From: Candidatus Bathyarchaeota archaeon
Lineage (GTDB): Archaea; Thermoproteota; Bathyarchaeia; TCS64
Reading direction: 5' to 3'
Assembly: GCA_026014815.1 (NCBI GenBank)
Contig: JAOZHP010000151.1
Span: 1-64,000 of the forward strand
Length of the DNA stretch: 64,000 bases
Shown: positions 1 through 64,000 of the stretch, one piece after another
How positions within the stretch are numbered: position 1 is the first letter of the stretch
Layout of the letters: each line of letters opens with the position of its first letter
Position numbers and translations under genes: made by a program
The notes under the pieces: model-generated
What the model saw: the letters and a program-made list of their open reading frames with translations, nothing else
Told to the model about the DNA's origin: nothing
Databases searched by the model: none

Positions 1-5
1 CTATT

Positions 6-368
6 CTAAAGTGTCCAGTTAATGTTGAGTTCATCTAGCTTGCGTTGCTCGACTACTGCCTGAGCCTCAGCTGTCTCTAGGACCATCCGTAGCCCGAGGG
101 CGTAGGTCTCTCTGTCTAATTCTCCGAGGCTGTGCACGGTTCTTCCGCCGTACCGGTTTTTGAGTTCGTTAAACACCTTTTCACGTTCTTCCATGAGGCT
201 CCTTGGTAGCCTTAACGTGATCTTACTCTTTGGTTCGGGAGGCTTTACTCCTTTTACCCAGTGTCCTCCCAGATACCAGATGAACCTCCCGTACTCTGGA
301 ATATTTACCATGGAAAGGTGCATCTCGTACTGGTTCAAATCAGTAGTGTGCTCGTTGAACTGCGCCAA
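6..368 (-). CDS. Hypothetical protein, possible ribbon-helix-helix type
   Basis: A complete 120-residue reading frame ending at a TAG near the window edge. I do not recognise the family. The middle (about residues 48-110) starts with a KITLRLPRSL strand-like stretch and continues with two predicted helices, which resembles a ribbon-helix-helix DNA-binding fold, but this is only a shape argument. There is no signal peptide or membrane segment. It lies 75 bases downstream of the ABC exporter pair on the same strand and could be the last gene of that transcript. Confidence 0.5.
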   Translation of the reverse strand: MAQFNEHTTDLNQYEMHLSMVNIPEYGRFIWYLGGHWVKGVKPPEPKSKITLRLPRSLMEEREKVFNELKNRYGGRTVHSLGELDRETYALGLRMVLETAEAQAVVEQRKLDELNINWTL

Positions 369-443
369 TCACGCCTAGTAATCAGGGGAAACAAACAGTT
401 TAGCAGAAATAGAGGAGATCATTCACCTTGGTTGCACTCAGAC

Positions 444-2336
444 TCAATTATTTACCTCCACCAGCTGCATCTCGCAGAGTTCTCTGTATAAACTGCTGCG
501 TTGTATTAACTGGTCGTGGGTTCCCTCGTTTTTGATCATTCCGTCCTCGAGGACAATAATCCTGTCCATGTCTCTCACAGTTGATACTCTGTGGGTGACG
601 AGTATGACGGTTCGGTTCATCATCTCCTGTCGAAGAGTCTCCTGTATCTTTGCCTCAGTATAGGGATCGACGCTGCTAGTTGCCTCGTCAAACACCAATA
701 TACTCGGGTCCGCTATGATGGCTCGTGCAAGACAGATCAATTGTCTCTGACCATAACTCAGGTTGGTGCCACGTTCATGGAGAACCGTGCCGTAGCCATC
801 CTCAAGCTCCGTTATCGCGTTATGAATGCCCACGTATTTGGCGACACGAATCATCTCCGCGTCTGAGACTTTTAGGTTGCCAAACTTGAGGTTATAATCA
901 ACTGTGCCATTGAACAGGTAAGGTTCCTGAAGCACGATGGAGACCGCTCTCCTCAACGACGAAAAAGAAAGGTCCCGCAGGTCATGTTTGTCAATAATTA
1001 CTTGGCCTTCCACCGGGTCGTAGAACCTGCCTAGCAGATTAATGATAGTTGACTTACCTGATCCTGTGGGCCCAAATATCGCGATCTTCTCACCTGGCTT
1101 GATTCTCAGGTTAATGTTCTTTAGGACAGGTTGATCAGGGATGTAGCTGAAGTGGATTTCCTTGAACTCGATTTCTCCCCTCATCTCATCAAGCTGAATC
1201 GGATTCTCCCTCTCTTGGACCTCTGGTTCCTGATCCAATATAACGAAAATCCTCTCAGCTCCAGCCAGAGCACTCTGGATCTCCCCATACAGCATGGCAA
1301 GGCTCTGTATTGGCGTGAAGAAGCTCTCAGAGTAGTTGCTGAAGGCAACTAACTGTCCGATGGTACGCGTGGCGCCGAGGATTTTCATGCCTCCGAGGTA
1401 CCATATAGCGGCAGTCATGATGCTTCCAAGCACGGTGGCCACGCTGCTGTACGCTACAGAAACAGTTTCCGCTCTTATCTGGGTCTGCATGTTACGTTCA
1501 TTTGTCTCATCGAACTCTAGGAGGCTGCGCTCTTCCTGAACCAGCGACTTGGTGAGCTTGGCGCCATACATCAGATCCTGGACCTTCCCTGTGAGTGATG
1601 CGACGTTCCTACGGGCGGTTCTCCATGCCTCCTTGATCCAGCCTTGAAAAACTCTGCTGGCGACAGCGAGGAGAGGGGCGATCAACAGAGCCACTAGGGT
1701 GAGCTGAGAGTCGATAAACGCCATCACAAGAACAATTGAAAGGGTCATGATCAAGTCAGCGACGAGACCGATGACCCCTGTTGAGAGAATCTTCTTTAAC
1801 GCCTCGGCGTCGTTCGTGACTCTTGAGACAAGTTTTCCTGTGTTACCGTACTCGAAGAACCGCTGGGACAGATTGTTGATGTGGCTGAAAAAATCTGCCC
1901 TGATATCGGCAATTACGTATAGCCCAAGTTTCTCTATATAGTATAGCTGAGTGGTTGTCACAGCCCACTCCACTACCGCAATAACAACATAGAGTAGGGC
2001 TGCTACCAGAAGGAGGCTGCCCAGTTGAGGCTCACTACTGTTGGCTAGACTAACCGCTAATGAATTGATGATGTTTGCAAGCCAGACAGCATCATCGGTG
2101 GGTGTCTGCGCGATGTAAAAGTCTAGGACAGTCTTGTACAGGTAAGGCCGCGCTATGACTGTGAACATTTTGAAGAAGATGAGGACGAGCTGGATGGTGA
2201 AGAGGGTCTTGTGCCTCATCATGTAATCCATGACGATTCTCTTGACTATCTCAATGTCACTCATTCTTCTCACACTGGACTCCTGAGAGCCAATGTCATA
2301 CCTGTCCACGTACTCAGCCACTGGACTCACCTCCAC
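444..2336 (-). CDS. ABC exporter, catalytic half (ABC transporter B family)
   Basis: A 630-residue fused membrane and ATPase protein. An N-terminal part of about 350 residues holds six membrane helices, followed by an ATPase domain with Walker A GPTGSGKST (about residue 421), signature LSYGQRQ (about 525), Walker B ILVFDEATS with the catalytic Glu (about 543) and an H-loop THR (about 580). It starts at a GTG inside the end of the upstream exporter gene (23-base overlap), so the two are translationally linked. The noncanonical Tyr in the signature, together with the degenerate ATPase site of the partner, matches heterodimeric exporters of the TM287/288 type, where one ATP site hydrolyses and the other is degenerate. 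The substrate cannot be told from sequence; drugs, lipids or peptides are possible. Confidence 0.9.
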   Translation of the reverse strand: MEVSPVAEYVDRYDIGSQESSVRRMSDIEIVKRIVMDYMMRHKTLFTIQLVLIFFKMFTVIARPYLYKTVLDFYIAQTPTDDAVWLANIINSLAVSLANSSEPQLGSLLLVAALLYVVIAVVEWAVTTTQLYYIEKLGLYVIADIRADFFSHINNLSQRFFEYGNTGKLVSRVTNDAEALKKILSTGVIGLVADLIMTLSIVLVMAFIDSQLTLVALLIAPLLAVASRVFQGWIKEAWRTARRNVASLTGKVQDLMYGAKLTKSLVQEERSLLEFDETNERNMQTQIRAETVSVAYSSVATVLGSIMTAAIWYLGGMKILGATRTIGQLVAFSNYSESFFTPIQSLAMLYGEIQSALAGAERIFVILDQEPEVQERENPIQLDEMRGEIEFKEIHFSYIPDQPVLKNINLRIKPGEKIAIFGPTGSGKSTIINLLGRFYDPVEGQVIIDKHDLRDLSFSSLRRAVSIVLQEPYLFNGTVDYNLKFGNLKVSDAEMIRVAKYVGIHNAITELEDGYGTVLHERGTNLSYGQRQLICLARAIIADPSILVFDEATSSVDPYTEAKIQETLRQEMMNRTVILVTHRVSTVRDMDRIIVLEDGMIKNEGTHDQLIQRSSLYRELCEMQLVEVNN

Positions 2337-4155
2337 GTCCGATGTCCAGCTCCTGTGACTCTATGAGCCGCCGGTAACCACTGCTTGACTTGAGAAGGTC
2401 CCGGTGTTTTCCCTCGGCGATTATCCTGCCATTCTCCATTACCACCACTTTATCCGCGACTTCACAAGTCGAGGCACGCTGAGTGATTATCAAAGCAGTA
2501 CGTCCTTGGAGAAGAACATCGATCGCTTTCCTGATTTGGACCTCAGTCTGGGCGTCTACATTGCTTGTCGAGTCGTCCAGAATGAGTATCCTCGGGTCCG
2601 TCAATAGTGTCCGCGCGATGGACACACGCTGTCTCTGTCCTCCTGACAGCGTTATACCTCGCTCCCCAACGACAGTGTCATAGCCGTCTGGCAAGCTCTC
2701 TATATGCTCATGAATCTGAGCTGCTTTAGCGGCTGCAACTATTTCCTCCTCTGTTGCCTCCGGCTTACCGTACGCAATGTTGTTTCTGATAGTATCAGAG
2801 AAAATGAACACATCTTGGAGCACAATACCCACTTGTTTACGTAGGTTCCTAAGCTCAATCTCTCGGACGTCCACGTTGTCTACCGTGACGCTGCCCGCGG
2901 TAACATCATAGAACCGTGGCACGAGTTCCGCTAGCGTGGTTTTCCCTGAGCCGACGTACCCCATCAGGGCTACTTGTTGTGATGACTCGATCCTCAAGGT
3001 GATATCTTGCAGTGTCTCTCTTCCCTCTCCGTAACTGAACGATACGCCACGGTAATTGATCTCTCCCTCTATCTCGATTCTAACGGGGTCCTGTGCCTCC
3101 GGTACGTCCTCACCGATATCGATGACTTCGAAAACTCGTCTAGCGCTAGCAATAGCGTCATTGTAGAACATGATGAGACGGGCGAACATCCTCATCGGAC
3201 CCACCAACTGAGCGAAGTAGATTCCGAAGAGCACAATCTCGCCAATGCTCAGGTGACCGGCTGCTGCCTCTTGACCTCCGTAGTATATCACGAGAGCGAT
3301 GCCGATGGCGACCATAGCAGCCGAGCTTGGCCTATATATGCTCTGGATGCGTGATGCCTGGAGGCTCGTATCCACGTATCCCTCGTTCTGATGCTGGAAC
3401 CTCTCAAAGAAGTGATTCTCCATGCCATGAGTTTTGATGAGCTTGTGGCCTACTATTCCTTCTATCAGCACGTTGTTGAGGTTCCCGAACTGGTTCTTCG
3501 CCCGAGCAAGATACCCGCTTATCCTGCTTGAGTACAGGTGAGTGCTGAGGAAGATGAATGGCATTGGTATGCAGCATATGAGGGTTATGCTGGGGTCGAT
3601 GATGTAGAGTATGTAAACTGTGAACAGGAACTGCATACCGTGCCTAAAGATCTCTCGCACTGTCTCGCTGTAGAACAGGTCTATGGCGCCCATGTCACTG
3701 GTTATCCGGCTGATGATCTGTCCGGACATCACCTGGTCAAGGTATGAGAACGACTTGTGAATGAGGGCGTAGTAAAAGTCGCGTCTCATGACACGTAGGA
3801 TGTTTTGGCTGAGAGCCGCCCTGAGAGTGATATGGATTACATGGAAAAAACCACGGATTACTGCTAGAAGCACAATGAGGCTGCACAATATTATCAGGAG
3901 CCCTGTCTGGTCGGTTACACCTGTCAAATTTTTCACGAGATCGATGAACCAGTGTGTACCTCCAGGAACAGGCACTAAAATAAAGTCAATTATTAGAGCC
4001 ACAATAAGGGGCGCGATTAACGCAAAGATTCCATGCCTACCGAACGCCGTGAGAACTATTCCAATAAATATGCCCATGAAGGGCTTCATATACCCTAATA
4101 GCCGTTTAGTTAGCTCCCAGTCGGAAGGATCGTACTCAGAAACCAAAGCAGTCAC
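2314..4155 (-). CDS. ABC exporter, half with degenerate ATPase site
   Basis: A 613-residue partner of the downstream exporter half, with six membrane helices and then an ATPase domain. Walker A is GYVGSGKTT (about residue 397) and the signature is a canonical LSGGQRQR (about 500). Walker B is LILDDSTS, with Asp where the catalytic Glu should be (about 521), and the H-loop is TQR, with Gln replacing the switch His (about 555). This pair of changes is the known mark of the degenerate subunit in heterodimeric exporters such as TM287. The start is GTG. The gene is divergent from the ureohydrolase gene across about 115 AT-rich bases that must hold both promoters. Confidence 0.9.
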   Translation of the reverse strand: MTALVSEYDPSDWELTKRLLGYMKPFMGIFIGIVLTAFGRHGIFALIAPLIVALIIDFILVPVPGGTHWFIDLVKNLTGVTDQTGLLIILCSLIVLLAVIRGFFHVIHITLRAALSQNILRVMRRDFYYALIHKSFSYLDQVMSGQIISRITSDMGAIDLFYSETVREIFRHGMQFLFTVYILYIIDPSITLICCIPMPFIFLSTHLYSSRISGYLARAKNQFGNLNNVLIEGIVGHKLIKTHGMENHFFERFQHQNEGYVDTSLQASRIQSIYRPSSAAMVAIGIALVIYYGGQEAAAGHLSIGEIVLFGIYFAQLVGPMRMFARLIMFYNDAIASARRVFEVIDIGEDVPEAQDPVRIEIEGEINYRGVSFSYGEGRETLQDITLRIESSQQVALMGYVGSGKTTLAELVPRFYDVTAGSVTVDNVDVREIELRNLRKQVGIVLQDVFIFSDTIRNNIAYGKPEATEEEIVAAAKAAQIHEHIESLPDGYDTVVGERGITLSGGQRQRVSIARTLLTDPRILILDDSTSNVDAQTEVQIRKAIDVLLQGRTALIITQRASTCEVADKVVVMENGRIIAEGKHRDLLKSSSGYRRLIESQELDIGRGGESSG

Positions 4156-4272
4156 CTATAGGATTGATGAATTGGATAATTATCTATTTATGAACTTCGT
4201 GTTTCGAACACATCTACCAGTCAATGGTGAATGTTATTTATTTTCAGGTTCAATTCTATACAGTTGATGTTT
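4156..4272. promoter_or_regulatory. Divergent promoter region, ABC exporter / ureohydrolase
   Basis: About 115 bases between two divergent starts. On the plus strand an AT-rich TTATTTATTTT box near 4234-4245 sits about 28 bases before the ATG candidates at 4267 and 4273, fitting an archaeal TATA box for a leaderless mRNA. The minus strand has an ATAAATAGATAATT stretch near 4176-4192 suited to the exporter gene. A short dyad, GTGTT-TCG-AACAC (4199-4211), lies between the two and could be an operator, though it is short enough to be chance. Confidence 0.4.
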
Positions 4273-5322
4273 ATGAGTTACCCGAGCTGGAGTGAGATCA
4301 AGGATTCATTACTCAAGGGACGAACCGTCCCAATGATCAAGCCCGACATGCCTACATTCATGGGCGTTCCCCACGCGAACGGCTCCGAGGACCTGAAAGG
4401 CGTCGATGTAGCGATTATTGGCGCTCCGTATGTAGCGAGCTGGGGTCCATACAGTGGCGTAAGCAAGGAGGAGTGGCTCGCATCCCCGAAGAGGGTTAGG
4501 CAGCAGTCAGTCAAGTACTGGTCAGGGTCTCTCCAAGAATTCGACATCGATGTGTTCGATCACCTTAAAGTGGTCGATCTCGGTGACGCGGATATTCCCC
4601 CGGAGGTCATCGATAATCCTACTGTCGCTAACATTCTCGCTGCTCAGCGGGCAGTCGAGGAGAAGGTTAACTGGGCCCTCGACGCGGGAGCCATTCCAAT
4701 CGTGATCGGTCAGAACTCGCCCTGCGGCTCCTACGCTATAGCGAAGCCTGTTGCCGAGAGGACAAAGGGTAACGTCGGTGTTATCAGCCTCGATACTCAC
4801 TGGGACAATGAGCCCCTTGACAGGCTCACCATGGACCCGAGGATAGCGGGCTCAGGAAGCTGGAAAGCCAAGATGTACGAGTTCCACGACAACATGCATC
4901 CGAAACACCTCGTAGAGATCGGTGAGAGAGGGATGAGCGGAGGGACCAAAGAGAACATCAAGAAATTACTGGATGAGGGTGCCCACTTCTATCCCATGTG
5001 GGACATCAGACAGAAGGGAATCGAGTGGCTCTGCGGTGAACTTAGTAAAGCTTACGAGGGCACAGAGTCTGTTTATGTTCACTTCGATATCGATGTCATA
5101 GGCGGCGCCGGACCCGCCCCAGGTGACATCCATGGGACTCTAGCGGAGCCAATGGGTATGACAGACTATGAGTTGTTACGGATATCCTACGAGGTAGGGA
5201 AGAGAGGGTTCAACGCCCTCTCGTTTATCTGTATCCCACCGGGGTCAGCAGTGATTTACCGTCTCATCGTATATGTAATCATGTACATGCTGGCGGGTAA
5301 AATTCAATCAGAGACTGAGTGA
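4273..5322 (+). CDS. Ureohydrolase-family protein with degenerate metal site
   Basis: About 350 residues of arginase/agmatinase fold. The second and third metal motifs are recognisable as DTHWD (about residue 173) and HFDIDVIGG (about 270), but the first motif, normally GGDHS, reads GQNSPCG (about 146), so the usual His ligand is absent. The C-terminal tail NALSFICIPPGSAVIYR followed by a hydrophobic helix differs from agmatinase and suggests a separate subfamily. Members of this superfamily hydrolyse guanidino compounds to urea, or formimino compounds. Losing one Mn ligand argues for a one-metal enzyme, another chemistry, or a non-catalytic role. An ATG at 4267 is an equally good start. It converges with a canonical agmatinase-like gene 12 bases away. 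Confidence 0.75.
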   Translation: MSYPSWSEIKDSLLKGRTVPMIKPDMPTFMGVPHANGSEDLKGVDVAIIGAPYVASWGPYSGVSKEEWLASPKRVRQQSVKYWSGSLQEFDIDVFDHLKVVDLGDADIPPEVIDNPTVANILAAQRAVEEKVNWALDAGAIPIVIGQNSPCGSYAIAKPVAERTKGNVGVISLDTHWDNEPLDRLTMDPRIAGSGSWKAKMYEFHDNMHPKHLVEIGERGMSGGTKENIKKLLDEGAHFYPMWDIRQKGIEWLCGELSKAYEGTESVYVHFDIDVIGGAGPAPGDIHGTLAEPMGMTDYELLRISYEVGKRGFNALSFICIPPGSAVIYRLIVYVIMYMLAGKIQSETE

Positions 5323-5334
5323 TTTGATAGTATT

Positions 5335-6291
5335 CTATTCAGCTGACTCCAGTTTTTTCCTTAACGCGATGAGTGACATGAATTCGTAGACGATGTTCGC
5401 TGCCAAGAGTGCCGTAATCTGGGATGGATCATACTGGGGCAAGACCTCAACCAAGTCAAAGCCTATCAGGTTCAAGCCCTTCAATCCCCTCACAATTCTC
5501 AGCGCCTCACTGCTCGTGAATCCTCCCACCTCGGGCGTACCGGTTCCAGGTGCATACGCCGGGTCCACGAAGTCGATGTCAAAACTAACGAAAGCCTTGA
5601 CGTCTCCTACGCGGTCATGTATCCGTTGTATTAGGGTATCAATGCCCTGCTTTTGGACCTCAACCGTTGTAATCAAGTCGAACCCTAGTTTTCTCGCGTC
5701 GTTGAGGCTGTCGCGGGAGTAGATGGAGCCCCTCATGCCAACCTGGATGGAATTTTCGACCATGATCAGTTCCTCCTCGACCGCCCTCCTGAAGGGTGTC
5801 CCATGAGTGAATTTCCGACCGAATCTCTTGTCTCCCGTATCTGAGTGAGAGTCGAAATGAATGATGGCCACCGTTCCATGCTTTTTTGCCATGGCTCTGA
5901 GCTCTGGAAGGGTCACGGAATGGTCACCGCCGAGAAGTATCGGGATCACATCTCCATCCAGAATAGGCTGGATGCCATCCTCAATCATCTTATACGAATC
6001 CTCGATGTAACCGGGATTAACAGGCAAGTCGCCATAATCCACCACTGAACAGTGATCGAAAATACTCACATCCAGAACCTCGTTGTGGTGACGAAGCAGG
6101 GCCGAGACGCTCCGGATGGCTTCAGGTCCGAACCTTGCGCCTACCCTGTATGATGCCCCTGTGTCGAAGGGAACGCCAACGATGGCGATATCGACTCCTT
6201 TGGTAGTCTTGATGTGGGGAAGACGCATGAACGTCTTGATGCCGGCGAACCTTGGGGACTCCCGAGGGTCCACAGGTCTGTATTCACTCAT
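5335..6291 (-). CDS. speB: Agmatinase-family ureohydrolase
   Basis: A 318-residue protein with all the standard dimanganese motifs: GGDHS (about residue 120), FDSHSD (about 145) and SFDIDFVDPAYAPGTGTPEVGG (about 225-247). Length and motif spacing match agmatinases, which convert agmatine to putrescine and urea. Related members act on guanidinobutyrate, proclavaminate or guanidine, so the substrate is not certain. It starts at ATG. It is convergent with the degenerate homologue and divergent from a PLP C-S lyase gene across an interval holding two TCACA/TGTGA dyads, which may control both. In archaea this step often serves polyamine synthesis from arginine. Confidence 0.85.
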   Translation of the reverse strand: MSEYRPVDPRESPRFAGIKTFMRLPHIKTTKGVDIAIVGVPFDTGASYRVGARFGPEAIRSVSALLRHHNEVLDVSIFDHCSVVDYGDLPVNPGYIEDSYKMIEDGIQPILDGDVIPILLGGDHSVTLPELRAMAKKHGTVAIIHFDSHSDTGDKRFGRKFTHGTPFRRAVEEELIMVENSIQVGMRGSIYSRDSLNDARKLGFDLITTVEVQKQGIDTLIQRIHDRVGDVKAFVSFDIDFVDPAYAPGTGTPEVGGFTSSEALRIVRGLKGLNLIGFDLVEVLPQYDPSQITALLAANIVYEFMSLIALRKKLESAE

Positions 6292-6394
6292 GTTGAAACG
6301 CTCACTTTTCAGTGGGATGAAGTTCTATAAGATTTTACGTGCATCCCACAAATCATGCGAGTGTACTAGTTCAACTGATTGGTAAGCGTTTGCG

Positions 6395-6410
6395 TTCACA
6401 TGTTTGTGAA
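6395..6410. promoter_or_regulatory. Inverted repeat TTCACA-tgtt-TGTGAA, candidate operator
   Basis: A perfect dyad with 6-base arms and a 4-base spacer, lying between divergent speB (start 6291) and the PLP lyase (start 6483). A second dyad with the same half-site lies about 70 bases away, which favours a shared DNA-binding regulator over chance. Confidence 0.45.
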
Positions 6411-6464
6411 TTAACGATTCCTCACCAGATATTGAGACCTAATTGTTAAATTCGAACCAATAAC

Positions 6465-6477
6465 CTCACATTGTGAA
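6465..6477. promoter_or_regulatory. Inverted repeat TCACA-tt-GTGA, second candidate operator
   Basis: The same TCACA/TGTGA half-site as the dyad at 6395-6410, here with a 2-base spacer and ending 5 bases before the ATG of the PLP lyase gene. A protein bound here would cover the transcription or translation start, so repression is the simplest reading. Confidence 0.4.
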
Positions 6478-6482
6478 TTGCT

Positions 6483-7649
6483 ATGTCATCTTTCGCCGAG
6501 AACGTAGACGAAAAGGTTACGCTTGAAAACATGATGCAGAAGCGTGGGAGCCAAAAATGGAATACCTACGATCCAGATGTGATTCCTCTTTATTTCTGCA
6601 GTCCAGACTATCCCGTGCCGACAGAGGTTAAGGACGCTGCCTCTAAAGCAATCAATGATGAATGCTTCGAGTATCCATGGTTTCCAGAGACCGTTGAAGC
6701 TATGGCCGAGACAACGAGAACCAAGTATGGGATTGAATCGACTGCTGAAGACCTCATGGTCGTCCCGGGAGTAATGCCAAGCCTATGGCTTTCTACGATG
6801 TATGCCTGTAAACCGGGGGACGAGGTGATTCTACCATCCATGATTTTCGGACCATTCATCAGGGCAATTGACTATGTGAATGCCAAGCCAGTTTATCATG
6901 AGTTGAGACAGGAAGAAAACTGGAGATTCGATATTGAGCGATTGAAGGAGCTTATTACAAAGAAGACCAAGCTCATCTTTGTCTGTAATCCACACAATCC
7001 AACGGGTAGAGTCATGACTAAGGAGGAACTCAAAGGTATCGCCGATATCGCAGTCGACCATGATTTGATCGTGGCGTCAGATGAGCTTCACGCTGACATC
7101 ATCTATGATGGGCGAAAACACATCAGTATCGCCTCTCTAGGACCAGAGATAGCGGATAAAACGATCAGCATATACGGGCTTTCCAAGACTTTCGGTCTCG
7201 CAGGCATGCAAATCGGGTGGCTAGTTGCAACAAACAAGGTGATACTGGAGGGGATTAACAAGGTTGCGGGGGACTTGATACAGGGTACAACCTCGATATC
7301 TCTCGCCATAGCTCACGCTGTTCTCACCAAGTGTGATCATTACATTCCGCCACTTGTGGAGTACCTCCAAGAACTGAGAGACTATGGGACTAAGAGGTTG
7401 AATACCATGAACAACGTTGAAGTGGGCTCTCCTGAGGGAACCTACGTCCTCTGGCCGAACATCAGCGGTTATGGGTTATCCAGTAGCGAAATGTCTGAGT
7501 ACTTACTAAAGACAGGAAGAGTGGCCACAACTGACGGCTCCCGCCATGGCCCCACCGGGGAAGGGTACCTTAGGGTAATTTTTCCGACTAGTAAGACTAT
7601 CTTTAACGAGGGTCTTGATAGAATGGAAGAGGCTCTCTCCAAACTCTAA
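6483..7649 (+). CDS. PLP-dependent C-S lyase / aminotransferase, PatB (MalY) type
   Basis: 388 residues of fold-type I PLP enzyme. The motifs are CNPHNPTGR (about residue 168), SDELHADIIYDG (about 200-211) and the Schiff-base lysine in GLSKTFGLAG (about 235). The DELHAD block and the N-terminal WNTYDPDVIPLYFCSPDYP are typical of the MalY/PatB class, which cleaves cystathionine or cysteine conjugates to pyruvate, ammonia and a thiol; some members are aminotransferases. The ATG at 6483 follows directly after a TCACA/TGTGA dyad with no ribosome site, suggesting a leaderless message. No operon partner lies downstream. Confidence 0.85.
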   Translation: MSSFAENVDEKVTLENMMQKRGSQKWNTYDPDVIPLYFCSPDYPVPTEVKDAASKAINDECFEYPWFPETVEAMAETTRTKYGIESTAEDLMVVPGVMPSLWLSTMYACKPGDEVILPSMIFGPFIRAIDYVNAKPVYHELRQEENWRFDIERLKELITKKTKLIFVCNPHNPTGRVMTKEELKGIADIAVDHDLIVASDELHADIIYDGRKHISIASLGPEIADKTISIYGLSKTFGLAGMQIGWLVATNKVILEGINKVAGDLIQGTTSISLAIAHAVLTKCDHYIPPLVEYLQELRDYGTKRLNTMNNVEVGSPEGTYVLWPNISGYGLSSSEMSEYLLKTGRVATTDGSRHGPTGEGYLRVIFPTSKTIFNEGLDRMEEALSKL

Positions 7650-8177
7650 CTACCACACAGCAAGCAAATATAAAGAAATGGCAATCGATGGAACCGGTGA
7701 GAATTGAACAAGCGATATCCTTCACCATACTAGTAAATCTGTGTTCGGTTCCCTCACGTATTACGCGCTCATCTAGGATTCAAGATCAAACGGCTTTCTT
7801 CTTCTCGCTCAATGTCGCGTCGATTGAACAGCATTGGGTGATAATTGACGTTATGCCAGAGAGGAATGAAATCGTCATAATGCTTACTAAAGGGATGACC
7901 AGATCGACCTAGAGTATGGGTGGAGACTGATCGAGAGAAATCGCTTAGATCGATAATCTGCCTATAGCTTACACACCAGGACTGATCAAAACCAGCCACT
8001 GTGTCAAACCCTGCAGCGTTTACAGTCGTACCATCACCACCTCTTTCAAGAGGCCCACGATTGAAAACCTCAGAAATACCCGGTATAGACGATAATGTAT
8101 GAGAGAAAGTGACAGTGTGGAGTCTTTTCTATATCTATTGGCAATCTCCAATACTATGCGTGTAGAAGCCAAATAAT
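7650..8177. other. Non-coding gap of about 530 bases
   Basis: I see no convincing gene here. Short open frames exist on both strands but lack family resemblance and good codon use. An AAATATAAAG box lies at about 7668-7677 just after the PLP lyase. The region could hold a decayed gene or long untranslated sequence. Confidence 0.4.
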
Positions 8178-8933
8178 TTACAGGTTTTCCTCCAGTTTTT
8201 TGGCGATCTGTTTCCACAGTTCATCGTCTGCCATTCCCCTGTCCTTGAACCCGTGCTCCTTCCTCCATGCCCTGTGGGTTAATCCTGCCCCCGACGTCAT
8301 ATGCCTGGCTAGGGAATCGATCGACGGGAACATACCTTTGCAGCCCTCTACTTTGCACCTGACGGTAAGCTCCCGCGCCCTCCAACTCGCGTAGGACCTC
8401 CCCAGCCGGTATGCCTCCTTCAGCTTCTCCCTGGAGCCTGATACGTGACCTCCGTCAGAGCAGTACTTAACCACGTCCAGCCTCATCCCGGCCCACCCGG
8501 TTATCGACCTGAACATCCTGACTGCCAGCTCCACCCCATCCGGGTCCTCGACGAGGTGGGTCAAAATGAGGACCAGCGCCTTCCCAGAGAGGTTGTTCAG
8601 TCCGCCTCCGGCCAGCAGCCCCTCCAGTCGGTCCAGAAATACTTTCATCTGTCCTGCGATGTGCCACCAGTAGATCGGCGTCGCGAACACGATCAGGTCC
8701 GCAGTCCTGAGCATGGGGTAGACCCCCGTCATGTCATCCTTTATGACGCAGCCGGGCTCCTTCATCTCCAGGCACTTCCAGCACCCGATGCAGGGCCTCA
8801 CGTCCATGTCTCTCAGGAAGAGCTCCGTGATCTCGGCTTTTCCGCTCTCCTTCAGTCCTTCAATGAAGCTCTTCGCTAGGGTCACGGAGCTCCCGTCCCT
8901 CCTCGGGCTTGCCTCAACGACCACCGCTCTCAT
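8178..8933 (-). CDS. Iron-sulfur flavoprotein (flavodoxin fold) with C-terminal zinc-finger-like motif
   Basis: 251 residues from the ATG at 8933; a TTG four codons earlier is less likely. The N-terminus is an FMN-binding flavodoxin-like fold (VVVEASPRRDGSS phosphate loop, FATPIYWW). Cysteines 48, 51, 54 and 62 form a C-x2-C-x2-C-x7-C cluster as in archaeal iron-sulfur flavoproteins, which carry FMN and a 4Fe-4S cluster and transfer electrons from ferredoxin. After the flavin domain, residues 193-220 form C-x4-C-x12-H-x8-H, which looks like a C2H2 zinc finger and is not part of the usual family. Codons are much more GC-rich than in neighbours. It is the second gene of a likely operon with the small gene upstream. 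Confidence 0.8.
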   Translation of the reverse strand: MRAVVVEASPRRDGSSVTLAKSFIEGLKESGKAEITELFLRDMDVRPCIGCWKCLEMKEPGCVIKDDMTGVYPMLRTADLIVFATPIYWWHIAGQMKVFLDRLEGLLAGGGLNNLSGKALVLILTHLVEDPDGVELAVRMFRSITGWAGMRLDVVKYCSDGGHVSGSREKLKEAYRLGRSYASWRARELTVRCKVEGCKGMFPSIDSLARHMTSGAGLTHRAWRKEHGFKDRGMADDELWKQIAKKLEENL

Positions 8934-8969
8934 GCTCAAAACCAACTCTTCTGTTCAACCCATCCACGA

Positions 8970-9191
8970 TCAATAGACATACGGAGTCAGCCTCTTCGTC
9001 CTCTTCATGTACTCCTCTTTCTCCAAGCCGAACTCCTCCAGCAGAATGCCTGCCACCGGCGAGTTGCTCAGTTTCTGGAGAATCAAGAAATCGTATACGG
9101 GTGCCATGAAGCCAAAATTCATGAGCGTCAGTAAGGGCACTGAAGCCAAATCCTTCCTCGGGTCCAGCTTCCTCATACCGCCTACGCTCAT
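8970..9191 (-). CDS. Small hypothetical protein upstream of the flavoprotein
   Basis: 73 residues, unrecognised, soluble, with a hydrophobic centre (LMNFGFMAPVYDFLIL) and a charged end (EEFGLEKEEYMKRTKR). It is GC-rich like the flavoprotein gene 36 bases downstream, and a GGGCTTATATCCGG TATA-like box near 9222-9235 precedes it, so the two probably form one transcript. ATG at 9191 or 9176 could start it. The promoter and matched composition are the main support. Confidence 0.5.
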   Translation of the reverse strand: MSVGGMRKLDPRKDLASVPLLTLMNFGFMAPVYDFLILQKLSNSPVAGILLEEFGLEKEEYMKRTKRLTPYVY

Positions 9192-9441
9192 TTACTGACC
9201 CAACCATCCAGCTTCCCGAGCCGGATATAAGCCCTTTTCCGGTTAGTTTATGGTAAACTAGCATCGGTTTTAGAGCCCTCAACGCCGAGCATGTGAATGA
9301 TCACCTTCAACCACGGGACGGTGAATTCCACCATGTCAGGGATATTCACGAAAAACACGTTGACGGTGAAGCAAGGCGGCGATAGAGTAGTCATCAACGT
9401 TGTTAATAGGTATCCGTCTAGGTTTTTCCATCGGAGGCTGG

Positions 9442-10422
9442 TCAAGATAATATCAGTGACAACGCTGGAACGACCACCAGCAGTAAAATAGTTGTTAAGA
9501 ACCAAGCCGCATTAGCGAGATCGACATCCAAGTCGTAGAGAGTTGGAGGAACCATAGCGGTGAACGCTACAGGCATGGAGGCCAAGATAACTGATACCTT
9601 CAATGGTAGTCCACCATCCACTGATCCTAACCCAATCAATGAGCCTAGAAGATATACGCTGCCCGGAACCATGATGAACTTTATCAACGCGATGCTTCCC
9701 GCCTCACGGAGATAGCCCCTCATCTTACCGAACCTCATAGCCATCCCAATAGATGACAACAGTAGTACGGTGCCGAGTGGAATCAGGATGCTGTTTAATG
9801 TAGAATAGAACCCGGGGCGCTCAACACCCATGGCGTTAAGCAGAAGCCCTACTATCATACTAGCCATCGCCACGACTATGAATCTGTCGGAAACTATGTT
9901 CAGTAATCGTTTCTTCGCGTTTTCATGCTCAGTGACGGAGTCGCTCATGGATTTCGCGTAAGGGAACCCTACACCATAGTAGATGAGGGGCTCGAAGAGC
10001 ATGTAGAAAGGCATCAACGCAACCGCTTGTTCCCCGAGTAACATGAAAGTCACGAGGCCGCCGATACTCCCGATGTTGGTGAAGCTCCCACAGGTAACAT
10101 AGACACCGGTCTGTTTTCTGTTGAGCCTCAAGGCTTTCGCACCCACATACGCGAGTACTCCACCCAGAATTAGCGCGAAGACTCCCAGAAAGGGAAGTGA
10201 GAAGATTCGAATATCGCTGAGCTCTAGAGCCCAGATAGCCCCACCGAACGCCACCGGGTTCACGTAAAGAAGGGAGGTGGCTTGCAGCTTTTTCCTGAGG
10301 CTGCTTATCTCATCCTCGGTCCTCTGTCTTCCATCTGTGTAATAGTTCCTGTAATAATATCCGGCGAGGAGCCCGAACGCTATCAAGCCGAGGGAGAAGA
10401 GAATATTCCCGATATCCGCCAT
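9442..10422 (-). CDS. AEC-family (auxin efflux carrier type) permease
   Basis: 326 residues with about ten predicted membrane helices in the five-plus-five arrangement of the AEC/BART superfamily, ending in a hydrophobic helix LTTILLLVVVPALSLILS. Bacterial members move malate, malonate and other organic anions. The first helix is followed by a basic YYRNYYTDGRQR loop. It is divergent from a PLP enzyme gene, with about 100 bases between starts. The transported compound may relate to the PLP enzyme and cyclase next door, which is inference from position only. Confidence 0.8.
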   Translation of the reverse strand: MADIGNILFSLGLIAFGLLAGYYYRNYYTDGRQRTEDEISSLRKKLQATSLLYVNPVAFGGAIWALELSDIRIFSLPFLGVFALILGGVLAYVGAKALRLNRKQTGVYVTCGSFTNIGSIGGLVTFMLLGEQAVALMPFYMLFEPLIYYGVGFPYAKSMSDSVTEHENAKKRLLNIVSDRFIVVAMASMIVGLLLNAMGVERPGFYSTLNSILIPLGTVLLLSSIGMAMRFGKMRGYLREAGSIALIKFIMVPGSVYLLGSLIGLGSVDGGLPLKVSVILASMPVAFTAMVPPTLYDLDVDLANAAWFLTTILLLVVVPALSLILS

Positions 10423-10523
10423 AACGCTATGAATACTTCATACCGTATTTAACTCCACGCGAGGTAACACGTTCAATCATTGGCTGTTTTTGAAACGTTA
10501 AATCCTGTTGCAGCTACAATTAC

Positions 10524-11606
10524 TTGAGATATTTGAAGATCGAACCATTCAGGCTGGAAAGGTGGCTGCTTGAGCAGGCTGAGATTGACCTCGGTGGAGG
10601 AGGAGTCACAAAGCTTCAGCTCAAAGACATCCTACCTGACTTTGATCTCTCGATGGTGATGAAGTATGGTAGGACAGACGGCTCCGACGAGTTGAAGAGC
10701 CTCGTGGCGGAATGGTACAGCGTCGAGCCGAGGAACATACTCATCACGTCAGGAACCAGCGAGGCCAACCTGATACTGAACCTGACTCTACTGGAAGCAG
10801 GTGACCACTATATCACCGAGAACCCGAAGTTTGAGCAGACCACAAGGTTCGCTGAGATGCTGGGATGCAAGGTAAACGAGTTTAACTTGATGGAAAATAA
10901 AGCTTGGACCCCGGATATAGATGAATTGAAAGAGGCTGTAACAGGAAAAACAAAGATGATCTTCTTGGACAACCCAAATAACCCCTCGGGGGCGGTGCTA
11001 AGCAAAGCCGAATTGAAGGCAATTATCGATGTAGCTGAAGACTCAGGGGCTTATCTTCACTGTGACAATGCTCTACGCGGCTCAGAGTTATCAGGTAAAC
11101 CGGGGGCAACACCCTATCCAGAGTACGAGAAGGGTGTGACGACGGGAAGCATCTCAAAGCTTGGGGCTACAAGCCCGCGGATCGGATGGATCATCGGGAA
11201 CGAGAAGCTGATTAAACGCTGCTGGGAGATGAAAGACTACACGACTCTAGGCCACAGCGGCATAGGAGAGTACATTGCCGTGGAGCTTCTCAAGCAGCGT
11301 GACAGATTGATCAAGAGAAATCTGGAGATAAGCAAGCGAAACATCAATGACCTTGACAACTGGATCAAGATGAGTGCAGGGACATACTGGAGGCCCCCTG
11401 ACGCAGGGTTCACAGGTTTCCCCGGGTACACAGCGGAAATCTCCTCCGAAAAGCTATGCAGAGGCTTGTTGAAGGAGAAAAGCCTCCTGCTGAGCCCCGG
11501 AAGCTACTTCGGGGTCGAAGGACACCTGAGAATCAACACGGGGAGCACCAGTGACGCCCTCTCAGAGGGCTTGGAAAGATTAGGCGAATACCTCGCCACC
11601 CTGTAG
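10524..11606 (+). CDS. PLP-dependent aminotransferase, class I/II
   Basis: 360 residues from a TTG start (no ATG occurs before a conserved region). The motifs are TSGTSEANLIL (PLP phosphate site), LDNPNNPSG (about residue 152), HCDNALRGSE (Asp for the pyridine nitrogen, about 180) and the PLP lysine in SISKLGATSPRIGW (about residue 212). It is shorter than most class I aminotransferases and resembles a small archaeal subgroup of unknown substrate. The cyclase gene starts 42 bases downstream on the same strand, so the two are probably cotranscribed and could act in one degradation route, for example of an aromatic amino acid. Confidence 0.8.
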   Translation: MRYLKIEPFRLERWLLEQAEIDLGGGGVTKLQLKDILPDFDLSMVMKYGRTDGSDELKSLVAEWYSVEPRNILITSGTSEANLILNLTLLEAGDHYITENPKFEQTTRFAEMLGCKVNEFNLMENKAWTPDIDELKEAVTGKTKMIFLDNPNNPSGAVLSKAELKAIIDVAEDSGAYLHCDNALRGSELSGKPGATPYPEYEKGVTTGSISKLGATSPRIGWIIGNEKLIKRCWEMKDYTTLGHSGIGEYIAVELLKQRDRLIKRNLEISKRNINDLDNWIKMSAGTYWRPPDAGFTGFPGYTAEISSEKLCRGLLKEKSLLLSPGSYFGVEGHLRINTGSTSDALSEGLERLGEYLATL

Positions 11607-11647
11607 GCTGCGGTAAACCTTATTCCGGTAACTGTCAAGCCTATACT

Positions 11648-12358
11648 ATGACCTCTTTCTCTTCCCTCATCAAGGATTACAGAGTCGTGGACCTGAGCCA
11701 TACCTTCGAGGAGTCCATGCCGAGACCCCAGGTTCCTTATGGTCACATCCCTTGGAAGTCATACGAGAAGGGTGACGCGTTCAACACCTACATGTTTCTG
11801 GTCTTTGAGCACGCAGGGACCCACGTTGATGCCCCTATTCACCTAGGTGGAGTCGAGGGTCACGCAATCGATGAGATTCCGCTTGAAAGCTGGATGGGAG
11901 ACCTCTGCGTACTGGATATGACTCATAAACAGGAGCGCGAGTTCGTCACTATCGACGAAGTCAAGGCATGGGAGAAGACCCATGGCGAGATCAATGAGGA
12001 TGAGATGGTTCTATTCAACTTCGGCTGGGAAAGCAGGTGGACTACTGATTACGGCGTCGAGAACCAGATATACCTCAAAGACAACCCCGGGTTATCCGAG
12101 GAAGCAGCCCGCTACCTCGTCTCCAAGAAGATCAAGCTGGTGGGAGGAGACACACCCACCATCGACAGCGACGCCGACCCAGAGGAACATGCCCACAGAG
12201 TTCTTCTACCTAGCGGAGTTCTCATAATTGAGAACGTATCCAATCTGGACAAGCTACCACCTAGAGGCGCATACCTGATGGCCCTACCCCTCAAGATAAA
12301 GGACGGCACAGGGTGCCCAGTGAGAGCAGTCGCCTTCATTCCAAAGGATAATCCCTAG
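11648..12358 (+). CDS. Cyclase-family metal hydrolase (kynurenine formamidase-like)
   Basis: 236 residues. It contains the family metal motif in HAGTHVDAPIHLGG (about residues 54-67) and a second conserved block GGDTPTIDS (about 175). Family members hydrolyse formylkynurenine, isatin or cyclic amides, using a metal pair bound by the HxGTHxDxPxH motif. It directly follows an aminotransferase gene, which fits amino-acid catabolism, but no tryptophan dioxygenase is nearby, so calling it kynurenine formamidase would go too far. The ATG start has no strong ribosome site. Confidence 0.85.
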   Translation: MTSFSSLIKDYRVVDLSHTFEESMPRPQVPYGHIPWKSYEKGDAFNTYMFLVFEHAGTHVDAPIHLGGVEGHAIDEIPLESWMGDLCVLDMTHKQEREFVTIDEVKAWEKTHGEINEDEMVLFNFGWESRWTTDYGVENQIYLKDNPGLSEEAARYLVSKKIKLVGGDTPTIDSDADPEEHAHRVLLPSGVLIIENVSNLDKLPPRGAYLMALPLKIKDGTGCPVRAVAFIPKDNP

Positions 12359-12398
12359 AACTGATCAGAGTAGAATTAGAAAAAATGGGGCAAGTTGG

Positions 12399-12935
12399 TT
12401 ATTCCCATGGGTTAACGTGCAAGTATAACTCGAATGCCATTAACTCGAAATTCAGTTCTGCTGGTCCCTTGATTCCTTCGAAGGTCTCTGTTCCTTCAAC
12501 GATGCGTAACCTGCCAGCCCACATTTCAGTTGCTCCGTCCCAGTTGTTACCGATTGTGTATGTTATAGTTCCCGGTTTCTCAGAAATCGTGCTCGTGTAA
12601 ATACCATCTCCATGCAGTGATTCAACGCCGTTTGTTCTTCGGACACCGACGACGTGCTGTATGGCGGTCCCCAGAATATTTGCATCAAGATTGGATAGGT
12701 CAAGTGGTGCAGATAGCCAATAAAACTTGAGTGTTTGGTCAACTTTATAGAAACCATTTGGCATCGGTTCGCTGGAGTCATCGATTATAAATGTCTCACC
12801 CCAAAAGAAAGCCGGAACAGTGTATACCAGTACTGGGTCTTGGTTTTTTTGGCCTAATACACTAATTGAAGGTAGAAAAAGGCTTAGTGATAAGATTACG
12901 ACTAGTAAGATGCCCATTCGTCTTTGATACTTCAT
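12399..12935 (-). CDS. Secreted hypothetical protein
   Basis: 178 residues from the ATG at 12935, chosen because an AAAGGAGATG ribosome site sits just upstream. Residues 1-30 form a signal peptide (basic MKYQRRMG, hydrophobic core ILLVVILSLSLFLPSISVLG). The mature part is rich in beta-type sequence and aromatic residues (FFWGETFIID, ITYTIGNNWDGATEMWAG), suggesting an extracellular beta-barrel or sandwich such as an allene-oxide-cyclase-like fold. I do not recognise the family. A small cytoplasmic gene lies 47 bases upstream on the same strand. Confidence 0.6.
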   Translation of the reverse strand: MKYQRRMGILLVVILSLSLFLPSISVLGQKNQDPVLVYTVPAFFWGETFIIDDSSEPMPNGFYKVDQTLKFYWLSAPLDLSNLDANILGTAIQHVVGVRRTNGVESLHGDGIYTSTISEKPGTITYTIGNNWDGATEMWAGRLRIVEGTETFEGIKGPAELNFELMAFELYLHVNPWE

Positions 12936-12982
12936 TTTTTCATCTCCTTTCTTGGTACTTTTATAGCTCCTCACCTCGGAGC

Positions 12983-13213
12983 TCAGGTTACATTCTCGCT
13001 TTTGAAGATACGTTCAAGTTCCTCTTTGGTTACGTCGATCCTCAGAGTTCCATGTGTTCCTTTGATTTCCAGCACCTTGTCCTCGACCATGTAGACCTCT
13101 TCGAGTTCTCCGAATGTGCCTTCAAAGAGAACACGATTATGTGCCTCGTTTGAGATCGAGATATTCTTCACGTATTGTTTCGAGTTTATCTCTGCAGTGA
13201 ATCCACGATTCAC
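12983..13213 (-). CDS. Small hypothetical protein
   Basis: 76 residues from a GTG start preceded by a strong ribosome site (GCGGAGGAGATAGAC-GTG), which decides the start. The sequence is a beta-rich EINSKQYVKNISI, RVLFEGTFGELEEVYMVEDKVLEIKG pattern and ends in a helix, with no membrane segment. The function is unknown. It is first in a two-gene transcript with the secreted protein gene and divergent from the beta-helix regulator, so it may be a target of that regulator. Confidence 0.55.
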   Translation of the reverse strand: MNRGFTAEINSKQYVKNISISNEAHNRVLFEGTFGELEEVYMVEDKVLEIKGTHGTLRIDVTKEELERIFKSENVT

Positions 13214-13290
13214 GTCTATCTCCTCCGCTTTTGAATGCGCCCTAATGTTAACCAGCTAAATGCGCTAGAAATAATCTCTTTATGCATGAC

Positions 13291-13304
13291 CTTTTTGTAA
13301 AAAG
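13291..13304. promoter_or_regulatory. Palindrome CTTTTT-gt-AAAAAG between divergent genes
   Basis: A perfect 6+2+6 dyad 33 bases before the regulator's ATG at 13337 and about 80 bases from the divergent GTG. Its position matches a TATA/operator region for autoregulation by the winged-helix protein encoded next to it. Being AT-only in its arms, it could also be a chance feature. Confidence 0.35.
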
Positions 13305-13336
13305 ATTGATATTAACGTCGAAACATCAATTTATCC

Positions 13337-15307
13337 ATGTCTCGAACAGAACGATTCTATGATCTTATGTTCGAGGTCTCAAACGAGTATCGTCACCAAA
13401 TTATGTTGATGCTTAAAGAGCAGGCGATGCGAGTCACAGCTCTCTCCAATGAACTTGATCTCACCACACCAGAAGTAAGCAGACATATCTCTCGATTATG
13501 TGAGATAGAGTTGGCGGTCAAAGATGTCGAGGGATTTTTTCACCTCACCCCATTTGGGACAATGGTCCTGACAATGTTACAAGAATTCGAGTTCACTTCC
13601 AAGCACTCAGCTTATTTTTCTACTCATCTCAACGCAGGACTACCAGCAGAATTTACAAAAAGGATTGGAGATCTCTCAGAGAGTGGATTTTCAGATAACA
13701 TTCTGGACTTTATTCGGCAGATTGAACATGTAATTAAAGACTCCAAAGAATATGTTTGGTTACTATGCGACCAGTTTCCACTGAATCATTTATCATTAAT
13801 CATCGAAGCCATCGAGCGTGGTGTCCAGTTCAGAATTATAGAACCACGAGATAGGATACTCAGCCCTGACATTGAAGCCATTGCTTCTGAGGAAAATCTA
13901 GAGCTTAGCCTTACGAAACTAAACCGTATTATTGAACAGAGAATGCTAGATGAGATCAACGTATTCATGTATTTATCTGAGAAAAGCTGTGTTTCAGCTT
14001 TTCCAACACTGAGAGGTGAGAACGAGTATAAAGGATTCATATCGAAAGATGAAACATCGCTAAGATGGTTCAGAGAAGTTTTCCTGCATTATTGGGAAGA
14101 GGCTGAACCAAGAACACCAACTCCCTCACCTGTTCAAGTGAAACGTGGACAAATCTCTGAAATTACGGGCTCTACAAATAGTATAGTGGTCGTTGGCCGC
14201 GATAGATCTGAATATGATGCTCAGGCCATCCAAGACGCCTTAGATAACTATGAAGAGGTAATCCTGAAAGGCAGATTCAACCTTGGAACCTCAACGATTT
14301 ACATAAACAGAAGCGTAGTACTCCGAGGTGAAGGCAGAAAAGACGATATCCCAGATACGAAAATCTACAAAAAAGGCTGGACATTTCCGTTTATAATCGA
14401 AGATTTTCTTTTAGTCGTCCGAGGAGATGGCATAGACGTTTTAATAGAGAACATCCACATTGAGGATTTCAATGGAACATGCATCCGAAACCAGCAAGGC
14501 CATAGTGTAACAATCAGAAAAAATCGCTTAACCCTAAGATCAGGGTTAGGCAGAGGCTTGAGTTTCGGAAACTGGGGAGACCATGTAGTTGGAATACAAT
14601 CAGGAGGAGAATCCATGTTCCAAGGCAGTTTCCCAGGAGGCGTCTTGATTGAGGATAACTTCCTAGACTTTGCGATATCGTATGAGCGAGGTGGATTCAT
14701 ATCAAATAAAGGGCTTGAGAACGACCCAAGCTATAGACCTGATCTGCAGAAACACGAAAACTCAATATGTATCGGAATTTATGCAAGCCGAAATCTGGGA
14801 AAGGTCATCATTAGAAATAATGTTGTCCGAAACATGACCTCGAGAGGAATACTTGTAAATGATAACTGGGGTTCATCGGATATTACAATAGAAAATAATT
14901 CAATTATTTCTGAGGTCTTTGGGGTATATCCCTACAACAACCCCATGTCCGGCGTGGGCATCTTGCTACAGAGCGCTTGGTCTGAGCCCAGATCACGGGG
15001 TCGCGTGGAAGTCAACGGAAACAAGATCGTCTGTGACAAGGTGAACTACTGCGGTATCGCTGTCTATGGTCCTGCTATGTATCAAAAGGGAGCAGGTAAG
15101 CTTGAAGAGTGCATCATAAAAAACAACGAAATAGAACTTGGTAACGGCTCAATCGGGGCTCTAGTGAGGAGGAGCGACCACACCGAGATCATCGACAATA
15201 AAATATCAGGCAAAGCGTATTACGGTCTCCAGATCCAAGGCAGCCCTGATCGCCAAGAAATAGACTTGGGCGCAAAATACAACATTTTCGAAGACAATGA
15301 TATGTAA
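13337..15307 (+). CDS. Winged-helix regulator fused to right-handed beta-helix domain
   Basis: 656 residues up to an in-frame TAA. Residues 1-90 are an ArsR-like winged helix (TALSNELDLTTPEVSRHISRL, then a wing). Residues about 120-260 resemble the FilR1/DUF1724 middle domain found in archaeal regulators (WLLCDQFP, IERGVQFRIIEPRDR, the final WFREVFLHYW helix). A proline linker (RTPTPSP, about 263) leads to about 360 residues of pectate-lyase-like parallel beta-helix with repeating IRNNVVRNMTSRGI and IIKNNEIELGNG turns. There is no signal peptide, so the beta-helix is probably intracellular. It could be a sugar- or polymer-responsive regulator. The last 63 codons lie beyond the TAA in the same frame. 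Confidence 0.8.
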   Translation: MSRTERFYDLMFEVSNEYRHQIMLMLKEQAMRVTALSNELDLTTPEVSRHISRLCEIELAVKDVEGFFHLTPFGTMVLTMLQEFEFTSKHSAYFSTHLNAGLPAEFTKRIGDLSESGFSDNILDFIRQIEHVIKDSKEYVWLLCDQFPLNHLSLIIEAIERGVQFRIIEPRDRILSPDIEAIASEENLELSLTKLNRIIEQRMLDEINVFMYLSEKSCVSAFPTLRGENEYKGFISKDETSLRWFREVFLHYWEEAEPRTPTPSPVQVKRGQISEITGSTNSIVVVGRDRSEYDAQAIQDALDNYEEVILKGRFNLGTSTIYINRSVVLRGEGRKDDIPDTKIYKKGWTFPFIIEDFLLVVRGDGIDVLIENIHIEDFNGTCIRNQQGHSVTIRKNRLTLRSGLGRGLSFGNWGDHVVGIQSGGESMFQGSFPGGVLIEDNFLDFAISYERGGFISNKGLENDPSYRPDLQKHENSICIGIYASRNLGKVIIRNNVVRNMTSRGILVNDNWGSSDITIENNSIISEVFGVYPYNNPMSGVGILLQSAWSEPRSRGRVEVNGNKIVCDKVNYCGIAVYGPAMYQKGAGKLEECIIKNNEIELGNGSIGALVRRSDHTEIIDNKISGKAYYGLQIQGSPDRQEIDLGAKYNIFEDNDM

Positions 15308-15499
15308 GGCTTGGTGATAAAGGAACCAGATGAGTATAGCGACAGTCACGTTGATGGACGCATTTTCACAGGTTCTGACGACAAGTCCACCACAGCATAT
15401 GTATGGCTAAATAATCATACAAAAGGTAACGCAATAAAAGTAAGACCCAATGAATCAGTTATCGACGAAGGAATAGAAAATAAGATCATACAAAGCTGA
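15308..15499 (+). pseudogene. In-frame continuation of the beta-helix regulator after TAA
   Basis: The reading frame goes on from codon GGC at 15308 with no shift to a TGA at 15497-15499. The 63 residues (GLVIKEPDEYSD, then VDGRIFTGSDDKSTTAYVWLN) keep the composition and strand pattern of the preceding domain and look like its C-terminal cap. A single-base change such as GAA or CAA to TAA would explain the break. Restart at the TTG at 15311 is possible but lacks a ribosome site. Confidence 0.6.
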
Positions 15500-15569
15500 T
15501 TAGGTTGGATTTTTCCGAGTAAAACCGTGCATTTTCTTCCATTTTTTATCACTCGATTCGATTTATGTT
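15500..15569. terminator. T-rich convergent terminator region
   Basis: Seventy bases between the convergent beta-helix regulator and MFS genes with T runs (GGATTTTTCC, CCATTTTTTATC). Archaeal polymerase stops at T tracts, so these suit termination of the plus-strand gene. A-rich stretches give a weaker signal for the other strand. Confidence 0.4.
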
Positions 15570-16841
15570 TTAGATGTCACCGGTTTCATCAATCTGCACA
15601 TCGTTGAATGCTCTTTCGGGTTCACGTATCCAAATGGCAAATATAAGGCTCCCCAGAACACCTAGAACGAAACTTACTTGGAATGGAAGCTGAGGTGACA
15701 AGTGTTCGTAGAGGTATCCCCCAACTATCGGGGCTGGGGTAGTTAGGAAGCCGGTGAGTGTGCCCATCAGACCTATGATGCTTCCACGAGACTCAACCGG
15801 CGCGACCTCCGTGACGAGAGCCTGCCAGACGGGTCCCGCAGCAGACCCCATGACGTTACCGCCCAGTCCCTCCCCCACTCCTCCTACGAGTCTCGTGAGG
15901 GCCACCCCCTTGAACCCCCCTGATAGGGTGTATCCTAGGCTACCCGATGACACCGCCAGCTGTGAGAGGATGATGATTCGTTTCCTTCCATATCGATCGG
16001 AGAGGAAGCCGCTTGGGATCATGAATAGCGCCCCGGCCAGGTTTGAGATTATGCTGACATAACTCCACTGCATCATGCTCAAACCAACGACCTCGACACA
16101 GTAGACAACCACGAATGACCAGAAAACCTGGAAGCTGAAACTACTCAGGACCGCGACAACCACGAGCTTCCATATCTCGGACGGTATATTCCTGATCTGA
16201 GCAATGGATGGGAGATACTTTGACTCATTGACGGGGCTCTCTACGCCCAGCTCTACTGTCTCCTCGATGAACCTCCATCTTATGAGGACCACAGGGATGG
16301 TTAGAAGGAGTGATATTATCAAGCCGATATGTGTTCCCGGAACTAGGCCTATCGAGTCCATGATGTATCCGCCGATAGGGTACGAGACTACGATTGAGAG
16401 GTACCAGATCATCGTGTAAGCGCCGAAGCCAGTCGCCCGGTTCTCCTCAGGTAAGCTATCAGCTATCAACGCCATTAGAGCTGGAGTCGCTAATGATGAT
16501 AGAGCCATAGCTAAGATTCCTGGGATAAGCATCATCCAGTGAGTCGAGACACGGAAGATCAAGGGAGGTAAGAATCCAAACAATGAAGCCGCCATGATAA
16601 CCCTTTTTCTGCCTATCCTATCTGAGAGCACACCGCCTGGAAGTTGCAGCAGCAATGTTGACAATAACTGAAGAGTAGTGAGAGCACCAAGGATGCTCTT
16701 TGTGCCATCAAGCTCAAGGACGTATAACCCCCAGAAAGGCCGCCACAAGAACATAGCGAACATGGACAGACTCTGGGTCACGGTGACAGCCATGAGGTTC
16801 CTGTTCGAGAGAACCGTTTTCACTGACAACCTAAAATTCAT
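15570..16841 (-). CDS. Major facilitator superfamily transporter
   Basis: 423 residues from the ATG at 16841, with twelve predicted membrane helices. The MFS loop 2-3 motif GGVLSDRIGRKR appears at about residue 60 and its repeat GFLSDRYGRKR at about residue 275, and the first loop carries PFWGLYVLELDGT. It looks like a drug/H+ antiporter or sugar-type carrier of the DHA or unknown group; the substrate cannot be read from sequence. A 45-residue loop between helices 6 and 7 is charged (FIEETVELGVESPVNESK). It is the last gene before the UbiD homologue on the same strand, 170 bases apart, and need not be cotranscribed. Confidence 0.85.
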   Translation of the reverse strand: MNFRLSVKTVLSNRNLMAVTVTQSLSMFAMFLWRPFWGLYVLELDGTKSILGALTTLQLLSTLLLQLPGGVLSDRIGRKRVIMAASLFGFLPPLIFRVSTHWMMLIPGILAMALSSLATPALMALIADSLPEENRATGFGAYTMIWYLSIVVSYPIGGYIMDSIGLVPGTHIGLIISLLLTIPVVLIRWRFIEETVELGVESPVNESKYLPSIAQIRNIPSEIWKLVVVAVLSSFSFQVFWSFVVVYCVEVVGLSMMQWSYVSIISNLAGALFMIPSGFLSDRYGRKRIIILSQLAVSSGSLGYTLSGGFKGVALTRLVGGVGEGLGGNVMGSAAGPVWQALVTEVAPVESRGSIIGLMGTLTGFLTTPAPIVGGYLYEHLSPQLPFQVSFVLGVLGSLIFAIWIREPERAFNDVQIDETGDI

Positions 16842-17012
16842 CAATTCCCGTGCCAGCTACCTTAAACCACTATCTACAGGTTAATATTTAGAATCTCCTA
16901 GACTTGAGTACTATAAGTCTTCACCAGTTAAGTCATAATTAGCTATTCTTTCCAAGTTGTTCTACTTTGAACATCGCAGGCAGATCTCAATAATGATAAT
17001 GGGATAATTGGA

Positions 17013-18674
17013 TCAGGTCGCTCTCTCGAAGGGAAGCGTAGCCCTCAGAGCAGTCCAAGAGTCTCCCTTCCTAGCATCAAGTACCAGTCTTCCATCCCTA
17101 ATGACAGCGTTCTCAGCTGGCTGGAACCTAGTGGCTATCGCCCATAGCACCTGCCTTCCATCATCGAGATCGATATCCTCATCGACGAGAACTATCATCC
17201 TGCTCTCAGAGAGAGCGGCCTCGCTAAACACCCAGTCAAGCTCACCTGATTCCCGTTTAGGGTTTATTACACATAGCGCCGTGCATCCATGATACGGGAA
17301 CGAGACTCTGCGGATAAATTTGATGGCGTTCACAGATGCCAAGTCAACCTTATTCTCTGAGACTCTCCTAGACCCAGTCGCGTCTATAATCATCTTAGAT
17401 GATATCCCAGCGTTCACCGAGGATGGGTCCAAGAGATGATGGTACGAGGTACCAATCACATCCACCCCAGACCCTATCTTAAAGTCACATCTTTCCGCGA
17501 TGGTTACCAAAACACCCGCTGAATCCGAAAGATCAGTGCCATTCGGTAGAACCGCCACCAACTTTGCGTAGTGATCCAGTCCCAATAACAGTGTCCCTAT
17601 CTGCTTCGCGAGTCCAGTTGAACCCATCGCCTGCTCTTTCAGCGACATGAAACAAGCGAAATGCGTAGCCCATACCGGCCAATTGATGTCCTCCAAGGCA
17701 GGCATATGAATGAAATCCATCATTCCCTTCGAAATCCTGGCTTGTTTAGGCAGACCGCTTAGGAGAAGGTGTTCAGCAGAGTTACTTGGGGCTACAGCCA
17801 TGAACATGGCGTCTTTCCGCTGGAGTATCCCCGTGACTTTGAATAGGTTTCTCGTCGACCTGCCGCTGATATACCCTGTGTACTCGGTGAAAGGCCCTTC
17901 GTCCTCCTCTTCCAGCATGACTTTTCCTTCTAGAACGATCTCTGAGTCTGCGGGCACCGGAAGGTCAACTGTTTCACATTTCACGAGCTCAACTGGTTCT
18001 CCTGTCAACGCGCCGGACTTGTGGTATTCGTCAGTAATCTTCGCTGCTGCAGCAAGGTACAGTGACGGGTGTGCCCCGATTATCACAGCAGCCTCCATAG
18101 GTTCACCGGCTTCCTTGGCGTTCTCCAAGTACCGCCACATGTGGCCCCGTGAATGGAAGCTGACGCCGAACCGGTCCTTTCCCTGGAGGTGCATCCTCAC
18201 ATAGGACAGGTTTATCTCCTCCTGTTTCTTTGGGTTCCTAGCGAGGAACAACCCAGCTGTGATGTATCGTCCCCCGTCCTGCTCGTAGAACCTCGGGATG
18301 GGCAAAGAGTACAGGTCGACATCGTTGCCCAGTGATTTCTTCTCCTTAACCGGGCCAGTATTCACCATGACCGGCGGGATGTCTCTCCCGAATAACCTGT
18401 TCCATTCATCGTAGAACCCAAGCCTGCTGCGTACCCTCGGGGTCTCCCCGATACCTAGGCTGATCCTGTCTACGTGCCCAAACAGGTTCACAAGTACCGG
18501 CATAGAGTAGTCTTTAACGTCCTCGAACAGTACCGCAGGGTTAGTTTTTCTCTTCTCCATCTCAGTGACCACAGAAGTGATATCGTACTTCCAGTCGATC
18601 CGGTCGCTCACCGTCACAAATTGATCCGGCACTTTCTCTTCAAGCAGCTTCAGGTATGTCCGCAGGCCTCGCAT
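17013..18674 (-). CDS. UbiD-family decarboxylase (prenyl-FMN type)
   Basis: 553 residues covering the whole UbiD fold. The EGPFTEYTGY block (about residues 255-265) holds two glutamates five apart that match the E-R-E catalytic triad of prenyl-FMN decarboxylases. The C-terminal half has the usual IDATG (Lys or Arg following), a flavin-site ANAIKFIRRVSFPYHGC region and a terminal LDARKGDSW helix. Family reactions include ubiquinone-precursor, aromatic and alpha,beta-unsaturated acid decarboxylation; in archaea a member decarboxylates trans-anhydromevalonate phosphate in the modified mevalonate pathway. It is divergent from a corrinoid/methyltransferase operon, which favours an aromatic-acid role, whereas the aconitase-X pair 40 kb away fits the mevalonate role. 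The prenyl-FMN synthase UbiX is not in the window. Confidence 0.85.
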   Translation of the reverse strand: MRGLRTYLKLLEEKVPDQFVTVSDRIDWKYDITSVVTEMEKRKTNPAVLFEDVKDYSMPVLVNLFGHVDRISLGIGETPRVRSRLGFYDEWNRLFGRDIPPVMVNTGPVKEKKSLGNDVDLYSLPIPRFYEQDGGRYITAGLFLARNPKKQEEINLSYVRMHLQGKDRFGVSFHSRGHMWRYLENAKEAGEPMEAAVIIGAHPSLYLAAAAKITDEYHKSGALTGEPVELVKCETVDLPVPADSEIVLEGKVMLEEEDEGPFTEYTGYISGRSTRNLFKVTGILQRKDAMFMAVAPSNSAEHLLLSGLPKQARISKGMMDFIHMPALEDINWPVWATHFACFMSLKEQAMGSTGLAKQIGTLLLGLDHYAKLVAVLPNGTDLSDSAGVLVTIAERCDFKIGSGVDVIGTSYHHLLDPSSVNAGISSKMIIDATGSRRVSENKVDLASVNAIKFIRRVSFPYHGCTALCVINPKRESGELDWVFSEAALSESRMIVLVDEDIDLDDGRQVLWAIATRFQPAENAVIRDGRLVLDARKGDSWTALRATLPFERAT

Positions 18675-18802
18675 CGGGTTCAGTCTCCACCAGTCTCTTT
18701 GATGGAACTCGGCTTAAGTTTATGGAAACGCATCTTGCCCGTTGGGTTCGGTTAATAATAATTCCAGAGGATGAAAAAAGAACCCAAGCGTATGATAGCC
18801 TT

Positions 18803-18817
18803 GCTTTTTTATATGCA
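18803..18817 (+). promoter_or_regulatory. TATA box of the corrinoid/methyltransferase operon
   Basis: The sequence CTTTTTTATATGC centres about 25 bases before the ATG at 18835, exactly where an archaeal TATA box should lie for a transcript starting at or next to the start codon. This implies a leaderless message for the first gene. Confidence 0.55.
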
Positions 18818-18834
18818 GTGTTCAACTACAATTC

Positions 18835-19476
18835 ATGTCTTCTCAAGAAAAAATCATGAACGCGATCGTCGAACTGGATGAGCCGACTGCTCTTGAGCTT
18901 GCGGCACAGATGGTCGAATCTGGTACAGCCCCCGTCGATATCCTGGAGCAATGCCGAAATGGTATGTCCATCGTCGGCGAGAAATTCGAGAGCGGTGACT
19001 TTTTCCTCTCGGAGATGATCATGGCGGCCGAGATCTTCAACCAAGTCATGGACCTGATCAGGCCCCAGCTGAGAAAGACAACCAGCGAGTCAAAAGGCAA
19101 GATAGTCTTCGGGACGGTCGAGGGTGACGTTCACGACATCGGTAAGAACATCATAATCGCGCTACTCGAAGCAGAGGGATTCGAAGTAATAGATCTTGGC
19201 GTAGATGTTCCTCCAGCGATGATCGTGGAGGCCATCAAGGAACATGAACCAGACATCGTCGGCATGAGCAGCCTCCTCACCGTAGCCATTGAGTCCACAA
19301 AGAAGACAGTTGACGCCATCGTCGAAGCAGGGCTTCGGGAAAAGGTCAAGATAATCATCGGCGGTGGTAGGATAGACGCCTACGCCGCTGAATACATCAA
19401 GCCGGACGCGTCATCGGACAACGCTGCTCACGGCGTGAGGCTTTGTCTGGAGTTCATGGGAGGTGACAAGGTTTGA
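18835..19476 (+). CDS. Corrinoid (B12-binding) methyltransferase protein
   Basis: 213 residues of MtaC/MtbC/MtmC type. The N-terminal four-helix cap domain covers about residues 1-88. The cobalamin domain follows with GTVEGDVHDIGKN (about 97-109; the His is the lower cobalt ligand), DLGVDVPPAMIV, GMSSLLT (about 142) and IGGG (about 180). Such proteins carry a methyl group on Co(I) between a substrate-specific and an acceptor methyltransferase. It overlaps the start of the UroD-type gene, so the two are coupled. No corrinoid activating protein (RamA type) is in the window. The methyl source is not revealed by this subunit. Confidence 0.9.
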   Translation: MSSQEKIMNAIVELDEPTALELAAQMVESGTAPVDILEQCRNGMSIVGEKFESGDFFLSEMIMAAEIFNQVMDLIRPQLRKTTSESKGKIVFGTVEGDVHDIGKNIIIALLEAEGFEVIDLGVDVPPAMIVEAIKEHEPDIVGMSSLLTVAIESTKKTVDAIVEAGLREKVKIIIGGGRIDAYAAEYIKPDASSDNAAHGVRLCLEFMGGDKV

Positions 19477-20702
19477 GCACTGAACACGAGGAGCTGTACA
19501 GTCAGCGAAAGGAGAGACTGGACAGAGCATCGGCTCTGAAAGAACCTGACAGGGTTCCCGTCACGGGAGGATTCGGGTTTTTCTCAGCTAAATATGCCGG
19601 GATCTCGCACCATGAGTTTCTCTTCGACTATGAGAAAGCCAGCAATGCCGTGATCAAGACAGCCGTGGATTTCAGCTATGACACAGCGGGCAGTGTAAGT
19701 AGGTTAGGTGCTCTACCCTTTACACTGGCTTTCCTCCGAGACTATGACGGACTAGCCCCTGTGTGGGTAAACGGCCCCATCCATGATATCCTCGGCGTCA
19801 GATACGCGAGGTTTCCCGGGAGGGAGCTAGCGGAAGACGCGCCGTTCCAGTTCATCGGCGAGGAGTACATGAAGGTCGAGGAATATGACGAACTAATAGA
19901 AGACCCCAGAAGATACCTTGTCGAGAAGCTGCTGCCCAGATCATGCAGAAGCCTAGAGAACCCAGGGTCGTCGAAGGCTATGGCGTCGTTATTCAAATGG
20001 GGTGTCGAGAGCAGGAAAAGCCTTGAGGCTTCTCGGAGGCTCGGGGCTGAGCTAAAACGTCTTGGTTTCCCCAGCTACTCAAGTGGGTTCTCCTATGCTC
20101 CACTGGACTTCATTGGCGACTATCTAAGAGATGTCAAGAACGTCCTTCTCGACACCTTCAGGGTACCCGAGAAGATTAAACAAGCCGCCGTCGCCGTTGG
20201 GGCCTTAATCATGGAGATGAACAAGATCGCTGCAAAGACAGCCCCTGAAGGTACAAGAGCGTTCATACCCCTGCACCTCAACGAGTATTTTTCACCCAAG
20301 CAGTACAACGAGTTCTATTGGCCTACGTTGAAACAAGTGGCACTGGACCTTATCGACTTGGGCTTCATACCCCTGATATTCTACGAGGGGTACCACGATG
20401 CACATCTGGAGACGATACTGGAGCTCCCCAAGGGAAAAACCGTCTCCAAGTTCGAGAAAACAGACCTGAAGAAGGCGAAGGAGATCATAGGAGACCACTC
20501 CTGCATCATCGGAGGGCCTCCGTCCTCCCTCTTCATCGGTGGAACCCCAGCTAAAATGGAGGAGTACGTAAAGAACCTCATGGAGGACGTGAAACAGGGA
20601 GGAGGCTTCATAATGAGCCCCTCAGTCTCTATACCCGCAAGCGCAAAACCAGAGAACGTAAAGGCGTTGATGGACGCCGTAAAAAAATATGGGGTCTACT
20701 AG
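19473..20702 (+). CDS. UroD-family methyltransferase homologue, corrinoid partner
   Basis: 409 residues, starting at a TTG that overlaps the corrinoid gene's stop (TTGA); a full GGAGGTGA ribosome site lies 8 bases upstream and settles the start. The fold is that of uroporphyrinogen decarboxylase/MtaA/MtbA methyltransferases. The usual zinc site (His-x-Cys plus a distant Cys) is not visible: the expected places read YHDAHLETI and MSPSVSIPA, with no cysteine. So it probably binds its substrate differently from CoM-methylases, as some O-demethylase components of this family may. With a corrinoid partner and a UbiD enzyme alongside, removal of methyl groups from methoxylated aromatic acids is a reasonable guess, not shown. 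Confidence 0.8.
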   Translation: MSTEHEELYSQRKERLDRASALKEPDRVPVTGGFGFFSAKYAGISHHEFLFDYEKASNAVIKTAVDFSYDTAGSVSRLGALPFTLAFLRDYDGLAPVWVNGPIHDILGVRYARFPGRELAEDAPFQFIGEEYMKVEEYDELIEDPRRYLVEKLLPRSCRSLENPGSSKAMASLFKWGVESRKSLEASRRLGAELKRLGFPSYSSGFSYAPLDFIGDYLRDVKNVLLDTFRVPEKIKQAAVAVGALIMEMNKIAAKTAPEGTRAFIPLHLNEYFSPKQYNEFYWPTLKQVALDLIDLGFIPLIFYEGYHDAHLETILELPKGKTVSKFEKTDLKKAKEIIGDHSCIIGGPPSSLFIGGTPAKMEEYVKNLMEDVKQGGGFIMSPSVSIPASAKPENVKALMDAVKKYGVY

Positions 20703-20767
20703 AAGCCCCTTCTTCCTTCACATAGCAACTGCTAAAACCTGAATTCACCGAGATTAGATGATACCGC

Positions 20768-22174
20768 ATGCTTAATGAGAGATATCTAAAGGATGAGAGG
20801 ACGCTTATAGGCGAGATCTGGCAGAGCGGCGAGATCTATGAGAACATGCTTATCATGGCCGATGAGATAGGCAGTAGGTTCCCAGGCACGGCCAGCGAGA
20901 AACAGGCCCAGGAATACATGGTAGAAAAACTCAAGGAGTACGGGTATGAGAACGCCCGGGCAGTCCCATTCAACTACTATGGGTGGAAACGTGGCCCAGT
21001 GACACTGGAGATGACGGAGCCGGTTCAAAGAGAGTTCACTGCTATCAGCCTTGCTATGAGTCCGGGCGGAATAGTGGAGGCAGGAGTAATCGATCTAGGT
21101 ACGGGAAGCCCCGAAGAGTTTGAGGCTGTGGACCCTGAGGACGTCAAGGGCAAGATAGTTATCTGTAGCAGCGCCACCAGCCCAACCGGTAAACGGGTAC
21201 ACAGACGCACCAAGTACGGTTACGCTGTCAAGTATGGAGCCGTTGGCTTCATTTTCATGAACCATAATCCGGGTCAGCTAGCACCCACGGGGAGCCTCAG
21301 ACCCAGCTACAAGATGGGCGGCGAGATACCGGGCATCGGCGTGAGCCTAGAAACAGGGTTACTGATGCTGAGGCTTGCCAAGGGAAAGCCAATGAAGATC
21401 AAGTTCACCGATAAGAGTCAAGTTATCCCGGACTCCGAGTCAGCAAACATCGTGGCTGAGCTTCCCGGCGAGACCGATGAATGGATAGTGGTGGGCGGCC
21501 ACTACGATGGACACGACATCTCGCAGGGAGCCATGGACAACCTCAGCGGCACCACGGTCACTATGGAACTGGCCCGTGTCCTTAAGCCCTATGAAGGCAA
21601 GTTCAAACGTGGCATCAGGTTCATCTGCTTCGGGTGCGAGGAGATCGGTGTCACTGGAAGCACGTGTTACGTCGCGGATCATCTTGACCAGATGAAGAAT
21701 ACGGCGATAATGGTGAATCTTGAGCTAGGGGGCCTCTCCTTCAAGGACGGTATGAAACACGCGGCCTTCACCGTTTATCAACCCCCCGAGATGAAGGAGT
21801 GGATAGCGGGTTTCCTTGAGGAGGTAAATTATCCGACAAGCATACGCACTGGCATGTCCGCAGCGTCAGACCACTGGCCTTTCGTCATGCAGGGAGTCCC
21901 GGCCATCTACATGCACGAGGAGCCCAGCATGAGGCAGCTCGTACAGGGCAGGGGCTGGGGACACACCACAGCAGACCTCATGGACAAGGTGGACCCCCGA
22001 AATCTACAGGAGGGAGCCATGCTCATGGCAAGAGTCCTCCTCAGGTTAGCGACCCAAGAGAAAAAGATCGCTGATCATACGCCACTGAAGAAGATCGTGA
22101 AGCACCTCGAAAAGACAGGCATGAGTAAAACCTTGGAGATACAGCTGAAATGGCACCCTGATTCTCCACGGTGA
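20768..22174 (+). CDS. M28-family metallopeptidase with PA insert
   Basis: 468 residues without a signal peptide. A PA-like insert covers about residues 95-215. The M28 dizinc site is complete: GGHYDGHD (about 245), GAMDNLSG (about 257), CFGCEEIGVTGS (about 290), NLELGG (Glu in the third ligand position) and WGHTTADLMD (about 405). Family enzymes are aminopeptidases or carboxypeptidases; this one looks cytoplasmic. It follows the methyltransferase gene by 66 bases on the same strand and may belong to the same transcript, perhaps releasing an amino acid or amide-linked substrate for the preceding enzymes. It has no obvious ribosome site, so it could also have its own promoter. Confidence 0.85.
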   Translation: MLNERYLKDERTLIGEIWQSGEIYENMLIMADEIGSRFPGTASEKQAQEYMVEKLKEYGYENARAVPFNYYGWKRGPVTLEMTEPVQREFTAISLAMSPGGIVEAGVIDLGTGSPEEFEAVDPEDVKGKIVICSSATSPTGKRVHRRTKYGYAVKYGAVGFIFMNHNPGQLAPTGSLRPSYKMGGEIPGIGVSLETGLLMLRLAKGKPMKIKFTDKSQVIPDSESANIVAELPGETDEWIVVGGHYDGHDISQGAMDNLSGTTVTMELARVLKPYEGKFKRGIRFICFGCEEIGVTGSTCYVADHLDQMKNTAIMVNLELGGLSFKDGMKHAAFTVYQPPEMKEWIAGFLEEVNYPTSIRTGMSAASDHWPFVMQGVPAIYMHEEPSMRQLVQGRGWGHTTADLMDKVDPRNLQEGAMLMARVLLRLATQEKKIADHTPLKKIVKHLEKTGMSKTLEIQLKWHPDSPR

Positions 22175-22429
22175 CCTCGGTCTAACTATACTCATGTCCT
22201 CGGCTCAAAACAAGAGGGCACTCCAAGGCACGATGGAATACATAGTTTGAACTGTCGAGAAGTTAGACGAGAGGGACAAAACGAGCACACCTTCTTTATC
22301 CTTGAAAGGCAAACCCCTGTGAAAACAGTAAAGACACAGGCACTAAACCACGATTAGTTTCCTTACTTTATATTGCTGTGAGGCACCGTTTCCCTCAACA
22401 GTAGAGGATATGATTAATCAAAAAACTGG

Positions 22430-23860
22430 TTAAACCCCTGTGGAGACGTAGCTGAAGCTCTTACCTCTCCACCTGTCGCCAAGTCTCATGAACAAGAACG
22501 CAGCGGCGATCAACGAGAACACCGATGTTCCCCAAATGAGTTTACTGGCGAGAGGCGGGTTGAACTGAATCATCATAGACCCAATCTCGATAAGAGTCAA
22601 AGGCGGCACCACCATCCCAGTGAACTTGAGCAGCGTCTTCGCCCCAAAGAACATTGTGTTAGTCCATAGGCCAGTCAAGTAGGCTGTAACAGCTACCACG
22701 AAGATAGAGGTGCACCCCGCCACGAAGAGGCTTTGAGGTACTAGATGCATCTCGCCCTTCAGGTAACCGATTAACACGACGTACCCCGCGGTGACACCCG
22801 AGGTCAAGATGAAGTATATGGCCAGCTTGGCCTTTACAACCATATCCACGCTCACAGGCAAGACGTTCAGGTACTCGTTGTGCTCTAGATTCGTAAGGAA
22901 GCTGTAAGTCATGACCCCCATGAACCCCACGAAGCCACTGAAGAACACCACGTTGAACCTGATGGGCAACCCGAAGCCGTTCTCGAAGAGCCAGCTGATG
23001 AAGTAAACCGCCAAGAGGTGGCCAGTGAAACCCATAACGGTGGGGCCTATGCTGCCACTCCGTGCAAGCTCAAGCCACTCCTTGGCTACAAGTGTCCGTA
23101 GCTCACCGAAGACTCCGAGATGTTCCTCGACGCTTAGCAATGAATCCTCGTATCTTCTTTGACGTACTTCATACCTCTCTTTCATCACGAGGCTTCCCAT
23201 TGTCGCTGAGACCACGGCTAAAACCGTGGAGCCAGCGAGCCATAGAAGGTTCCTGCTATTCCAGTACCCCAATGGAGGTAACAGGTGATACGGCTGTAGG
23301 ATACCGAACGGGTAAACCAGAGAGCCTAGCCCCATGAAGCAGAGAGCTAAGAGCAGGCTTTTTGCCTTGGACCTCACTGAGAGGGCGCTGAGGAGGAAGC
23401 TGAGCCCCATCCCCATCATGAAGGTGATGAACATGGTGACCCCTAGCATCAAGACGCCGCCGGCGCTGACGTTGGCGAAAGGCGTAGCGACTCCTATACC
23501 CAGAACCAGTGGCACATAGCTATAGATCAAGTAGAATAACGCGTCTTTTACGTAGAAGATTCCCATGACTCTGCGGAAGCTCAAAGGGTACAGCAGGGGT
23601 AGCTGGAGAAGCATGTTCACCTGACCCAGCCGTCGCGTCATCACGTGTTCACCTATCATCCCGAAGCCTCCTACGAATATCCCGTAGAAGAGGCTCGCGA
23701 CGTGAAGCATCAACAAGACGGTGCCCACTTCTATGTTACCCAAGATGAAGGGAGTGATCACTGCGCAGAACGCCGTGAAGATGAAAATAATGAACGGAAA
23801 CATTGCGGACCCGATGCCGCCGACAAGGCTCTGGTGGAGCCTCAACTCCTCCTGAAGCAT
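22430..23860 (-). CDS. ABC-2 type transporter permease
   Basis: About 476 residues from the ATG at 23860; the frame is open further upstream but only inside the ATPase gene, so the earlier part is a shadow. There are roughly twelve predicted membrane helices in two sets separated by a charged soluble stretch (KERYEVRQRRYEDSLLSVEEHLG, split here by a helix). Double-length permeases of this kind pair with one ATPase. The ATPase stop lies 25 bases before this start on the same strand. The substrate is unknown; drugs, lipids or polysaccharide are typical of the family. Confidence 0.75.
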   Translation of the reverse strand: MLQEELRLHQSLVGGIGSAMFPFIIFIFTAFCAVITPFILGNIEVGTVLLMLHVASLFYGIFVGGFGMIGEHVMTRRLGQVNMLLQLPLLYPLSFRRVMGIFYVKDALFYLIYSYVPLVLGIGVATPFANVSAGGVLMLGVTMFITFMMGMGLSFLLSALSVRSKAKSLLLALCFMGLGSLVYPFGILQPYHLLPPLGYWNSRNLLWLAGSTVLAVVSATMGSLVMKERYEVRQRRYEDSLLSVEEHLGVFGELRTLVAKEWLELARSGSIGPTVMGFTGHLLAVYFISWLFENGFGLPIRFNVVFFSGFVGFMGVMTYSFLTNLEHNEYLNVLPVSVDMVVKAKLAIYFILTSGVTAGYVVLIGYLKGEMHLVPQSLFVAGCTSIFVVAVTAYLTGLWTNTMFFGAKTLLKFTGMVVPPLTLIEIGSMMIQFNPPLASKLIWGTSVFSLIAAAFLFMRLGDRWRGKSFSYVSTGV

Positions 23861-23885
23861 CCGCTTGAAGAGGTGAGCCTCAAGG

Positions 23886-24614
23886 CTAAGCGGCAGGGGT
23901 CTGCACCCCCTCAACGACCCTGATGAAGATGTCCTCCAAGTTCTCCTCTTGGTCTCTGCGGAGTTCCTCGATGCTGCCCTGCTGGATGATCCTGCCCTCA
24001 TGGATGACGGCTATCCTACTGCAGAGCTTCTCGGCTATCTCCAGAATGTGGGTGCACATGAACACAGTACGCCCCTCCTCAATTAGGTCCATGAAATACT
24101 CTCTTACCTTTCTCTGGTAGATGGGGTCAAGGTTGATGAAAGGCTCGTCCACCAATAGCACCTCCGGCTCATGGATGAACGCCGATGCAAGCATCACCTT
24201 CTGGCGCTGCCCCTTTGATATATCCCTGCAGAGAACATCTGCTTTATCCTCAATATCGAAGAACCTGAGCCAGTGATCTACCTTGACTTTGATATCATCG
24301 AGACACCTGATCCTGCAAGCAAGCTCAAGGCTCTCACGCGTCGTCAAGAAAGTGGGAGGCGTCTCGGCCTCAGGCACGATACCGACACTCCTCTTCACTT
24401 CAATAGGGTCAGTAGCGGAGACCCCCAGGGTGACTGCTGTCCCTGAGTCGGCCTCAAGCTGCCCCGTGATTATCCTGAGCAAAGTTGTCTTGCCGGCGCC
24501 GTTGGGCCCGAACAGACCATAAAACTCGCCCTTTTCCACGTTGAACGAGACATCCTCGAGAACCTTTACGGAGCCGAAGCTCTTGTATAAGTCTTTGACT
24601 TCAATAACCGGCAT
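23886..24614 (-). CDS. ABC transporter ATPase subunit
   Basis: 242 residues from the ATG at 24614 (MPVIEVKDLYKSFG), which fits family N-termini better than an open extension ten codons earlier. Walker A is GPNGAGKTT (about 38), the Q-loop lies near VGIVPEAETPP, the signature is ISKGQRQK (about 133, Lys-Gly instead of Gly-Gly), Walker B is VLLVDEP (about 155) and the switch His is in MCTHI (about 190). It energises the adjacent ABC-2 permease. The gene pair is unlinked to other transport genes, and the promoter must lie in the AT-rich 24615-24705 interval. Confidence 0.9.
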   Translation of the reverse strand: MPVIEVKDLYKSFGSVKVLEDVSFNVEKGEFYGLFGPNGAGKTTLLRIITGQLEADSGTAVTLGVSATDPIEVKRSVGIVPEAETPPTFLTTRESLELACRIRCLDDIKVKVDHWLRFFDIEDKADVLCRDISKGQRQKVMLASAFIHEPEVLLVDEPFINLDPIYQRKVREYFMDLIEEGRTVFMCTHILEIAEKLCSRIAVIHEGRIIQQGSIEELRRDQEENLEDIFIRVVEGVQTPAA

Positions 24615-24705
24615 AAGTGACACAGGACCGCTTCCTGAATCCAAGTGATTTCATATTAAATCGATTCTGAATCAATAAAAAGGAGCAATGATCCATTAAG
24701 AAAGA

Positions 24706-25623
24706 TTAATCCTCTGAGAGCCGAGAGATTGTCCTCCTCATCTCCTCCATACGCATCCGGATATCGATGGGCTCCATCAAACCAAGCTCCGTCACAATAC
24801 CTGACACCAGCTTACCGGGCACCACCTCAAAGTAGGGGTTCCTTACATTGACGCCCTCCAGTCCCTCAGCCACCTCGGCTGGGTCCTTCTCCTCCAGCTG
24901 CGTCTCAGCGCCCAGATAGTTCATCACATCGAACTTCCACGTATCACATACCACGTAAAATGGGACACCCTGCTCTCTGGCGGATAACGCCATGAGCCTC
25001 GTGCCTATCTTGTTGATGAAGGACCCATCATAGAGGACGCTGTCGGCCCCCACGATGGCTACCTCCGCGGATTTCATGAACACGCCCATCGCGGAGTCAA
25101 CCACAAGTAATGGGTTTACTCCCATCTCTGCAAGAGTAACGGCAAGGTCTCTTCCCTCGTACTGGGGCCTGGACTCGGTTACAACCACATTCTCCACGCC
25201 CAGCCCGAGAATCACGTCCTGCACTGTGGCGCTGTTGCTGTGAGTTATCACTGTCATGGGGCTCTGAGTGACTGCTTTCATATGCTCGATAAGCCTTTTC
25301 CTGCTTTCCCTTGACTCTGTAATGAGCCTTGAGGCGATTTTCGTCGCCTCGGCGCGTAACTCATTAAGTGGCGCGTCCTCTGGAAGCTCCATTATCAATG
25401 TGCCCAGCTTGTTCCTGATGGGCGCCATGCTGGGTCTGCTCTCAGCCATCCTTCTCGCATAGCTATTCATGGTCTCAGTGAGTTCATTGGAGTCCTTTGC
25501 TTTGCTGTTGAGTGCTATGCTGATCATCACGCCCAGCGCTGCGTTACTGAGCCAGTCCGCTCCATGGAAACGATCCAATGCGATGCTTTCAACGAGTTTC
25601 TCTGCGTCGTAAAGTGAAGACAC
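24706..25623 (-). CDS. eIF2B-like / ribose-1,5-bisphosphate isomerase family protein
   Basis: 305 residues with the common fold of eIF2B alpha/beta/delta, ribose-1,5-bisphosphate isomerase and MtnA. The diagnostic GADSVLYDGSFINKIGT block is present (about 190-206). Where the sugar-phosphate isomerases have a catalytic cysteine in T(H)CNxG, this protein reads THSNSATV (about 128), as in the eIF2B regulatory subunits. That argues against the AMP-degradation isomerase role and for an eIF2B-like protein binding a nucleotide or sugar phosphate. An unusual substrate remains possible. It stands alone between the ABC pair and ferritin. Confidence 0.7.
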   Translation of the reverse strand: MSSLYDAEKLVESIALDRFHGADWLSNAALGVMISIALNSKAKDSNELTETMNSYARRMAESRPSMAPIRNKLGTLIMELPEDAPLNELRAEATKIASRLITESRESRKRLIEHMKAVTQSPMTVITHSNSATVQDVILGLGVENVVVTESRPQYEGRDLAVTLAEMGVNPLLVVDSAMGVFMKSAEVAIVGADSVLYDGSFINKIGTRLMALSAREQGVPFYVVCDTWKFDVMNYLGAETQLEEKDPAEVAEGLEGVNVRNPYFEVVPGKLVSGIVTELGLMEPIDIRMRMEEMRRTISRLSED

Positions 25624-25671
25624 GCCGTAATCAGAGAATAAGAATGCTTAGATGATATAAAAAAAAAGGGG

Positions 25672-26214
25672 TCAAGCCCCAATAGCTTGACCGGGTTTAG
25701 GGTAATAGGGAGCCGACGCAGGTACGCTGAACACCCTTGTACCCATCTCCCTGTCGATCATAAGCTTCCCCCGTCCATCATCACCAACGATCTCCAACTG
25801 CTGCACTGCCTCACCGACGTTAGCCTCCTCCTCTACTTGCTCCTCAATGAACCATTGAAGCATGTTGAGGCTGGCGTTATCGTTTAGCTCCCTCGCCACC
25901 TTGACCATGTGGTCGATCCTGCCAGTGATATGCTTCTCATGGTCGAGAGCCGCTTGGAAAATAGCCAAAGGGCTCTCCCACGTCACCGGTGGCTTCTGGA
26001 TAGCCTCAAGCTCTACCCGTTCACCTCGCTCAAGGATATAGTTTAAGAAAATATCCGCGTGGATCTTCTCCTCTCGGGCCTGGACCTGCATCCACGTCGC
26101 CATACCCTTGAACCCATTTGCCTCAAGGTCAGCGGCCATTGCTAGGTAGATGTAGCTGCTATAGGTCTCCTCCTGAATCTGCTGGTTTAGCTCTTTCAGC
26201 ATCTTTGAGTCCAT
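25672..26214 (-). CDS. ftnA: Nonheme ferritin
   Basis: About 180 residues from the ATG at 26214. Ferroxidase-centre residues of the ferritin fold are visible: an early Glu in NQQIQEETYSSYIYLAMA, the EExxH pair in QAREEKIHADIF (about 47-53), a Glu in ALDHEKHITG and an EEQVEEE cluster (about 127). The long C-terminal tail ends in VPASAPYYPKPGQAIGA. It stores iron as a 24-mer cage and limits Fenton chemistry. The gene ends in a run of A bases (about 25660-25671) and is followed by the eIF2B-like gene on the same strand. Confidence 0.9.
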   Translation of the reverse strand: MDSKMLKELNQQIQEETYSSYIYLAMAADLEANGFKGMATWMQVQAREEKIHADIFLNYILERGERVELEAIQKPPVTWESPLAIFQAALDHEKHITGRIDHMVKVARELNDNASLNMLQWFIEEQVEEEANVGEAVQQLEIVGDDGRGKLMIDREMGTRVFSVPASAPYYPKPGQAIGA

Positions 26215-26269
26215 AATAATCAATGATGCAACGAAACCGCGGCTTTTAATGGTTACATTGACTGGAAGG

Positions 26270-27034
26270 TTACCTCCGGCACACCACTAGGGTGATGAGT
26301 TCATCGTTGCGCACTGGCCTACCTGTCTCCTTCTTATACCTCCAGAGGTCCTCGACTCCTTGCCTGAGCCCCTCCTCAGTGATGGGCCTGAACATGCTCC
26401 ACAGCTTCTTCTCAGCGATCTCCACGAACTCCTCCACAGACTGATAACGCTCCTCGCTGTACTCATGGAACTCCACCCTGCCGAACCCCGCGTTACCGAA
26501 GTACTCCTCAAACTCCTCATTGCTGGGGTAAACGTTGAGCTGATTCGGCTTGATCTCAGGAAAATACTTGAACACCACTTTCTCATGGAGCTGTGCGTGA
26601 CCAATGGTCCTGATGACCACTGATCCCTTCTCCTTCAGTGTCCTACCGCACTCGCAGGCAGTCCCCTGCTTGTCCACGATGTGGTGCCAAACCTGACTGC
26701 TGAAGATACTGTCGAGAACTCCGTCTCTCAAGGGGAGCCACTCACCGATACCGTTGAACCAGTGGACATCCTTAGACTTCTCACGTGCTTGACCTAGCAT
26801 TCCGGGCACAGGGTCCATTCCAAGCATCTGGCACTCGGCCTCCCTGCCCACTCCCACAGTGTAAAGCCCAGTACCACAACCCAGGTCAAGGACCCGGGAT
26901 TCCTCGGTTAAACCAGCGAGACTCTTTGTCTCGGCTCCCCACAGCTCGACGTTCTCGCCTCTACGCCCTTTATCATACTCGTTGGCGATCTTGCTGAACG
27001 CTTTCCCCGACTTTTTACTGTAGTCGTAGCTCAT
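26270..27034 (-). CDS. Class I SAM-dependent methyltransferase
   Basis: 254 residues. Motif I is VLDLGCGTGLYTVG (about 46-59), then MLGMDPVPGML (acidic ribose-binding residue), NGIGEWLPLRDGVLDSIFSSQVWHH (motifs IV-V) and a C-terminal helical part. It is of the UbiE/Methyltransf_11 kind, acting on small molecules, quinones or lipids. Nothing around it defines the substrate. The ferritin gene starts 56 bases downstream. Confidence 0.85.
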   Translation of the reverse strand: MSYDYSKKSGKAFSKIANEYDKGRRGENVELWGAETKSLAGLTEESRVLDLGCGTGLYTVGVGREAECQMLGMDPVPGMLGQAREKSKDVHWFNGIGEWLPLRDGVLDSIFSSQVWHHIVDKQGTACECGRTLKEKGSVVIRTIGHAQLHEKVVFKYFPEIKPNQLNVYPSNEEFEEYFGNAGFGRVEFHEYSEERYQSVEEFVEIAEKKLWSMFRPITEEGLRQGVEDLWRYKKETGRPVRNDELITLVVCRR

Positions 27035-27102
27035 CCCAAGAAAACCATCATTGTACGGATATAAAATAAGCTAGAGTCGCAGAAGAGGTTCATCGCTATC
27101 AG

Positions 27103-27612
27103 CTATAGAAAAATGTTCAGTAAATCAGTTAATACACCAGTACCATTCAGGAAATAAAGCATGAATGCTAAAGTTCCAAGCGTAGCAAGTCCTTCGTTAA
27201 CAGCTTTATTACTTGCTCGGGTCAAATGCAAAGCAATTTCTCTATTGGAAAATGGCCAGAGTGGTTTAAACGCATGATGAGTAAAAGCATCACCAATCAA
27301 ATGACTGGTTACACCCATAAAACCTGAGAAAAATCCTATTCCTCCCCATATCCACGTTTTGTATCCATACCAAAATAAAAATCCAAAACCTATACCGGCA
27401 ATGATTGCAGCTAAAATACTGTGAGTTGGGCCTCTATGTCGTATGTTAATACCTTGCCTCTGCCATTTGAGATCCAAATCTGGAAGAGCAGAAAGTGATG
27501 CAGATAAAACAATAATTATTAGACCATTTTCCGAATAAGGAAAAAACATCATAATAGTTGACATAATAAATAGGGTAAGGCCAGAGTGTCCTTTCGCGTA
27601 CAAGTTTATCAC
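27103..27612 (-). CDS. Membrane-bound metal-dependent hydrolase (DUF457/YdjM family)
   Basis: 169 residues from a GTG start, with four or five membrane helices. The family metal motifs occur in order: an N-terminal GHSGLT, an Asp pair in DLDL, HRGPTHS (about 65) and TSHLIGDAFTH (about 107). E. coli YdjM is LexA-controlled and of unknown substrate; many archaea have several copies. The base composition is clearly more AT-rich than the genes before it, and together with the following 270 bases it forms an AT-rich patch ending at a tRNA-Asn gene, a common landing site for inserted DNA. Confidence 0.8.
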   Translation of the reverse strand: MINLYAKGHSGLTLFIMSTIMMFFPYSENGLIIIVLSASLSALPDLDLKWQRQGINIRHRGPTHSILAAIIAGIGFGFLFWYGYKTWIWGGIGFFSGFMGVTSHLIGDAFTHHAFKPLWPFSNREIALHLTRASNKAVNEGLATLGTLAFMLYFLNGTGVLTDLLNIFL

Positions 27613-27850
27613 CTATTACTAATTATAAGATGACGACACCGATCACCAAACAATCCACTTTTTAAACATGCTTTGCTTGCCTTGTTTTTATTACAGACCA
27701 AGGTTCTCTCTCTTACACTCAAATTACATCTATAGGAACGAGGCATTTTCATTCAGATTAAAGTATCAAATAGTTTTAAAGAATTTACTATCCTTTCCAA
27801 TTTATTTGTACATCAGGAAATCGAATACATTAGGTAAAGACTCAGGAAAC

Positions 27851-27860
27851 TTTATTATTT
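27851..27860 (+). promoter_or_regulatory. TATA box for tRNA-Asn
   Basis: TTTATTATTT lies about 30 bases before the mature tRNA start, the expected archaeal spacing. A second AT-rich block, CTATATTTGG, follows nearer the gene. Confidence 0.4.
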
Positions 27861-27886
27861 CAAACCCTATATTTGGGAAGGCGAGA

Positions 27887-27963
27887 GCCGCCATAGCTCA
27901 GCTCGGTAGAGCGTCTGCCTGTTAAGCAGTTGGTCAACGGTTCAATTCCGTTTGGCGGCGCCA
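27887..27963 (+). tRNA. tRNA-Asn (anticodon GTT)
   Basis: The full cloverleaf can be folded by hand: acceptor GCCGCCA pairs with TGGCGGC, the D stem is GCTC/GAGC, the anticodon loop is CTGTTAA giving GTT, and the T arm is AACGG-TTCAATT-CCGTT. The discriminator is G and CCA is encoded. There is no intron. It reads the asparagine codons AAC and AAU. Confidence 0.95.
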
Positions 27964-27969
27964 CTTCTC

Positions 27970-28914
27970 CTAGACTATCTCTACGTCGGTGATGGTCAGC
28001 TGTGTAACCTCGCGCGTCTCAATGTTGACGGTGGCCCTTATCTCCATCTTTATGTTCGGGATGTTTACGTTGGCGGACTGAATCACAAAGTCGAAGTAAC
28101 TCTCCAGCTTCACCTGATACGTGTCTGAGCCAAGCTTACCGACACTCACCTTGTTCCAGACGAGTCCACCGGTCATTGATTCCACAGCTTGCCCCAGAAC
28201 TATCCGTGCGTAGCTCTCACCGAAATCAGTCACCAAGTCACTGAAGTCAGCGTCCCCGTCGATAAGCTCATCGTACAGGCTGTTTGACATCTGGATGAGG
28301 GTGACCTGGCTAGGGTTCGCGATACTAATCCTGAGGGTCTCAACCACCAGCGACTCCGTTAAACTGTTCTGTATCTCAGAGAGCTGGCTGTCAGCCGAAC
28401 TGAAGCTTGATCTCAGGTCGTTCAGGTCAGCCAGCAGGTCGGCGAGGTCGCTTTGAAGCACATCATAGTCTGAATTTAACTCGGTCATCGACTCCTCGAT
28501 TGCCTCAGCGATGTTCTCGACCGAGTCCAGCCTGTCATCCATATCGTTCACGTCTCCTTCCAGCGAGTTCAGGCTGTTCTCCATGATGGTCATGCTGGTC
28601 TCAATGATGCTCATGCTGCTCTCCACTGCTGATATGCTGTCCCCCAGATCGTTGATGGTATCACTTAGAGTGATGATGCCCTCCAGATTCTCGTTTATCA
28701 GCCTGATACTGCTGTTCATGGAACCCATGTTACTGTTGATGTCCTGGATATCATCCTCAAGCTGATCAAGCCTCTCCTCGATGGTCCTGTTACGCTGGTT
28801 CACCAAGCCGGGAAGGAACAAGGCGTACCCGGAGCCCATGCCCAAGCTTGTACCGATGATGAGTCCGATTAAAACGAGAGCCAATGGCTTAGAGCCGACA
28901 TCCTTAGCCTGCAT
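27970..28914 (-). CDS. Membrane-anchored coiled-coil protein
   Basis: 314 residues. A single N-terminal membrane helix (LALVLIGLIIGTSLGMGSGYALFL, about 10-33, given in two parts) is followed by about 150 residues of heptad coiled coil rich in Leu, Ile, Asp, Asn and Ser (ERLDQLEDDIQDIN, SVENIAEAIEESM). The C-terminal 115 residues form an unrecognised alpha/beta domain ending in a run of beta strands (MEIRATVNIETREVTQLTI). The layout suggests an extracellular stalk with a head domain, or a surface spacer. It is convergent with the tRNA-Asn gene, only 6 bases beyond the CCA. Confidence 0.65.
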   Translation of the reverse strand: MQAKDVGSKPLALVLIGLIIGTSLGMGSGYALFLPGLVNQRNRTIEERLDQLEDDIQDINSNMGSMNSSIRLINENLEGIITLSDTINDLGDSISAVESSMSIIETSMTIMENSLNSLEGDVNDMDDRLDSVENIAEAIEESMTELNSDYDVLQSDLADLLADLNDLRSSFSSADSQLSEIQNSLTESLVVETLRISIANPSQVTLIQMSNSLYDELIDGDADFSDLVTDFGESYARIVLGQAVESMTGGLVWNKVSVGKLGSDTYQVKLESYFDFVIQSANVNIPNIKMEIRATVNIETREVTQLTITDVEIV

Positions 28915-28954
28915 GGATCATATGAAGATTGTCTATACAATAAAACTTTGAGGC

Positions 28955-29944
28955 TCAGTCCTTGAAGTGGTCCCATCCACCAGACCTAACAGGGCTCACA
29001 ACGCCGTCCTGCAGCATTGTGACAGTCTTTTCGGCCACAACCTCACCGATCACGTGAAGAACACAGCCCACCTTCTCCAGAGCTTTCCTCACGGCTTCAT
29101 GGCTCTCAGGCCCGAACGTGAACACTAGCTCATACTCCTCGCCTCCGTAGAGAGCCAAGTCAACCGGGTCCAGCATGTTTAGCTCCGCGAAAACCCCAGC
29201 ATCGGGATGGACCGGGGGCTCAGTGACCAGGAAACCCATGCCTGTGCTCCTCATTAAATCAAATAGGCTCACGGCTAGCCCGTCACTGGAGTCCATGCAG
29301 CTGGTCACTGCACCTGTCTCGGCGAGAGCAAGCCCTTCCTTGACCCTAGCCTCAGGCATAAAGATCGAGTCCAATATGTTTTTTCCATCGTCTTGCAGTT
29401 TACAGCCCTCAAGTAGATGCTTAAAACCAGCAGAGGTGAGGCCAAAGAGACCCGTGGTGGCGAGAACGTCACCCGGTTTGGCTCCGCCTGCACGCTTCAT
29501 GATCTTATCCTCCTCCATGACGCCGAGGGCCACACCGGATATGATGATGTCACATGCTTCGTTGGTGTCTCCACCCACGACGTAGCAGCCGTAAGCCTTG
29601 GCGCCCGCATCGAAACCCTTGGCTATCTCCTCCATGACTTCAACCTTTAGGTCGCTTGGGATTCCCGCGCTGGGCATGAAAGCAATCGGCTGGGCTCCCT
29701 TCGCCGCGAGGTCGCTGATATTCATGACGACAGACTTTCGGGCAGCTTGGAACGGCGTCATTCCCTCGGGTACATCGGTCTCCCAGACCAGCATATCCGT
29801 GTTGATGACCAGAGCTCTTCCGTCGCCGAGGCTCAGGGCACTCGCATCGTCCCAGAAAGGAATAGGCATACCCGGCATAGGCGTCAAATGCCTCATGATA
29901 CGCTCGATTAGCCTACGTTCGCCGATATCAGAGACCTTGGTCAA
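28955..29944 (-). CDS. thiL: Thiamine-monophosphate kinase
   Basis: 329 residues from a TTG at 29944, chosen for the AGGTGGATAACG upstream (ribosome site) and the MTKVSDIGERRLIERI start, which matches ThiL. The motifs are FWDDASAL (metal and phosphate binding), VINTDMLVW, VVMNISDLAAKGAQP and VGGDTNEA. ThiL phosphorylates thiamine monophosphate to the active coenzyme TPP in an ATP- and Mg-dependent step. It is divergent from the CoA transferase gene with starts about 100 bases apart. Confidence 0.9.
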   Translation of the reverse strand: MTKVSDIGERRLIERIMRHLTPMPGMPIPFWDDASALSLGDGRALVINTDMLVWETDVPEGMTPFQAARKSVVMNISDLAAKGAQPIAFMPSAGIPSDLKVEVMEEIAKGFDAGAKAYGCYVVGGDTNEACDIIISGVALGVMEEDKIMKRAGGAKPGDVLATTGLFGLTSAGFKHLLEGCKLQDDGKNILDSIFMPEARVKEGLALAETGAVTSCMDSSDGLAVSLFDLMRSTGMGFLVTEPPVHPDAGVFAELNMLDPVDLALYGGEEYELVFTFGPESHEAVRKALEKVGCVLHVIGEVVAEKTVTMLQDGVVSPVRSGGWDHFKD

Positions 29945-30045
29945 CGTTATCCACCTAGGTTTCCGCTGTCCATTGTTTAAAGTTGGCGGGCTAGTAAACG
30001 TAAAATAATGGGGGGTAGTGGGTAATAGGATTGAGATTGACGACA

Positions 30046-31209
30046 ATGAAGATGCCTCTTGAAGACATCAGGGTCCTCGACCTTACACACGTATGGTTCG
30101 GTCCATGGTGCACAATGATGATGGCCGATATGGGAGCCGAGGTCATCAGGATCGAGCCTCCGTGGGGGGCCATAGACAGACTCGCCGAGGGAGCCCTCTT
30201 CGGTGGCGCTAGCTACACTTTCCATCACCTTAACATCAACAAGAAAGACCTGACCCTCAACCTCAAAGACCCCGAGGGCCTCGCAATCTGTAAAGAGCTT
30301 GTGAAAAAGTCTGACGTGGTCGTCCAGAACTTCAGCCCAGGAACCATGGAGGGACTGGGTCTCGGATACGAGGTCCTCAAGGAGTTGAACCCCGGAATAA
30401 TCTACGCGGCCCTCTCAGGCTTCGGTCAATACGGCCCCTACACCAAGTGGAGGAGCTACGCCATGATAGCCGAGGCAATGAGCGGTCACACCATGATCAC
30501 AGGTGAACGCCATGACCCCGAGGGACCACCCATCGAGATGGCCCAAGCCTACGGCGACCTAGGGCCAGGCACCATGGCCACGATGGCCATATTGATGGCA
30601 CTAAGATACAAGGACAAGACAGGAATAGGCCAGATGATAGACGTCGCCCAGCTAGACTGCATGGTGGCTTACAATACCGCCATTACAGGATACTTGCTAT
30701 CAGGCCTGAAACCGATAGAGCTCAGGGAAAAGTTCCCCCGTGGAAGAGGCGCCGGAGGCGTCTACAAGACCAAGGACGATGGATGGATCAGGCTTGCGGC
30801 GTTCGGGCCGAGAGCCCTCGACAGGATAGTTCAACACATGGGAGTGGAGCTTGACGACATCAGTCAGGAGATGATGAAGGAGAAGGTAGCTGATATGAAC
30901 CGTGATGAAGCTGTTAAGCTGTTCACGGGCATCGGGCTGCCTTGCGCACCAGTCTACCACGTGGATGAGGCAATAGATGACCCTCACGTGAACGCCCGTG
31001 ACATGTTCGTGGAGATGGAGCACCCCAAGGCAGGGAAGATAAAACTAATCAACTTCCCAATAAAGTTCTCTGAGACACCGGCCCAGATGAAGACCCCTGC
31101 GCCTACTCTAGGTCAGCACAACAAAGAGCTCCTCACTGAACTCATGGGTTACGACGAGGAAAAGATCAAGGACCTTATGCAGAAAGGCGTGATCAGCTAC
31201 AGCAGGTAG
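30046..31209 (+). CDS. Class III CoA transferase (CaiB/BaiF family)
   Basis: 387 residues from the ATG at 30046. Family III features include the N-terminal IRVLDLTHVWFGPWCTMMMADMGAEV segment (given for its GADVI-like start), SGFGQYGPY (about 128), the catalytic Asp in AYGDLGPG (about 166) and the C-terminal FP.KFSETPA and GQHNKELL blocks. It moves CoA between carboxylic acids through an aspartyl-CoA intermediate. The acids cannot be read from the sequence. The BKACE genes 12 kb away also handle acyl-CoA, which hints at shared acyl metabolism. A tRNA-Thr gene follows. Confidence 0.9.
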   Translation: MKMPLEDIRVLDLTHVWFGPWCTMMMADMGAEVIRIEPPWGAIDRLAEGALFGGASYTFHHLNINKKDLTLNLKDPEGLAICKELVKKSDVVVQNFSPGTMEGLGLGYEVLKELNPGIIYAALSGFGQYGPYTKWRSYAMIAEAMSGHTMITGERHDPEGPPIEMAQAYGDLGPGTMATMAILMALRYKDKTGIGQMIDVAQLDCMVAYNTAITGYLLSGLKPIELREKFPRGRGAGGVYKTKDDGWIRLAAFGPRALDRIVQHMGVELDDISQEMMKEKVADMNRDEAVKLFTGIGLPCAPVYHVDEAIDDPHVNARDMFVEMEHPKAGKIKLINFPIKFSETPAQMKTPAPTLGQHNKELLTELMGYDEEKIKDLMQKGVISYSR

Positions 31210-31257
31210 CCCATAACCATATTTCTTAAATTCTATTTCCTTCATATGGTCAAGAGC

Positions 31258-31333
31258 GCCTCGGTAGCTCAGTGGCCAGAGCGGCAGCCTCGTAAGCTGT
31301 AGGCCGCGGGTTCAAATCCCGCTCGAGGCTCCA
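31258..31333 (+). tRNA. tRNA-Thr (anticodon CGT)
   Basis: Acceptor GCCTCGG pairs with TCGAGGC (one G-T pair). The D arm is GCTC/GAGC, the anticodon stem GCAGC/GCTGT, the loop CTCGTAA giving CGT, and the T arm GCGGG-TTCAAAT-CCCGC. The discriminator is T and CCA is encoded. It reads codon ACG. There is no intron. A TTTCTTAAATTC box lies about 30 bases upstream. It is nearly identical, outside the anticodon arm, to the tRNA-Thr(TGT) at 39288. Confidence 0.95.
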
Positions 31334-31353
31334 CTTTTCATAACTCCGTGGTT

Positions 31354-32751
31354 TTACGCGAGTTTCAGCTGCTTTATCGCGACTACGCTCACCACTATTC
31401 CCGCTATGACTGCTCCCGCCATCAAGGTGGTGTTTCCCGTCAATGAAAGTCCCTGAGTTTCAACCTCGAAGGTAACCTTGTCAATGTTTTCTAGACCATC
31501 TAGACTCCATTCAACACGTTGAGGCTCCATGGATTCGGGGGTGGTTGTCTCATCTGGTACATTGACTACTATGCACTCGTTTCCCTTTTCTCCCCCCTCG
31601 ATTATCAGCTTCATATCTGACTCCTCTGCGTCGTCAACTGCTTCCTGAAGTAGTTCCAGCCATTGTTCATGGGAAGGTGGTTTGAACAGCAATCCGCTTG
31701 TCTCAAAGCTTGCAGTCGTCTCATTACCTTCCACTGAGTACCAGAAAGTTACCTGACTGTCTGTTATACTCAGCTCGGTGGGTTTCAGTACTTCAGTTAT
31801 CATGGCTCTTTCATCTTCATCAAGTGAATCTTCCTCAAGGGCTTCATCCAAGTAAAGGTCCTTGAGGGCGTTCATCTGGGCATCGAGATCGCCTCTTATT
31901 GTTCCCTCGGAGGTCACTTTGAACGTGAACGTCTCTTTCTCGAATATTATATCCACGCTGTATGACTCGATCTCTGTGTATGTGATCTCTTCAAGGTCAA
32001 CCTCTACATCAGAGTAGCTTGATTCCATGCGTTGTATGCCGGACTGTATGCCTGTACCAAAGTTACCTTCCAGAGTCATCTCGACTTTGAATGTAGCTGA
32101 GGCTTCCCCCATCTCACTGGAGATGAGTTCTAGTTTGGTTAACACTACCTCACCGTCTGAGCTATCCGCTATCATCGAGGCTAACTCTGTCTTCATCATG
32201 GGGAACATGACGACGGTCTGCTCTACTTGCTCCCTCGGGTAAAGAGCGTAGTATAAAGTGACATCCATCTCCAAGTCCAGAACACCCTCGAAAGGTGGCT
32301 CCGTAACCGTGAAGGTTAGTGTGCCGTCTAGTCCCACGTATCCTGGATAATCAGTATGGAGATTGATCTCTGTAGTAGGACTGCTGCTTTCTAGTGATAA
32401 CTCGAAGTCAAGATTCGCGAGTGCTGAAGCTAGACTAGCGTCGAGTTTGATGTCGTAGTCTATCTGCACGTTTGTCTCGTTGTCACTCACCGACTCAGTC
32501 TCAACAGAGAGAGTCATGCTTTCATACGAATACTTTGTCTCCCACGAAGACAGGGTGCCTCTGACGGTGATCTCTGATATTATCTCAACTATTTCATCGG
32601 GATAGACTCTAAACGTGATTTGGCCGACGGATGCGTCTACAGCTTCAACCAGCACAGAAATCTGATTTAATGCGGCGGGTAACACGACAAGTGAAAACAA
32701 AATAGTGATGAGGAGACGTTTCCGAGTCCTTAACGATGAAATCCGAGTCAT
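31354..32751 (-). CDS. Secreted or surface protein with C-terminal membrane anchor
   Basis: 465 residues. A basic N-terminus (RTRKRLL) and hydrophobic core form a signal peptide of about 37 residues; the C-terminal 25 residues (AGAVIAGIVVSVVAIKQLKLA) form a membrane anchor. The body is rich in Ser, Thr and Glu with several N-x-S/T sites, which is typical of archaeal surface proteins. I do not recognise a domain. The pattern of alternating beta-like segments suggests a repeated beta-sandwich. It sits between the tRNA-Thr and a divergent amidohydrolase gene. Confidence 0.65.
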   Translation of the reverse strand: MTRISSLRTRKRLLITILFSLVVLPAALNQISVLVEAVDASVGQITFRVYPDEIVEIISEITVRGTLSSWETKYSYESMTLSVETESVSDNETNVQIDYDIKLDASLASALANLDFELSLESSSPTTEINLHTDYPGYVGLDGTLTFTVTEPPFEGVLDLEMDVTLYYALYPREQVEQTVVMFPMMKTELASMIADSSDGEVVLTKLELISSEMGEASATFKVEMTLEGNFGTGIQSGIQRMESSYSDVEVDLEEITYTEIESYSVDIIFEKETFTFKVTSEGTIRGDLDAQMNALKDLYLDEALEEDSLDEDERAMITEVLKPTELSITDSQVTFWYSVEGNETTASFETSGLLFKPPSHEQWLELLQEAVDDAEESDMKLIIEGGEKGNECIVVNVPDETTTPESMEPQRVEWSLDGLENIDKVTFEVETQGLSLTGNTTLMAGAVIAGIVVSVVAIKQLKLA

Positions 32752-32923
32752 AAAATAATTCTAGTTTTATTTGATAATAAAGTTGATTCAGTAAAGAACC
32801 AGATTTCTGTAATCGGTTTTCAAGTATAGATTCTCATCCATTCATGAAATCCTCCCTCTCGATGTGGATGAACTTGTAGAGTTTTAATACCTAAATGGGT
32901 CAATATTCGAAGGAGTCGGCGCG

Positions 32924-34270
32924 TTGACTGATCTATCAATTATCAACGGAACAGTTTTCACTGAAACAGGATTGCTGAAAGCCAATATCTCAGTAAAAAA
33001 CGGAAAAATAACGCAGATAGGCGAAAAATCCACAACAATAGGCTCTGAGCGAGTAATAGACGCGTCTGGGAAACTAGTAATCCCTGGGCTAGTTGACCTC
33101 CACGTCCACTTCAGGGAGCCCGGGTTCACACAGAAAGAGGACTTTCTAACAGGTACCCGTGCAGCTGCGGCGGGAGGCGTCACAACTGTGGTGGATGAAC
33201 CCAACAACAAGCCAGTGACCAACAGCCTTGAAACACTCCGAAAGAAGAAAAAACTCGTCGAAGGCAAGGCTTATGTTGACTATACTTTCAGCGTAGCCCT
33301 CTACGCTGATACGTTGGATCAGGTAAAAGAGCTCAGAATGGATGGCATCAACGCCTTCGCGGTGTTTGACGAGCTAGGTGACAAACCAACTGGCATGAAC
33401 GATACAAGGGTTCTCCTCGATGCCCTCGAAAAAGTGAAGGCAGCAGACGGGGTTGCTCTGCTGAACTGCAGGGAGTCTGATCTTGTGGTAGGAACCATGG
33501 GCAGGCTCAAGGCGTCAAGCAAGACTACTCTGGAGGATTACAACGATCACTTCCCTCACGTAGCGGAGTCCATCGGCGCAGCGAAGAGAATACTCCTAGC
33601 CGACTGGGTCGGCGTAAAGACTCACATGCGCGAAGTCTCAACACTCGAAACAGTTGAGGTGCTTAAGCAGCTGAGCCCCTATATGGGAGGCGTCACCGCT
33701 GAGGTGCGACCTGATCACTTGTTCCTGAACAGGGAAAATGCGGCTGATCTTGGGCCTTTTGCTCAGCAGTGGACTCCGTTGAGGCGTAGGAAGGACTCTG
33801 AGGCTCTATGGGGGGCTTTGAACGATGGAACTGTGAATGTGATCGCGTCGGACCACGCGACTCATACAAAGGCAGAGAAAGAGAGAGGGCTAGAAGACAT
33901 CTGGGCTTCTCCCCCTGGTTTGCCTGCGATAGAGTCAATGCTTCCCCTGCTTCTCACAAGGGTCAACGAGGGAGTGCTTGAGCTGAGCAGGCTGGTCGAG
34001 GCCGCATCAGTGAACCCTGCGAAGGTTATCGGTCAGTACCCCCGAAAGGGGTGTATAAGTGTGGGCTCTGACGCCGACCTTGTCATCGTTGACTTGAATG
34101 CGGAGAAGGTTATCAGGGGAAAGGACTCTAAGGCTAAGACTCACTGGACCCCCTTTGAGGGATGGAAGGTGAAGGGATTGCCTGTCGCTACCTTTGTGCG
34201 TGGCATCGAGACCTTCGTGGACGGGGAGATTGTGGGTAAGCCTGGTCAGGGCAGGTTCCTACCCGCCTAG
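32924..34270 (+). CDS. Dihydroorotase/allantoinase-like amidohydrolase with altered metal site
   Basis: 448 residues from a TTG at 32924. The amidohydrolase barrel starts with HVHFREPG (about 60) and keeps the late ASDHATH (about 307). In dihydroorotase and allantoinase a Lys or Asp bridges the metals and two further His bind the second one. Here the bridging site reads INAFAVFDELG, the AHCED site reads LNCRES and the HVST site reads REVST, so at least two of the usual histidines are missing. The reaction may differ or need one metal. With its deep similarity to cyclic amidases, a ureide or hydantoin-type substrate is possible, but calling it PyrC would be unsafe. Confidence 0.75.
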   Translation: MTDLSIINGTVFTETGLLKANISVKNGKITQIGEKSTTIGSERVIDASGKLVIPGLVDLHVHFREPGFTQKEDFLTGTRAAAAGGVTTVVDEPNNKPVTNSLETLRKKKKLVEGKAYVDYTFSVALYADTLDQVKELRMDGINAFAVFDELGDKPTGMNDTRVLLDALEKVKAADGVALLNCRESDLVVGTMGRLKASSKTTLEDYNDHFPHVAESIGAAKRILLADWVGVKTHMREVSTLETVEVLKQLSPYMGGVTAEVRPDHLFLNRENAADLGPFAQQWTPLRRRKDSEALWGALNDGTVNVIASDHATHTKAEKERGLEDIWASPPGLPAIESMLPLLLTRVNEGVLELSRLVEAASVNPAKVIGQYPRKGCISVGSDADLVIVDLNAEKVIRGKDSKAKTHWTPFEGWKVKGLPVATFVRGIETFVDGEIVGKPGQGRFLPA

Positions 34271-34320
34271 TTTTCGATACCCATATCTACTATCGTTTTA
34301 AGTTCTTCATGGTGTAAACC

Positions 34321-34605
34321 GTGGCTAAGTATATTCTGTTATCCACATTGACATCTGACGGACTGATGACACTGAAGACCAAGCCTGAGCGCATCACTGA
34401 GGTAAACAAGGAGGTCGAGAAACACGGCGTCAAGGTGCTTGAGCAGTACGCTGTTCTAGGCCCTTATGACTTCGTGAGTCTCGTCGAAGCCCCTGACAAC
34501 GAGTCTGTATTCAAGATGAGTGTAGACTTGGGAAGCAGGGGAACCATTAAGATACTGTCTATGCCAGCGACTAAAATAGACGACCTGATAAAGTCACTAA
34601 AATAA
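34321..34605 (+). CDS. GYD-domain protein
   Basis: 94 residues from GTG. It matches small proteins of the GYD family (ferredoxin-like beta-alpha-beta fold): KYILLSTLTSDG at the start, a GVKVLEQYAVLGPYDFVSLVEAPD centre (given for its GPYDFV core) and a SRGTIKILSMPATKID end. The family has no settled function; members occur beside varied metabolic genes. It lies 50 bases after the amidohydrolase and could share its transcript or be expressed by itself from the AT-rich gap. Confidence 0.85.
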   Translation: MAKYILLSTLTSDGLMTLKTKPERITEVNKEVEKHGVKVLEQYAVLGPYDFVSLVEAPDNESVFKMSVDLGSRGTIKILSMPATKIDDLIKSLK

Positions 34606-34647
34606 CCCTTTTTTCTTGCTTCAAGTTGAAATTATGTGAAAAAAAAT
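34606..34647. terminator. Bidirectional T-rich terminator between convergent genes
   Basis: Just after the GYD gene, CCCTTTTTTCTTG gives a T run on the plus strand; the following AAAAAAAATTTATTTTTT stretch, read on the other strand, gives another T-rich run for the DapA-family gene. Both fit T-tract termination in archaea. Confidence 0.5.
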
Positions 34648-35586
34648 TTATTTTTTGGAGAAGAACTGGCGCTGATAGCTACCCTCTTCCAAGATTCCGA
34701 GGCGGTCCAGTGTCTGCTTCATGGTCTTCATGTTGCCTTCGCTGAGCTCTGTGAGGGGTTTTCTCGGTTTTCCGACGTCTGCTCCCACCATGTTCAACGC
34801 TGCTTTGAGAGGTACAGGGTTGGATTCGCTGTACATCATCCTGATGAGGGGCAGGTACCTGTAGAGGCGTTTACGCATGGTTAAGACGTCCTCGTAACTC
34901 TCCCAGGGTTTACTGATCTCGGCTAGCTCCCGTGGGCACATAGAACCTGTGACGTTGCTTGTTCCCTTGCCTCCGGAAGCCATGACCACAGGGATCAACG
35001 CGTAGAATGCGCAGTCACAGCAGAGAACATTAAAGTTTCCACGTGTGAGTTCAATTGTCCTCATCACTCCGTAGGGGTTGGGTCCCGCCTCTTTGATGGC
35101 GACGATGTTCTCATGTCGTGCCAACCTTGCGATGGTCTCTGGCTCGACGTTGACTCCGCACCGCTCAGGGTTGTTATAGATGACTAGCGGGAGGTCGGTG
35201 GCGTCCGCCGCGTCTTTGAAGTAGTGGTAGAGAGCGTTCTGGGTGGGCTTGATGTATGGTGGCTGAACCACCAACCCGCAGTCTGCTCCAGCCTCCTTGG
35301 CGTACTTCGCGTTTTCGAGGGTGTCCCTTGTGCTGGTGGCGGCGACACCGACCATAACTGGTACCTTTCCGTTTGCCTCGTCAATGACCGTGTCGATGAT
35401 CTTCTTTCGCTCATCCTTTGTTAGTAGTATGGCTTCCCCCGTAGAGCCCATGAGCAATACGCCCGTGCTGTTGTTCTCGGCGTGGAAGTTCACCAATTTC
35501 CGCAGCATATCGTAGTTCACCTCATCTTTCTCGGTGAAAGGGGTGACGAGAGCCGGCCAGCTGCCCTCCACGTTAAACTTCTTCAT
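34648..35586 (-). CDS. DapA-family (class I aldolase) lyase
   Basis: 312 residues. Hallmarks of the dihydrodipicolinate synthase/N-acetylneuraminate lyase family are visible: GSTGEA (about 46), the Tyr in YNNPERCG (about 137) and the Schiff-base Lys in IVAIKEA (about 165). The pyruvate-binding-loop region VLCCDCAFY and GTSNV differ from the common SGDD and GxISV of true DapA. So it is probably a pyruvate-dependent aldolase for a keto sugar acid or a hydroxyproline-type product rather than a lysine enzyme. A perfect 7+2+7 dyad lies 37 bases upstream of its start. Confidence 0.8.
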   Translation of the reverse strand: MKKFNVEGSWPALVTPFTEKDEVNYDMLRKLVNFHAENNSTGVLLMGSTGEAILLTKDERKKIIDTVIDEANGKVPVMVGVAATSTRDTLENAKYAKEAGADCGLVVQPPYIKPTQNALYHYFKDAADATDLPLVIYNNPERCGVNVEPETIARLARHENIVAIKEAGPNPYGVMRTIELTRGNFNVLCCDCAFYALIPVVMASGGKGTSNVTGSMCPRELAEISKPWESYEDVLTMRKRLYRYLPLIRMMYSESNPVPLKAALNMVGADVGKPRKPLTELSEGNMKTMKQTLDRLGILEEGSYQRQFFSKK

Positions 35587-35906
35587 GGATACCCTGTCAG
35601 CTTCTTCTCTCTTAAACGGATCGAGGTATCAATACCTCAAATCTCCAGTGACCCCGTTTTGGAGGTACCTGTACACCACTAAATAACAAAAGGACCTGAG
35701 GAAGCTGAACAGACGTATGAACTCGTTAAACGCGATTTCATCCCTCTTTATCTGGATCACTTGCGGTCGGGTCTTGGGAGCGCCAGTTGTAGATCGGATG
35801 CACCGCTGAACCGAGAGGATGAACTAGGGGAACGTGCACGGAAACCACTCCACTCATGCCTCATGACGTGACAAGCTTCATAATTGCAGGTTGAATCTAC
35901 AGATGT
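35587..35906. other. Divergent intergenic region of 320 bases
   Basis: Between the DapA-family gene and a flavodoxin-type gene. It holds the GAGGTAT/ATACCTC dyad and a related GGAGGTACCTG palindrome (about 35660-35670). I see no convincing coding frame. An ACTAAATAACAAAAG stretch near 35677 may serve as a TATA region. Confidence 0.4.
35623..35638. promoter_or_regulatory. Inverted repeat GAGGTAT-ca-ATACCTC, candidate operator
   Basis: Perfect 7-base arms with a 2-base spacer, ending 37 bases from the DapA-family start. A half-related palindrome, AGGTACCT, follows about 25 bases further away, which suggests a two-site operator. Confidence 0.45.
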
Positions 35907-36452
35907 ATGAAGGTTCTAGGCGTTGTTTGTGGCCCAAGGAAGACAGGAAACACGGCAAGGCTCGTGGAGGAGGTGCTGGCGGGAGCCAGTGAGGCGGGTC
36001 ACGAGACCAAGATATTCTACTTAAGCGAGATGGAGATCACCCCCTTAAAGGCAGGTGACGACGGGTACATTTACCCAGATGACGGCTTCGCGGAGATTAT
36101 GCCCCACATCGAGTCCATGGGTGCTCTCGTGCAGGGAACCCCCATCTATTATGACCATGTGAGCAGCCGCACCAAGCTGTTCATTGATCGCCTATATTAT
36201 TACAGCAGAAGTCATGGTGACGAGTACAGGGCAAAGTTCCCGGATGGTGTAAAATGCGTGAACATAATCACCTGTGGCTGGGATAAACCAGACGTGTACA
36301 ATGAGGTCCTTGAGTGGTGGAACCGACGGATGACCAACTACTGGAAAATGAGTATCCACGGCACGTTGAAGGCTTATGGCACCGGCAACAAGCCGGTGGC
36401 GAAAAACTTGGAACTACTGGGTGATGCTAGGAGCATGGGCAGGAGCCTCTAG
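35907..36452 (+). CDS. Flavodoxin-fold NADPH-dependent FMN reductase
   Basis: 181 residues, starting MKVLGVVCGPRKTGNTARL, which is the phosphate-binding loop of the FMN reductase/flavodoxin_2 family. GTPIYYDHVSSRTKLFIDR (about 76-94) is the usual flavin-adjacent block. Unlike the flavoprotein at 8178 it has no clustered cysteines, so it carries FMN only. The C-terminus is a helical ELLGDARSMGRSL. Its last 39 bases overlap the end of the convergent OsmC gene. Confidence 0.85.
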   Translation: MKVLGVVCGPRKTGNTARLVEEVLAGASEAGHETKIFYLSEMEITPLKAGDDGYIYPDDGFAEIMPHIESMGALVQGTPIYYDHVSSRTKLFIDRLYYYSRSHGDEYRAKFPDGVKCVNIITCGWDKPDVYNEVLEWWNRRMTNYWKMSIHGTLKAYGTGNKPVAKNLELLGDARSMGRSL

Positions 36453-36845
36453 AGGCTCAGGGTGAAGCACATAGTTGATCTTAGGGATGCCATTCATGGT
36501 GTTTCCTACATAGCACCGGCTTATCTCGGCCATCATGCCCTTTCTTTTTCTCTCATCAAGGTAGGCGTTACTGTGAATATTCACGAGGAACTCGGTTGCC
36601 CTACCTGGTTTTCGCTCGTTTCTAACGTCTATGGTGACCTCTAGGCCGTCATCCTCTATTCCGTGGCGTTTGAGGTACCATGCGGCGTGTAGCCATGCGC
36701 ACATCCCGAGGCTGGCGACCATGATGCGTCCTGGGCTCATGGCGTCTGGCAGTGTGTTCATGTTTACAGTGCCTGCTGTTATTGTGAGGCCGTTTTCCTC
36801 GGTCTGCATCTTCATTCCGTTGATTCTGGTGACTTTTATCGTCAT
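36414..36845 (-). CDS. OsmC-family protein
   Basis: 143 residues from the ATG at 36845. OsmC-like features are AMSPGRIMVASLGMCAWLHA (first conserved Cys) and AEISRCYVGNTM (second conserved Cys). Family members reduce organic hydroperoxides or serve as sulfur-linked redox proteins. A 15-residue Pro- and Ala-rich tail (PEPLEAPAHAP) runs past the usual end into the convergent flavodoxin gene, possibly because the original stop was lost. A paralogue with an in-frame TAG lies 1.1 kb further on the same strand. Confidence 0.8.
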   Translation of the reverse strand: MTIKVTRINGMKMQTEENGLTITAGTVNMNTLPDAMSPGRIMVASLGMCAWLHAAWYLKRHGIEDDGLEVTIDVRNERKPGRATEFLVNIHSNAYLDERKRKGMMAEISRCYVGNTMNGIPKINYVLHPEPLEAPAHAPSITQ

Positions 36846-36899
36846 TCCTGTGCCTTTGATTACATGCCTCTTTAAATACCCATCCAAGATGTGCAAAAA

Positions 36900-37952
36900 T
36901 TATGGGTAATTTACCAATACGCCTTTGGTTATTATTGGAGTGAAGTGGCTCTCCTCCACAAACTCCCCCTTCACGTACTTCACCTGAGTCCATTGACCCA
37001 AACCAAAGGGTTCACCCTCAACGGTCCTCAACACGTAATGATGCCTCAAAGAGTAGGCTCCGGTGTTATTGTACCCGTCCTCGGCCTCATGCTTCACTCT
37101 ATACAGTTCAAGACTGAAGTCGCTCTGGTCAAAGCCTAAAACCTTCGGCTTATTGGCGACAAGCCATGGCACCCTTTCTATCCACCTGAACCTGAGTATC
37201 TGCCAAAGAAACCTGAAGAGGGCAGGTGTCTCAGGCTCGGCTAATGGAGGATCGTAGTCACTCATTGTAGCGCCCATGGTGGCGTTTGCCGAGTAGACAA
37301 GCCATCTCCACTTCCAGGCAGAGGTATCGTCAATTGAAGCCCCTGGCTGGACCTTCTGTTCTACTGAGACATCATACCAGTCGTGCTCCTCAGATGTGTC
37401 ACCTGTTCTCAGTACTTCTGTCCGGGTAGTTACCTTCCCGTAGGGCAGATGAGTGTCAACATCTGTCCAATAGCCTTCTATCCTCGACCCGTCTCCCGGG
37501 CTCTCGATGTTGTCAGGCATCGTGTCCCAGTCGTAAACATCCCGTATGCTGAACTGGCTGGACGTAGATGTGACCCTGAGTACACTGGTCAGTGTCCTGT
37601 TTCCCTCATGCACGAGTTTGATGCCTGTAGCATGAAGTCGTCTGGAGATATCCATCTGCTCTGGGTTTTCCATGCTTATTGAGGGGGTGAACACCTCGAA
37701 TAGTATCGGCGCGTGGTCTCCCAGAAACACAATGGTAACTCCCTGCAGATAGAAAGCGTTCAACTCATCAGGATCTACATGAGACGTGTTCACTAGCAAC
37801 AGGTCCAGGTTTTCAGTGCCTTGGAGCCCCATCTGGTATCCAGTCACGGTGTAGAAGGTCGCAGATTCATCCTCAGCGAGTGTAATAAACATGAGAGCCA
37901 GTGTGGCCGATAAAGCTGCAAGTAATATGATAGCTGTGAGCTTGCACTTCAT
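36900..37952 (-). CDS. Secreted or membrane-anchored hypothetical protein
   Basis: 350 residues from the ATG at 37952. The first 25 residues (MKCKLTAIILLAALSATLALMF, cut here) are a signal peptide or anchor. The rest is acidic and beta-rich, with no domain I recognise and no second membrane segment. It lies between two OsmC paralogues on the same strand. In the 37-base gap to the upstream OsmC gene there is no room for much more than a ribosome site, so cotranscription is likely. Confidence 0.6.
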   Translation of the reverse strand: MKCKLTAIILLAALSATLALMFITLAEDESATFYTVTGYQMGLQGTENLDLLLVNTSHVDPDELNAFYLQGVTIVFLGDHAPILFEVFTPSISMENPEQMDISRRLHATGIKLVHEGNRTLTSVLRVTSTSSQFSIRDVYDWDTMPDNIESPGDGSRIEGYWTDVDTHLPYGKVTTRTEVLRTGDTSEEHDWYDVSVEQKVQPGASIDDTSAWKWRWLVYSANATMGATMSDYDPPLAEPETPALFRFLWQILRFRWIERVPWLVANKPKVLGFDQSDFSLELYRVKHEAEDGYNNTGAYSLRHHYVLRTVEGEPFGLGQWTQVKYVKGEFVEESHFTPIITKGVLVNYP

Positions 37953-37989
37953 CAGTCTCACGATGGAATAGGGGCTTAAAAGTTGAAGC

Positions 37990-38382
37990 CTAGTCCAAGT
38001 TGATGTTGACTTGAACCTCGGTCTCAGCCCTGATAGTGTTTCCAACATAGCATCTGCTTGCCTCGGCTAGCAGACTCTCCATCTGCTTCTCGTCAAGGTC
38101 TGCCTTCAGTTTGATGGTGGTGGTGTACTTACTGCATCTGCGTGGGGCTTCGCCTGACTCGTTGTCAACGGTGATCTCGTAGCCGTTGTGTTCCACGTCG
38201 TGGCGTTTCAACCACCCCAATACGTGCATCCCAGTGCACATGCCGAGGGCAGCCGCCATCAGTGCTCCCGGGCTCATTCCCTCAGGCTCGACATCAGGGT
38301 TCACTCTACCGCTGATGACCTCAACTCCGTTAAGCTCTGCTTTGAGCTAAAAACCTTCCACCTGTGTGATCTTGATACGCAT
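37990..38382 (-). pseudogene. OsmC-family gene with an in-frame TAG at codon 12
   Basis: The frame from ATG at 38382 reads MRIKITQVEGF, then TAG (38347-38349), then LKAELNGVEVISGRV and on through a normal OsmC body (MSPGALMAAALGMCTG, AEASRCYVGNTI) to the stop at 37990. It aligns along its full length, including the N-terminus, with the intact paralogue at 36414-36845. Expression could only start again at the GTG at 38304, losing the first strands. A single GAG to TAG change explains it; other readings are readthrough or pyrrolysine. Confidence 0.7.
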
Positions 38383-38457
38383 ACCCCTCAGATGGATGAT
38401 TAAAAGATTTGAACCTTACCCTTAGTAGGTTCTTTCTATATCCAACGGAACTATTCT

Positions 38458-39234
38458 ATGATTGAGATGATTTCCAACCCTGTTATCGATTGTTTACTGG
38501 GCCACAGGTCCATCAGGAAGTACACAGACGATGACCCGACAAACGAGGTACTGGAAACTGTTGTGAGGGCTGGTCAGCAAGCCCCCTTCGCGTCCCAGAC
38601 CTATAGCATTCTGCTGAGTAGGGACAGGAAGAAGAACCCTTGGAACGCTCCGCTTCTCTTCACCATCTGTATCGATGCACACAAGTTCGAGGCTATCATG
38701 AAGGAGCGAGACTGGACGTTCAGGATGAACGACCTCAGCTTCATGTTCCTCAGCATACAGGACGCGTCCCTCGCAGCTGAGAACATGATAATCGCTGGGA
38801 GAAGTCTCAGGATGGGAAGCTGCCTCCTCGGAGCAGCTAGCTCCCGGGCCGTCAAGATAGCGGAGGAATATGACTTACCTGAACGGGTGTTCCCCCTTGT
38901 CCAGTTGACCATGGGGTACCCCGATGAGAACCCGCCGACAAGGCCTAGGTACCCGTTGAACTACACGCTGTTCGAGGACAAATACGAGTTCACCCGTAAA
39001 GATGTCCTAGAAGCGATGCGTATCATGGATGAAGGCTATCTGGCTCAAGACTATTACAAGAAGGCCAACGCCAAGATACCCATCACTGTGGGCAAGGAAG
39101 ACAAGTACACGTTCGACGACTATAGCTGGACGGAGCACATCTGCAGGAAGCTAGGTCAGTGGAGTCCAGATCCCGCGGGGCTCACTGAGCAACTACTGAA
39201 ACGGGGATTCAATCTCTCTAGAAAGAATCCTTGA
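38458..39234 (+). CDS. Nitroreductase-family flavoprotein
   Basis: 258 residues. The N-terminal HRSIRKYTDDDPTNEVLETVVRA-type FMN phosphate motif (shown in part) is diagnostic. ENMIIAGRSLRMGSCLLGA (about 106-124) and MGYPDENPPTRPR (about 159) are the family's later blocks. The 80 C-terminal residues form an extra helical region beyond typical nitroreductases. Family enzymes reduce nitro groups, quinones or iodotyrosine, or oxidise reduced flavin in ring-forming steps. It stands alone, upstream of a tRNA-Thr. Confidence 0.85.
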   Translation: MIEMISNPVIDCLLGHRSIRKYTDDDPTNEVLETVVRAGQQAPFASQTYSILLSRDRKKNPWNAPLLFTICIDAHKFEAIMKERDWTFRMNDLSFMFLSIQDASLAAENMIIAGRSLRMGSCLLGAASSRAVKIAEEYDLPERVFPLVQLTMGYPDENPPTRPRYPLNYTLFEDKYEFTRKDVLEAMRIMDEGYLAQDYYKKANAKIPITVGKEDKYTFDDYSWTEHICRKLGQWSPDPAGLTEQLLKRGFNLSRKNP

Positions 39235-39249
39235 GCTTCCTACGTAGAC

Positions 39250-39262
39250 ATAAATTTATTTG
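39250..39262 (+). promoter_or_regulatory. TATA box for tRNA-Thr(TGT)
   Basis: CATAAATTTATTTG lies about 32 bases upstream of the mature tRNA end, the normal spacing for an archaeal TATA element, and is the only AT-rich block there. Confidence 0.5.
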
Positions 39263-39287
39263 ACAGCCCCGGTCTTACATGGTGCAT

Positions 39288-39363
39288 GCCTTGGTAGCTC
39301 AGTGGCCAGAGCGGCACCCTTGTAAGGTGTTGGCCGCGGGTTCGAATCCCGCCCGAGGCTCCA
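39288..39363 (+). tRNA. tRNA-Thr (anticodon TGT)
   Basis: Acceptor GCCTTGG pairs with CCGAGGC. The anticodon stem is GCACC/GGTGT, the loop CTTGTAA giving TGT, and the T arm GCGGG-TTCGAAT-CCCGC. The discriminator is T and CCA is encoded. It reads codon ACA and perhaps others by wobble. There is no intron. It differs from tRNA-Thr(CGT) mainly in the anticodon arm. Confidence 0.95.
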
Positions 39364-39374
39364 ATCACTTCTAA

Positions 39375-40421
39375 TCAACTCTGGAAAAGGTCGCTGTGTT
39401 GTGTCCTCTTCTCGTGGTAATATTTCAGGTTCTCTTGTATCATCTCCCTGATGGGCAACTGATATGGGCATTTAGGCTCGCAGGCTCCGCACTGGATACA
39501 GTTCTCAGCGCTCTCAACGCCTCCCTGCACGTAACTCCAGTTGAAGAATCGTTCAGGGGGCCACAGCTCGTAGAGTCGTTGAAGATACATCATGCGGTGG
39601 ATGAGAACTCCTTGGGGACAAGGCATACAGTACTCGCATTGTCTACAGAAACGTGTGCCCACCCGATCCCTGAACTCTTTCATCGCCTCAAGTTCAGTTT
39701 GACTTGGCTCCCATGAACCGTTAACGACGTCAACAATTTCCTCAATGTCGCTGAACTTGTCAATGCCAGGGTCAGGCAACACGTTATCGTACTGAAGAAG
39801 GTACTTTATTGCCAGATTAGCGTCCTTGATCATTCCTCCAGCGAAAGGCTTCATGGCTATGAACCCCACGTCATGCTTCTTGGCTAGGGGTACCAGTTCA
39901 TCCTTTGGCTCGTGTGAGATGAAGTTAAATGGAAACTGGACGGTCTCAAAACGGTCTGTAGCCACCAGTTTCAAGGCTACCTCCAGCGAGTGACTGCTGA
40001 AACCAATGTGCCGGACGACTCCAGTGTCCAGTGCCTCCTGTACAGCTTCCCAGGCACCTCCGGGTCCCATGATCATCTCATATTTCTCCATCTGGTTGAT
40101 GCCGTGAAGCTGCCAGATGTCTAAATAGTCTGTTCTCAGTCTCTTGAGACTGAGTTTGAGGTGCTCCTGTGCAGTCTCCTTGTCCCCTGCCCCGGTCTTT
40201 GTGGTCAGGATGATGTCTTCTCTCCTTCCCTCGATGGCTTCTCCGATCCGTTCCTCGCTGGTCGAGTATCCGTTCGCTGTGTCTATGAAGTTGACTCCAA
40301 GGTCCAGAGCCCTGTTGACGATTTTAATAGCCTCGTCCAACGGTGGACGCGTGATGGGGATTCCACCTATTCCCACCCTTGAGACCATTAACCCTGTTTT
40401 TCCTAGTCTTATCTTATCCAA
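39375..40421 (-). CDS. Aldo/keto reductase with C-terminal ferredoxin domain
   Basis: 348 residues from a TTG at 40421, chosen for the AAGGTG ribosome site six bases upstream. The AKR tetrad is seen in FIDTANGYST (Asp, Tyr), LTTKTGA (Lys) and WQLHGIN (His). After the barrel, CRQCEYCMPCPQG and CIQCGACEPKCPYQLPI supply cysteines for two iron-sulfur clusters. Such fused enzymes couple NAD(P)H-type carbonyl chemistry to ferredoxin electrons. A second member lies at 46264. The gene ends 11 bases after the tRNA-Thr, convergent with it. Confidence 0.9.
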   Translation of the reverse strand: MDKIRLGKTGLMVSRVGIGGIPITRPPLDEAIKIVNRALDLGVNFIDTANGYSTSEERIGEAIEGRREDIILTTKTGAGDKETAQEHLKLSLKRLRTDYLDIWQLHGINQMEKYEMIMGPGGAWEAVQEALDTGVVRHIGFSSHSLEVALKLVATDRFETVQFPFNFISHEPKDELVPLAKKHDVGFIAMKPFAGGMIKDANLAIKYLLQYDNVLPDPGIDKFSDIEEIVDVVNGSWEPSQTELEAMKEFRDRVGTRFCRQCEYCMPCPQGVLIHRMMYLQRLYELWPPERFFNWSYVQGGVESAENCIQCGACEPKCPYQLPIREMIQENLKYYHEKRTQHSDLFQS

Positions 40422-40532
40422 CCTATTCACCTTGAACCGAAAAAAGTAGGTACTGGAAAGTCTCATGTCGGACAGTTAATAAATCATTCTAGGTGATGGG
40501 AAAATGTTAGAAGACGTGGATTCGTTCTTGAA

Positions 40533-40880
40533 CTACTTCTTTTTGGCTGACCGCTTCCTTGTGGTCTTCTTGGCCCTGCCTTTCTTTATAGGTGGCTCTT
40601 CGCCGTCGTGCTGGCGCCTGATGTGCTGTTTCATCCCTGTCTCGCTGTTGAAGGTCTTGCCACATATAGGACAGGGGACGGAGATGGCCTCAAGTTCTAT
40701 GTTCTTTCCCAGCAGCTCTTTGCGAAGTAGCTTGATTAGTCGTTCGCCCTCGTAGTAGCTCAGCTTTTTATCGGTCTTGACCCTGATGCCCACGTGAAGA
40801 TTGAAATTGTTGTACTCGGCGTCATCTCTCTCGATGCCCACTTGGCTTACTACGCCCAAGACCTTGTCTTCTGCTGCCAT
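40533..40880 (-). CDS. Small C2H2 zinc-finger protein
   Basis: 115 residues. Cys70, Cys73, His86 and His91 form CPICGKTFNSETGMKQHIRRQH, a C-x2-C-x12-H-x4-H finger of the classic eukaryote-like type. The N-terminal 65 residues form an alpha/beta unit (VLGVVSQVGIERDD, LHVGIRVKTDKKLSY). The C-terminal tail is very basic (KKGRAKKTTRKRSAKKK), as in DNA- or RNA-binding chromatin proteins. A nucleic-acid role is likely. The start is ATG with an AT-rich leader; no clear partner gene is adjacent. Confidence 0.75.
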   Translation of the reverse strand: MAAEDKVLGVVSQVGIERDDAEYNNFNLHVGIRVKTDKKLSYYEGERLIKLLRKELLGKNIELEAISVPCPICGKTFNSETGMKQHIRRQHDGEEPPIKKGRAKKTTRKRSAKKK

Positions 40881-41313
40881 CTTTTCACCAAATAGCTGGG
40901 TCTATGCATTAAGATAGGGTCATGGTTTAAAAATTATGTACCTTTCACGCGACAATTCAAAGCAAGGAGAATAATGCTTTTTTTCATAAACAATTCAAAA
41001 ATGACTATTTTCTCCCATTTTTCAACCATTAACGATATAAAACACGGTCAAGGTGTCCAAACATTAATCGAGGAATCGATTTGAAGTTCGAAGTTAAGGA
41101 ATGGGCTTCCGCCCTCGGTGTCGGGGCTGCCTACGCCGCGGATGTGGAAGGCAGATAATGCAGTTTCCTAGAGATAAAAAAGACAGGGTTGGATCAACCT
41201 CAACGGCTGTCGCTGTAACCATTTCTGGGGTAACGTGGTGGCTGAACCGGTGTTTCAGAAATTGAAACGGTTGTTACAAATAACATTCATATTAAACAAT
41301 CTTCAAGTGTTAT
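40881..41313. other. Intergenic region of about 430 bases with one mini-ORF
   Basis: The first half is AT-rich and probably carries the zinc-finger gene promoter. The second half contains a codon-biased 25-codon frame at 41081-41158 and a further open stretch after its stop. No RNA gene is recognised. Confidence 0.35.
41081..41158 (+). CDS. Possible 25-residue mini-protein or gene remnant
   Basis: From TTG, the frame gives MKFEVKEWASALGVGAAYAA followed by five more residues and TAA. Codon choice (GCC, GTC, GGT) is like that of real genes nearby although the surroundings are AT-rich. The same frame stays open for another 20 codons after the TAA, so this may be a decayed gene's leftover. No ribosome site is evident. 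Confidence 0.25.
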   Translation: MKFEVKEWASALGVGAAYAADVEGR

Positions 41314-41553
41314 GTGCTGAGAAATATGATGTTCGGTTACTGGGGCATGGGCGGGATGATGTGGCTATGGGCCATACTGTTCTTCGGGTGCGGAGGCTGG
41401 CTATGGTGGGGATACAGGCCAAGGTATTACCGTGGAAGAAGATACATGTCCATGGAGAACCCAGTTGAGATCGCTCGAAGGAGACTCGCACGAGGCAAGA
41501 TCACCCTAGAGGAGTTTGAGAGAATAAAGAAAGCCGTAGAGACGCGTGATTAA
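41314..41553 (+). CDS. SHOCT-domain small membrane protein
   Basis: 79 residues from GTG, or 75 from the ATG at 41326. The N-terminus is a Met/Gly/Trp-rich membrane helix (MMWLWAILFFGCGGWLWWG); the C-terminus NPVEIARRRLARGKITLEEFERI is a SHOCT motif, a short helical module usually at protein ends and thought to mediate oligomer contact. Copies occur throughout archaea and bacteria as small membrane proteins without known function. Confidence 0.75.
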   Translation: MLRNMMFGYWGMGGMMWLWAILFFGCGGWLWWGYRPRYYRGRRYMSMENPVEIARRRLARGKITLEEFERIKKAVETRD

Positions 41554-41607
41554 CCCCGCCGACAAGGGAAGAGTTCATGACTTTTCCTGACGGGGCGTCA
41601 AGCAGAT

Positions 41608-42678
41608 CTATTTTTTGTACTGTCTATATTTGATGGCGGCTCTGCCCACGGCGTTATAGTTCACTCTGGGTGTGTCCTGATACACTGTACATCCTGGGCC
41701 TAGCATGAAGCCTCCTCCTTCTCCGGCGTCGTCTATCGCTTTCTTTACCTCAAGCTCCACCTGCTCAGGTGTACCTGTGCGTAGGGTTGTGACCCTGTTG
41801 ATGCCTCCACAGATGGCGAACTTGTCACCGTAGATCTCCTTGGCCTTGTCGAGCCACGTGTACTCGTGAGCGTCCCAGTTGATCATGTCCACCGGGTACT
41901 TTTTGAACCAGCCAGACTCCATGAGTCCCTGATCCTGTGCGTTGCCCTGTGGCGTGTTGCAGATGTGCATCATCTTGATGGGGCAATCCACCGCCTCAAG
42001 CACGCGTTTATCGTAGCCGAGGGCGTATTCTTTGAGCTGGGCAATGGTGAGGTCACGCCAGATGCGTCCTCCTCCCCCAATCCCATAGAAGATTCCGGTT
42101 GCGCCTGCGTCTACACATGCCTTGGCGAACTCTTTGGTTGTCTCAGTGATGGTGTCAAGTCCATGTTTGAGGGCATCCGGGTTACTCTTCATGTCCTCGA
42201 TGACCCGCTCCGGTGTACCAACGCCGTTCATCGCCTGGATGATAGGGCTTGGAATAGTGTAGATGAAAGGCATCCTCCGCATGTCCCTAGCCAGAACCTC
42301 GTTAGCCCGCACAAACTCTCGTAGCTCCTTCTTGGGGTCCAGGACCCAGAGCTTCTCCCAGTCCTGTGCCTCCTTGACCACGGTGTCCAGTGTAGACGCG
42401 TCCTCCTGGTTATCCCTGAAATCAAAACTGCTGCCCCACTGCATGGCCATGAACCTGTAGTACGGCGTCACCTTCAGCAGGTCCATCTTGTAGTCGAGTT
42501 CACGGAGCAACGCCATATGAGCGCGTGCTGACTCCTCCCCGTTCCTTGTGCTTAACTCCCAGCTGTAATAGTCCAGCCAGTCCACTGCTGGGAAGTGTCC
42601 CCATATGCTCCACGGCACCCTGTCCGGGACCTCACGGCGCATGACCGCCATGACTCGTTCGAATCGCTCAGACTCCAT
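41608..42678 (-). CDS. UroD-family corrinoid methyltransferase homologue (zinc type)
   Basis: 356 residues. It has the zinc motif of MtaA/MtbA-like methyltransferases: MHICNT (His-x-Cys, about 234) with a later Cys in LGPGC (about 336). FYGIGGGGRIWRD and NWDAHEY are further family blocks. Family members move methyl groups between corrinoid proteins and thiols. No corrinoid protein is adjacent; the only one here is at 18835, next to a homologue lacking these ligands, so they could cooperate. Its start codon lies within a 15-bp inverted repeat shared with the divergent BKACE gene. Confidence 0.85.
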   Translation of the reverse strand: MESERFERVMAVMRREVPDRVPWSIWGHFPAVDWLDYYSWELSTRNGEESARAHMALLRELDYKMDLLKVTPYYRFMAMQWGSSFDFRDNQEDASTLDTVVKEAQDWEKLWVLDPKKELREFVRANEVLARDMRRMPFIYTIPSPIIQAMNGVGTPERVIEDMKSNPDALKHGLDTITETTKEFAKACVDAGATGIFYGIGGGGRIWRDLTIAQLKEYALGYDKRVLEAVDCPIKMMHICNTPQGNAQDQGLMESGWFKKYPVDMINWDAHEYTWLDKAKEIYGDKFAICGGINRVTTLRTGTPEQVELEVKKAIDDAGEGGGFMLGPGCTVYQDTPRVNYNAVGRAAIKYRQYKK

Positions 42679-42783
42679 AACAATCAGTAATGGTTGGTGT
42701 CTAGGTTAAAATCAGTTACCAGTACTTATGCCCGGCGAGAAAAGTTATCCGCTGGGACCCATAATGTCTACTGATTGTTATGG
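42675..42783. promoter_or_regulatory. 15-bp perfect inverted repeat covering both divergent start codons
   Basis: CCATAACAATCAGTA (42675-42689) and its exact reverse complement TACTGATTGTTATGG (42769-42783) flank the divergent promoter. Each copy contains the start codon of its gene: the methyltransferase on the minus strand and the BKACE on the plus strand. Both genes therefore begin with the same 11 bases upstream of ATGG. Shared control, or a leaderless start signal, is likely. Confidence 0.6.
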
Positions 42784-43628
42784 TTAAGCTCATCATCACG
42801 GCCGCTGTAACAGGCGGCGAGCCCGTTAGCAGAGAGATGACACCTTACGTCCCCACGACGGCCGAGGAGATCACCGAGGAGACAGTACGCTGCTGGGAGG
42901 CAGGAGCCAGCATCGTGCATCTCCACGCCAAGGAGCCTGGAACCGGTAAACCTGCGCCTGACCCCAACCCGCTGCTCAAACAGTACGTGGAGATGATCCA
43001 CGATCGCTGCGACATAATCACCAATGTCACCACTGGTGGTGGCAGACGTGCTACCGATGAGGAATTGGACAAGATGATCGAGGAGCGCTGCGGTCTCGGA
43101 CAGGAGATGATGTCCATGAATATGGGTACCATCAACCTCTGGATCAAGCCCTATCGAGGCATCTTCGTGAATGATGTGCCGAGGATCATACGGTGGGCTG
43201 GCTATATGCGGGATCACGACGTCAAGCCTGAGCTGGAGATCTACGACACTGGGATGATCAACACCTCAAAGATGCTGGCTGATGAAGGCGTGTTCGAGAC
43301 ACCTCTACACATCCAGTTCGTTATGGTGGGTCGAACAGGGTTCAGCGCCACCCCGAAGGCTCTCCTCTACTCGCTAGAGGAGCTACCGGGGGACTGGACT
43401 TGGAGCGTCTGCGCTTTAGGCAGAGCCGAGTTGCCCATAGGGGCCGTGGCGATGACGCTGGGTGGCCACGTCAGGGTAGGGATGGAGGACAACATCATGC
43501 TGAAGCGCGGTGAGCTACTGAAGAGTAACGCACAGCTCGTTGAACGAATAGTCACAATCGCCGAGGCACTGAACATCGAGGTCGCTAAACCTGATGAGGC
43601 AAGGAAAATACTGGGAATCAAGAAGTGA
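42780..43628 (+). CDS. Beta-keto acid cleavage enzyme (BKACE, DUF849), copy 1
   Basis: 282 residues. It has the zinc ligands in IVHLHAKEP (His-x-His, about 45) and the later Glu region, NVTTGGG (about 84), GQEMMSMNMG (about 105), and ALGRAELPIGAVAMTLGGHVRVGMED (about 215-240, shown for its GGHVRVG core). BKACE enzymes condense a beta-keto acid with acetyl-CoA to give acetoacetate and a CoA ester; the best-known member works in lysine fermentation. The ATG lies in the 15-bp repeat. A second copy follows 4 bases later. Confidence 0.9.
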   Translation: MVKLIITAAVTGGEPVSREMTPYVPTTAEEITEETVRCWEAGASIVHLHAKEPGTGKPAPDPNPLLKQYVEMIHDRCDIITNVTTGGGRRATDEELDKMIEERCGLGQEMMSMNMGTINLWIKPYRGIFVNDVPRIIRWAGYMRDHDVKPELEIYDTGMINTSKMLADEGVFETPLHIQFVMVGRTGFSATPKALLYSLEELPGDWTWSVCALGRAELPIGAVAMTLGGHVRVGMEDNIMLKRGELLKSNAQLVERIVTIAEALNIEVAKPDEARKILGIKK

Positions 43629-43632
43629 GATC

Positions 43633-44493
43633 ATGGAGAAACTGATAATAACAGCGGCGGTGACGGGTGGCGAGTACGTCAGCAAAACCACAACACCCTA
43701 CGTGCCCAGCACCGTTGATGAGATAGTTAAGGAGGTGGTGGCGAGCGTCGAGGCGGGTGCCAGCGTGGTCCATCTCCACGCAAAGAACCCTGAGACAGGT
43801 GAAGCGTACAGCGGTGACCCTAACCCCGTCCTGCGTGAGTACATCGAGTGTATCAGGGAGGAGGTGGACGTGGTGATCAACGTTACCACTGGTGGCGGCA
43901 GGGTGGGTAACCCGCCTGAGGTGTGGGATCGCCTCGTGGAGGCGCGTTGCAGTCTCGGCCAGGAGATGATGAGCCTTAACATGGGCACCATGAACAGGTG
44001 GGCCGAGCACCCAACGGGGGACATCTTCCTCAACACCGTGAAGATGATTGAGCGTTGGTGTGGCTACATGACTGAACACGGCGTCAAGCCGGAGCACGAG
44101 GTCTACGACACGGGCATGATCAATGTCTGTAAGCGCATCTCTGCGAAGGGTATCGTCCCTGAGCCTCTTCACGTTCAGTTCGTTATGGTGGGGAGCACTG
44201 GTTTCCTGCCTACTCCACGTATGCTCCAGTACTGCGTGGATCTGTTGCCAAGTGAGTGGACTTGGAGTGTCTGCGCGTTGGGTCGTCACGAGATACCTAT
44301 GGCGGCGGTTGCCATGACTATGGGGGGCCACGTCCGGGTGGGCTTTGAGGACAACGTCTATCTCAGGCGAGGGGTTCTTGCCAAGAGTAACGCTGAGCTG
44401 GTGTCAAAGGTGGCTAACATCGCTAGGGAGCTTGAGCGAGGCATCGCGTCCCCAGATGAGGCGAGGGAGATGCTTCAACTAAGGAAACGGTGA
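43633..44493 (+). CDS. Beta-keto acid cleavage enzyme (BKACE, DUF849), copy 2
   Basis: 286 residues from the ATG at 43633, four bases after the first copy's stop. Motifs match copy 1 (VVHLHAKNP, NVTTGGG, GQEMMSLNMG, AMTMGGHVRVGFED). The two proteins share most motif positions but differ in residues around the substrate end (for example RAELPIG against RHEIPMA). They could be two enzymes with different keto acids or subunits of one mixed oligomer. Their codon use differs: copy 2 is richer in G and C at third positions near its start. Confidence 0.9.
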   Translation: MEKLIITAAVTGGEYVSKTTTPYVPSTVDEIVKEVVASVEAGASVVHLHAKNPETGEAYSGDPNPVLREYIECIREEVDVVINVTTGGGRVGNPPEVWDRLVEARCSLGQEMMSLNMGTMNRWAEHPTGDIFLNTVKMIERWCGYMTEHGVKPEHEVYDTGMINVCKRISAKGIVPEPLHVQFVMVGSTGFLPTPRMLQYCVDLLPSEWTWSVCALGRHEIPMAAVAMTMGGHVRVGFEDNVYLRRGVLAKSNAELVSKVANIARELERGIASPDEAREMLQLRKR

Positions 44494-44519
44494 GCCCACA
44501 CTTCTCGATTTTCGCTGGT

Positions 44520-46151
44520 TTACCTCTTTTTTCTCCACCAGTAGACTATGATGAGGCCCGCTGTCCCTGCGATTACTCCTGCTGTCTGAGTGGCGGTTCC
44601 TCCCTTCGGCGGCTGTGACTGTAGCTCTACGTGTATCGGTGTCCCGGTGAGGAGCCCTATCTGTGTCTCCGTGTCGCCGACGTGTAACGTGACTGTGTCT
44701 GTGAGGTTGTTCTGGTCTCTGAGGTATGGGCCGCCTGGCTGGGGGTTCTCGATGGTCTCGAAGAGGTGGATATAGTTGAGGGTGAGCACTTCCTCACCGT
44801 TCATGTCTGTGGTGCCTTCCCGGATGACCGTCTCGTTTCTCGTCAAAGTATACTCCTGGTTCTGCGCTGGCTCACCGCGGCTGGTTACGATGAATTTGTA
44901 GATCCTTCTGAGCTCTGTGATGCCTCCTTTAGTCTCCTGTACCAGCGTGCAGTTTGGGTCGAAACTTAGGCTGCCTGTGAGGATCGGTGTCTGGGCCTCA
45001 AATATAGTTGCCTCGGTGGTAATGGTTTCCATTATGGTTGAGTCCTGGAACTGGTAGATGGGCGGTGTCCCGGGTCTGAGCCTGAGGTTGTTGAGACGTG
45101 TCCTGGTTAGCTCTATGTTGTTTGGGCTGCCCGGGTACGCGAACTCTAGGCTGAGGGTGTCGATGACGGTGTCATATGTCTTGAAGTTGAGACCCGTCGT
45201 CATGAGTGATTGAACTAGATCGATTTCTGTTTCTCTGAGGCGGATATTGAAGTCTCCTTCTCTTAATGTGATCGTGTTTATTCGGGTGTTGTTGATGTCT
45301 GCCCATGACTCTGTTATGAGGTATAACATATCGACATCTGAGTCCCTCAATGTTATCGATGATTTTCCCATCATCCTAACGAGGTTTAGTGAAATGTTCT
45401 CTGCTTCGAGTTGGCAGTTCTCCAGCTCTAGTCTAGGCGCATTCATGATCCTCGTCCGTGTTAAGGTAAATGAATGGCTTGTTTCGCCTTCTTTCACTAG
45501 ATGTTCTGGTTTGAATTGCTCGTGGAGCCCTGTGATGCTCTGGTTCAGCTGCAGGGTGGTTCCTTGGTAGACGAGGGTTGGCTTGAGGATTGTTGAGTCA
45601 GTTATCTCGGAGCTGTTCATGGACCTTGTGGCGAACTCCCCTATCGTGGAGTTGTTGACTGTGATGGTTGCTGTGTCCATTAGTCTCGTGTAGCCTATTG
45701 TGGAGTCCTCGGCGGTTAACCGGGAGTTCTCGCTTAACCCGAATCCATGGCTATAGTAGGTTCTGTTACGGAGCTGATACTCGGTAAACATGTATGTGCC
45801 TGTGAGTGTGGCTGTGGCGTTGTCCTTGACCCTGATTCCGCCGCGTTCCGTCCACGTGATATTTGAGTTAATGGCTGTGAGGCTGCTGTGTCCCCTCAGC
45901 TCATAAGTTTGACTGGTCTCCGGAACCTCGGCAAGGATCAATTTAGAGTTCACGAGGATTAGGGACGCGTAGTCATCGAGGATGAGGCTGCCCTTAACAG
46001 TGAACACTGTGTCCGTTATTGTCTTGATTTCTGTACCTACGAGAATGAGGTCTCCTTCATGTTCTACTGTGTCTGTTTGGGTGTAAGCCGTGTGTACACA
46101 TACTGAAAGAAGAAGCACAATGAGTGCAATGGATGCAGCCCGTTCACTCAT
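44520..46151 (-). CDS. Surface beta-helix-like protein with C-terminal anchor
   Basis: 543 residues. The signal peptide (about 1-24, ending in HTAYTQ), many repeated SSLTAINSNITW, STIGEFATRS and NNLRLRPGT turns spaced about 20 residues apart, and a final membrane helix AGVIAGTAGLIIVYWW followed by RKKR point to an exported, membrane-anchored right-handed beta-helix. Many N-x-S/T sites fit archaeal N-glycosylation. It might bind or cleave polysaccharides, but no catalytic site is evident. It is convergent with the BKACE genes. Confidence 0.7.
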   Translation of the reverse strand: MSERAASIALIVLLLSVCVHTAYTQTDTVEHEGDLILVGTEIKTITDTVFTVKGSLILDDYASLILVNSKLILAEVPETSQTYELRGHSSLTAINSNITWTERGGIRVKDNATATLTGTYMFTEYQLRNRTYYSHGFGLSENSRLTAEDSTIGYTRLMDTATITVNNSTIGEFATRSMNSSEITDSTILKPTLVYQGTTLQLNQSITGLHEQFKPEHLVKEGETSHSFTLTRTRIMNAPRLELENCQLEAENISLNLVRMMGKSSITLRDSDVDMLYLITESWADINNTRINTITLREGDFNIRLRETEIDLVQSLMTTGLNFKTYDTVIDTLSLEFAYPGSPNNIELTRTRLNNLRLRPGTPPIYQFQDSTIMETITTEATIFEAQTPILTGSLSFDPNCTLVQETKGGITELRRIYKFIVTSRGEPAQNQEYTLTRNETVIREGTTDMNGEEVLTLNYIHLFETIENPQPGGPYLRDQNNLTDTVTLHVGDTETQIGLLTGTPIHVELQSQPPKGGTATQTAGVIAGTAGLIIVYWWRKKR

Positions 46152-46263
46152 AATTTACCTGTATTTTATACTGAATATTAACTCATCTCACGGGGCTATG
46201 CATCCGTCAGTAACGGATATAAGTGATCATCGCTTTGATTTCTCATCTTTTAGGTGAATAAAA

Positions 46264-47409
46264 TTGAAGTATCGTCAATTTGGGCAACTGGACTGGAAGG
46301 TCTCGGTTCTGGGCTTCGGCGCCATGAGGCTGCCTGTCATCGGCGGAGACACTAGCAAGATCGATGAACCTGAGTCCATCAAGATGATCAGGTACGCCAT
46401 CGACCACGGCGTAAATTACGTGGACACGGCGTATCCCTACCATAGAGGCCAGAGTGAACTCCTTGTAGGCAAGGCATTGAAGGACGGATACCGTGAGAAG
46501 GTCCGGCTTGCAACCAAGATGCCTAGCTGGCTTATCGAGAAGACGGAGGACTTTGACCAGTACTTGGACGAGCAACTCGCCAAGCTAGACACCACTCACA
46601 TAGATTATTACCTGCTCCACGGACTCAACAAGGGCAGGTGGCCCACGCTCAAGGAGCTAGGAGTCTTCGAGTGGGCCGAAAAGGTGAAGAAAGAAGGCAA
46701 GATCAGGCACCTTGGCTTCAGTTTCCACGACGAGTACAGCCTCTTCGAGCAGATACTGGAGGACTCGGAGCACTTTGATTTCTGCCAGATACAGCTCAAC
46801 TACATGGACACCGAGTATCAGGCCGGTATGAAGGGATTGAAGTTAGCCGCCTCGAAGGGACTAGCCGTTGTTGTGATGGAGCCCATCAAGGGAGGAAAAC
46901 TGGCAGTCACGCCGCCTGAGGCTGTTCAGGCGGTCTGGGCTAAGAGTGAGAATCCGAGAAAGCCCGCTGAGTGGGCTCTGCAGTGGGTCTGGAACCTCCC
47001 AGAGGTAAGTGTAGTGCTCAGTGGCATGTCTGAGATGTATCACGTGGAGGAGAACGTTGAGTACGCATGCCGCTCCGGTCCAGGCACGTTGAAGGAATAT
47101 GAGCTGGCTCTCTACGATGAGGCGGTGGAGGCTTACAACAACCTTGGCTTCATCGGATGCACTGCGTGTATGTACTGTATGCCGTGTCCTGAGGGTTTGG
47201 AGATACCAGCTATTCTTGGACTCTACAACGAGTACTACATGAAGGGGCGTCCAAGTGACTTCAAGGAACGGTACTGGGAGGAGATAACTCCCACTACCCA
47301 TGCGTCAAACTGTGTCTCATGCGCTGAGTGTGTGGAGAAGTGTCCCCAGAATCTGCCAATCCCCAAGTTCATGAGCGAGACCATACGGATGTTCCCCAAG
47401 CCGGATTAA
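46264..47409 (+). CDS. Aldo/keto reductase with C-terminal ferredoxin domain, second member
   Basis: 381 residues from a TTG at 46264, preceded by TTTTAGGTGAATAAAA as ribosome site. The AKR tetrad occurs as YVDTAYPY, LATKMPS and YLLHGLN. C-terminal CTACMYCMPCPEG and CVSCAECVEKCPQNLPI give two cysteine clusters as in the member at 39375. The two are paralogues with about the same layout but low similarity in substrate loops. Likely role: reduction of a carbonyl with electrons from iron-sulfur carriers. Confidence 0.9.
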   Translation: MKYRQFGQLDWKVSVLGFGAMRLPVIGGDTSKIDEPESIKMIRYAIDHGVNYVDTAYPYHRGQSELLVGKALKDGYREKVRLATKMPSWLIEKTEDFDQYLDEQLAKLDTTHIDYYLLHGLNKGRWPTLKELGVFEWAEKVKKEGKIRHLGFSFHDEYSLFEQILEDSEHFDFCQIQLNYMDTEYQAGMKGLKLAASKGLAVVVMEPIKGGKLAVTPPEAVQAVWAKSENPRKPAEWALQWVWNLPEVSVVLSGMSEMYHVEENVEYACRSGPGTLKEYELALYDEAVEAYNNLGFIGCTACMYCMPCPEGLEIPAILGLYNEYYMKGRPSDFKERYWEEITPTTHASNCVSCAECVEKCPQNLPIPKFMSETIRMFPKPD

Positions 47410-47766
47410 CTCTCCAACTCTTTTTTACACGGAATCTTTTAACCACGTGCTCCCTCACTTGAATTCAACAGGGTACAGACTGTTGACGCTAAGAATCTGG
47501 GAGAGGTAGTGATCGAGGACTACCTCTCCGTCAAGTCATCCCTAGTTGGATGAAGGAGGAGCTCGGCGGCAGGGCAGGTCTCCTTCCCCTTTTTTTAAAA
47601 CCAGTCTTCCCCGCCGTCGGGCTTGACATGACAACCATTTCAGTATAAAAGGAGTTTACGGAGACATCGTAACGAGAACAGTCCTATAAACAGGGTACGG
47701 TTCCTTGATAAGAAACCCTAGGCGAGAACCGAGAACCAGAACGGTGTTCAATGAAAAAAGGGAGGG
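47410..47766. other. Unexplained locus with stem-loops, poly-T tract and overlapping short frames
   Basis: The stretch holds a TATA-like ATCTTTTAACC (about 47434-47444), a GGAGAGGTAGT/ACTACCTCTCC inverted repeat (about 47499-47529), outer TTGACG/CGTCAA arms, and a GAAGGAG/CTCCTTC arm pair leading into a run of seven T (47590-47596). This suggests a short transcript with an end signal. Yet the same strand also reads as a short protein-like frame from GTG at 47473 (QTVDAKNLGEVVIEDYLSVK) ending in TGA, overlapped by an ATGA start. Either a small RNA or a remnant gene is possible. Confidence 0.4.
47590..47596 (+). terminator. Intrinsic-type T tract after a hairpin
   Basis: CCCCTTTTTTT follows arms GAAGGAG and CTCCTTC (47552-47586). 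Such T tracts are efficient archaeal termination signals, with or without the hairpin. Confidence 0.45.
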
Positions 47767-48255
47767 TTAAACTATCTTACTTGGCTGCCTTCGATGCATA
47801 CTGGGGTCGTGCTTGATGGGTTCACCTACGCTCCACAGGAAGATGCTTCCATTGCTAGACCCAATGTGCTTGAACGTCGCCTTGAGTCGCTTCAAGACTA
47901 GGTCATAGTTGTTACTCTTGTCGATGCCGTCAAGCCACTTCTGGAAGCTTTTACGTTCCTTCGTGATTCGCTCGAACTCTCGCGCGTTATGGAGAGTAGC
48001 GAGGATCTTACGCTTGTTCCTGATGATACTTGGGTCTTCTGAGAGTCTCTTGATGTCATCTGTACTGTAAGCTGCGACTTTAGGTATCTCGAAGCCGTCA
48101 AACGCCTTCTGGAAGCAAGACCACTTGTTGGCAATTAGCTGCCAGCTTAACCCGGCCTGAAAGATGCATCGTGTCAGATTTTCGAAGTACGCGTTATCTG
48201 TCTCGGGTCTCCTGTCTTTGTACACCCAGTCTGGGAGGGTCATCTCCGTTGACAT
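47767..48255 (-). CDS. tag: DNA-3-methyladenine glycosylase I family (Tag)
   Basis: 162 residues of helix-hairpin-helix DNA glycosylase. The N-terminal WVYKDRRPETDNAYFENL and AGLSWQLIANKW blocks are characteristic of Tag, which removes 3-methyladenine from alkylated DNA. The zinc-type C-terminus common in bacterial Tag is only partly present (HIGSSNGSIFLWSVGEP), so it is shorter than the E. coli enzyme (187). The catalytic hydrophobic pocket can be followed in ENLTRCIFQAGLSW. It is convergent with the unexplained locus and close to the gamma-glutamyltransferase start. Confidence 0.75.
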   Translation of the reverse strand: MSTEMTLPDWVYKDRRPETDNAYFENLTRCIFQAGLSWQLIANKWSCFQKAFDGFEIPKVAAYSTDDIKRLSEDPSIIRNKRKILATLHNAREFERITKERKSFQKWLDGIDKSNNYDLVLKRLKATFKHIGSSNGSIFLWSVGEPIKHDPSMHRRQPSKIV

Positions 48256-48326
48256 AATTAGTGAATAATTCTAGAGATATTGAAGCTTTCCTAAAAGGTT
48301 TCAAAAACCCTCGTGAAGCATAAAAG

Positions 48327-49951
48327 ATGATGATCATGGAGCCAAGGCAAGGACCTAAAGAGGTTGTCTCAGGGAGAAACGGAGCCGTAAGCAGCAGCCA
48401 CCCCGCTGTTAGCAAAATAATGCTCGATGTCTTAAAGAAAGGGGGAAACGCTGTGGACGCGGCTGTAGCTGGGAGCCTCGCAGGACCCGTCTATGAGCCT
48501 CACATGACAACCCACTCGGGAACTGTCTCCTTCCTTTACTGGGACACAGACTCTGGACGACCTTACTTTATGGACGCCTCGCCTACATTACCTGAAGGAC
48601 TGGCGCCTTTCTGTCCTCATCCCTTTGCTCCATCCACCGCAGCTGCGATCCCAGGGTCACCAGCCGGCCTGAAGGCGATGCTTGAACGATTCGGCTCCAT
48701 GAAGTGGAGTGAGCTTATAGAGCCAGCTATAATCGCCGCCCGGGATGGCCACACAGTAACGAGCTGGGAGTACGCCCTCCTGTACGGTGGCGCTGGTGGA
48801 ATGTCCTCTACTCTGGCTGGAAGGACGTATTTCCCTTCAGGTAGACGCCATTACACTCCAGGTGGCTTTCAGGTGCCTGTAGGCCAACTCTGGAAAAGAC
48901 CGGACTTGGCAAAGACTCTTGAACAGTCAGCTATGGAGGGCCCTGAGTACTTTACTGAGGGAGAATGGGCTAAGAGGCTAGTGGCTGAGGCTAATAGCCT
49001 TGGATGGATGATCACCCTCGACGATGTCGCGGGATACGAGGCCATCTGGGTGCCCCCGTCAGGTTCAGGTACAAGGAAGACGAGATAATCGGTATCCCTC
49101 CACCTCAGAGAGGAGGATTCTACGCAGGTTTCCTCTTCGGGGTCTTGGAAGAATTCGACCTCAAAGAGATGGGGCATCCCACAGAGTCCGCTGAAACCCT
49201 AGCACTTACCGCATGGACATTGAGGAGAGCCCATAACGACAGGGAGCTCATACACGACCCCAAGTATTACAAGACTCCCATTGAGACCCTGTTATCAAGT
49301 AATTATCACAAAGTTATAGCTGAGCTGTGGAAAGGCAGCCGACCCATTACTGATCTCTCAGAATATCTGAGTCTGACTCACGGAAAAAATGTTCACAGAG
49401 GAAGCCTACCCAGTGAACCCCGGAAGGTGCATGATAGCTGCGAGCTCAGCATCGTGGACTCTGAGGGCAACTGGGTGCAGATGATGGAGACTGGTGGAGG
49501 CGGTATCCCAGGGGTTGTAGTCGACGGTGTCCCAGGCAGTGGCATCGGGTGGGAGCGTTACGCCCACGTGGAGCCAGGCGGGAGGACACAGCACGCCATA
49601 GCCAACACCATCGTATCCAGAGGTGGTGAGCCGTGGATGGCCATCGGCTCCCCAGGTGACTGCATATTCACAGTGCCACAGGTACTCCTCAGCGTCCTGG
49701 AGTATGGTTGGGAGCCCTACAAGGCTATTGATGCTCCACGTTTCTGGCCTCTCAGAGATGACTGGACTATAGAGACGGAGAATAGGCTACCTCTACGGCT
49801 AGTTGATGACTTGAAGAAGATGGGCTTCATGACACGGCCCCTCGGCGACTATCACTGGCCGATGGGAAGCATGCAAACAGTCTGGCGAGAAAGTGAAGAG
49901 CTGAAAGGCACGGCTGACCCTAGAAGACTTGGAGTAGCACTCAGCTACTAA
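48327..49951 (+). pseudogene. Gamma-glutamyltransferase homologue, frameshifted near 49050
   Basis: The first frame (48327-49088) gives the N-terminal part including NGAVSSSHPAVSKIM, GGNAVDAAVAG and AAIPGSPAGLKAML. It then runs out of frame at GTGCCCCCGTCAGG; the second frame (continuing to 49951) carries on with VRFRYKEDEIIGIPPPQRGGFYA. One extra C in the run of five would join the two halves into a 541-residue protein. In this family an autocatalytic Thr starts the small subunit (TTHxSVVD). Here the site is DSCELSIVDSEG, with Ser, Cys and Glu in those places. So it could be inactive or use a Ser nucleophile. Homologues degrade glutathione or gamma-glutamyl peptides. Confidence 0.75.
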
Positions 49952-49952
49952 G

Positions 49953-50981
49953 TTACTTTCTGGATCTGTGGATGGCCAGCAGGTCGCTGAGTATGCCGTG
50001 CCCTGTCTCTGTCCCACCAGCGCCTCTGCCTATGATGGTCACGTCGCCTAATCCATCTGTTGTGAGTGTGATGGCGTTCACCGTTCCCTTGACGCTGGCG
50101 AGGGGATCATCCTCGTCAACCATCTCAGGTGAGACCTTTGCCTTCACCTCGTCTCCTTCCCTCCACGCGTGGGCTATGAGCTTGATGTGCTTGCCCTGGA
50201 TCTTTGCTTCCATGATGTCGTTGAGAGTGATACCTGTGATGCCCTCCCGTTCAACGTCACCCGGTTTTAGGCTTGCCCCCATCAACGCGTTAGCCATGAT
50301 GACAGTTTTACCTACCGCGTCCCAGCCATCAACATCGGCGCTGGGCTCTGCCTCGGCGTACCCGAGCTCCTGCGCCTCTTTCAGAGCCACATCGTAGCTG
50401 CCGCCGTTCTCCATCTTGGTGAGAATGTAGTTGGTTGTACCGTTCACTATGCCCTTTACGCTGTTGATGACGTGGCCGGTAAGGTTCTCCTGAGCCATGC
50501 TTAGTACAGGTGTGCCGCTCATGACGGTGCACTCGTACCTGATCTGGACTCCGTTCTTCTTCGCTAACTCAACTAGTTCCTTGTAGGCGAGGGCTATTGG
50601 TCCCTTGTTGCTCGTGATGACATGAGCGCCTGCGTTCAACGCCTCTTTCATGTGTGTGATGTTGGGTTCACCTGTCTCTAGGTCTGTCCAGGCCATCTCC
50701 ACCATGACATCGGCTCCACATTGATTGATCGTCTCTACGCTGTCGAGGCCCTTGACGCCGCCGTCGTAGTCGTCGATCTTCCCTGTTTCACTGACTAGCC
50801 TCAGGAGCTCAGTCATGTCTAGGCCGTCCTTGTCCATGACGCTGCCCTTCATGACGTCGCTAATAGCTACCAATTTAGTCTCTAAGTCGTACCTGTCCTT
50901 GAGCATCTGTTTTTTATCGTGAAGTATCTTGGTGAAGCTTTGGCCTACAGTGCCGAAGCCTATTGACGCTAATTTAATCAT
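49953..50981 (-). CDS. hom: Homoserine dehydrogenase
   Basis: 342 residues from the ATG at 50981. GFGTVGQSF (about 7-15) is the NAD(P) loop. The catalytic region is seen in VIIGRGAGGTETGHGIL and KGIVNGTTNYILTKM (about 170-185), with SADVDGWDAVGKT (about 205). It makes homoserine from aspartate semialdehyde for threonine and methionine. It lacks the C-terminal ACT domain found in some bacteria, and no aspartokinase is nearby. It ends next to the gamma-glutamyltransferase stop, convergent. Confidence 0.9.
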   Translation of the reverse strand: MIKLASIGFGTVGQSFTKILHDKKQMLKDRYDLETKLVAISDVMKGSVMDKDGLDMTELLRLVSETGKIDDYDGGVKGLDSVETINQCGADVMVEMAWTDLETGEPNITHMKEALNAGAHVITSNKGPIALAYKELVELAKKNGVQIRYECTVMSGTPVLSMAQENLTGHVINSVKGIVNGTTNYILTKMENGGSYDVALKEAQELGYAEAEPSADVDGWDAVGKTVIMANALMGASLKPGDVEREGITGITLNDIMEAKIQGKHIKLIAHAWREGDEVKAKVSPEMVDEDDPLASVKGTVNAITLTTDGLGDVTIIGRGAGGTETGHGILSDLLAIHRSRK

Positions 50982-51120
50982 GGCGGTTCGCATTGCTATA
51001 CCCTTGCTTCTAGTTATTTCTAGGTATCCATTGATGAGTAACCCTCAAGGTACTCGGAAACGTTTTCCCGTTCTGAGTACACATCTATGTATCTTGACTG
51101 AGTCTAGGCAGGAGTCAAAG

Positions 51121-51783
51121 GTGAGACGAGAGCAGTTCACGTATATCGCTGTCTCTCTTACTGGGCTCATCGTGTTGGGCCTTCTCTCTTTCATAGAGAC
51201 CTCAACCGTCCGAATCCCATATCAGTCTCAGATCATTGGCGGCATCTTCACTGGCATCTGCATCCTTGGAGTAATCGCGGCTGTTTCCCCCGGAGCCATC
51301 CGAGGTACAAACCACAGCGGTGAACCTGGTTCTGGGTACCTTGGGCATCACCCAGTCTGTGGTGTCTTTGATACCCATGTGCTGAGAGTTGGTAATCGGG
51401 TTCTTTGCGCTGGATGCACTGGGCTTGCTGTCGGTGCTATCGTGGCCATCTTTGGAATGATTCTTTACTTCATCGGTGGCATCTCGTTTGGGGCACCGGC
51501 GAGATTGTTTTTGGTTGGCGCTTTCCTTGTCTCGTTGGGGCTTGTGCAGCACTTCATCGATATGGGTAACCCGGTTGTTCATTCATTGTTGAACGTGTTT
51601 TTTGTGTCCGGCTCGTTCCTTTCTCTACTAGCTTTGGACGCGTTACGCACCAGTCTGCTTGTGGATGTTTATTTTCTTGGATTAGTTCTCTTCTGGATCA
51701 TGACGCGTATCAGAGTCAGTCAAGGGGATCACGTCATCATTTGCCGAGACTGTGACAGAAAATGCGGTGAAGGGTATCTCTAG
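51121..51783 (+). CDS. Cysteine-containing membrane protein, DUF2085-like
   Basis: 220 residues from a GTG at 51121, chosen for the AGGAGTCAAAG ribosome site; the longer frame overlaps the divergent hom gene. Five membrane helices are predicted. A loop GHHPVCGVFDTHVLRVGNR followed by CAGCTGL carries three cysteines and a His pair as in the DUF2085 family, and a final VIICRDCDRKC adds a second Cys pair near the C-terminus. These look like metal or iron-sulfur sites at the membrane surface. The function of the family is unknown. Confidence 0.7.
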   Translation: MRREQFTYIAVSLTGLIVLGLLSFIETSTVRIPYQSQIIGGIFTGICILGVIAAVSPGAIRGTNHSGEPGSGYLGHHPVCGVFDTHVLRVGNRVLCAGCTGLAVGAIVAIFGMILYFIGGISFGAPARLFLVGAFLVSLGLVQHFIDMGNPVVHSLLNVFFVSGSFLSLLALDALRTSLLVDVYFLGLVLFWIMTRIRVSQGDHVIICRDCDRKCGEGYL

Positions 51784-51832
51784 CTTCAGTAATGTTTCTA
51801 TAAGGGGATACATACAACAGATTGGTGAAATA

Positions 51833-52141
51833 ATGGTTTACTGCACAAAGTGCGGGACCGAGAACCTGGACGACGCAGAGGTCTGCTCTAACTGTGGCGC
51901 AAGCCTCAACGAGACCACGACCAGTCGTTACAGGAGAAGAGACTGGGATTTCGATGACGCTTGCTTCGGAGGCCGGAGCAGGCAGACTTGGCCCCTTCTC
52001 TTCGGCGTTTTCCTCATACTCATCGGCGTATCCAGTCTGCTGGATGACGTGTTCTGGTGGGCGAGCTTCGATCAGCTATGGCCTTTGTTCATCATCGCCG
52101 TTGGCTTGCTCGTCGTGACCAGCGGTATGAGACGACGCTAA
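51833..52141 (+). CDS. Zinc-ribbon membrane protein
   Basis: 102 residues from the ATG at 51833. Cys4, Cys7, Cys18 and Cys21 make a zinc ribbon (CTKCGTENLDDAEVCSNCG), followed by an Arg/Asp-rich linker and two hydrophobic helices (PLLFGVFLILIGVSSLL and LWPLFIIAVGLLVV). Such zinc_ribbon_2 plus membrane-pair proteins are common in archaea and unassigned. It lies 50 bases after the previous membrane gene on the same strand and is probably cotranscribed. Confidence 0.75.
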   Translation: MVYCTKCGTENLDDAEVCSNCGASLNETTTSRYRRRDWDFDDACFGGRSRQTWPLLFGVFLILIGVSSLLDDVFWWASFDQLWPLFIIAVGLLVVTSGMRRR

Positions 52142-52152
52142 CCACAATACTC

Positions 52153-52875
52153 TTATTTTGATTCTTGTTGCCGTAGCCTCTCATAGAGCACTATGGCTGT
52201 CGCCACGCTGACGTTGAGGCTATGAATCCTTCCCATCATGGGAATCCGGACAAGCTTGTCGCATTTCTCTAAGAGCGTTGGGTTGACTCCCCTGTCCTCG
52301 CCTCCGATGGCGAAAGCCACAGGACCCGTTAGGTCTACATCGTAATAGTCCATCTCGCTTGAGCTGTCCACTCCGATGATGGTGACCCCCTCCTCCTTCA
52401 TGGTCTTGATGGCTGGGTAGAGACTCTGCTGCCACACAGGGACGTATAGGCTACCTCCCATGCTAACCCGGTGGACGGTAGGTCCCACGCTGGCTGTGCC
52501 TTTCTTTGGTATCACGATGCCGTCGACGCCAGCGCCCTCACTGGTCCTTATAATGGCGCCGAGGTTATGGGGGTCCTGTACCTGGTCAAGTAGAAGGAAG
52601 CAGACCTCTTTACCTGATTCTTGAAGCGTCTTTTGGAGTCCCCACTGGACGTTGGGCTGGGCGATGGCTATGATGCCTTGGTGTCGCCCTGTCTCGCTCA
52701 TTCTCTCCAGCTTGGCTCTTCCCACTAGCTCCACGGGCACCCGTTTCTTTCGTGCCTTGTCTAGGATGACTCTGATCTTAGTGTCCGTCTCTTTTCCTCG
52801 TTCGACGCGGATCATGGTGACGGAGCCTTGGTTCAGCCCCTCATCTACTGGGTTGCGTCCTTCAAGCTGGATCAT
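52153..52875 (-). CDS. TrmH/SpoU RNA 2'-O-methyltransferase (RlmB-like)
   Basis: 240 residues. An N-terminal substrate-binding part (VDEGLNQGSVTMIRVERG) precedes the knotted SPOUT domain with motif 1 LLDQVQDPHNLGAIIRTSEG, motif 2 FAIGGEDRGVNP and motif 3 IPMMGRIHSLNVSVATAI. Length and order match RlmB-like methylases that modify 23S rRNA G2251 in bacteria; an archaeal homologue may act on rRNA or tRNA. Convergent with the zinc-ribbon gene, 11 bases apart. Confidence 0.85.
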   Translation of the reverse strand: MIQLEGRNPVDEGLNQGSVTMIRVERGKETDTKIRVILDKARKKRVPVELVGRAKLERMSETGRHQGIIAIAQPNVQWGLQKTLQESGKEVCFLLLDQVQDPHNLGAIIRTSEGAGVDGIVIPKKGTASVGPTVHRVSMGGSLYVPVWQQSLYPAIKTMKEEGVTIIGVDSSSEMDYYDVDLTGPVAFAIGGEDRGVNPTLLEKCDKLVRIPMMGRIHSLNVSVATAIVLYERLRQQESK

Positions 52876-53082
52876 GGTTTTCTCTGCCCATGTATCATTC
52901 CTGCCTTATAAAAACACGACTAGAATCGAGGGTTTCACCCTGTTTCTCTCTTTAGCTCAGCTATCGTTGCTTCATACTCTAGTGATAGGGTCAACTTGTT
53001 CCGTGAAAAGGTGGTTTATGAGCTTATTTTGGTTAGGGTCAAGCCTTAAAACGGGTGTAGCAATATCGATTGTGGTGTAACG

Positions 53083-53418
53083 TTGTCTGAGGGAAGCTTG
53101 AAGGAGATTGCACTACTGCTCCGTAAAGGAGCCACCATGCTCAGCGAGATCTGTCCAGACTGTGACACGCCGCTGTTCAAGCTGAGAAACGGGGACATAA
53201 TCTGCCCCATGTGCAACAAGCAGGTCAAGTTTGTCAAGGCGGACACCGACACCGAGGCGATGGCACGTCAAGGAAGCCTTGAAGCTACTTTGAACAAGAA
53301 GATAGCTGATGTTCAAGCCATGCTGGAGAAGGAGACTGACCCAGCCAAGATGCTGGAAATAACTGGGACCCTCACCTCTCTTCTAGAGGCACTGGAAAAA
53401 GTGAAGAAGCTCAGCTAG
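53083..53418 (+). CDS. p27-type zinc-ribbon protein (Sjogren autoantigen family)
   Basis: 111 residues from TTG. Cys24, Cys27, Cys41 and Cys44 give a zinc ribbon CPDCDTPLFKLRNGDIICPMC; a helical coiled C-terminus (KIADVQAMLEKETDPAKMLEI) follows. The family (Auto_anti-p27) is shared by archaea and eukaryotes and is without a firm function. Its TAG overlaps the convergent EamA gene stop within one CTAG. Confidence 0.75.
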   Translation: MSEGSLKEIALLLRKGATMLSEICPDCDTPLFKLRNGDIICPMCNKQVKFVKADTDTEAMARQGSLEATLNKKIADVQAMLEKETDPAKMLEITGTLTSLLEALEKVKKLS

Positions 53419-54266
53419 AGCAGCGTTATCACGGTTACGCCTGCCACGATCACCAGACACCCGGCTATCACTCTTTTTGACAATTGTTCAGTGTCACGTA
53501 ATAGCAATGCGCTGAGTAGTAACCCGAATAACGGGTTTGCCCCTATTATCGCTGAGACGACACTAACGCTTCCCTGCTGCGTCGCCATGAACATCCCAAT
53601 CCACGCGGTGCTGGTGGCGATACCGCTTCCAACGAGGAACGGCAGTGCCTTCCTTGAGAACTTGAACTCTCCTGTCCTGCTAATCAATCTGAGAAGAATG
53701 GGGTATGTGACTAGACCCGTCAACGCGCCTACCGCCGCCCCAAGCACCGACTCAGGTAGAATGTTGAGCCCTACCTTACGCACCACGCTGCTCGCAGCGT
53801 AGAAGAACGCTGAAGCCAGCGGGATGACTAAGTCCCCGAGTTTCAGGTTACCGTCCTTACCCCAGCCGCTTATCAGCATGACTCCTGCAACCACTAGTAG
53901 TGAACCAGCGACGGTGGAGACTGACACTTTTTCGCCGAGGAAGATGACGCTGATTATCATGACGAATATAGGGTTGGTGCCGGTGAGGCTTGTGCTGATA
54001 GCAACTCCCAGCTTGTCGATGCTCATGTAGTTGAATGTCCTCCCCATAATCGCGGCGAAGAAACCAGCTAACGCGAAGTACCCTATCGCGACCCAGTTCA
54101 CCTCGGGAGGACTCAACACCAAAATGCCGCTGAGAATAACCACCTGAACAGCCGCGACGGAGAGCGTCGCGGTTACAGGTGTCGTGTCCTTCATGGCTAA
54201 TCTAACAAGCACAGCGTTCAACCCGAAGCCAATAGCCGCGACGATTGCGTAAAACTCAAACCGCAA
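53415..54266 (-). CDS. EamA-family (DMT) transporter, copy 1
   Basis: 283 residues with ten membrane helices in two EamA repeats; GFGLNAVLVRLAMKDTTPVTA and SAFFYAASSVVRKVG mark the two halves. DMT carriers move metabolites such as amino acids or nucleotide sugars across the membrane, often exporting. A second member at 57723 is closely related in layout, with shared GFGLNA/CFGLNA starts. The substrate is not known. Confidence 0.85.
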   Translation of the reverse strand: MRFEFYAIVAAIGFGLNAVLVRLAMKDTTPVTATLSVAAVQVVILSGILVLSPPEVNWVAIGYFALAGFFAAIMGRTFNYMSIDKLGVAISTSLTGTNPIFVMIISVIFLGEKVSVSTVAGSLLVVAGVMLISGWGKDGNLKLGDLVIPLASAFFYAASSVVRKVGLNILPESVLGAAVGALTGLVTYPILLRLISRTGEFKFSRKALPFLVGSGIATSTAWIGMFMATQQGSVSVVSAIIGANPLFGLLLSALLLRDTEQLSKRVIAGCLVIVAGVTVITLL

Positions 54267-54323
54267 ACTAACCGGCGTACTGGACGCTTGAAGAGATATA
54301 AACTAATCCAAATTCCTTTACAT

Positions 54324-55079
54324 TTAAGAAAATGAAGTTAATGACTTAGGTTTTACATCTTTTTTATCAATTTTAGATATCCCTTTATTTTCCAAAAATT
54401 TTACAACGTAATCAAGAATTAATTCATGTATTTTGTTCATTGATAACATTGCATCTATTTTTAATATAGTGGTGTTTTTCATTTTTACAATTTGCATATC
54501 TTTTGATTTCTTATGCGATTTCTTTTCAAAATCATCTAAATAGAGAGTTTTTTTATCTAAATTAAAAATTTTATAATAGATAGAGCGAATTCTCTGTTGC
54601 TGTATTAAACTCGAAAAATATGTATGATCTTGTACTCTTTTATTTCCTCTATCTAACCCTTCTTCTGGTGATATATCCAAAAACACAACAATATCTGGTG
54701 GAAAAGAGAACCGATTGATCTGTTCAAGCCACGAAAGGTCGAGCTCTTTTTGCATTCCTTTGCTTTGATACGCATAGGAACTATACACATACCTATCTGA
54801 GATAACAATTGAACCTTCTTTTAATGCAGGTCTAATCACTGATTTGATATGATCTATTCTATCCGCTGCGAATAACAACGCCAGTGATTCTTCTGGAATA
54901 CCAAGCCCATTTTCATATAAAATATTCCGAATTAAGTATCCAATAGGTCTATGCGTAGGCTCCTTAGTTTTTGTTACTTGATATTTAAATTTCTTGAGTT
55001 TATCGTAGAGCATTTGAAATTGAGTACTTTTACCTGAGCCATCAGTACCTTCGAATACAATAAAACACCCCTTAGGCAT
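54324..55079 (-). CDS. tmk: Thymidylate kinase, AT-rich gene
   Basis: 251 residues. P-loop FEGTDGSGKST (about 9-18), DRYVYSSYAYQ (about 95-105) and LID-region RGNKRVQDHTYFS. The enzyme phosphorylates dTMP to dTDP. It is some 40 residues longer than usual, with a basic, helical C-terminal extension (NTTILKIDAMLSMN, FLENKGISKIDKK). Codons and flanks are strongly AT-rich (near 30% GC) against about 50% in neighbours, suggesting acquisition from another genome, perhaps an archaeal virus. The start is ATG. Confidence 0.85.
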   Translation of the reverse strand: MPKGCFIVFEGTDGSGKSTQFQMLYDKLKKFKYQVTKTKEPTHRPIGYLIRNILYENGLGIPEESLALLFAADRIDHIKSVIRPALKEGSIVISDRYVYSSYAYQSKGMQKELDLSWLEQINRFSFPPDIVVFLDISPEEGLDRGNKRVQDHTYFSSLIQQQRIRSIYYKIFNLDKKTLYLDDFEKKSHKKSKDMQIVKMKNTTILKIDAMLSMNKIHELILDYVVKFLENKGISKIDKKDVKPKSLTSFS

Positions 55080-55149
55080 GCTGTTGCTCTCCGAGCCTTT
55101 CAGTATACAATATTACAAGATATAAGATTAAAGATTGGGGTAGCCGTTG

Positions 55150-56295
55150 TTAGAGCTCAAACCGTTCCCTATCGTATGTTGTTAGGCTCTCCGCCTTCCC
55201 GTTTTTGATCAACACCATGTCTTCGACCCTGAGGTAGAACTCGCCTTTCATCCAGAGCTTGGGCTCCACGCAGAACACCATTCCGTCCACCAGCTCCTGA
55301 TTTTGGTCTGGCTTGAGCCAAGGGTCCTCATGGACCTCCACACCTATCTGATGGCCAACCATGCCACTCGCCAGTCGCTCTCGGAGATAGTCCCCGTAGC
55401 CCATCCTGTCGCAGACCTCCTCGATCTTGGGAAAGACCTCGTTAGTCTTCGTTACAGTGTCACCCATGGCGTCGATGGTCTCCACGACAGCGGTCTGTAA
55501 CGCAACATAGGCGGCCTTGAAGTGGTCGTGAGCTTTACCATAGTAGAAGCTGCGCCCCCAATCACTGCAATAACCATCCACGACGAACCCCACGTCGAAG
55601 GCTATGCTTGTCCCCTGCTCCAGACCTTGCTCTCTTCCATAGTTGAATACTTCATCGGTCTCTTCGCTGCCTGACTTGCAGAACCCGGCGGTAGACGGGA
55701 AGCTCACGTCGCTCGCACCGATCATTCTGCCCATGGTCTCAATCTTGAGGCCTGTGCCCCTCATGGTGTCACCTTCCTGGATCTGGTCGATGATCCGAGT
55801 CATGACATTCTCTGTGAGGGTAGCTGCCTTCCTGAGAGTCTCTATCTCCTCAGGCTCCTTTATCATTCTTAGGTCGTCTAGGAGTCCCTCGGCTTTCCTG
55901 AACTTGGCTCCCTTACAGGCAGTTGCCAGGGACATGAAGAGGCTGCTCCACGTGTACTCGCCTACGCCCACCTTCCCAGGCTCGCCGGCTAGCTCCATCA
56001 CTATCTCTTTCACCGCTGGCGCGGGGTCCTCGAACATACCTAAGCCGCGGACGTCCTTGATCCAGCTTTCTTTTGCTTTTCCCGCAGATCCCATGCCTGC
56101 TAAGATAATTGGATCGCCGTCACGGGGTACAAACACGGCGTCAGCTGGGTAAGTCAGGTCTCTTCCTCGTCTCCACTCGACGCGGCTGTCTGTGAGGTAC
56201 TGGAAGTCGGGGCTAGCCCCGAGAACCAATAGGTCTAACTCCCGGTCCTCCATCTTAGCCTGTAAACCTTCAAGCCTACGCCTATAATCTGCCAT
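55150..56295 (-). CDS. Xaa-Pro aminopeptidase-like M24 metallopeptidase
   Basis: 381 residues from the ATG at 56295. The creatinase-like N-terminal domain (about 1-140) is followed by the pita-bread fold with metal ligands in FDVGFVVDGYCSDWGR (two Asp), MVGHQIGVEVHEDP (His), FCVEPK (Glu) and RVEDMVL (Glu). Family enzymes cut N-terminal residues before proline, or process related amides. The substrate cannot be fixed. No close partner gene lies nearby. Confidence 0.9.
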   Translation of the reverse strand: MADYRRRLEGLQAKMEDRELDLLVLGASPDFQYLTDSRVEWRRGRDLTYPADAVFVPRDGDPIILAGMGSAGKAKESWIKDVRGLGMFEDPAPAVKEIVMELAGEPGKVGVGEYTWSSLFMSLATACKGAKFRKAEGLLDDLRMIKEPEEIETLRKAATLTENVMTRIIDQIQEGDTMRGTGLKIETMGRMIGASDVSFPSTAGFCKSGSEETDEVFNYGREQGLEQGTSIAFDVGFVVDGYCSDWGRSFYYGKAHDHFKAAYVALQTAVVETIDAMGDTVTKTNEVFPKIEEVCDRMGYGDYLRERLASGMVGHQIGVEVHEDPWLKPDQNQELVDGMVFCVEPKLWMKGEFYLRVEDMVLIKNGKAESLTTYDRERFEL

Positions 56296-56402
56296 GCAGA
56301 TGAGTTGACGTTTCAATTATTAAATGGTTTATGACTTTGCTCTCTGTATCGGTACGCTGTAACCAGAGACTCTATTCAGCCTCCTTTCATTTGAACCAGT
56401 CT

Positions 56403-56428
56403 CAATAAATACATGTGAATTATCTTTT
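56403..56428 (+). promoter_or_regulatory. TATA region of the HD hydrolase gene
   Basis: AATAAATACATG (56403-56414) centres about 29 bases before the ATG at 56437, fitting an archaeal TATA box and a leaderless or nearly leaderless mRNA. TATCTTTTATG follows. Confidence 0.4.
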
Positions 56429-56436
56429 ATGCGAAC

Positions 56437-57726
56437 ATGAAGCGCTGGGTAGAGATAAAAGACCCTGTCCACGGGTACATCGAGTTCAGTGAGCCTGAGA
56501 TCGCCGTAATCGATACACCTCAGTTTCAGCGGTTACGGAGGCTGAGACAGCTCAGCGCCGCTCACCTGACCTATCCCGGTGCAGAGCATACCCGTTTCCA
56601 CCACAGCTTGGGTGTGCTACATATCGCTGGAAAGATAGCTCAACGTTTTCAGAGAATGGGGTTAATCACCGAGGAGGAGCACGACAAGTTACGCCTCGCC
56701 GGGCTGCTCCACGATATCGGGCACGGCCCCTTCAGCCATCTCTTCGAGGAGGTCTTGGAGAAACGGAACCTGAACCATGAGCAGATGAGCACAAGCATCA
56801 TCCAGGAGACCGAGGTCGCGGACAAGCTCAACGAGTATGGATTTGACCCTGATGAGATGGGGTATCTTGCTGTAGGTAAACTTCAAGACGGTAAGGGCTT
56901 CATGAACCAAGTCATCGCGGGCCAGTTCAGCGCAGATGTACTGGACTATCTGCCTCGTGACAGCCACTTCACTGGAGTCGAATATGGGAAAGTGGACTAT
57001 GATCGTCTCGTCAGAAGCATGGACGTCATTGATGACAGGTTAAGCATCAAAGACACGGCGCTCTATGTTCTGGAAGCAATGGTCATCGCTCGTTACGAGA
57101 TGTTCAAAGCAGTCTACTTCCACCGCAGCGTGAGGTCAGCAGAGACTATGCTGGTCAGAGCGCTGGAGCTGGGAGACGAGGCGCTAGGGTTTACCTCGTT
57201 TAATGGTCCAGACGAGTATCATAGGCTGGATGACGGCTATGTGCTCCACAAGCTTGCCACCCTCAAAGGCTCAGATGACCCTCACAGCAAGACGGCGTAT
57301 CAACTCTACCAAGACTTCAATGATCGCAGGCTCCTCAAGTGCGCCTACGAAACAGTGATGCATCGCAGGGACAGGTTCAACGTCAACATGATGATTATGG
57401 GTACCATCCGGGACAACCTGGAAGCTGATATCGCCACAGAGGCAGGTGTGGACAGGGACTACGTCATCATCGACGTATCAACAGCACCCAGCGTCCCATA
57501 TTACGCCATGCAGCAGCATCCCCAAGACATACCTCTCTTCCATGAGACCCCCGAGGGTGATAAGGTGCCCTTAAGCTTCAGCGAGCTGAGCCCTCTAGGC
57601 GGGGCACTGGTCGGATACCTTGACATCATGCGTGTCTACACGCGTAGCGAGTACCATGAAGCAGTGAGAAAAGCGGCTGAAGCTAAATTTGGTCAGGAAT
57701 CCGCGGCATCCAAGATCAGCTTCTAG
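56437..57726 (+). CDS. HD-domain phosphohydrolase, SAMHD1/dGTPase-like
   Basis: 429 residues. KDPVHGYIEFSEPE at the start, FQRLRRLRQL, RFHHSLGVLHIAG (His) and LAGLLHDIGHGPFSH (HD pair, about 85-100), and a later Asp in QFSADVLDYLPRD make up the HD metal site of the SAMHD1/dGTPase family. Such enzymes hydrolyse dNTPs to deoxynucleoside and triphosphate, which limits DNA synthesis or viral replication. Its TAG overlaps the convergent EamA stop in one CTAG. Confidence 0.85.
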   Translation: MKRWVEIKDPVHGYIEFSEPEIAVIDTPQFQRLRRLRQLSAAHLTYPGAEHTRFHHSLGVLHIAGKIAQRFQRMGLITEEEHDKLRLAGLLHDIGHGPFSHLFEEVLEKRNLNHEQMSTSIIQETEVADKLNEYGFDPDEMGYLAVGKLQDGKGFMNQVIAGQFSADVLDYLPRDSHFTGVEYGKVDYDRLVRSMDVIDDRLSIKDTALYVLEAMVIARYEMFKAVYFHRSVRSAETMLVRALELGDEALGFTSFNGPDEYHRLDDGYVLHKLATLKGSDDPHSKTAYQLYQDFNDRRLLKCAYETVMHRRDRFNVNMMIMGTIRDNLEADIATEAGVDRDYVIIDVSTAPSVPYYAMQQHPQDIPLFHETPEGDKVPLSFSELSPLGGALVGYLDIMRVYTRSEYHEAVRKAAEAKFGQESAASKISF

Positions 57727-58574
57727 AACACAGTGATCAACAATACACCGAGGACTATCATGAGCCCACTCACTGTGACTCTCCGTGTGATCCTCTCTTT
57801 TCCCTTCAAGAAGATGACGCTGAGGAGGATGCTGAACAGAGGCGCTGTACCTATAAGGGCGGTGACAACAGAGATCGAGCCCATGCCGAACGCTGTGTAC
57901 ATGCTCAGCATAGCAGAGCCTATGACCAGACCACCTGCAGTGAAGTACTTCAACCCGTTACGAGTGAGATTGAACTCCCCTAGCTTTCCCCGAGCGGCGA
58001 GATACATGGGGTAAGCCACGAGGCTTGTGACTGCTCCTATCCAGCTCCCAAGCACAGCGTCGGGCAGCAGGCTCATCCCAAGCTTTCTAACCATGTTGGC
58101 TGATGCGTAGAGAAACGCCGCGGTGACTGGAATCATCATGTCTCTCACCTTCAGCTTCTCTGAGGTGTTGAACCCACTCATGTACACCACGCCGCTGACA
58201 ATTAGAATCACGCCCGCGACCGTAGCTGGAACCATCGGCTCATGTAGCACCAGTATAGCCAAGAAATTGCTGAACAGGGGGTCAGTGCTACTGAGGGTCG
58301 TAGCCACGCCTACCCCGACACGCTCGATGCCAAGATAATTGAACGCCCGAGCTATGGTAGATGCAAGAAAACCTGCGATTACAAAGTAGCCTGCAGCCGT
58401 CCAGTTCCACGTGAACTCCCTGCCGAGCAGCAGAGCCCCCAGCACGGGCACCTGAACCATGCTCACCACAAGGGCAGCGGTCACCGGCGTGGAGTCTTCC
58501 ATTCCCTTCCGTACCAGAATGGCGTTTAGGCCGAAGCAGAAAGCAGTGAATAACCCGAGCGCCTCAACGTACAA
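57723..58574 (-). CDS. EamA-family (DMT) transporter, copy 2
   Basis: 283 residues with ten membrane helices, two EamA repeats. It has the same length as copy 1 at 53415, and similar landmarks (CFGLNAILVRKGMEDSTPVTA; AAFLYASANMVRKLG), so the two are duplicates that have diverged. Both share their stop sequence with a convergent neighbour. The transport substrate is unknown. Confidence 0.85.
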   Translation of the reverse strand: MYVEALGLFTAFCFGLNAILVRKGMEDSTPVTAALVVSMVQVPVLGALLLGREFTWNWTAAGYFVIAGFLASTIARAFNYLGIERVGVGVATTLSSTDPLFSNFLAILVLHEPMVPATVAGVILIVSGVVYMSGFNTSEKLKVRDMMIPVTAAFLYASANMVRKLGMSLLPDAVLGSWIGAVTSLVAYPMYLAARGKLGEFNLTRNGLKYFTAGGLVIGSAMLSMYTAFGMGSISVVTALIGTAPLFSILLSVIFLKGKERITRRVTVSGLMIVLGVLLITVF

Positions 58575-58622
58575 AGATATCCCGATGAAGTAACCCGGCG
58601 AATATATAAGAAAAAGGGGGGG

Positions 58623-59024
58623 CTAATCGATTACCTCGACTACGCCCTCGTCAGCATTGACCTTGACCTTCATCCCGTTCTTGATGACCTTCAACGGGTC
58701 CCTGTCAAGCTTGTCAACCAGAGGAACATCGCTGATGACGCAGCCAGTCGCCAGGATAGCCTCAGTCTCAACGTTGATGATGGCCGCGGGTGCAGTGCCC
58801 AGCTTCTTCATCCTGTAGATGACGTAGCTGCCGACGGTGCTCCCTTTCCCGGTGGGGAAGACGAAGACTTTCCCGGTTATGTTCTCGCCGCAGCAGCAGT
58901 GCCCAGGCTCAGTCACATACCCGGTAACTGGGTCCACTCCCCCGTAGAAGCTCACAGGTTCAGCGCTAACAAGAGCCTCACCCTCGGCGTAGCCACCCAT
59001 GACTTTCCTGCCTTTAAGGATCAT
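58623..59024 (-). CDS. Aconitase-X small subunit (phosphomevalonate dehydratase small subunit candidate)
   Basis: 133 residues from the ATG at 59024, which overlaps the large subunit's TGA (ATGA), so translation is coupled. It has the DUF126 swivelling-domain pattern: GGYAEGEALVSAEPVSFYGGVDP, GKVFVFPTGKGSTVGSYV and LGTAPAAIINVETEAILATG (each shown in part). In archaea the split aconitase X has been shown to dehydrate mevalonate 5-phosphate; bacterial relatives dehydrate cis-3-hydroxyproline. Split subunits and archaeal origin favour the mevalonate role here. Confidence 0.85.
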   Translation of the reverse strand: MILKGRKVMGGYAEGEALVSAEPVSFYGGVDPVTGYVTEPGHCCCGENITGKVFVFPTGKGSTVGSYVIYRMKKLGTAPAAIINVETEAILATGCVISDVPLVDKLDRDPLKVIKNGMKVKVNADEGVVEVID

Positions 59025-60211
59025 TTCGCTGCTCCCTCCACTAGATCCGGAAGTGTAGCCAGCTTTGTGTCGAACCCGTGGGCCACACTGTAATGGCATC
59101 CCTTGAAGCTATTGGTGGCGACGCCCTCCCACCCCATCTCGTGAAGCGGTGCGACCACCATACATGTGTCCCTGTAGACTCTGCCTCTGGCTGCCTCGAT
59201 GACCTTAACGTGCCCAGCTCTCACCGCCTTCTGGTAGACGCCCCTGCTGGTGAACACCCAGAGCCGTCCATCCATGTCTTTACCCTTGACCAGCTCAGCT
59301 GTCTCAGCCATCTCACGGAGGCTGCAGTGGGGGCAACCGATACAGTAAGTGGGGTTATCCGGGTCACAGACGAGGCTCTCACGGGCCTCCTCGATGTCCT
59401 TACGCTCGATTGCAACTGTTTCAAGGCCGTCTAGGTGCCTAGCCGCCTCCTCGGCCTCCGGGGTAACCCCCTCGCCGTGCCATAGGGCGATGCCTCCGCT
59501 TGTGGCGCAGGCTGCGCCCAGCGTCTTCATGGACTCCAAATCAGGCTTTCCCATGCTTTTATAGTAGGGCACGGTCCTTCCCAGGAGCTTGCCTGTGATG
59601 TATCCTACTGCGCTATAGTCCATCCGGGTCTCCAAGTCAGTCTCGATCTTGACTATCTTTCCTGGTTTTCGGTTCTCGTCCAGCCTGTACCCGTAGAGAG
59701 CGGTGAGACCGGTGACCGCGGACGCTAACGTGGTAGGCCCTGACTCCCTGTTTGTCCTTGACCCTATCACGCTGTTACTGAAACAGACGGCGTTGCTCTC
59801 GGCCCAAGCCACCTGGGTTCCCCTCCGAGGGACATGGCCTATAAGATATGGAGTGCATGTGCACGTGGGCTCCACGCCCATTGAGGTGAACGCGTCGATG
59901 ACCCTTCGCTGCCCCTCAGCGAACTCGGGTGTCACGTTCATCTCCCGCCACTTCTCCATGTCCATGCCTGCAGGGTTCAACGTGGCCCTGACCTTGCATC
60001 TAGCCCCCATAGATGCATGCTCCTCAAGCCATTCGGTGCCGGCGTCGCCGAGGTTCTTGTAGCTGACGCCGCTTATGTGGGCTGACTCAACGGGTATAAG
60101 GCGCTCCGCTTCGAAGACCTCGCCCAGAGCTACGAGGAGCTCCATGGATTTACGGACGGCGACACCTTTCTCGCCCTCCATCATCCGTTCCTGTTCACGC
60201 GTGAGATACAT
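59021..60211 (-). CDS. Aconitase-X large subunit (phosphomevalonate dehydratase large subunit candidate)
   Basis: 396 residues from the ATG at 60211. The order of motifs is that of the AcnX catalytic subunit: MYLTREQERMMEGEKG, PVESAHISGVSY, CTCTPYLIGHVPRRG, AWAESNAVCFSNSVIGSRTNRE (cluster-binding Cys) and CIGCPHCS and NSFKGCHYS later. These give the cysteine ligands for an iron-sulfur cluster. With its small subunit it should form trans-anhydromevalonate phosphate, then decarboxylated by a UbiD-type enzyme, one of which is at 17013. The alternative is hydroxyproline dehydratase. Confidence 0.85.
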   Translation of the reverse strand: MYLTREQERMMEGEKGVAVRKSMELLVALGEVFEAERLIPVESAHISGVSYKNLGDAGTEWLEEHASMGARCKVRATLNPAGMDMEKWREMNVTPEFAEGQRRVIDAFTSMGVEPTCTCTPYLIGHVPRRGTQVAWAESNAVCFSNSVIGSRTNRESGPTTLASAVTGLTALYGYRLDENRKPGKIVKIETDLETRMDYSAVGYITGKLLGRTVPYYKSMGKPDLESMKTLGAACATSGGIALWHGEGVTPEAEEAARHLDGLETVAIERKDIEEARESLVCDPDNPTYCIGCPHCSLREMAETAELVKGKDMDGRLWVFTSRGVYQKAVRAGHVKVIEAARGRVYRDTCMVVAPLHEMGWEGVATNSFKGCHYSVAHGFDTKLATLPDLVEGAAK

Positions 60212-60294
60212 GAAATCACTGAAACAGGAATCCCGGGAAATATAAAGACAACCTGCCACAGGATTCATCTTTCAACATTATCTGAAATTTAATT

Positions 60295-60770
60295 ATGGTT
60301 ACCTCAAGCCACATCGGAAAGAATGTACGCCTCAGAAAGGACGTGAAGATCCGGCACCTAACCTACATCAGTGACCACGTAACCTAGGTGACGAGACTAC
60401 AATAGAGTCACTCTGCCATATCGACCACGACGTAGATATCGGAAAATGCTGCAATATCCAAGGCATGGTCTACATGCCTCCGCTCACAGTCATCGAGGAC
60501 AACGTCTTCATCGGCCCCGGCGTCGTATTCACAAACGACTCTTACCCACCATCAAAACGACTCATAGGAACACGAGTAAAGAACGGCGCCGTAATCGCAG
60601 CAGGGACGACCCTCGCCCCCGGCATAGTTGTCGCTGAGAACTCTGTGATCGGCTTTGGGTTTTATGTGTTTTTTTGTTCCACATGGCACAGAGGCCCTGA
60701 TGTAGGGTTAGTAGGATCGGAAAGCCGAGAAAATTCGCTGCCTCTCCTCTCTACAATAAGGATGAGGGGG
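60295..60770 (+). pseudogene. Decayed hexapeptide acetyltransferase gene
   Basis: From ATG at 60295 the frame gives a hexapeptide-type N-terminus (SSHIGKNVRLRKDVKI, YISDHVT), then hits TAG at 60385. One base less along, LGDETTIES and HIDHDVDIGKCCNIQG continue the left-handed beta-helix repeat through FIGPGVVFTNDSYPP and VIAAGTTLAPGIVV to about 60650. A single missing C in ACCTAGG repairs the join. After about 60655 the sequence no longer resembles the family's GNPA end and is lost. Related genes transfer acetyl groups to sugars in surface-glycan synthesis. Confidence 0.65.
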
Positions 60771-61220
60771 CTTCATCGCTTGTGTGAACTCCATATATAG
60801 CCTGAGAAAAATAAAACAGAGGATACAGAACAAACGTATTGGGCATCGGTACATCTCATCAAGAGTATTTATAAAACCAGCATTTCACCTCGCCCCCAAG
60901 TACAACTTGAAACTATCGGCGTCTCAAAAACACACGTTATGCAACTATGGAGGTAGAGTGGTACCCAACTAAGCTAAATCCACGCTCTTTTCCTGAAAAA
61001 GAGCCTTAGAAACGCTCAGAATAGGTCACAATATATGACAATAAGCGTAAAGGTAAGCCGAATAATCAACACAAAAAACATGATAATCCAAGTTACCTGT
61101 AACTTGAAGAAATAATAATTCGGAAAATAGTTTACATTAAGGTACGACATTGACAACAACACTGACTTTTTCTCTTAAACTCTATAACCTGAGAACCAGA
61201 TTATTCCTATGTGAAAAACG
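60771..61220. other. AT-rich gap without a clear gene
   Basis: About 450 bases, following the acetyltransferase remnant. Short open frames here have no family resemblance. CTTAAACTCTATAACC near 61176-61191 is about 35 bases before the deacylase TTG and fits its TATA box. Confidence 0.4.
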
Positions 61221-62786
61221 TTGGAGTATGATATCCTAATCAAGAACGGTCGAGTCATGGATGGCTCAGGCAACCCATGGTACAAGGCCGATGTAGCCGT
61301 GAAAGGCGACAAGATAGAGGCAATCGGTGATCTAAGCAAAGCAACCAAGGTCATCGACGCTAAAAACAATATAGTGGCACCAGGATTCATCGATATCCAT
61401 AGCCACAGCGACATGCCAATACTTATCGACCCTAGGGGGCTCAGCAAGATCCATCAAGGGGTCACCACCGAGGTCATAGGGCAGTGCGGAAACAGCGCAG
61501 CCCCCATGTATCCATCAGTAAAAGAATACAGGGAGAAATATGGCAGAAGCAGCCTCCCAGACAACTTCCAGCTAGACTGGACCACCATGAAAGACTACAT
61601 GGATAGAATAGACAGGCAGGGAGCGGGGCTTAACATAGCTCCTGTCGTTGGCCACGGCACAGTACGAATGCACGTCCTAAGCCACGAGAACAGGGAACCA
61701 ACTGAATCAGAGCTGAAAGAGATGAGGAAACTCGTCGCTGAGGCCATGACTGACGGAGCATGGGGCATGAGCACAGGCCTCATCTATCCCCCAAGCGTCT
61801 ACGGGAAAGCCCCAGAGATAATCGAGCTTACCAAGGAGATAGCTAAACACGGCGGAATATACTTCAGTCACATCAGGGGCGAAGGCGCGACCCTACTAGA
61901 CGCAGTCGAAGAGGCATGCGAGATAGGCAAAGCAGCGGGCGCACCCATCCAGATAGCCCACTTCAAGGCAAGCGGTAAACCCTACTGGGGCAAGACCAAG
62001 GAAAGCCTAGCCCTTGTGGAGAAGTACCGTGACATGGGTGTTGATGTTACCTTCGACCAGTACCCCTACATCGCGTCAAGCACAGGTCTCACCGCCCTGC
62101 TGCCCCACTGGGCCCACGAGGGAGGCGCAGAGAAGATGCTGGAACACCTCAATGACCCCGAGACACGGAAGAAGATAAAGGGAGAGCTACGCCTCAACTA
62201 TGGACCCGACAAGATTCTAGTCACAAAGGCCAAGAACAACCCCCAGTACACAGGCAAGAACCTTCAGGAGATAGGGGAGATGATGAACAAGAACCCCATC
62301 GACGCCATGTTTGACCTCCTCGTTATGGAGAACACCCAAGTCCCGAGCGTCATGTTCGGCATGAACGAGGAAGACGTACGCAGAGTAATGCAGAGCCCCT
62401 ATGGGATGGTGGGCAGCGACGGCTCCGCCATATGCCCCGAAGGCATCTGGAAAGAGATGAAACCACACCCCAGACTCTACGGCACATTCCCGCGGGTACT
62501 AGGACACTACGTCAGGGAAGGAGTCATCAGCCTCCAGGAGGCACTACGAAAGATGACCAGCGCACCGGCGCAACGCATAAGACTCAACGACCGGGGATTC
62601 CTCAGGGAAGGCTACAAGGCAGACATCACCGTCTTCGACCCAGCCACCATCAAAGACGAGGCAACCTTCACCGATTCCCAGCAATACGCGTCAGGAATAC
62701 CCTACGTGCTAGTGAACGGTGTCCCCGTCATCGAGAAAGGAAAATACACCGGAGCGTTACCCGGAAAAACCCTGAGAAAAGCCTAA
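61221..62786 (+). CDS. N-acyl-D-amino-acid deacylase family amidohydrolase
   Basis: 521 residues from a TTG; the next codons (EYDILIKNGRVMDGSGNPW) match the family start. Metal-site blocks are GFIDIHSHSD (about 50-60), GQCGNS (cysteine ligand, about 92), the carboxylated-lysine region, IYFSHIRGEG (His, about 216), FDQYPY and GSDGSA (Asp, about 395). It removes acyl groups from D-amino acids, or acts on related N-acyl compounds. Highly charged loops and full length suggest a functional gene. Together with M28, M24 and transferase genes it fits peptide and D-amino-acid catabolism. Confidence 0.9.
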   Translation: MEYDILIKNGRVMDGSGNPWYKADVAVKGDKIEAIGDLSKATKVIDAKNNIVAPGFIDIHSHSDMPILIDPRGLSKIHQGVTTEVIGQCGNSAAPMYPSVKEYREKYGRSSLPDNFQLDWTTMKDYMDRIDRQGAGLNIAPVVGHGTVRMHVLSHENREPTESELKEMRKLVAEAMTDGAWGMSTGLIYPPSVYGKAPEIIELTKEIAKHGGIYFSHIRGEGATLLDAVEEACEIGKAAGAPIQIAHFKASGKPYWGKTKESLALVEKYRDMGVDVTFDQYPYIASSTGLTALLPHWAHEGGAEKMLEHLNDPETRKKIKGELRLNYGPDKILVTKAKNNPQYTGKNLQEIGEMMNKNPIDAMFDLLVMENTQVPSVMFGMNEEDVRRVMQSPYGMVGSDGSAICPEGIWKEMKPHPRLYGTFPRVLGHYVREGVISLQEALRKMTSAPAQRIRLNDRGFLREGYKADITVFDPATIKDEATFTDSQQYASGIPYVLVNGVPVIEKGKYTGALPGKTLRKA

Positions 62787-62842
62787 CCCCCCAGGACTCC
62801 CTGAGTTTCCCGAGTCCTAGCCTCTTTCTCTGTCGTTATCTT

Positions 62843-62983
62843 TTACTTCTTATCAACAAGAATAGCGGAACCTGCCAGCTTCTTCATCTGATCAGTCATC
62901 CAGATGACTCTGTCCCAGTCTCCGTCTGTCTGGAAGAACTTGGGGCTCGACATGAACTTGTGAGCGTCAAAAATTGTTCTCAC
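62843..62983 (-). CDS. Possible 46-residue remnant or small protein
   Basis: A GTG-started frame, RTIFDAHKFMSSPKFFQTDG and then DWDRVIWMTDQMKKLAG, with codon use like real genes. The middle looks like a piece of a larger enzyme, faintly like an acetyl-CoA synthase/decarbonylase beta segment, but memory alone is weak evidence. A TGA stands just upstream, so it cannot be longer. It may be a fragment left after deletion. Confidence 0.25.
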   Translation of the reverse strand: MRTIFDAHKFMSSPKFFQTDGDWDRVIWMTDQMKKLAGSAILVDKK

Positions 62984-63045
62984 TAAGGACTCGGATTTTC
63001 ACCTGAACGGCAGCTATTAACCGTAATAAGCACAATGAGTTTGCT

Positions 63046-63357
63046 CTAGTTATTGTTCGATGGTTTGTATTTTGATACGAGTCTCCGCTGGAGGCTTTCA
63101 GCGTTAGTCTCTGACGTGGTGAATAATGCTTTAACGTGCTCCGCCCCAGTATCTTTTCCAATTTCCATTGCTTGATTTATTTCCTGAAGCATCTTCCCGT
63201 GGCCGGCTTTCCCTATGTATTTCACATTGTATAGGCTATCAGTAAAAACATAGACTCCCGACCGAGGCTCAATAGTGCCGAGATTCTGAAGTGATTTCCA
63301 AGGACTAACCTTTAGGATTCTTCTATCTTTCTCGTCGTTGGGACCCCATCTCACCAA
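63046..63357 (-). CDS. GIY-YIG domain protein
   Basis: 103 residues, starting TTG (GTG at 63354 is an alternative). SGVYVFTDS and KYIGKAG (about 33-54) form the GIY-YIG nuclease core; the Glu in AESLQRRLVSKYKPSNN (about 88) is the expected metal ligand with the terminal Asn. The expected catalytic Arg on the helix after YIG is replaced by a charged EINQAMEIGKD region, so activity is uncertain. Such stand-alone proteins may be DNA repair or mobile-element nucleases. Confidence 0.7.
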   Translation of the reverse strand: MVRWGPNDEKDRRILKVSPWKSLQNLGTIEPRSGVYVFTDSLYNVKYIGKAGHGKMLQEINQAMEIGKDTGAEHVKALFTTSETNAESLQRRLVSKYKPSNNN

Positions 63358-63525
63358 GGATCACCGATTATCCCTCCCCCAAGCGAAACATAACGTTTAT
63401 TGAACAATAAATCATGAATTTTGACGGTTGTACGAATCCCTCAACCCAACACACCGAGAGACTAGTGATGACCAACTTCAAAAAAAGTCCTGAACTGCAC
63501 TACCTAACTCAAAAAAGAAGGAAAA

Positions 63526-63981
63526 CTATAGATTGTTGATCATCCTAAAGTCTTCTTTTATGGTGTTCAGGACAACATGGGTGTTCGTTCTCTCCACGAA
63601 GGGCATGGCAAGGAGGTCTTTGGGGAACTCGCTCAGCTCCCTCCTGTTTCTGAACTTGGCCACCACCACCGAGTCTATCTCACCCGTCACGTCGTATACC
63701 GCGCAGACGTAGGGCAGTTTGGCGATCTCCTCTTGGGTCTCAAGGAGCTTTCCTCTGCTCACCGTCATCTCTAGGACAACGGTTAACTCGAAGCCTAGAC
63801 GCTCAAAGTCAAGCATCACAGTGTAGTCAGTGATGACTCCAGCTGACTCCAGCCGCTGAATGTGGTTAATCACAGTCGCGGCTGAGACGCCGATAGCCCT
63901 CGCTAGCTCTCTAAAGCTTCTCTTGGAGTTTATGAGGAGTTCTGCGAGTATCTTCTTGTCTATCTCATCAAGTGTGAACAT
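63526..63981 (-). CDS. Lrp/AsnC-family transcription regulator
   Basis: 151 residues from the ATG at 63981. An N-terminal helix-turn-helix (DEIDKKILAELLINSKRSFRELARAIGVSAATVINHIQRLE, shown as start and end: DEIDKKIL, VSAATVINHIQRLE) is followed by the RAM ligand-binding domain (LEMTVSRGKL, YDVTGEIDSVVVAKFRNR). It binds amino acids and acts on promoters as dimers or octamers. Amino-acid catabolic genes fill this window, and several operator-like dyads are present, so some may be its targets; this is inference. Confidence 0.85.
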   Translation of the reverse strand: MFTLDEIDKKILAELLINSKRSFRELARAIGVSAATVINHIQRLESAGVITDYTVMLDFERLGFELTVVLEMTVSRGKLLETQEEIAKLPYVCAVYDVTGEIDSVVVAKFRNRRELSEFPKDLLAMPFVERTNTHVVLNTIKEDFRMINNL

Positions 63982-64000
63982 TTCAATCACTCTCTGTATC

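Follow-up and report, generated by a model that had tools for sequence, protein, structure and literature searches.

A conserved fusion of a winged-helix regulator to a right-handed beta-helix in Bathyarchaeia: a candidate one-component sensor beside a divergent partner gene

Introduction

The beta-helix is a fold familiar chiefly from adhesins and exported carbohydrate enzymes. We analysed a 64,000-nucleotide stretch of DNA (the window), lying within a 187-kb contig of a Candidatus Bathyarchaeota metagenome-assembled genome (MAG; 3.09 Mb, 159 contigs), in which one open reading frame appears to join a DNA-binding domain to such a fold. Is this fusion real, and what might a beta-helix do on an intracellular regulator? 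Bathyarchaeia are abundant sediment archaea with little experimental genetics. A conserved fusion of this kind would both show that the fold is usable as an intracellular sensor and offer a way to test how the class regulates its envelope.

The fusion gene and its in-frame stop codon

The fusion gene occupies positions 13337–15307 on the forward strand (656 aa) and terminates at an in-frame TAA (15305–15307). The initial annotation had placed its end at 15499, which reads through this stop. Past the TAA, the same frame remains open until a TGA at 15497–15499 (63 codons plus the TGA), and this severed segment (15308–15499, forward strand) is recognisable as the C-terminal tail of the beta-helix: the residues encoded by its 63 codons show 63% identity to the end of the protein from the nearest relative (locus L035 in genome G020; 719 aa), against 66% for the part before the TAA, and the beta-helix profile match runs on across the stop in the window copy. 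Comparison with relatives, which carry an amino acid at this site, identifies the TAA as either a premature stop or a base error in the MAG. Because most full-length relatives keep about 64 additional C-terminal residues, the window copy is either truncated or affected by an assembly error, and because the identity is similar on both sides and the profile match continues, the stop is either recent or an error. Lacking its last coils through the TAA, the window copy may be impaired. The loss of conserved residues would also be expected if this copy were a decaying pseudogene or an assembly error, functionless in its own organism, but we consider that highly improbable, since the comparable identities mean that any decay is recent and the remainder of the frame is intact. 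For searches and fold prediction the TAA was read through, in the window protein alone.

Conservation of the junction

The junction between the two halves is crossed in nine separately assembled Bathyarchaeia genomes, the window's included, and both halves are complete in six. Full-length homologues (675–731 aa), their domains in the same order and on a single contig, occur in five other genomes, with identities to the window protein of 67% (G020), 62% (G007), 49% (G024), 44% (G015) and 43% (G010). Three further genomes (G072, G003 and G008) hold partial copies across the junction that are interrupted by gaps or contig ends; the G008 copy stops at a contig end just inside the beta-helix, and the G072 copy looks truncated because of a stretch of N in its assembly and does not truly end there. 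The eight fusion copies with a long enough DNA-binding half (the G003 copy was left out) form one group in the tree (support 93/91), adjacent to a beta-helix-free relative from G022, and none of the shuffles with which this grouping was compared was as clustered. Nine separate assemblies and one group in the tree together mean that the fusion is not an assembly artefact, an origin that we rule out given the identical fusion in independently assembled genomes. The initial annotation was right to treat the two halves as one protein: relatives have them in the same order on single contigs, and no clearly detached member of this beta-helix subfamily was seen. A virus origin was likewise rejected, with no relative found among viral contigs.

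The two halves differ in distribution. The beta-helix subfamily is present in 8 of 257 genomes of the class, every one a fusion carrier (the ninth carrier is G008, whose copy stops just inside the domain), and searches outside the fusion loci returned none at E 1e-10 in these 257 genomes or at 1e-5 in a sample of 398 genomes of the phylum, in which the window's own genome was the only one with the subfamily. One beta-helix piece, on contig C43 of G015, adjoins scaffold gaps. The regulator half is present in 43 of the 257 class genomes, mostly as proteins of 240–300 residues, and many of these relatives have no beta-helix.

Two copies have peculiarities of their own. The G072 copy (locus L040; G072:C1:496000-515900, 8923–10461) comes from another family of the class, and its position within the group beside the G024 copy (support 100/100) suggests horizontal transfer or a problem of taxonomy, naming or binning. 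The G015 copy (locus L038; 8836–10860, reverse strand, about 675 aa) has a short, unrelated tail at its end, possibly the result of a frameshift near the C-terminus, in which case it would join the window copy in having a damaged end.

The DNA-binding half

Residues ~1–85 (13337–13591, forward strand) form an ArsR-type winged helix-turn-helix. The window protein matches PF01022 over the Pfam cut-off (E 3e-5) and HVO_A0261_N at 6e-7, yet under the cut-off of that model; HMM matches of this region include the HlyU, NolR and ArsR structures, and the AlphaFold model shows the helices and the wing. An ArsR-like winged helix had been proposed from the start, and PF01022 together with the model bears this out. 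Residues ~86–258 (13592–14110, forward strand) form a TrmBL2/FilR1-like (PLD-like) middle domain. Over this domain the family profile hits TrmBL2, whose structure is known (5box/5bpd), at 4e-7, and Foldseek with the front half of the predicted structure returns TrmBL2 (5bpd) at 1e-5. The FilR1-like character that had been assigned to it is thus recovered in part: PF08350 (FilR1_middle) is matched by two of the seven homologues (best 1e-5), but the window protein alone stays below the cut-off (E = 0.24). A proline-rich linker follows at residues ~259–281 (14111–14179, forward strand), poorly conserved and of low pLDDT; its motif PRTPTPSPV (residues ~258–266) agrees with the linker originally described. 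Neither a signal peptide nor a transmembrane segment was found in the window protein or in the seven homologues by hydropathy, judged with a script and not a dedicated predictor, which upholds the earlier view that the protein is not exported.

This half is comparable to two known kinds of archaeal regulator. FilR1 of Methanosaeta harundinacea has a C-terminal receiver domain phosphorylated by FilI and binds its own promoter (PMC3991700). Like FilR1 (PF08350 family), the fusion places a C-terminal module, in the position of signal input, after an ArsR-related DNA-binding half; unlike FilR1, it has the beta-helix in place of the receiver, for which Pfam returned no match in the window protein or its homologues, and no partner kinase could be recognised. 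TrmB has a C-terminal sugar-binding part and TrmBL2 has none (PMC4158304). The fusion resembles these Thermococcales proteins in its middle domain, for which profile and fold searches both give TrmBL2, but differs from TrmB in that its DNA-binding domain matches ArsR-type models, and neither the TrmB DNA-binding domain (PF01978) nor the TrmB sugar-binding domain (PF11495) was found in the window protein by Pfam at E up to 1. Given these comparisons, the simplest reading of the beta-helix would be a swapped-in sensor.

We therefore favour, with a probability of about one half, a TrmB/FilR1-like one-component regulator that uses the beta-helix as its C-terminal sensor and controls itself and the divergent operon. 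Its ArsR-type winged helix and TrmBL2-like middle domain would form a DNA-binding half that is probably dimeric, to which the beta-helix was added, apparently in a single event during the evolution of Bathyarchaeia, at the place where TrmB carries its sugar-binding domain and FilR1 its receiver. The most likely ligand of the beta-helix would be a carbohydrate or glycan precursor inside the cell, whose binding would alter the hold of the winged helix on the promoter region shared with the divergent genes. The regulator would thereby control its own gene together with the divergent operon, made up of the genes for a 76-aa partner and an exported or surface protein. Four elements of this scheme are inferred: that the protein binds DNA, that the divergent operon is what it regulates, that the beta-helix senses a ligand, and that this ligand is a carbohydrate.

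The beta-helix domain

The right-handed beta-helix spans residues 282–656 (14180–15304, forward strand). The window protein matches PF13229 at 1.2e-9 (38.5 bits against a cut-off of 25.9), as do all seven homologues. An AlphaFold prediction with seven sequences (mean pLDDT 72.8) gives a beta-helix from residue 282 onward, the winged helix and most coils being well predicted and the linker and some loops being of low confidence. The domain named in the initial annotation was thus recovered by both Pfam and structure prediction; the position of the TAA leaves about 375 of its residues, or about 439 if the lost tail is included. A weak match to NosD (PF05048, 1e-5) is over the cut-off and arises from the beta-helix repeats; NosD as the identity of the protein was rejected (10.7 bits for the NCBIfam NosD model against 300), and no nos genes were recognised alongside.

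With the back half of the predicted structure, Foldseek returns the A-module of AlgE6 as the best match (9e-6), then RbmB, the fucoidan lyase FdlA and others, with further matches to AlgE4, GH87 and an endopolygalacturonase. Identities are 10–14% and TM-scores, taken on the target, do not exceed about 0.5, and such matches indicate the fold and not the substrate; a PDB sequence search with the beta-helix profile returned no match. Mannuronan C5-epimerases and polysaccharide lyases are enzymes that act outside the cell or in the periplasm. The fusion shares with the A-modules of the former (AlgE6, AlgE4) and with the lyases RbmB and FdlA a right-handed parallel beta-helix, but differs from them in its DNA-binding half, in having no export signal and in lacking the epimerase DPH motif.

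Because the nearest folds are enzymes, and because six acidic or histidine residues (D415, E439, D444, D469, H473 and E474) are invariant within one stretch, the beta-helix could be an active intracellular enzyme of the epimerase, lyase or glycosidase kind, acting on a cytoplasmic glycan precursor and making the protein a trigger enzyme with catalytic as well as regulatory roles. We consider this unlikely, as none of the catalytic motifs searched for as simple patterns (DPH of alginate epimerases; NTD, DD and GHG of polygalacturonases) is conserved in the family, and no carbohydrate-pathway gene was recognised as a conserved neighbour. For the favoured sensor, a glycan is our first guess at the ligand, since the grooves of beta-helices commonly bind polysaccharides and the neighbouring genes encode surface proteins.

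The domain is no less conserved than the winged helix (0.67 vs. 0.64 in mean column identity of the family alignment; 78 invariant columns), which indicates that it is under selection, and invariant residues are also found in its long loops (e.g., YKKGWxFPF and yrPDLxxHE). Such conservation, in columns and loops alike, would be needless in a passive spacer or oligomerisation domain, which is the role left to the beta-helix if sensing falls to the TrmBL2-like middle domain or to nothing at all, perhaps in a chromatin-like protein as TrmBL2 is. That TrmBL2 is a chromatin protein, and that relatives across the class combine the same DNA-binding half and divergent partner with no beta-helix, would suit such a spacer, but the predicted helix is single-chain and right-handed and not triple-stranded as in MYRF, and we give this role a slightly smaller chance even than that of an enzyme. 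In the animal transcription factor MYRF, the DNA-binding domain is followed by a beta-helical segment (PMC3742443, PMC8326128); unlike in the fusion, this helix is of the tailspike type and trimerises the factor, and it comes with a membrane anchor and self-cleavage. We claim no sequence relationship between the two.

The divergent partner and the shared promoter region

A conserved 76-aa open reading frame with a GTG start (12983–13213, reverse strand) is transcribed away from the fusion, and the 123 bp between the two (13214–13336) are expected to hold the promoters for both genes. A promoter stretch at 13213–13337 had been pointed out earlier, and it does lie between divergent genes, but the left gene had been missed. 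Among the divergent regions, inverted repeats were no better than in shuffles, and the best shared 8-mer occurs in six of seven regions compared with five in shuffles, so that no common operator stands out.

The partner belongs to an unnamed family. Its predicted structure has six beta-strands and a C-terminal helix (mean pLDDT 90); no significant match to this fold was found in the PDB, with PH/EVH1-like folds appearing only at E ~0.5 or worse. YbaB and Fur_reg_FbpA were rejected as its identity, their matches being below cut-off. Every fusion locus whose upstream DNA could be read (seven) has the divergent partner, and the partner's family (A5/A6) occurs in 39 of the 257 class genomes and is sparse outside the class. 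Two-thirds of the family's matches (42 of 63) are divergent to a regulator of the fusion's family within 1.5 kb, and five more are close by; 16 of the 63 have no regulator match nearby. The window's genome has partners of this family also beside regulator paralogues on contigs C16 and C47. As the partner also occurs with regulators that have no beta-helix, its association is with the regulator half, and the class-wide tie to the regulator makes this family a second testable lead.

The beta-helix might instead be a protein-binding scaffold that docks a partner (a membrane component, say, or the 76-aa protein) and thereby ties the regulator to the state of the envelope, in the manner proposed for Toastrack. 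Toastrack, of the phage-shock and Lia systems, is a right-handed beta-helix with a proposed intracellular signalling role, and assembly roles have been proposed for intracellular beta-helices (PMC11237479). Exported or surface proteins encoded by neighbour genes, together with the invariant residues in the long loops, accord with docking. We regard a scaffold as doubtful, though the strongest of the alternatives, because the 76-aa partner is not specific to the domain and no gene of a phage-shock system or of membrane-anchored signalling could be recognised alongside. Toastrack, unlike the fusion, comprises DUF4097/2154/2807 and is usually C-terminal to membrane segments, and DUF4097, DUF2154 and DUF2807 are absent among the Pfam matches at E up to 1. 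The phrase "sensor or scaffold" in the initial annotation is accordingly plausible as it stands. Its further claim of a new design should be toned down. We found no report of such a regulator/beta-helix fusion in the open-access literature searched. C-terminal swaps, intracellular beta-helices and MYRF are already known, so the parts and the logic are familiar and it is the particular combination that appears new. Only tentatively would we call this the first prokaryotic one-component regulator to read a glycan through a cytoplasmic beta-helix, in a two-gene unit whose divergent 76-aa partner possibly has a PH-like fold and which controls surface proteins of Bathyarchaeia.

Predicted exported proteins and the wider neighbourhood

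Downstream of the partner and in the same direction lies a gene for a predicted secreted protein of 178 aa (12399–12935, reverse strand; the open reading frame opens at 12974), which has no Pfam match. Predicted exported proteins occupy this place, 3′ of the partner and in its direction, at six fusion loci (the window, L035, L037, L038, L039 and L040), operon membership being judged on gene order only. The window, L035 and L039 share one secreted family of about 170–178 aa; L037 has an FG-GAP/CARDB protein, L038 a Laminin_G_3 (lectin-like)/carboxypeptidase-regulatory protein, and L040 a signal-bearing, gap-broken open reading frame. This variation between loci tells against the sensor reading, as does the absence of any predicted exported protein within 1.5 kb at L087 (G008). 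The nearest beta-helix-free relative (L044, G022) has a predicted exported protein 3′ of its partner, named by eye as alpha/beta-hydrolase-like. Elsewhere in the class, other families often have a flavodoxin-like protein (by eye) or a membrane protein encoded at that place.

Beyond these genes, positions 15573–20699 of the window hold genes for an MFS transporter, a UbiD-family decarboxylase and a URO-D-family protein, and a 213-aa open reading frame that is corrinoid-protein-like by eye. On the other side, positions 10524–12358 hold an aminotransferase gene and a cyclase-family gene, which have relatives at the L037 locus.
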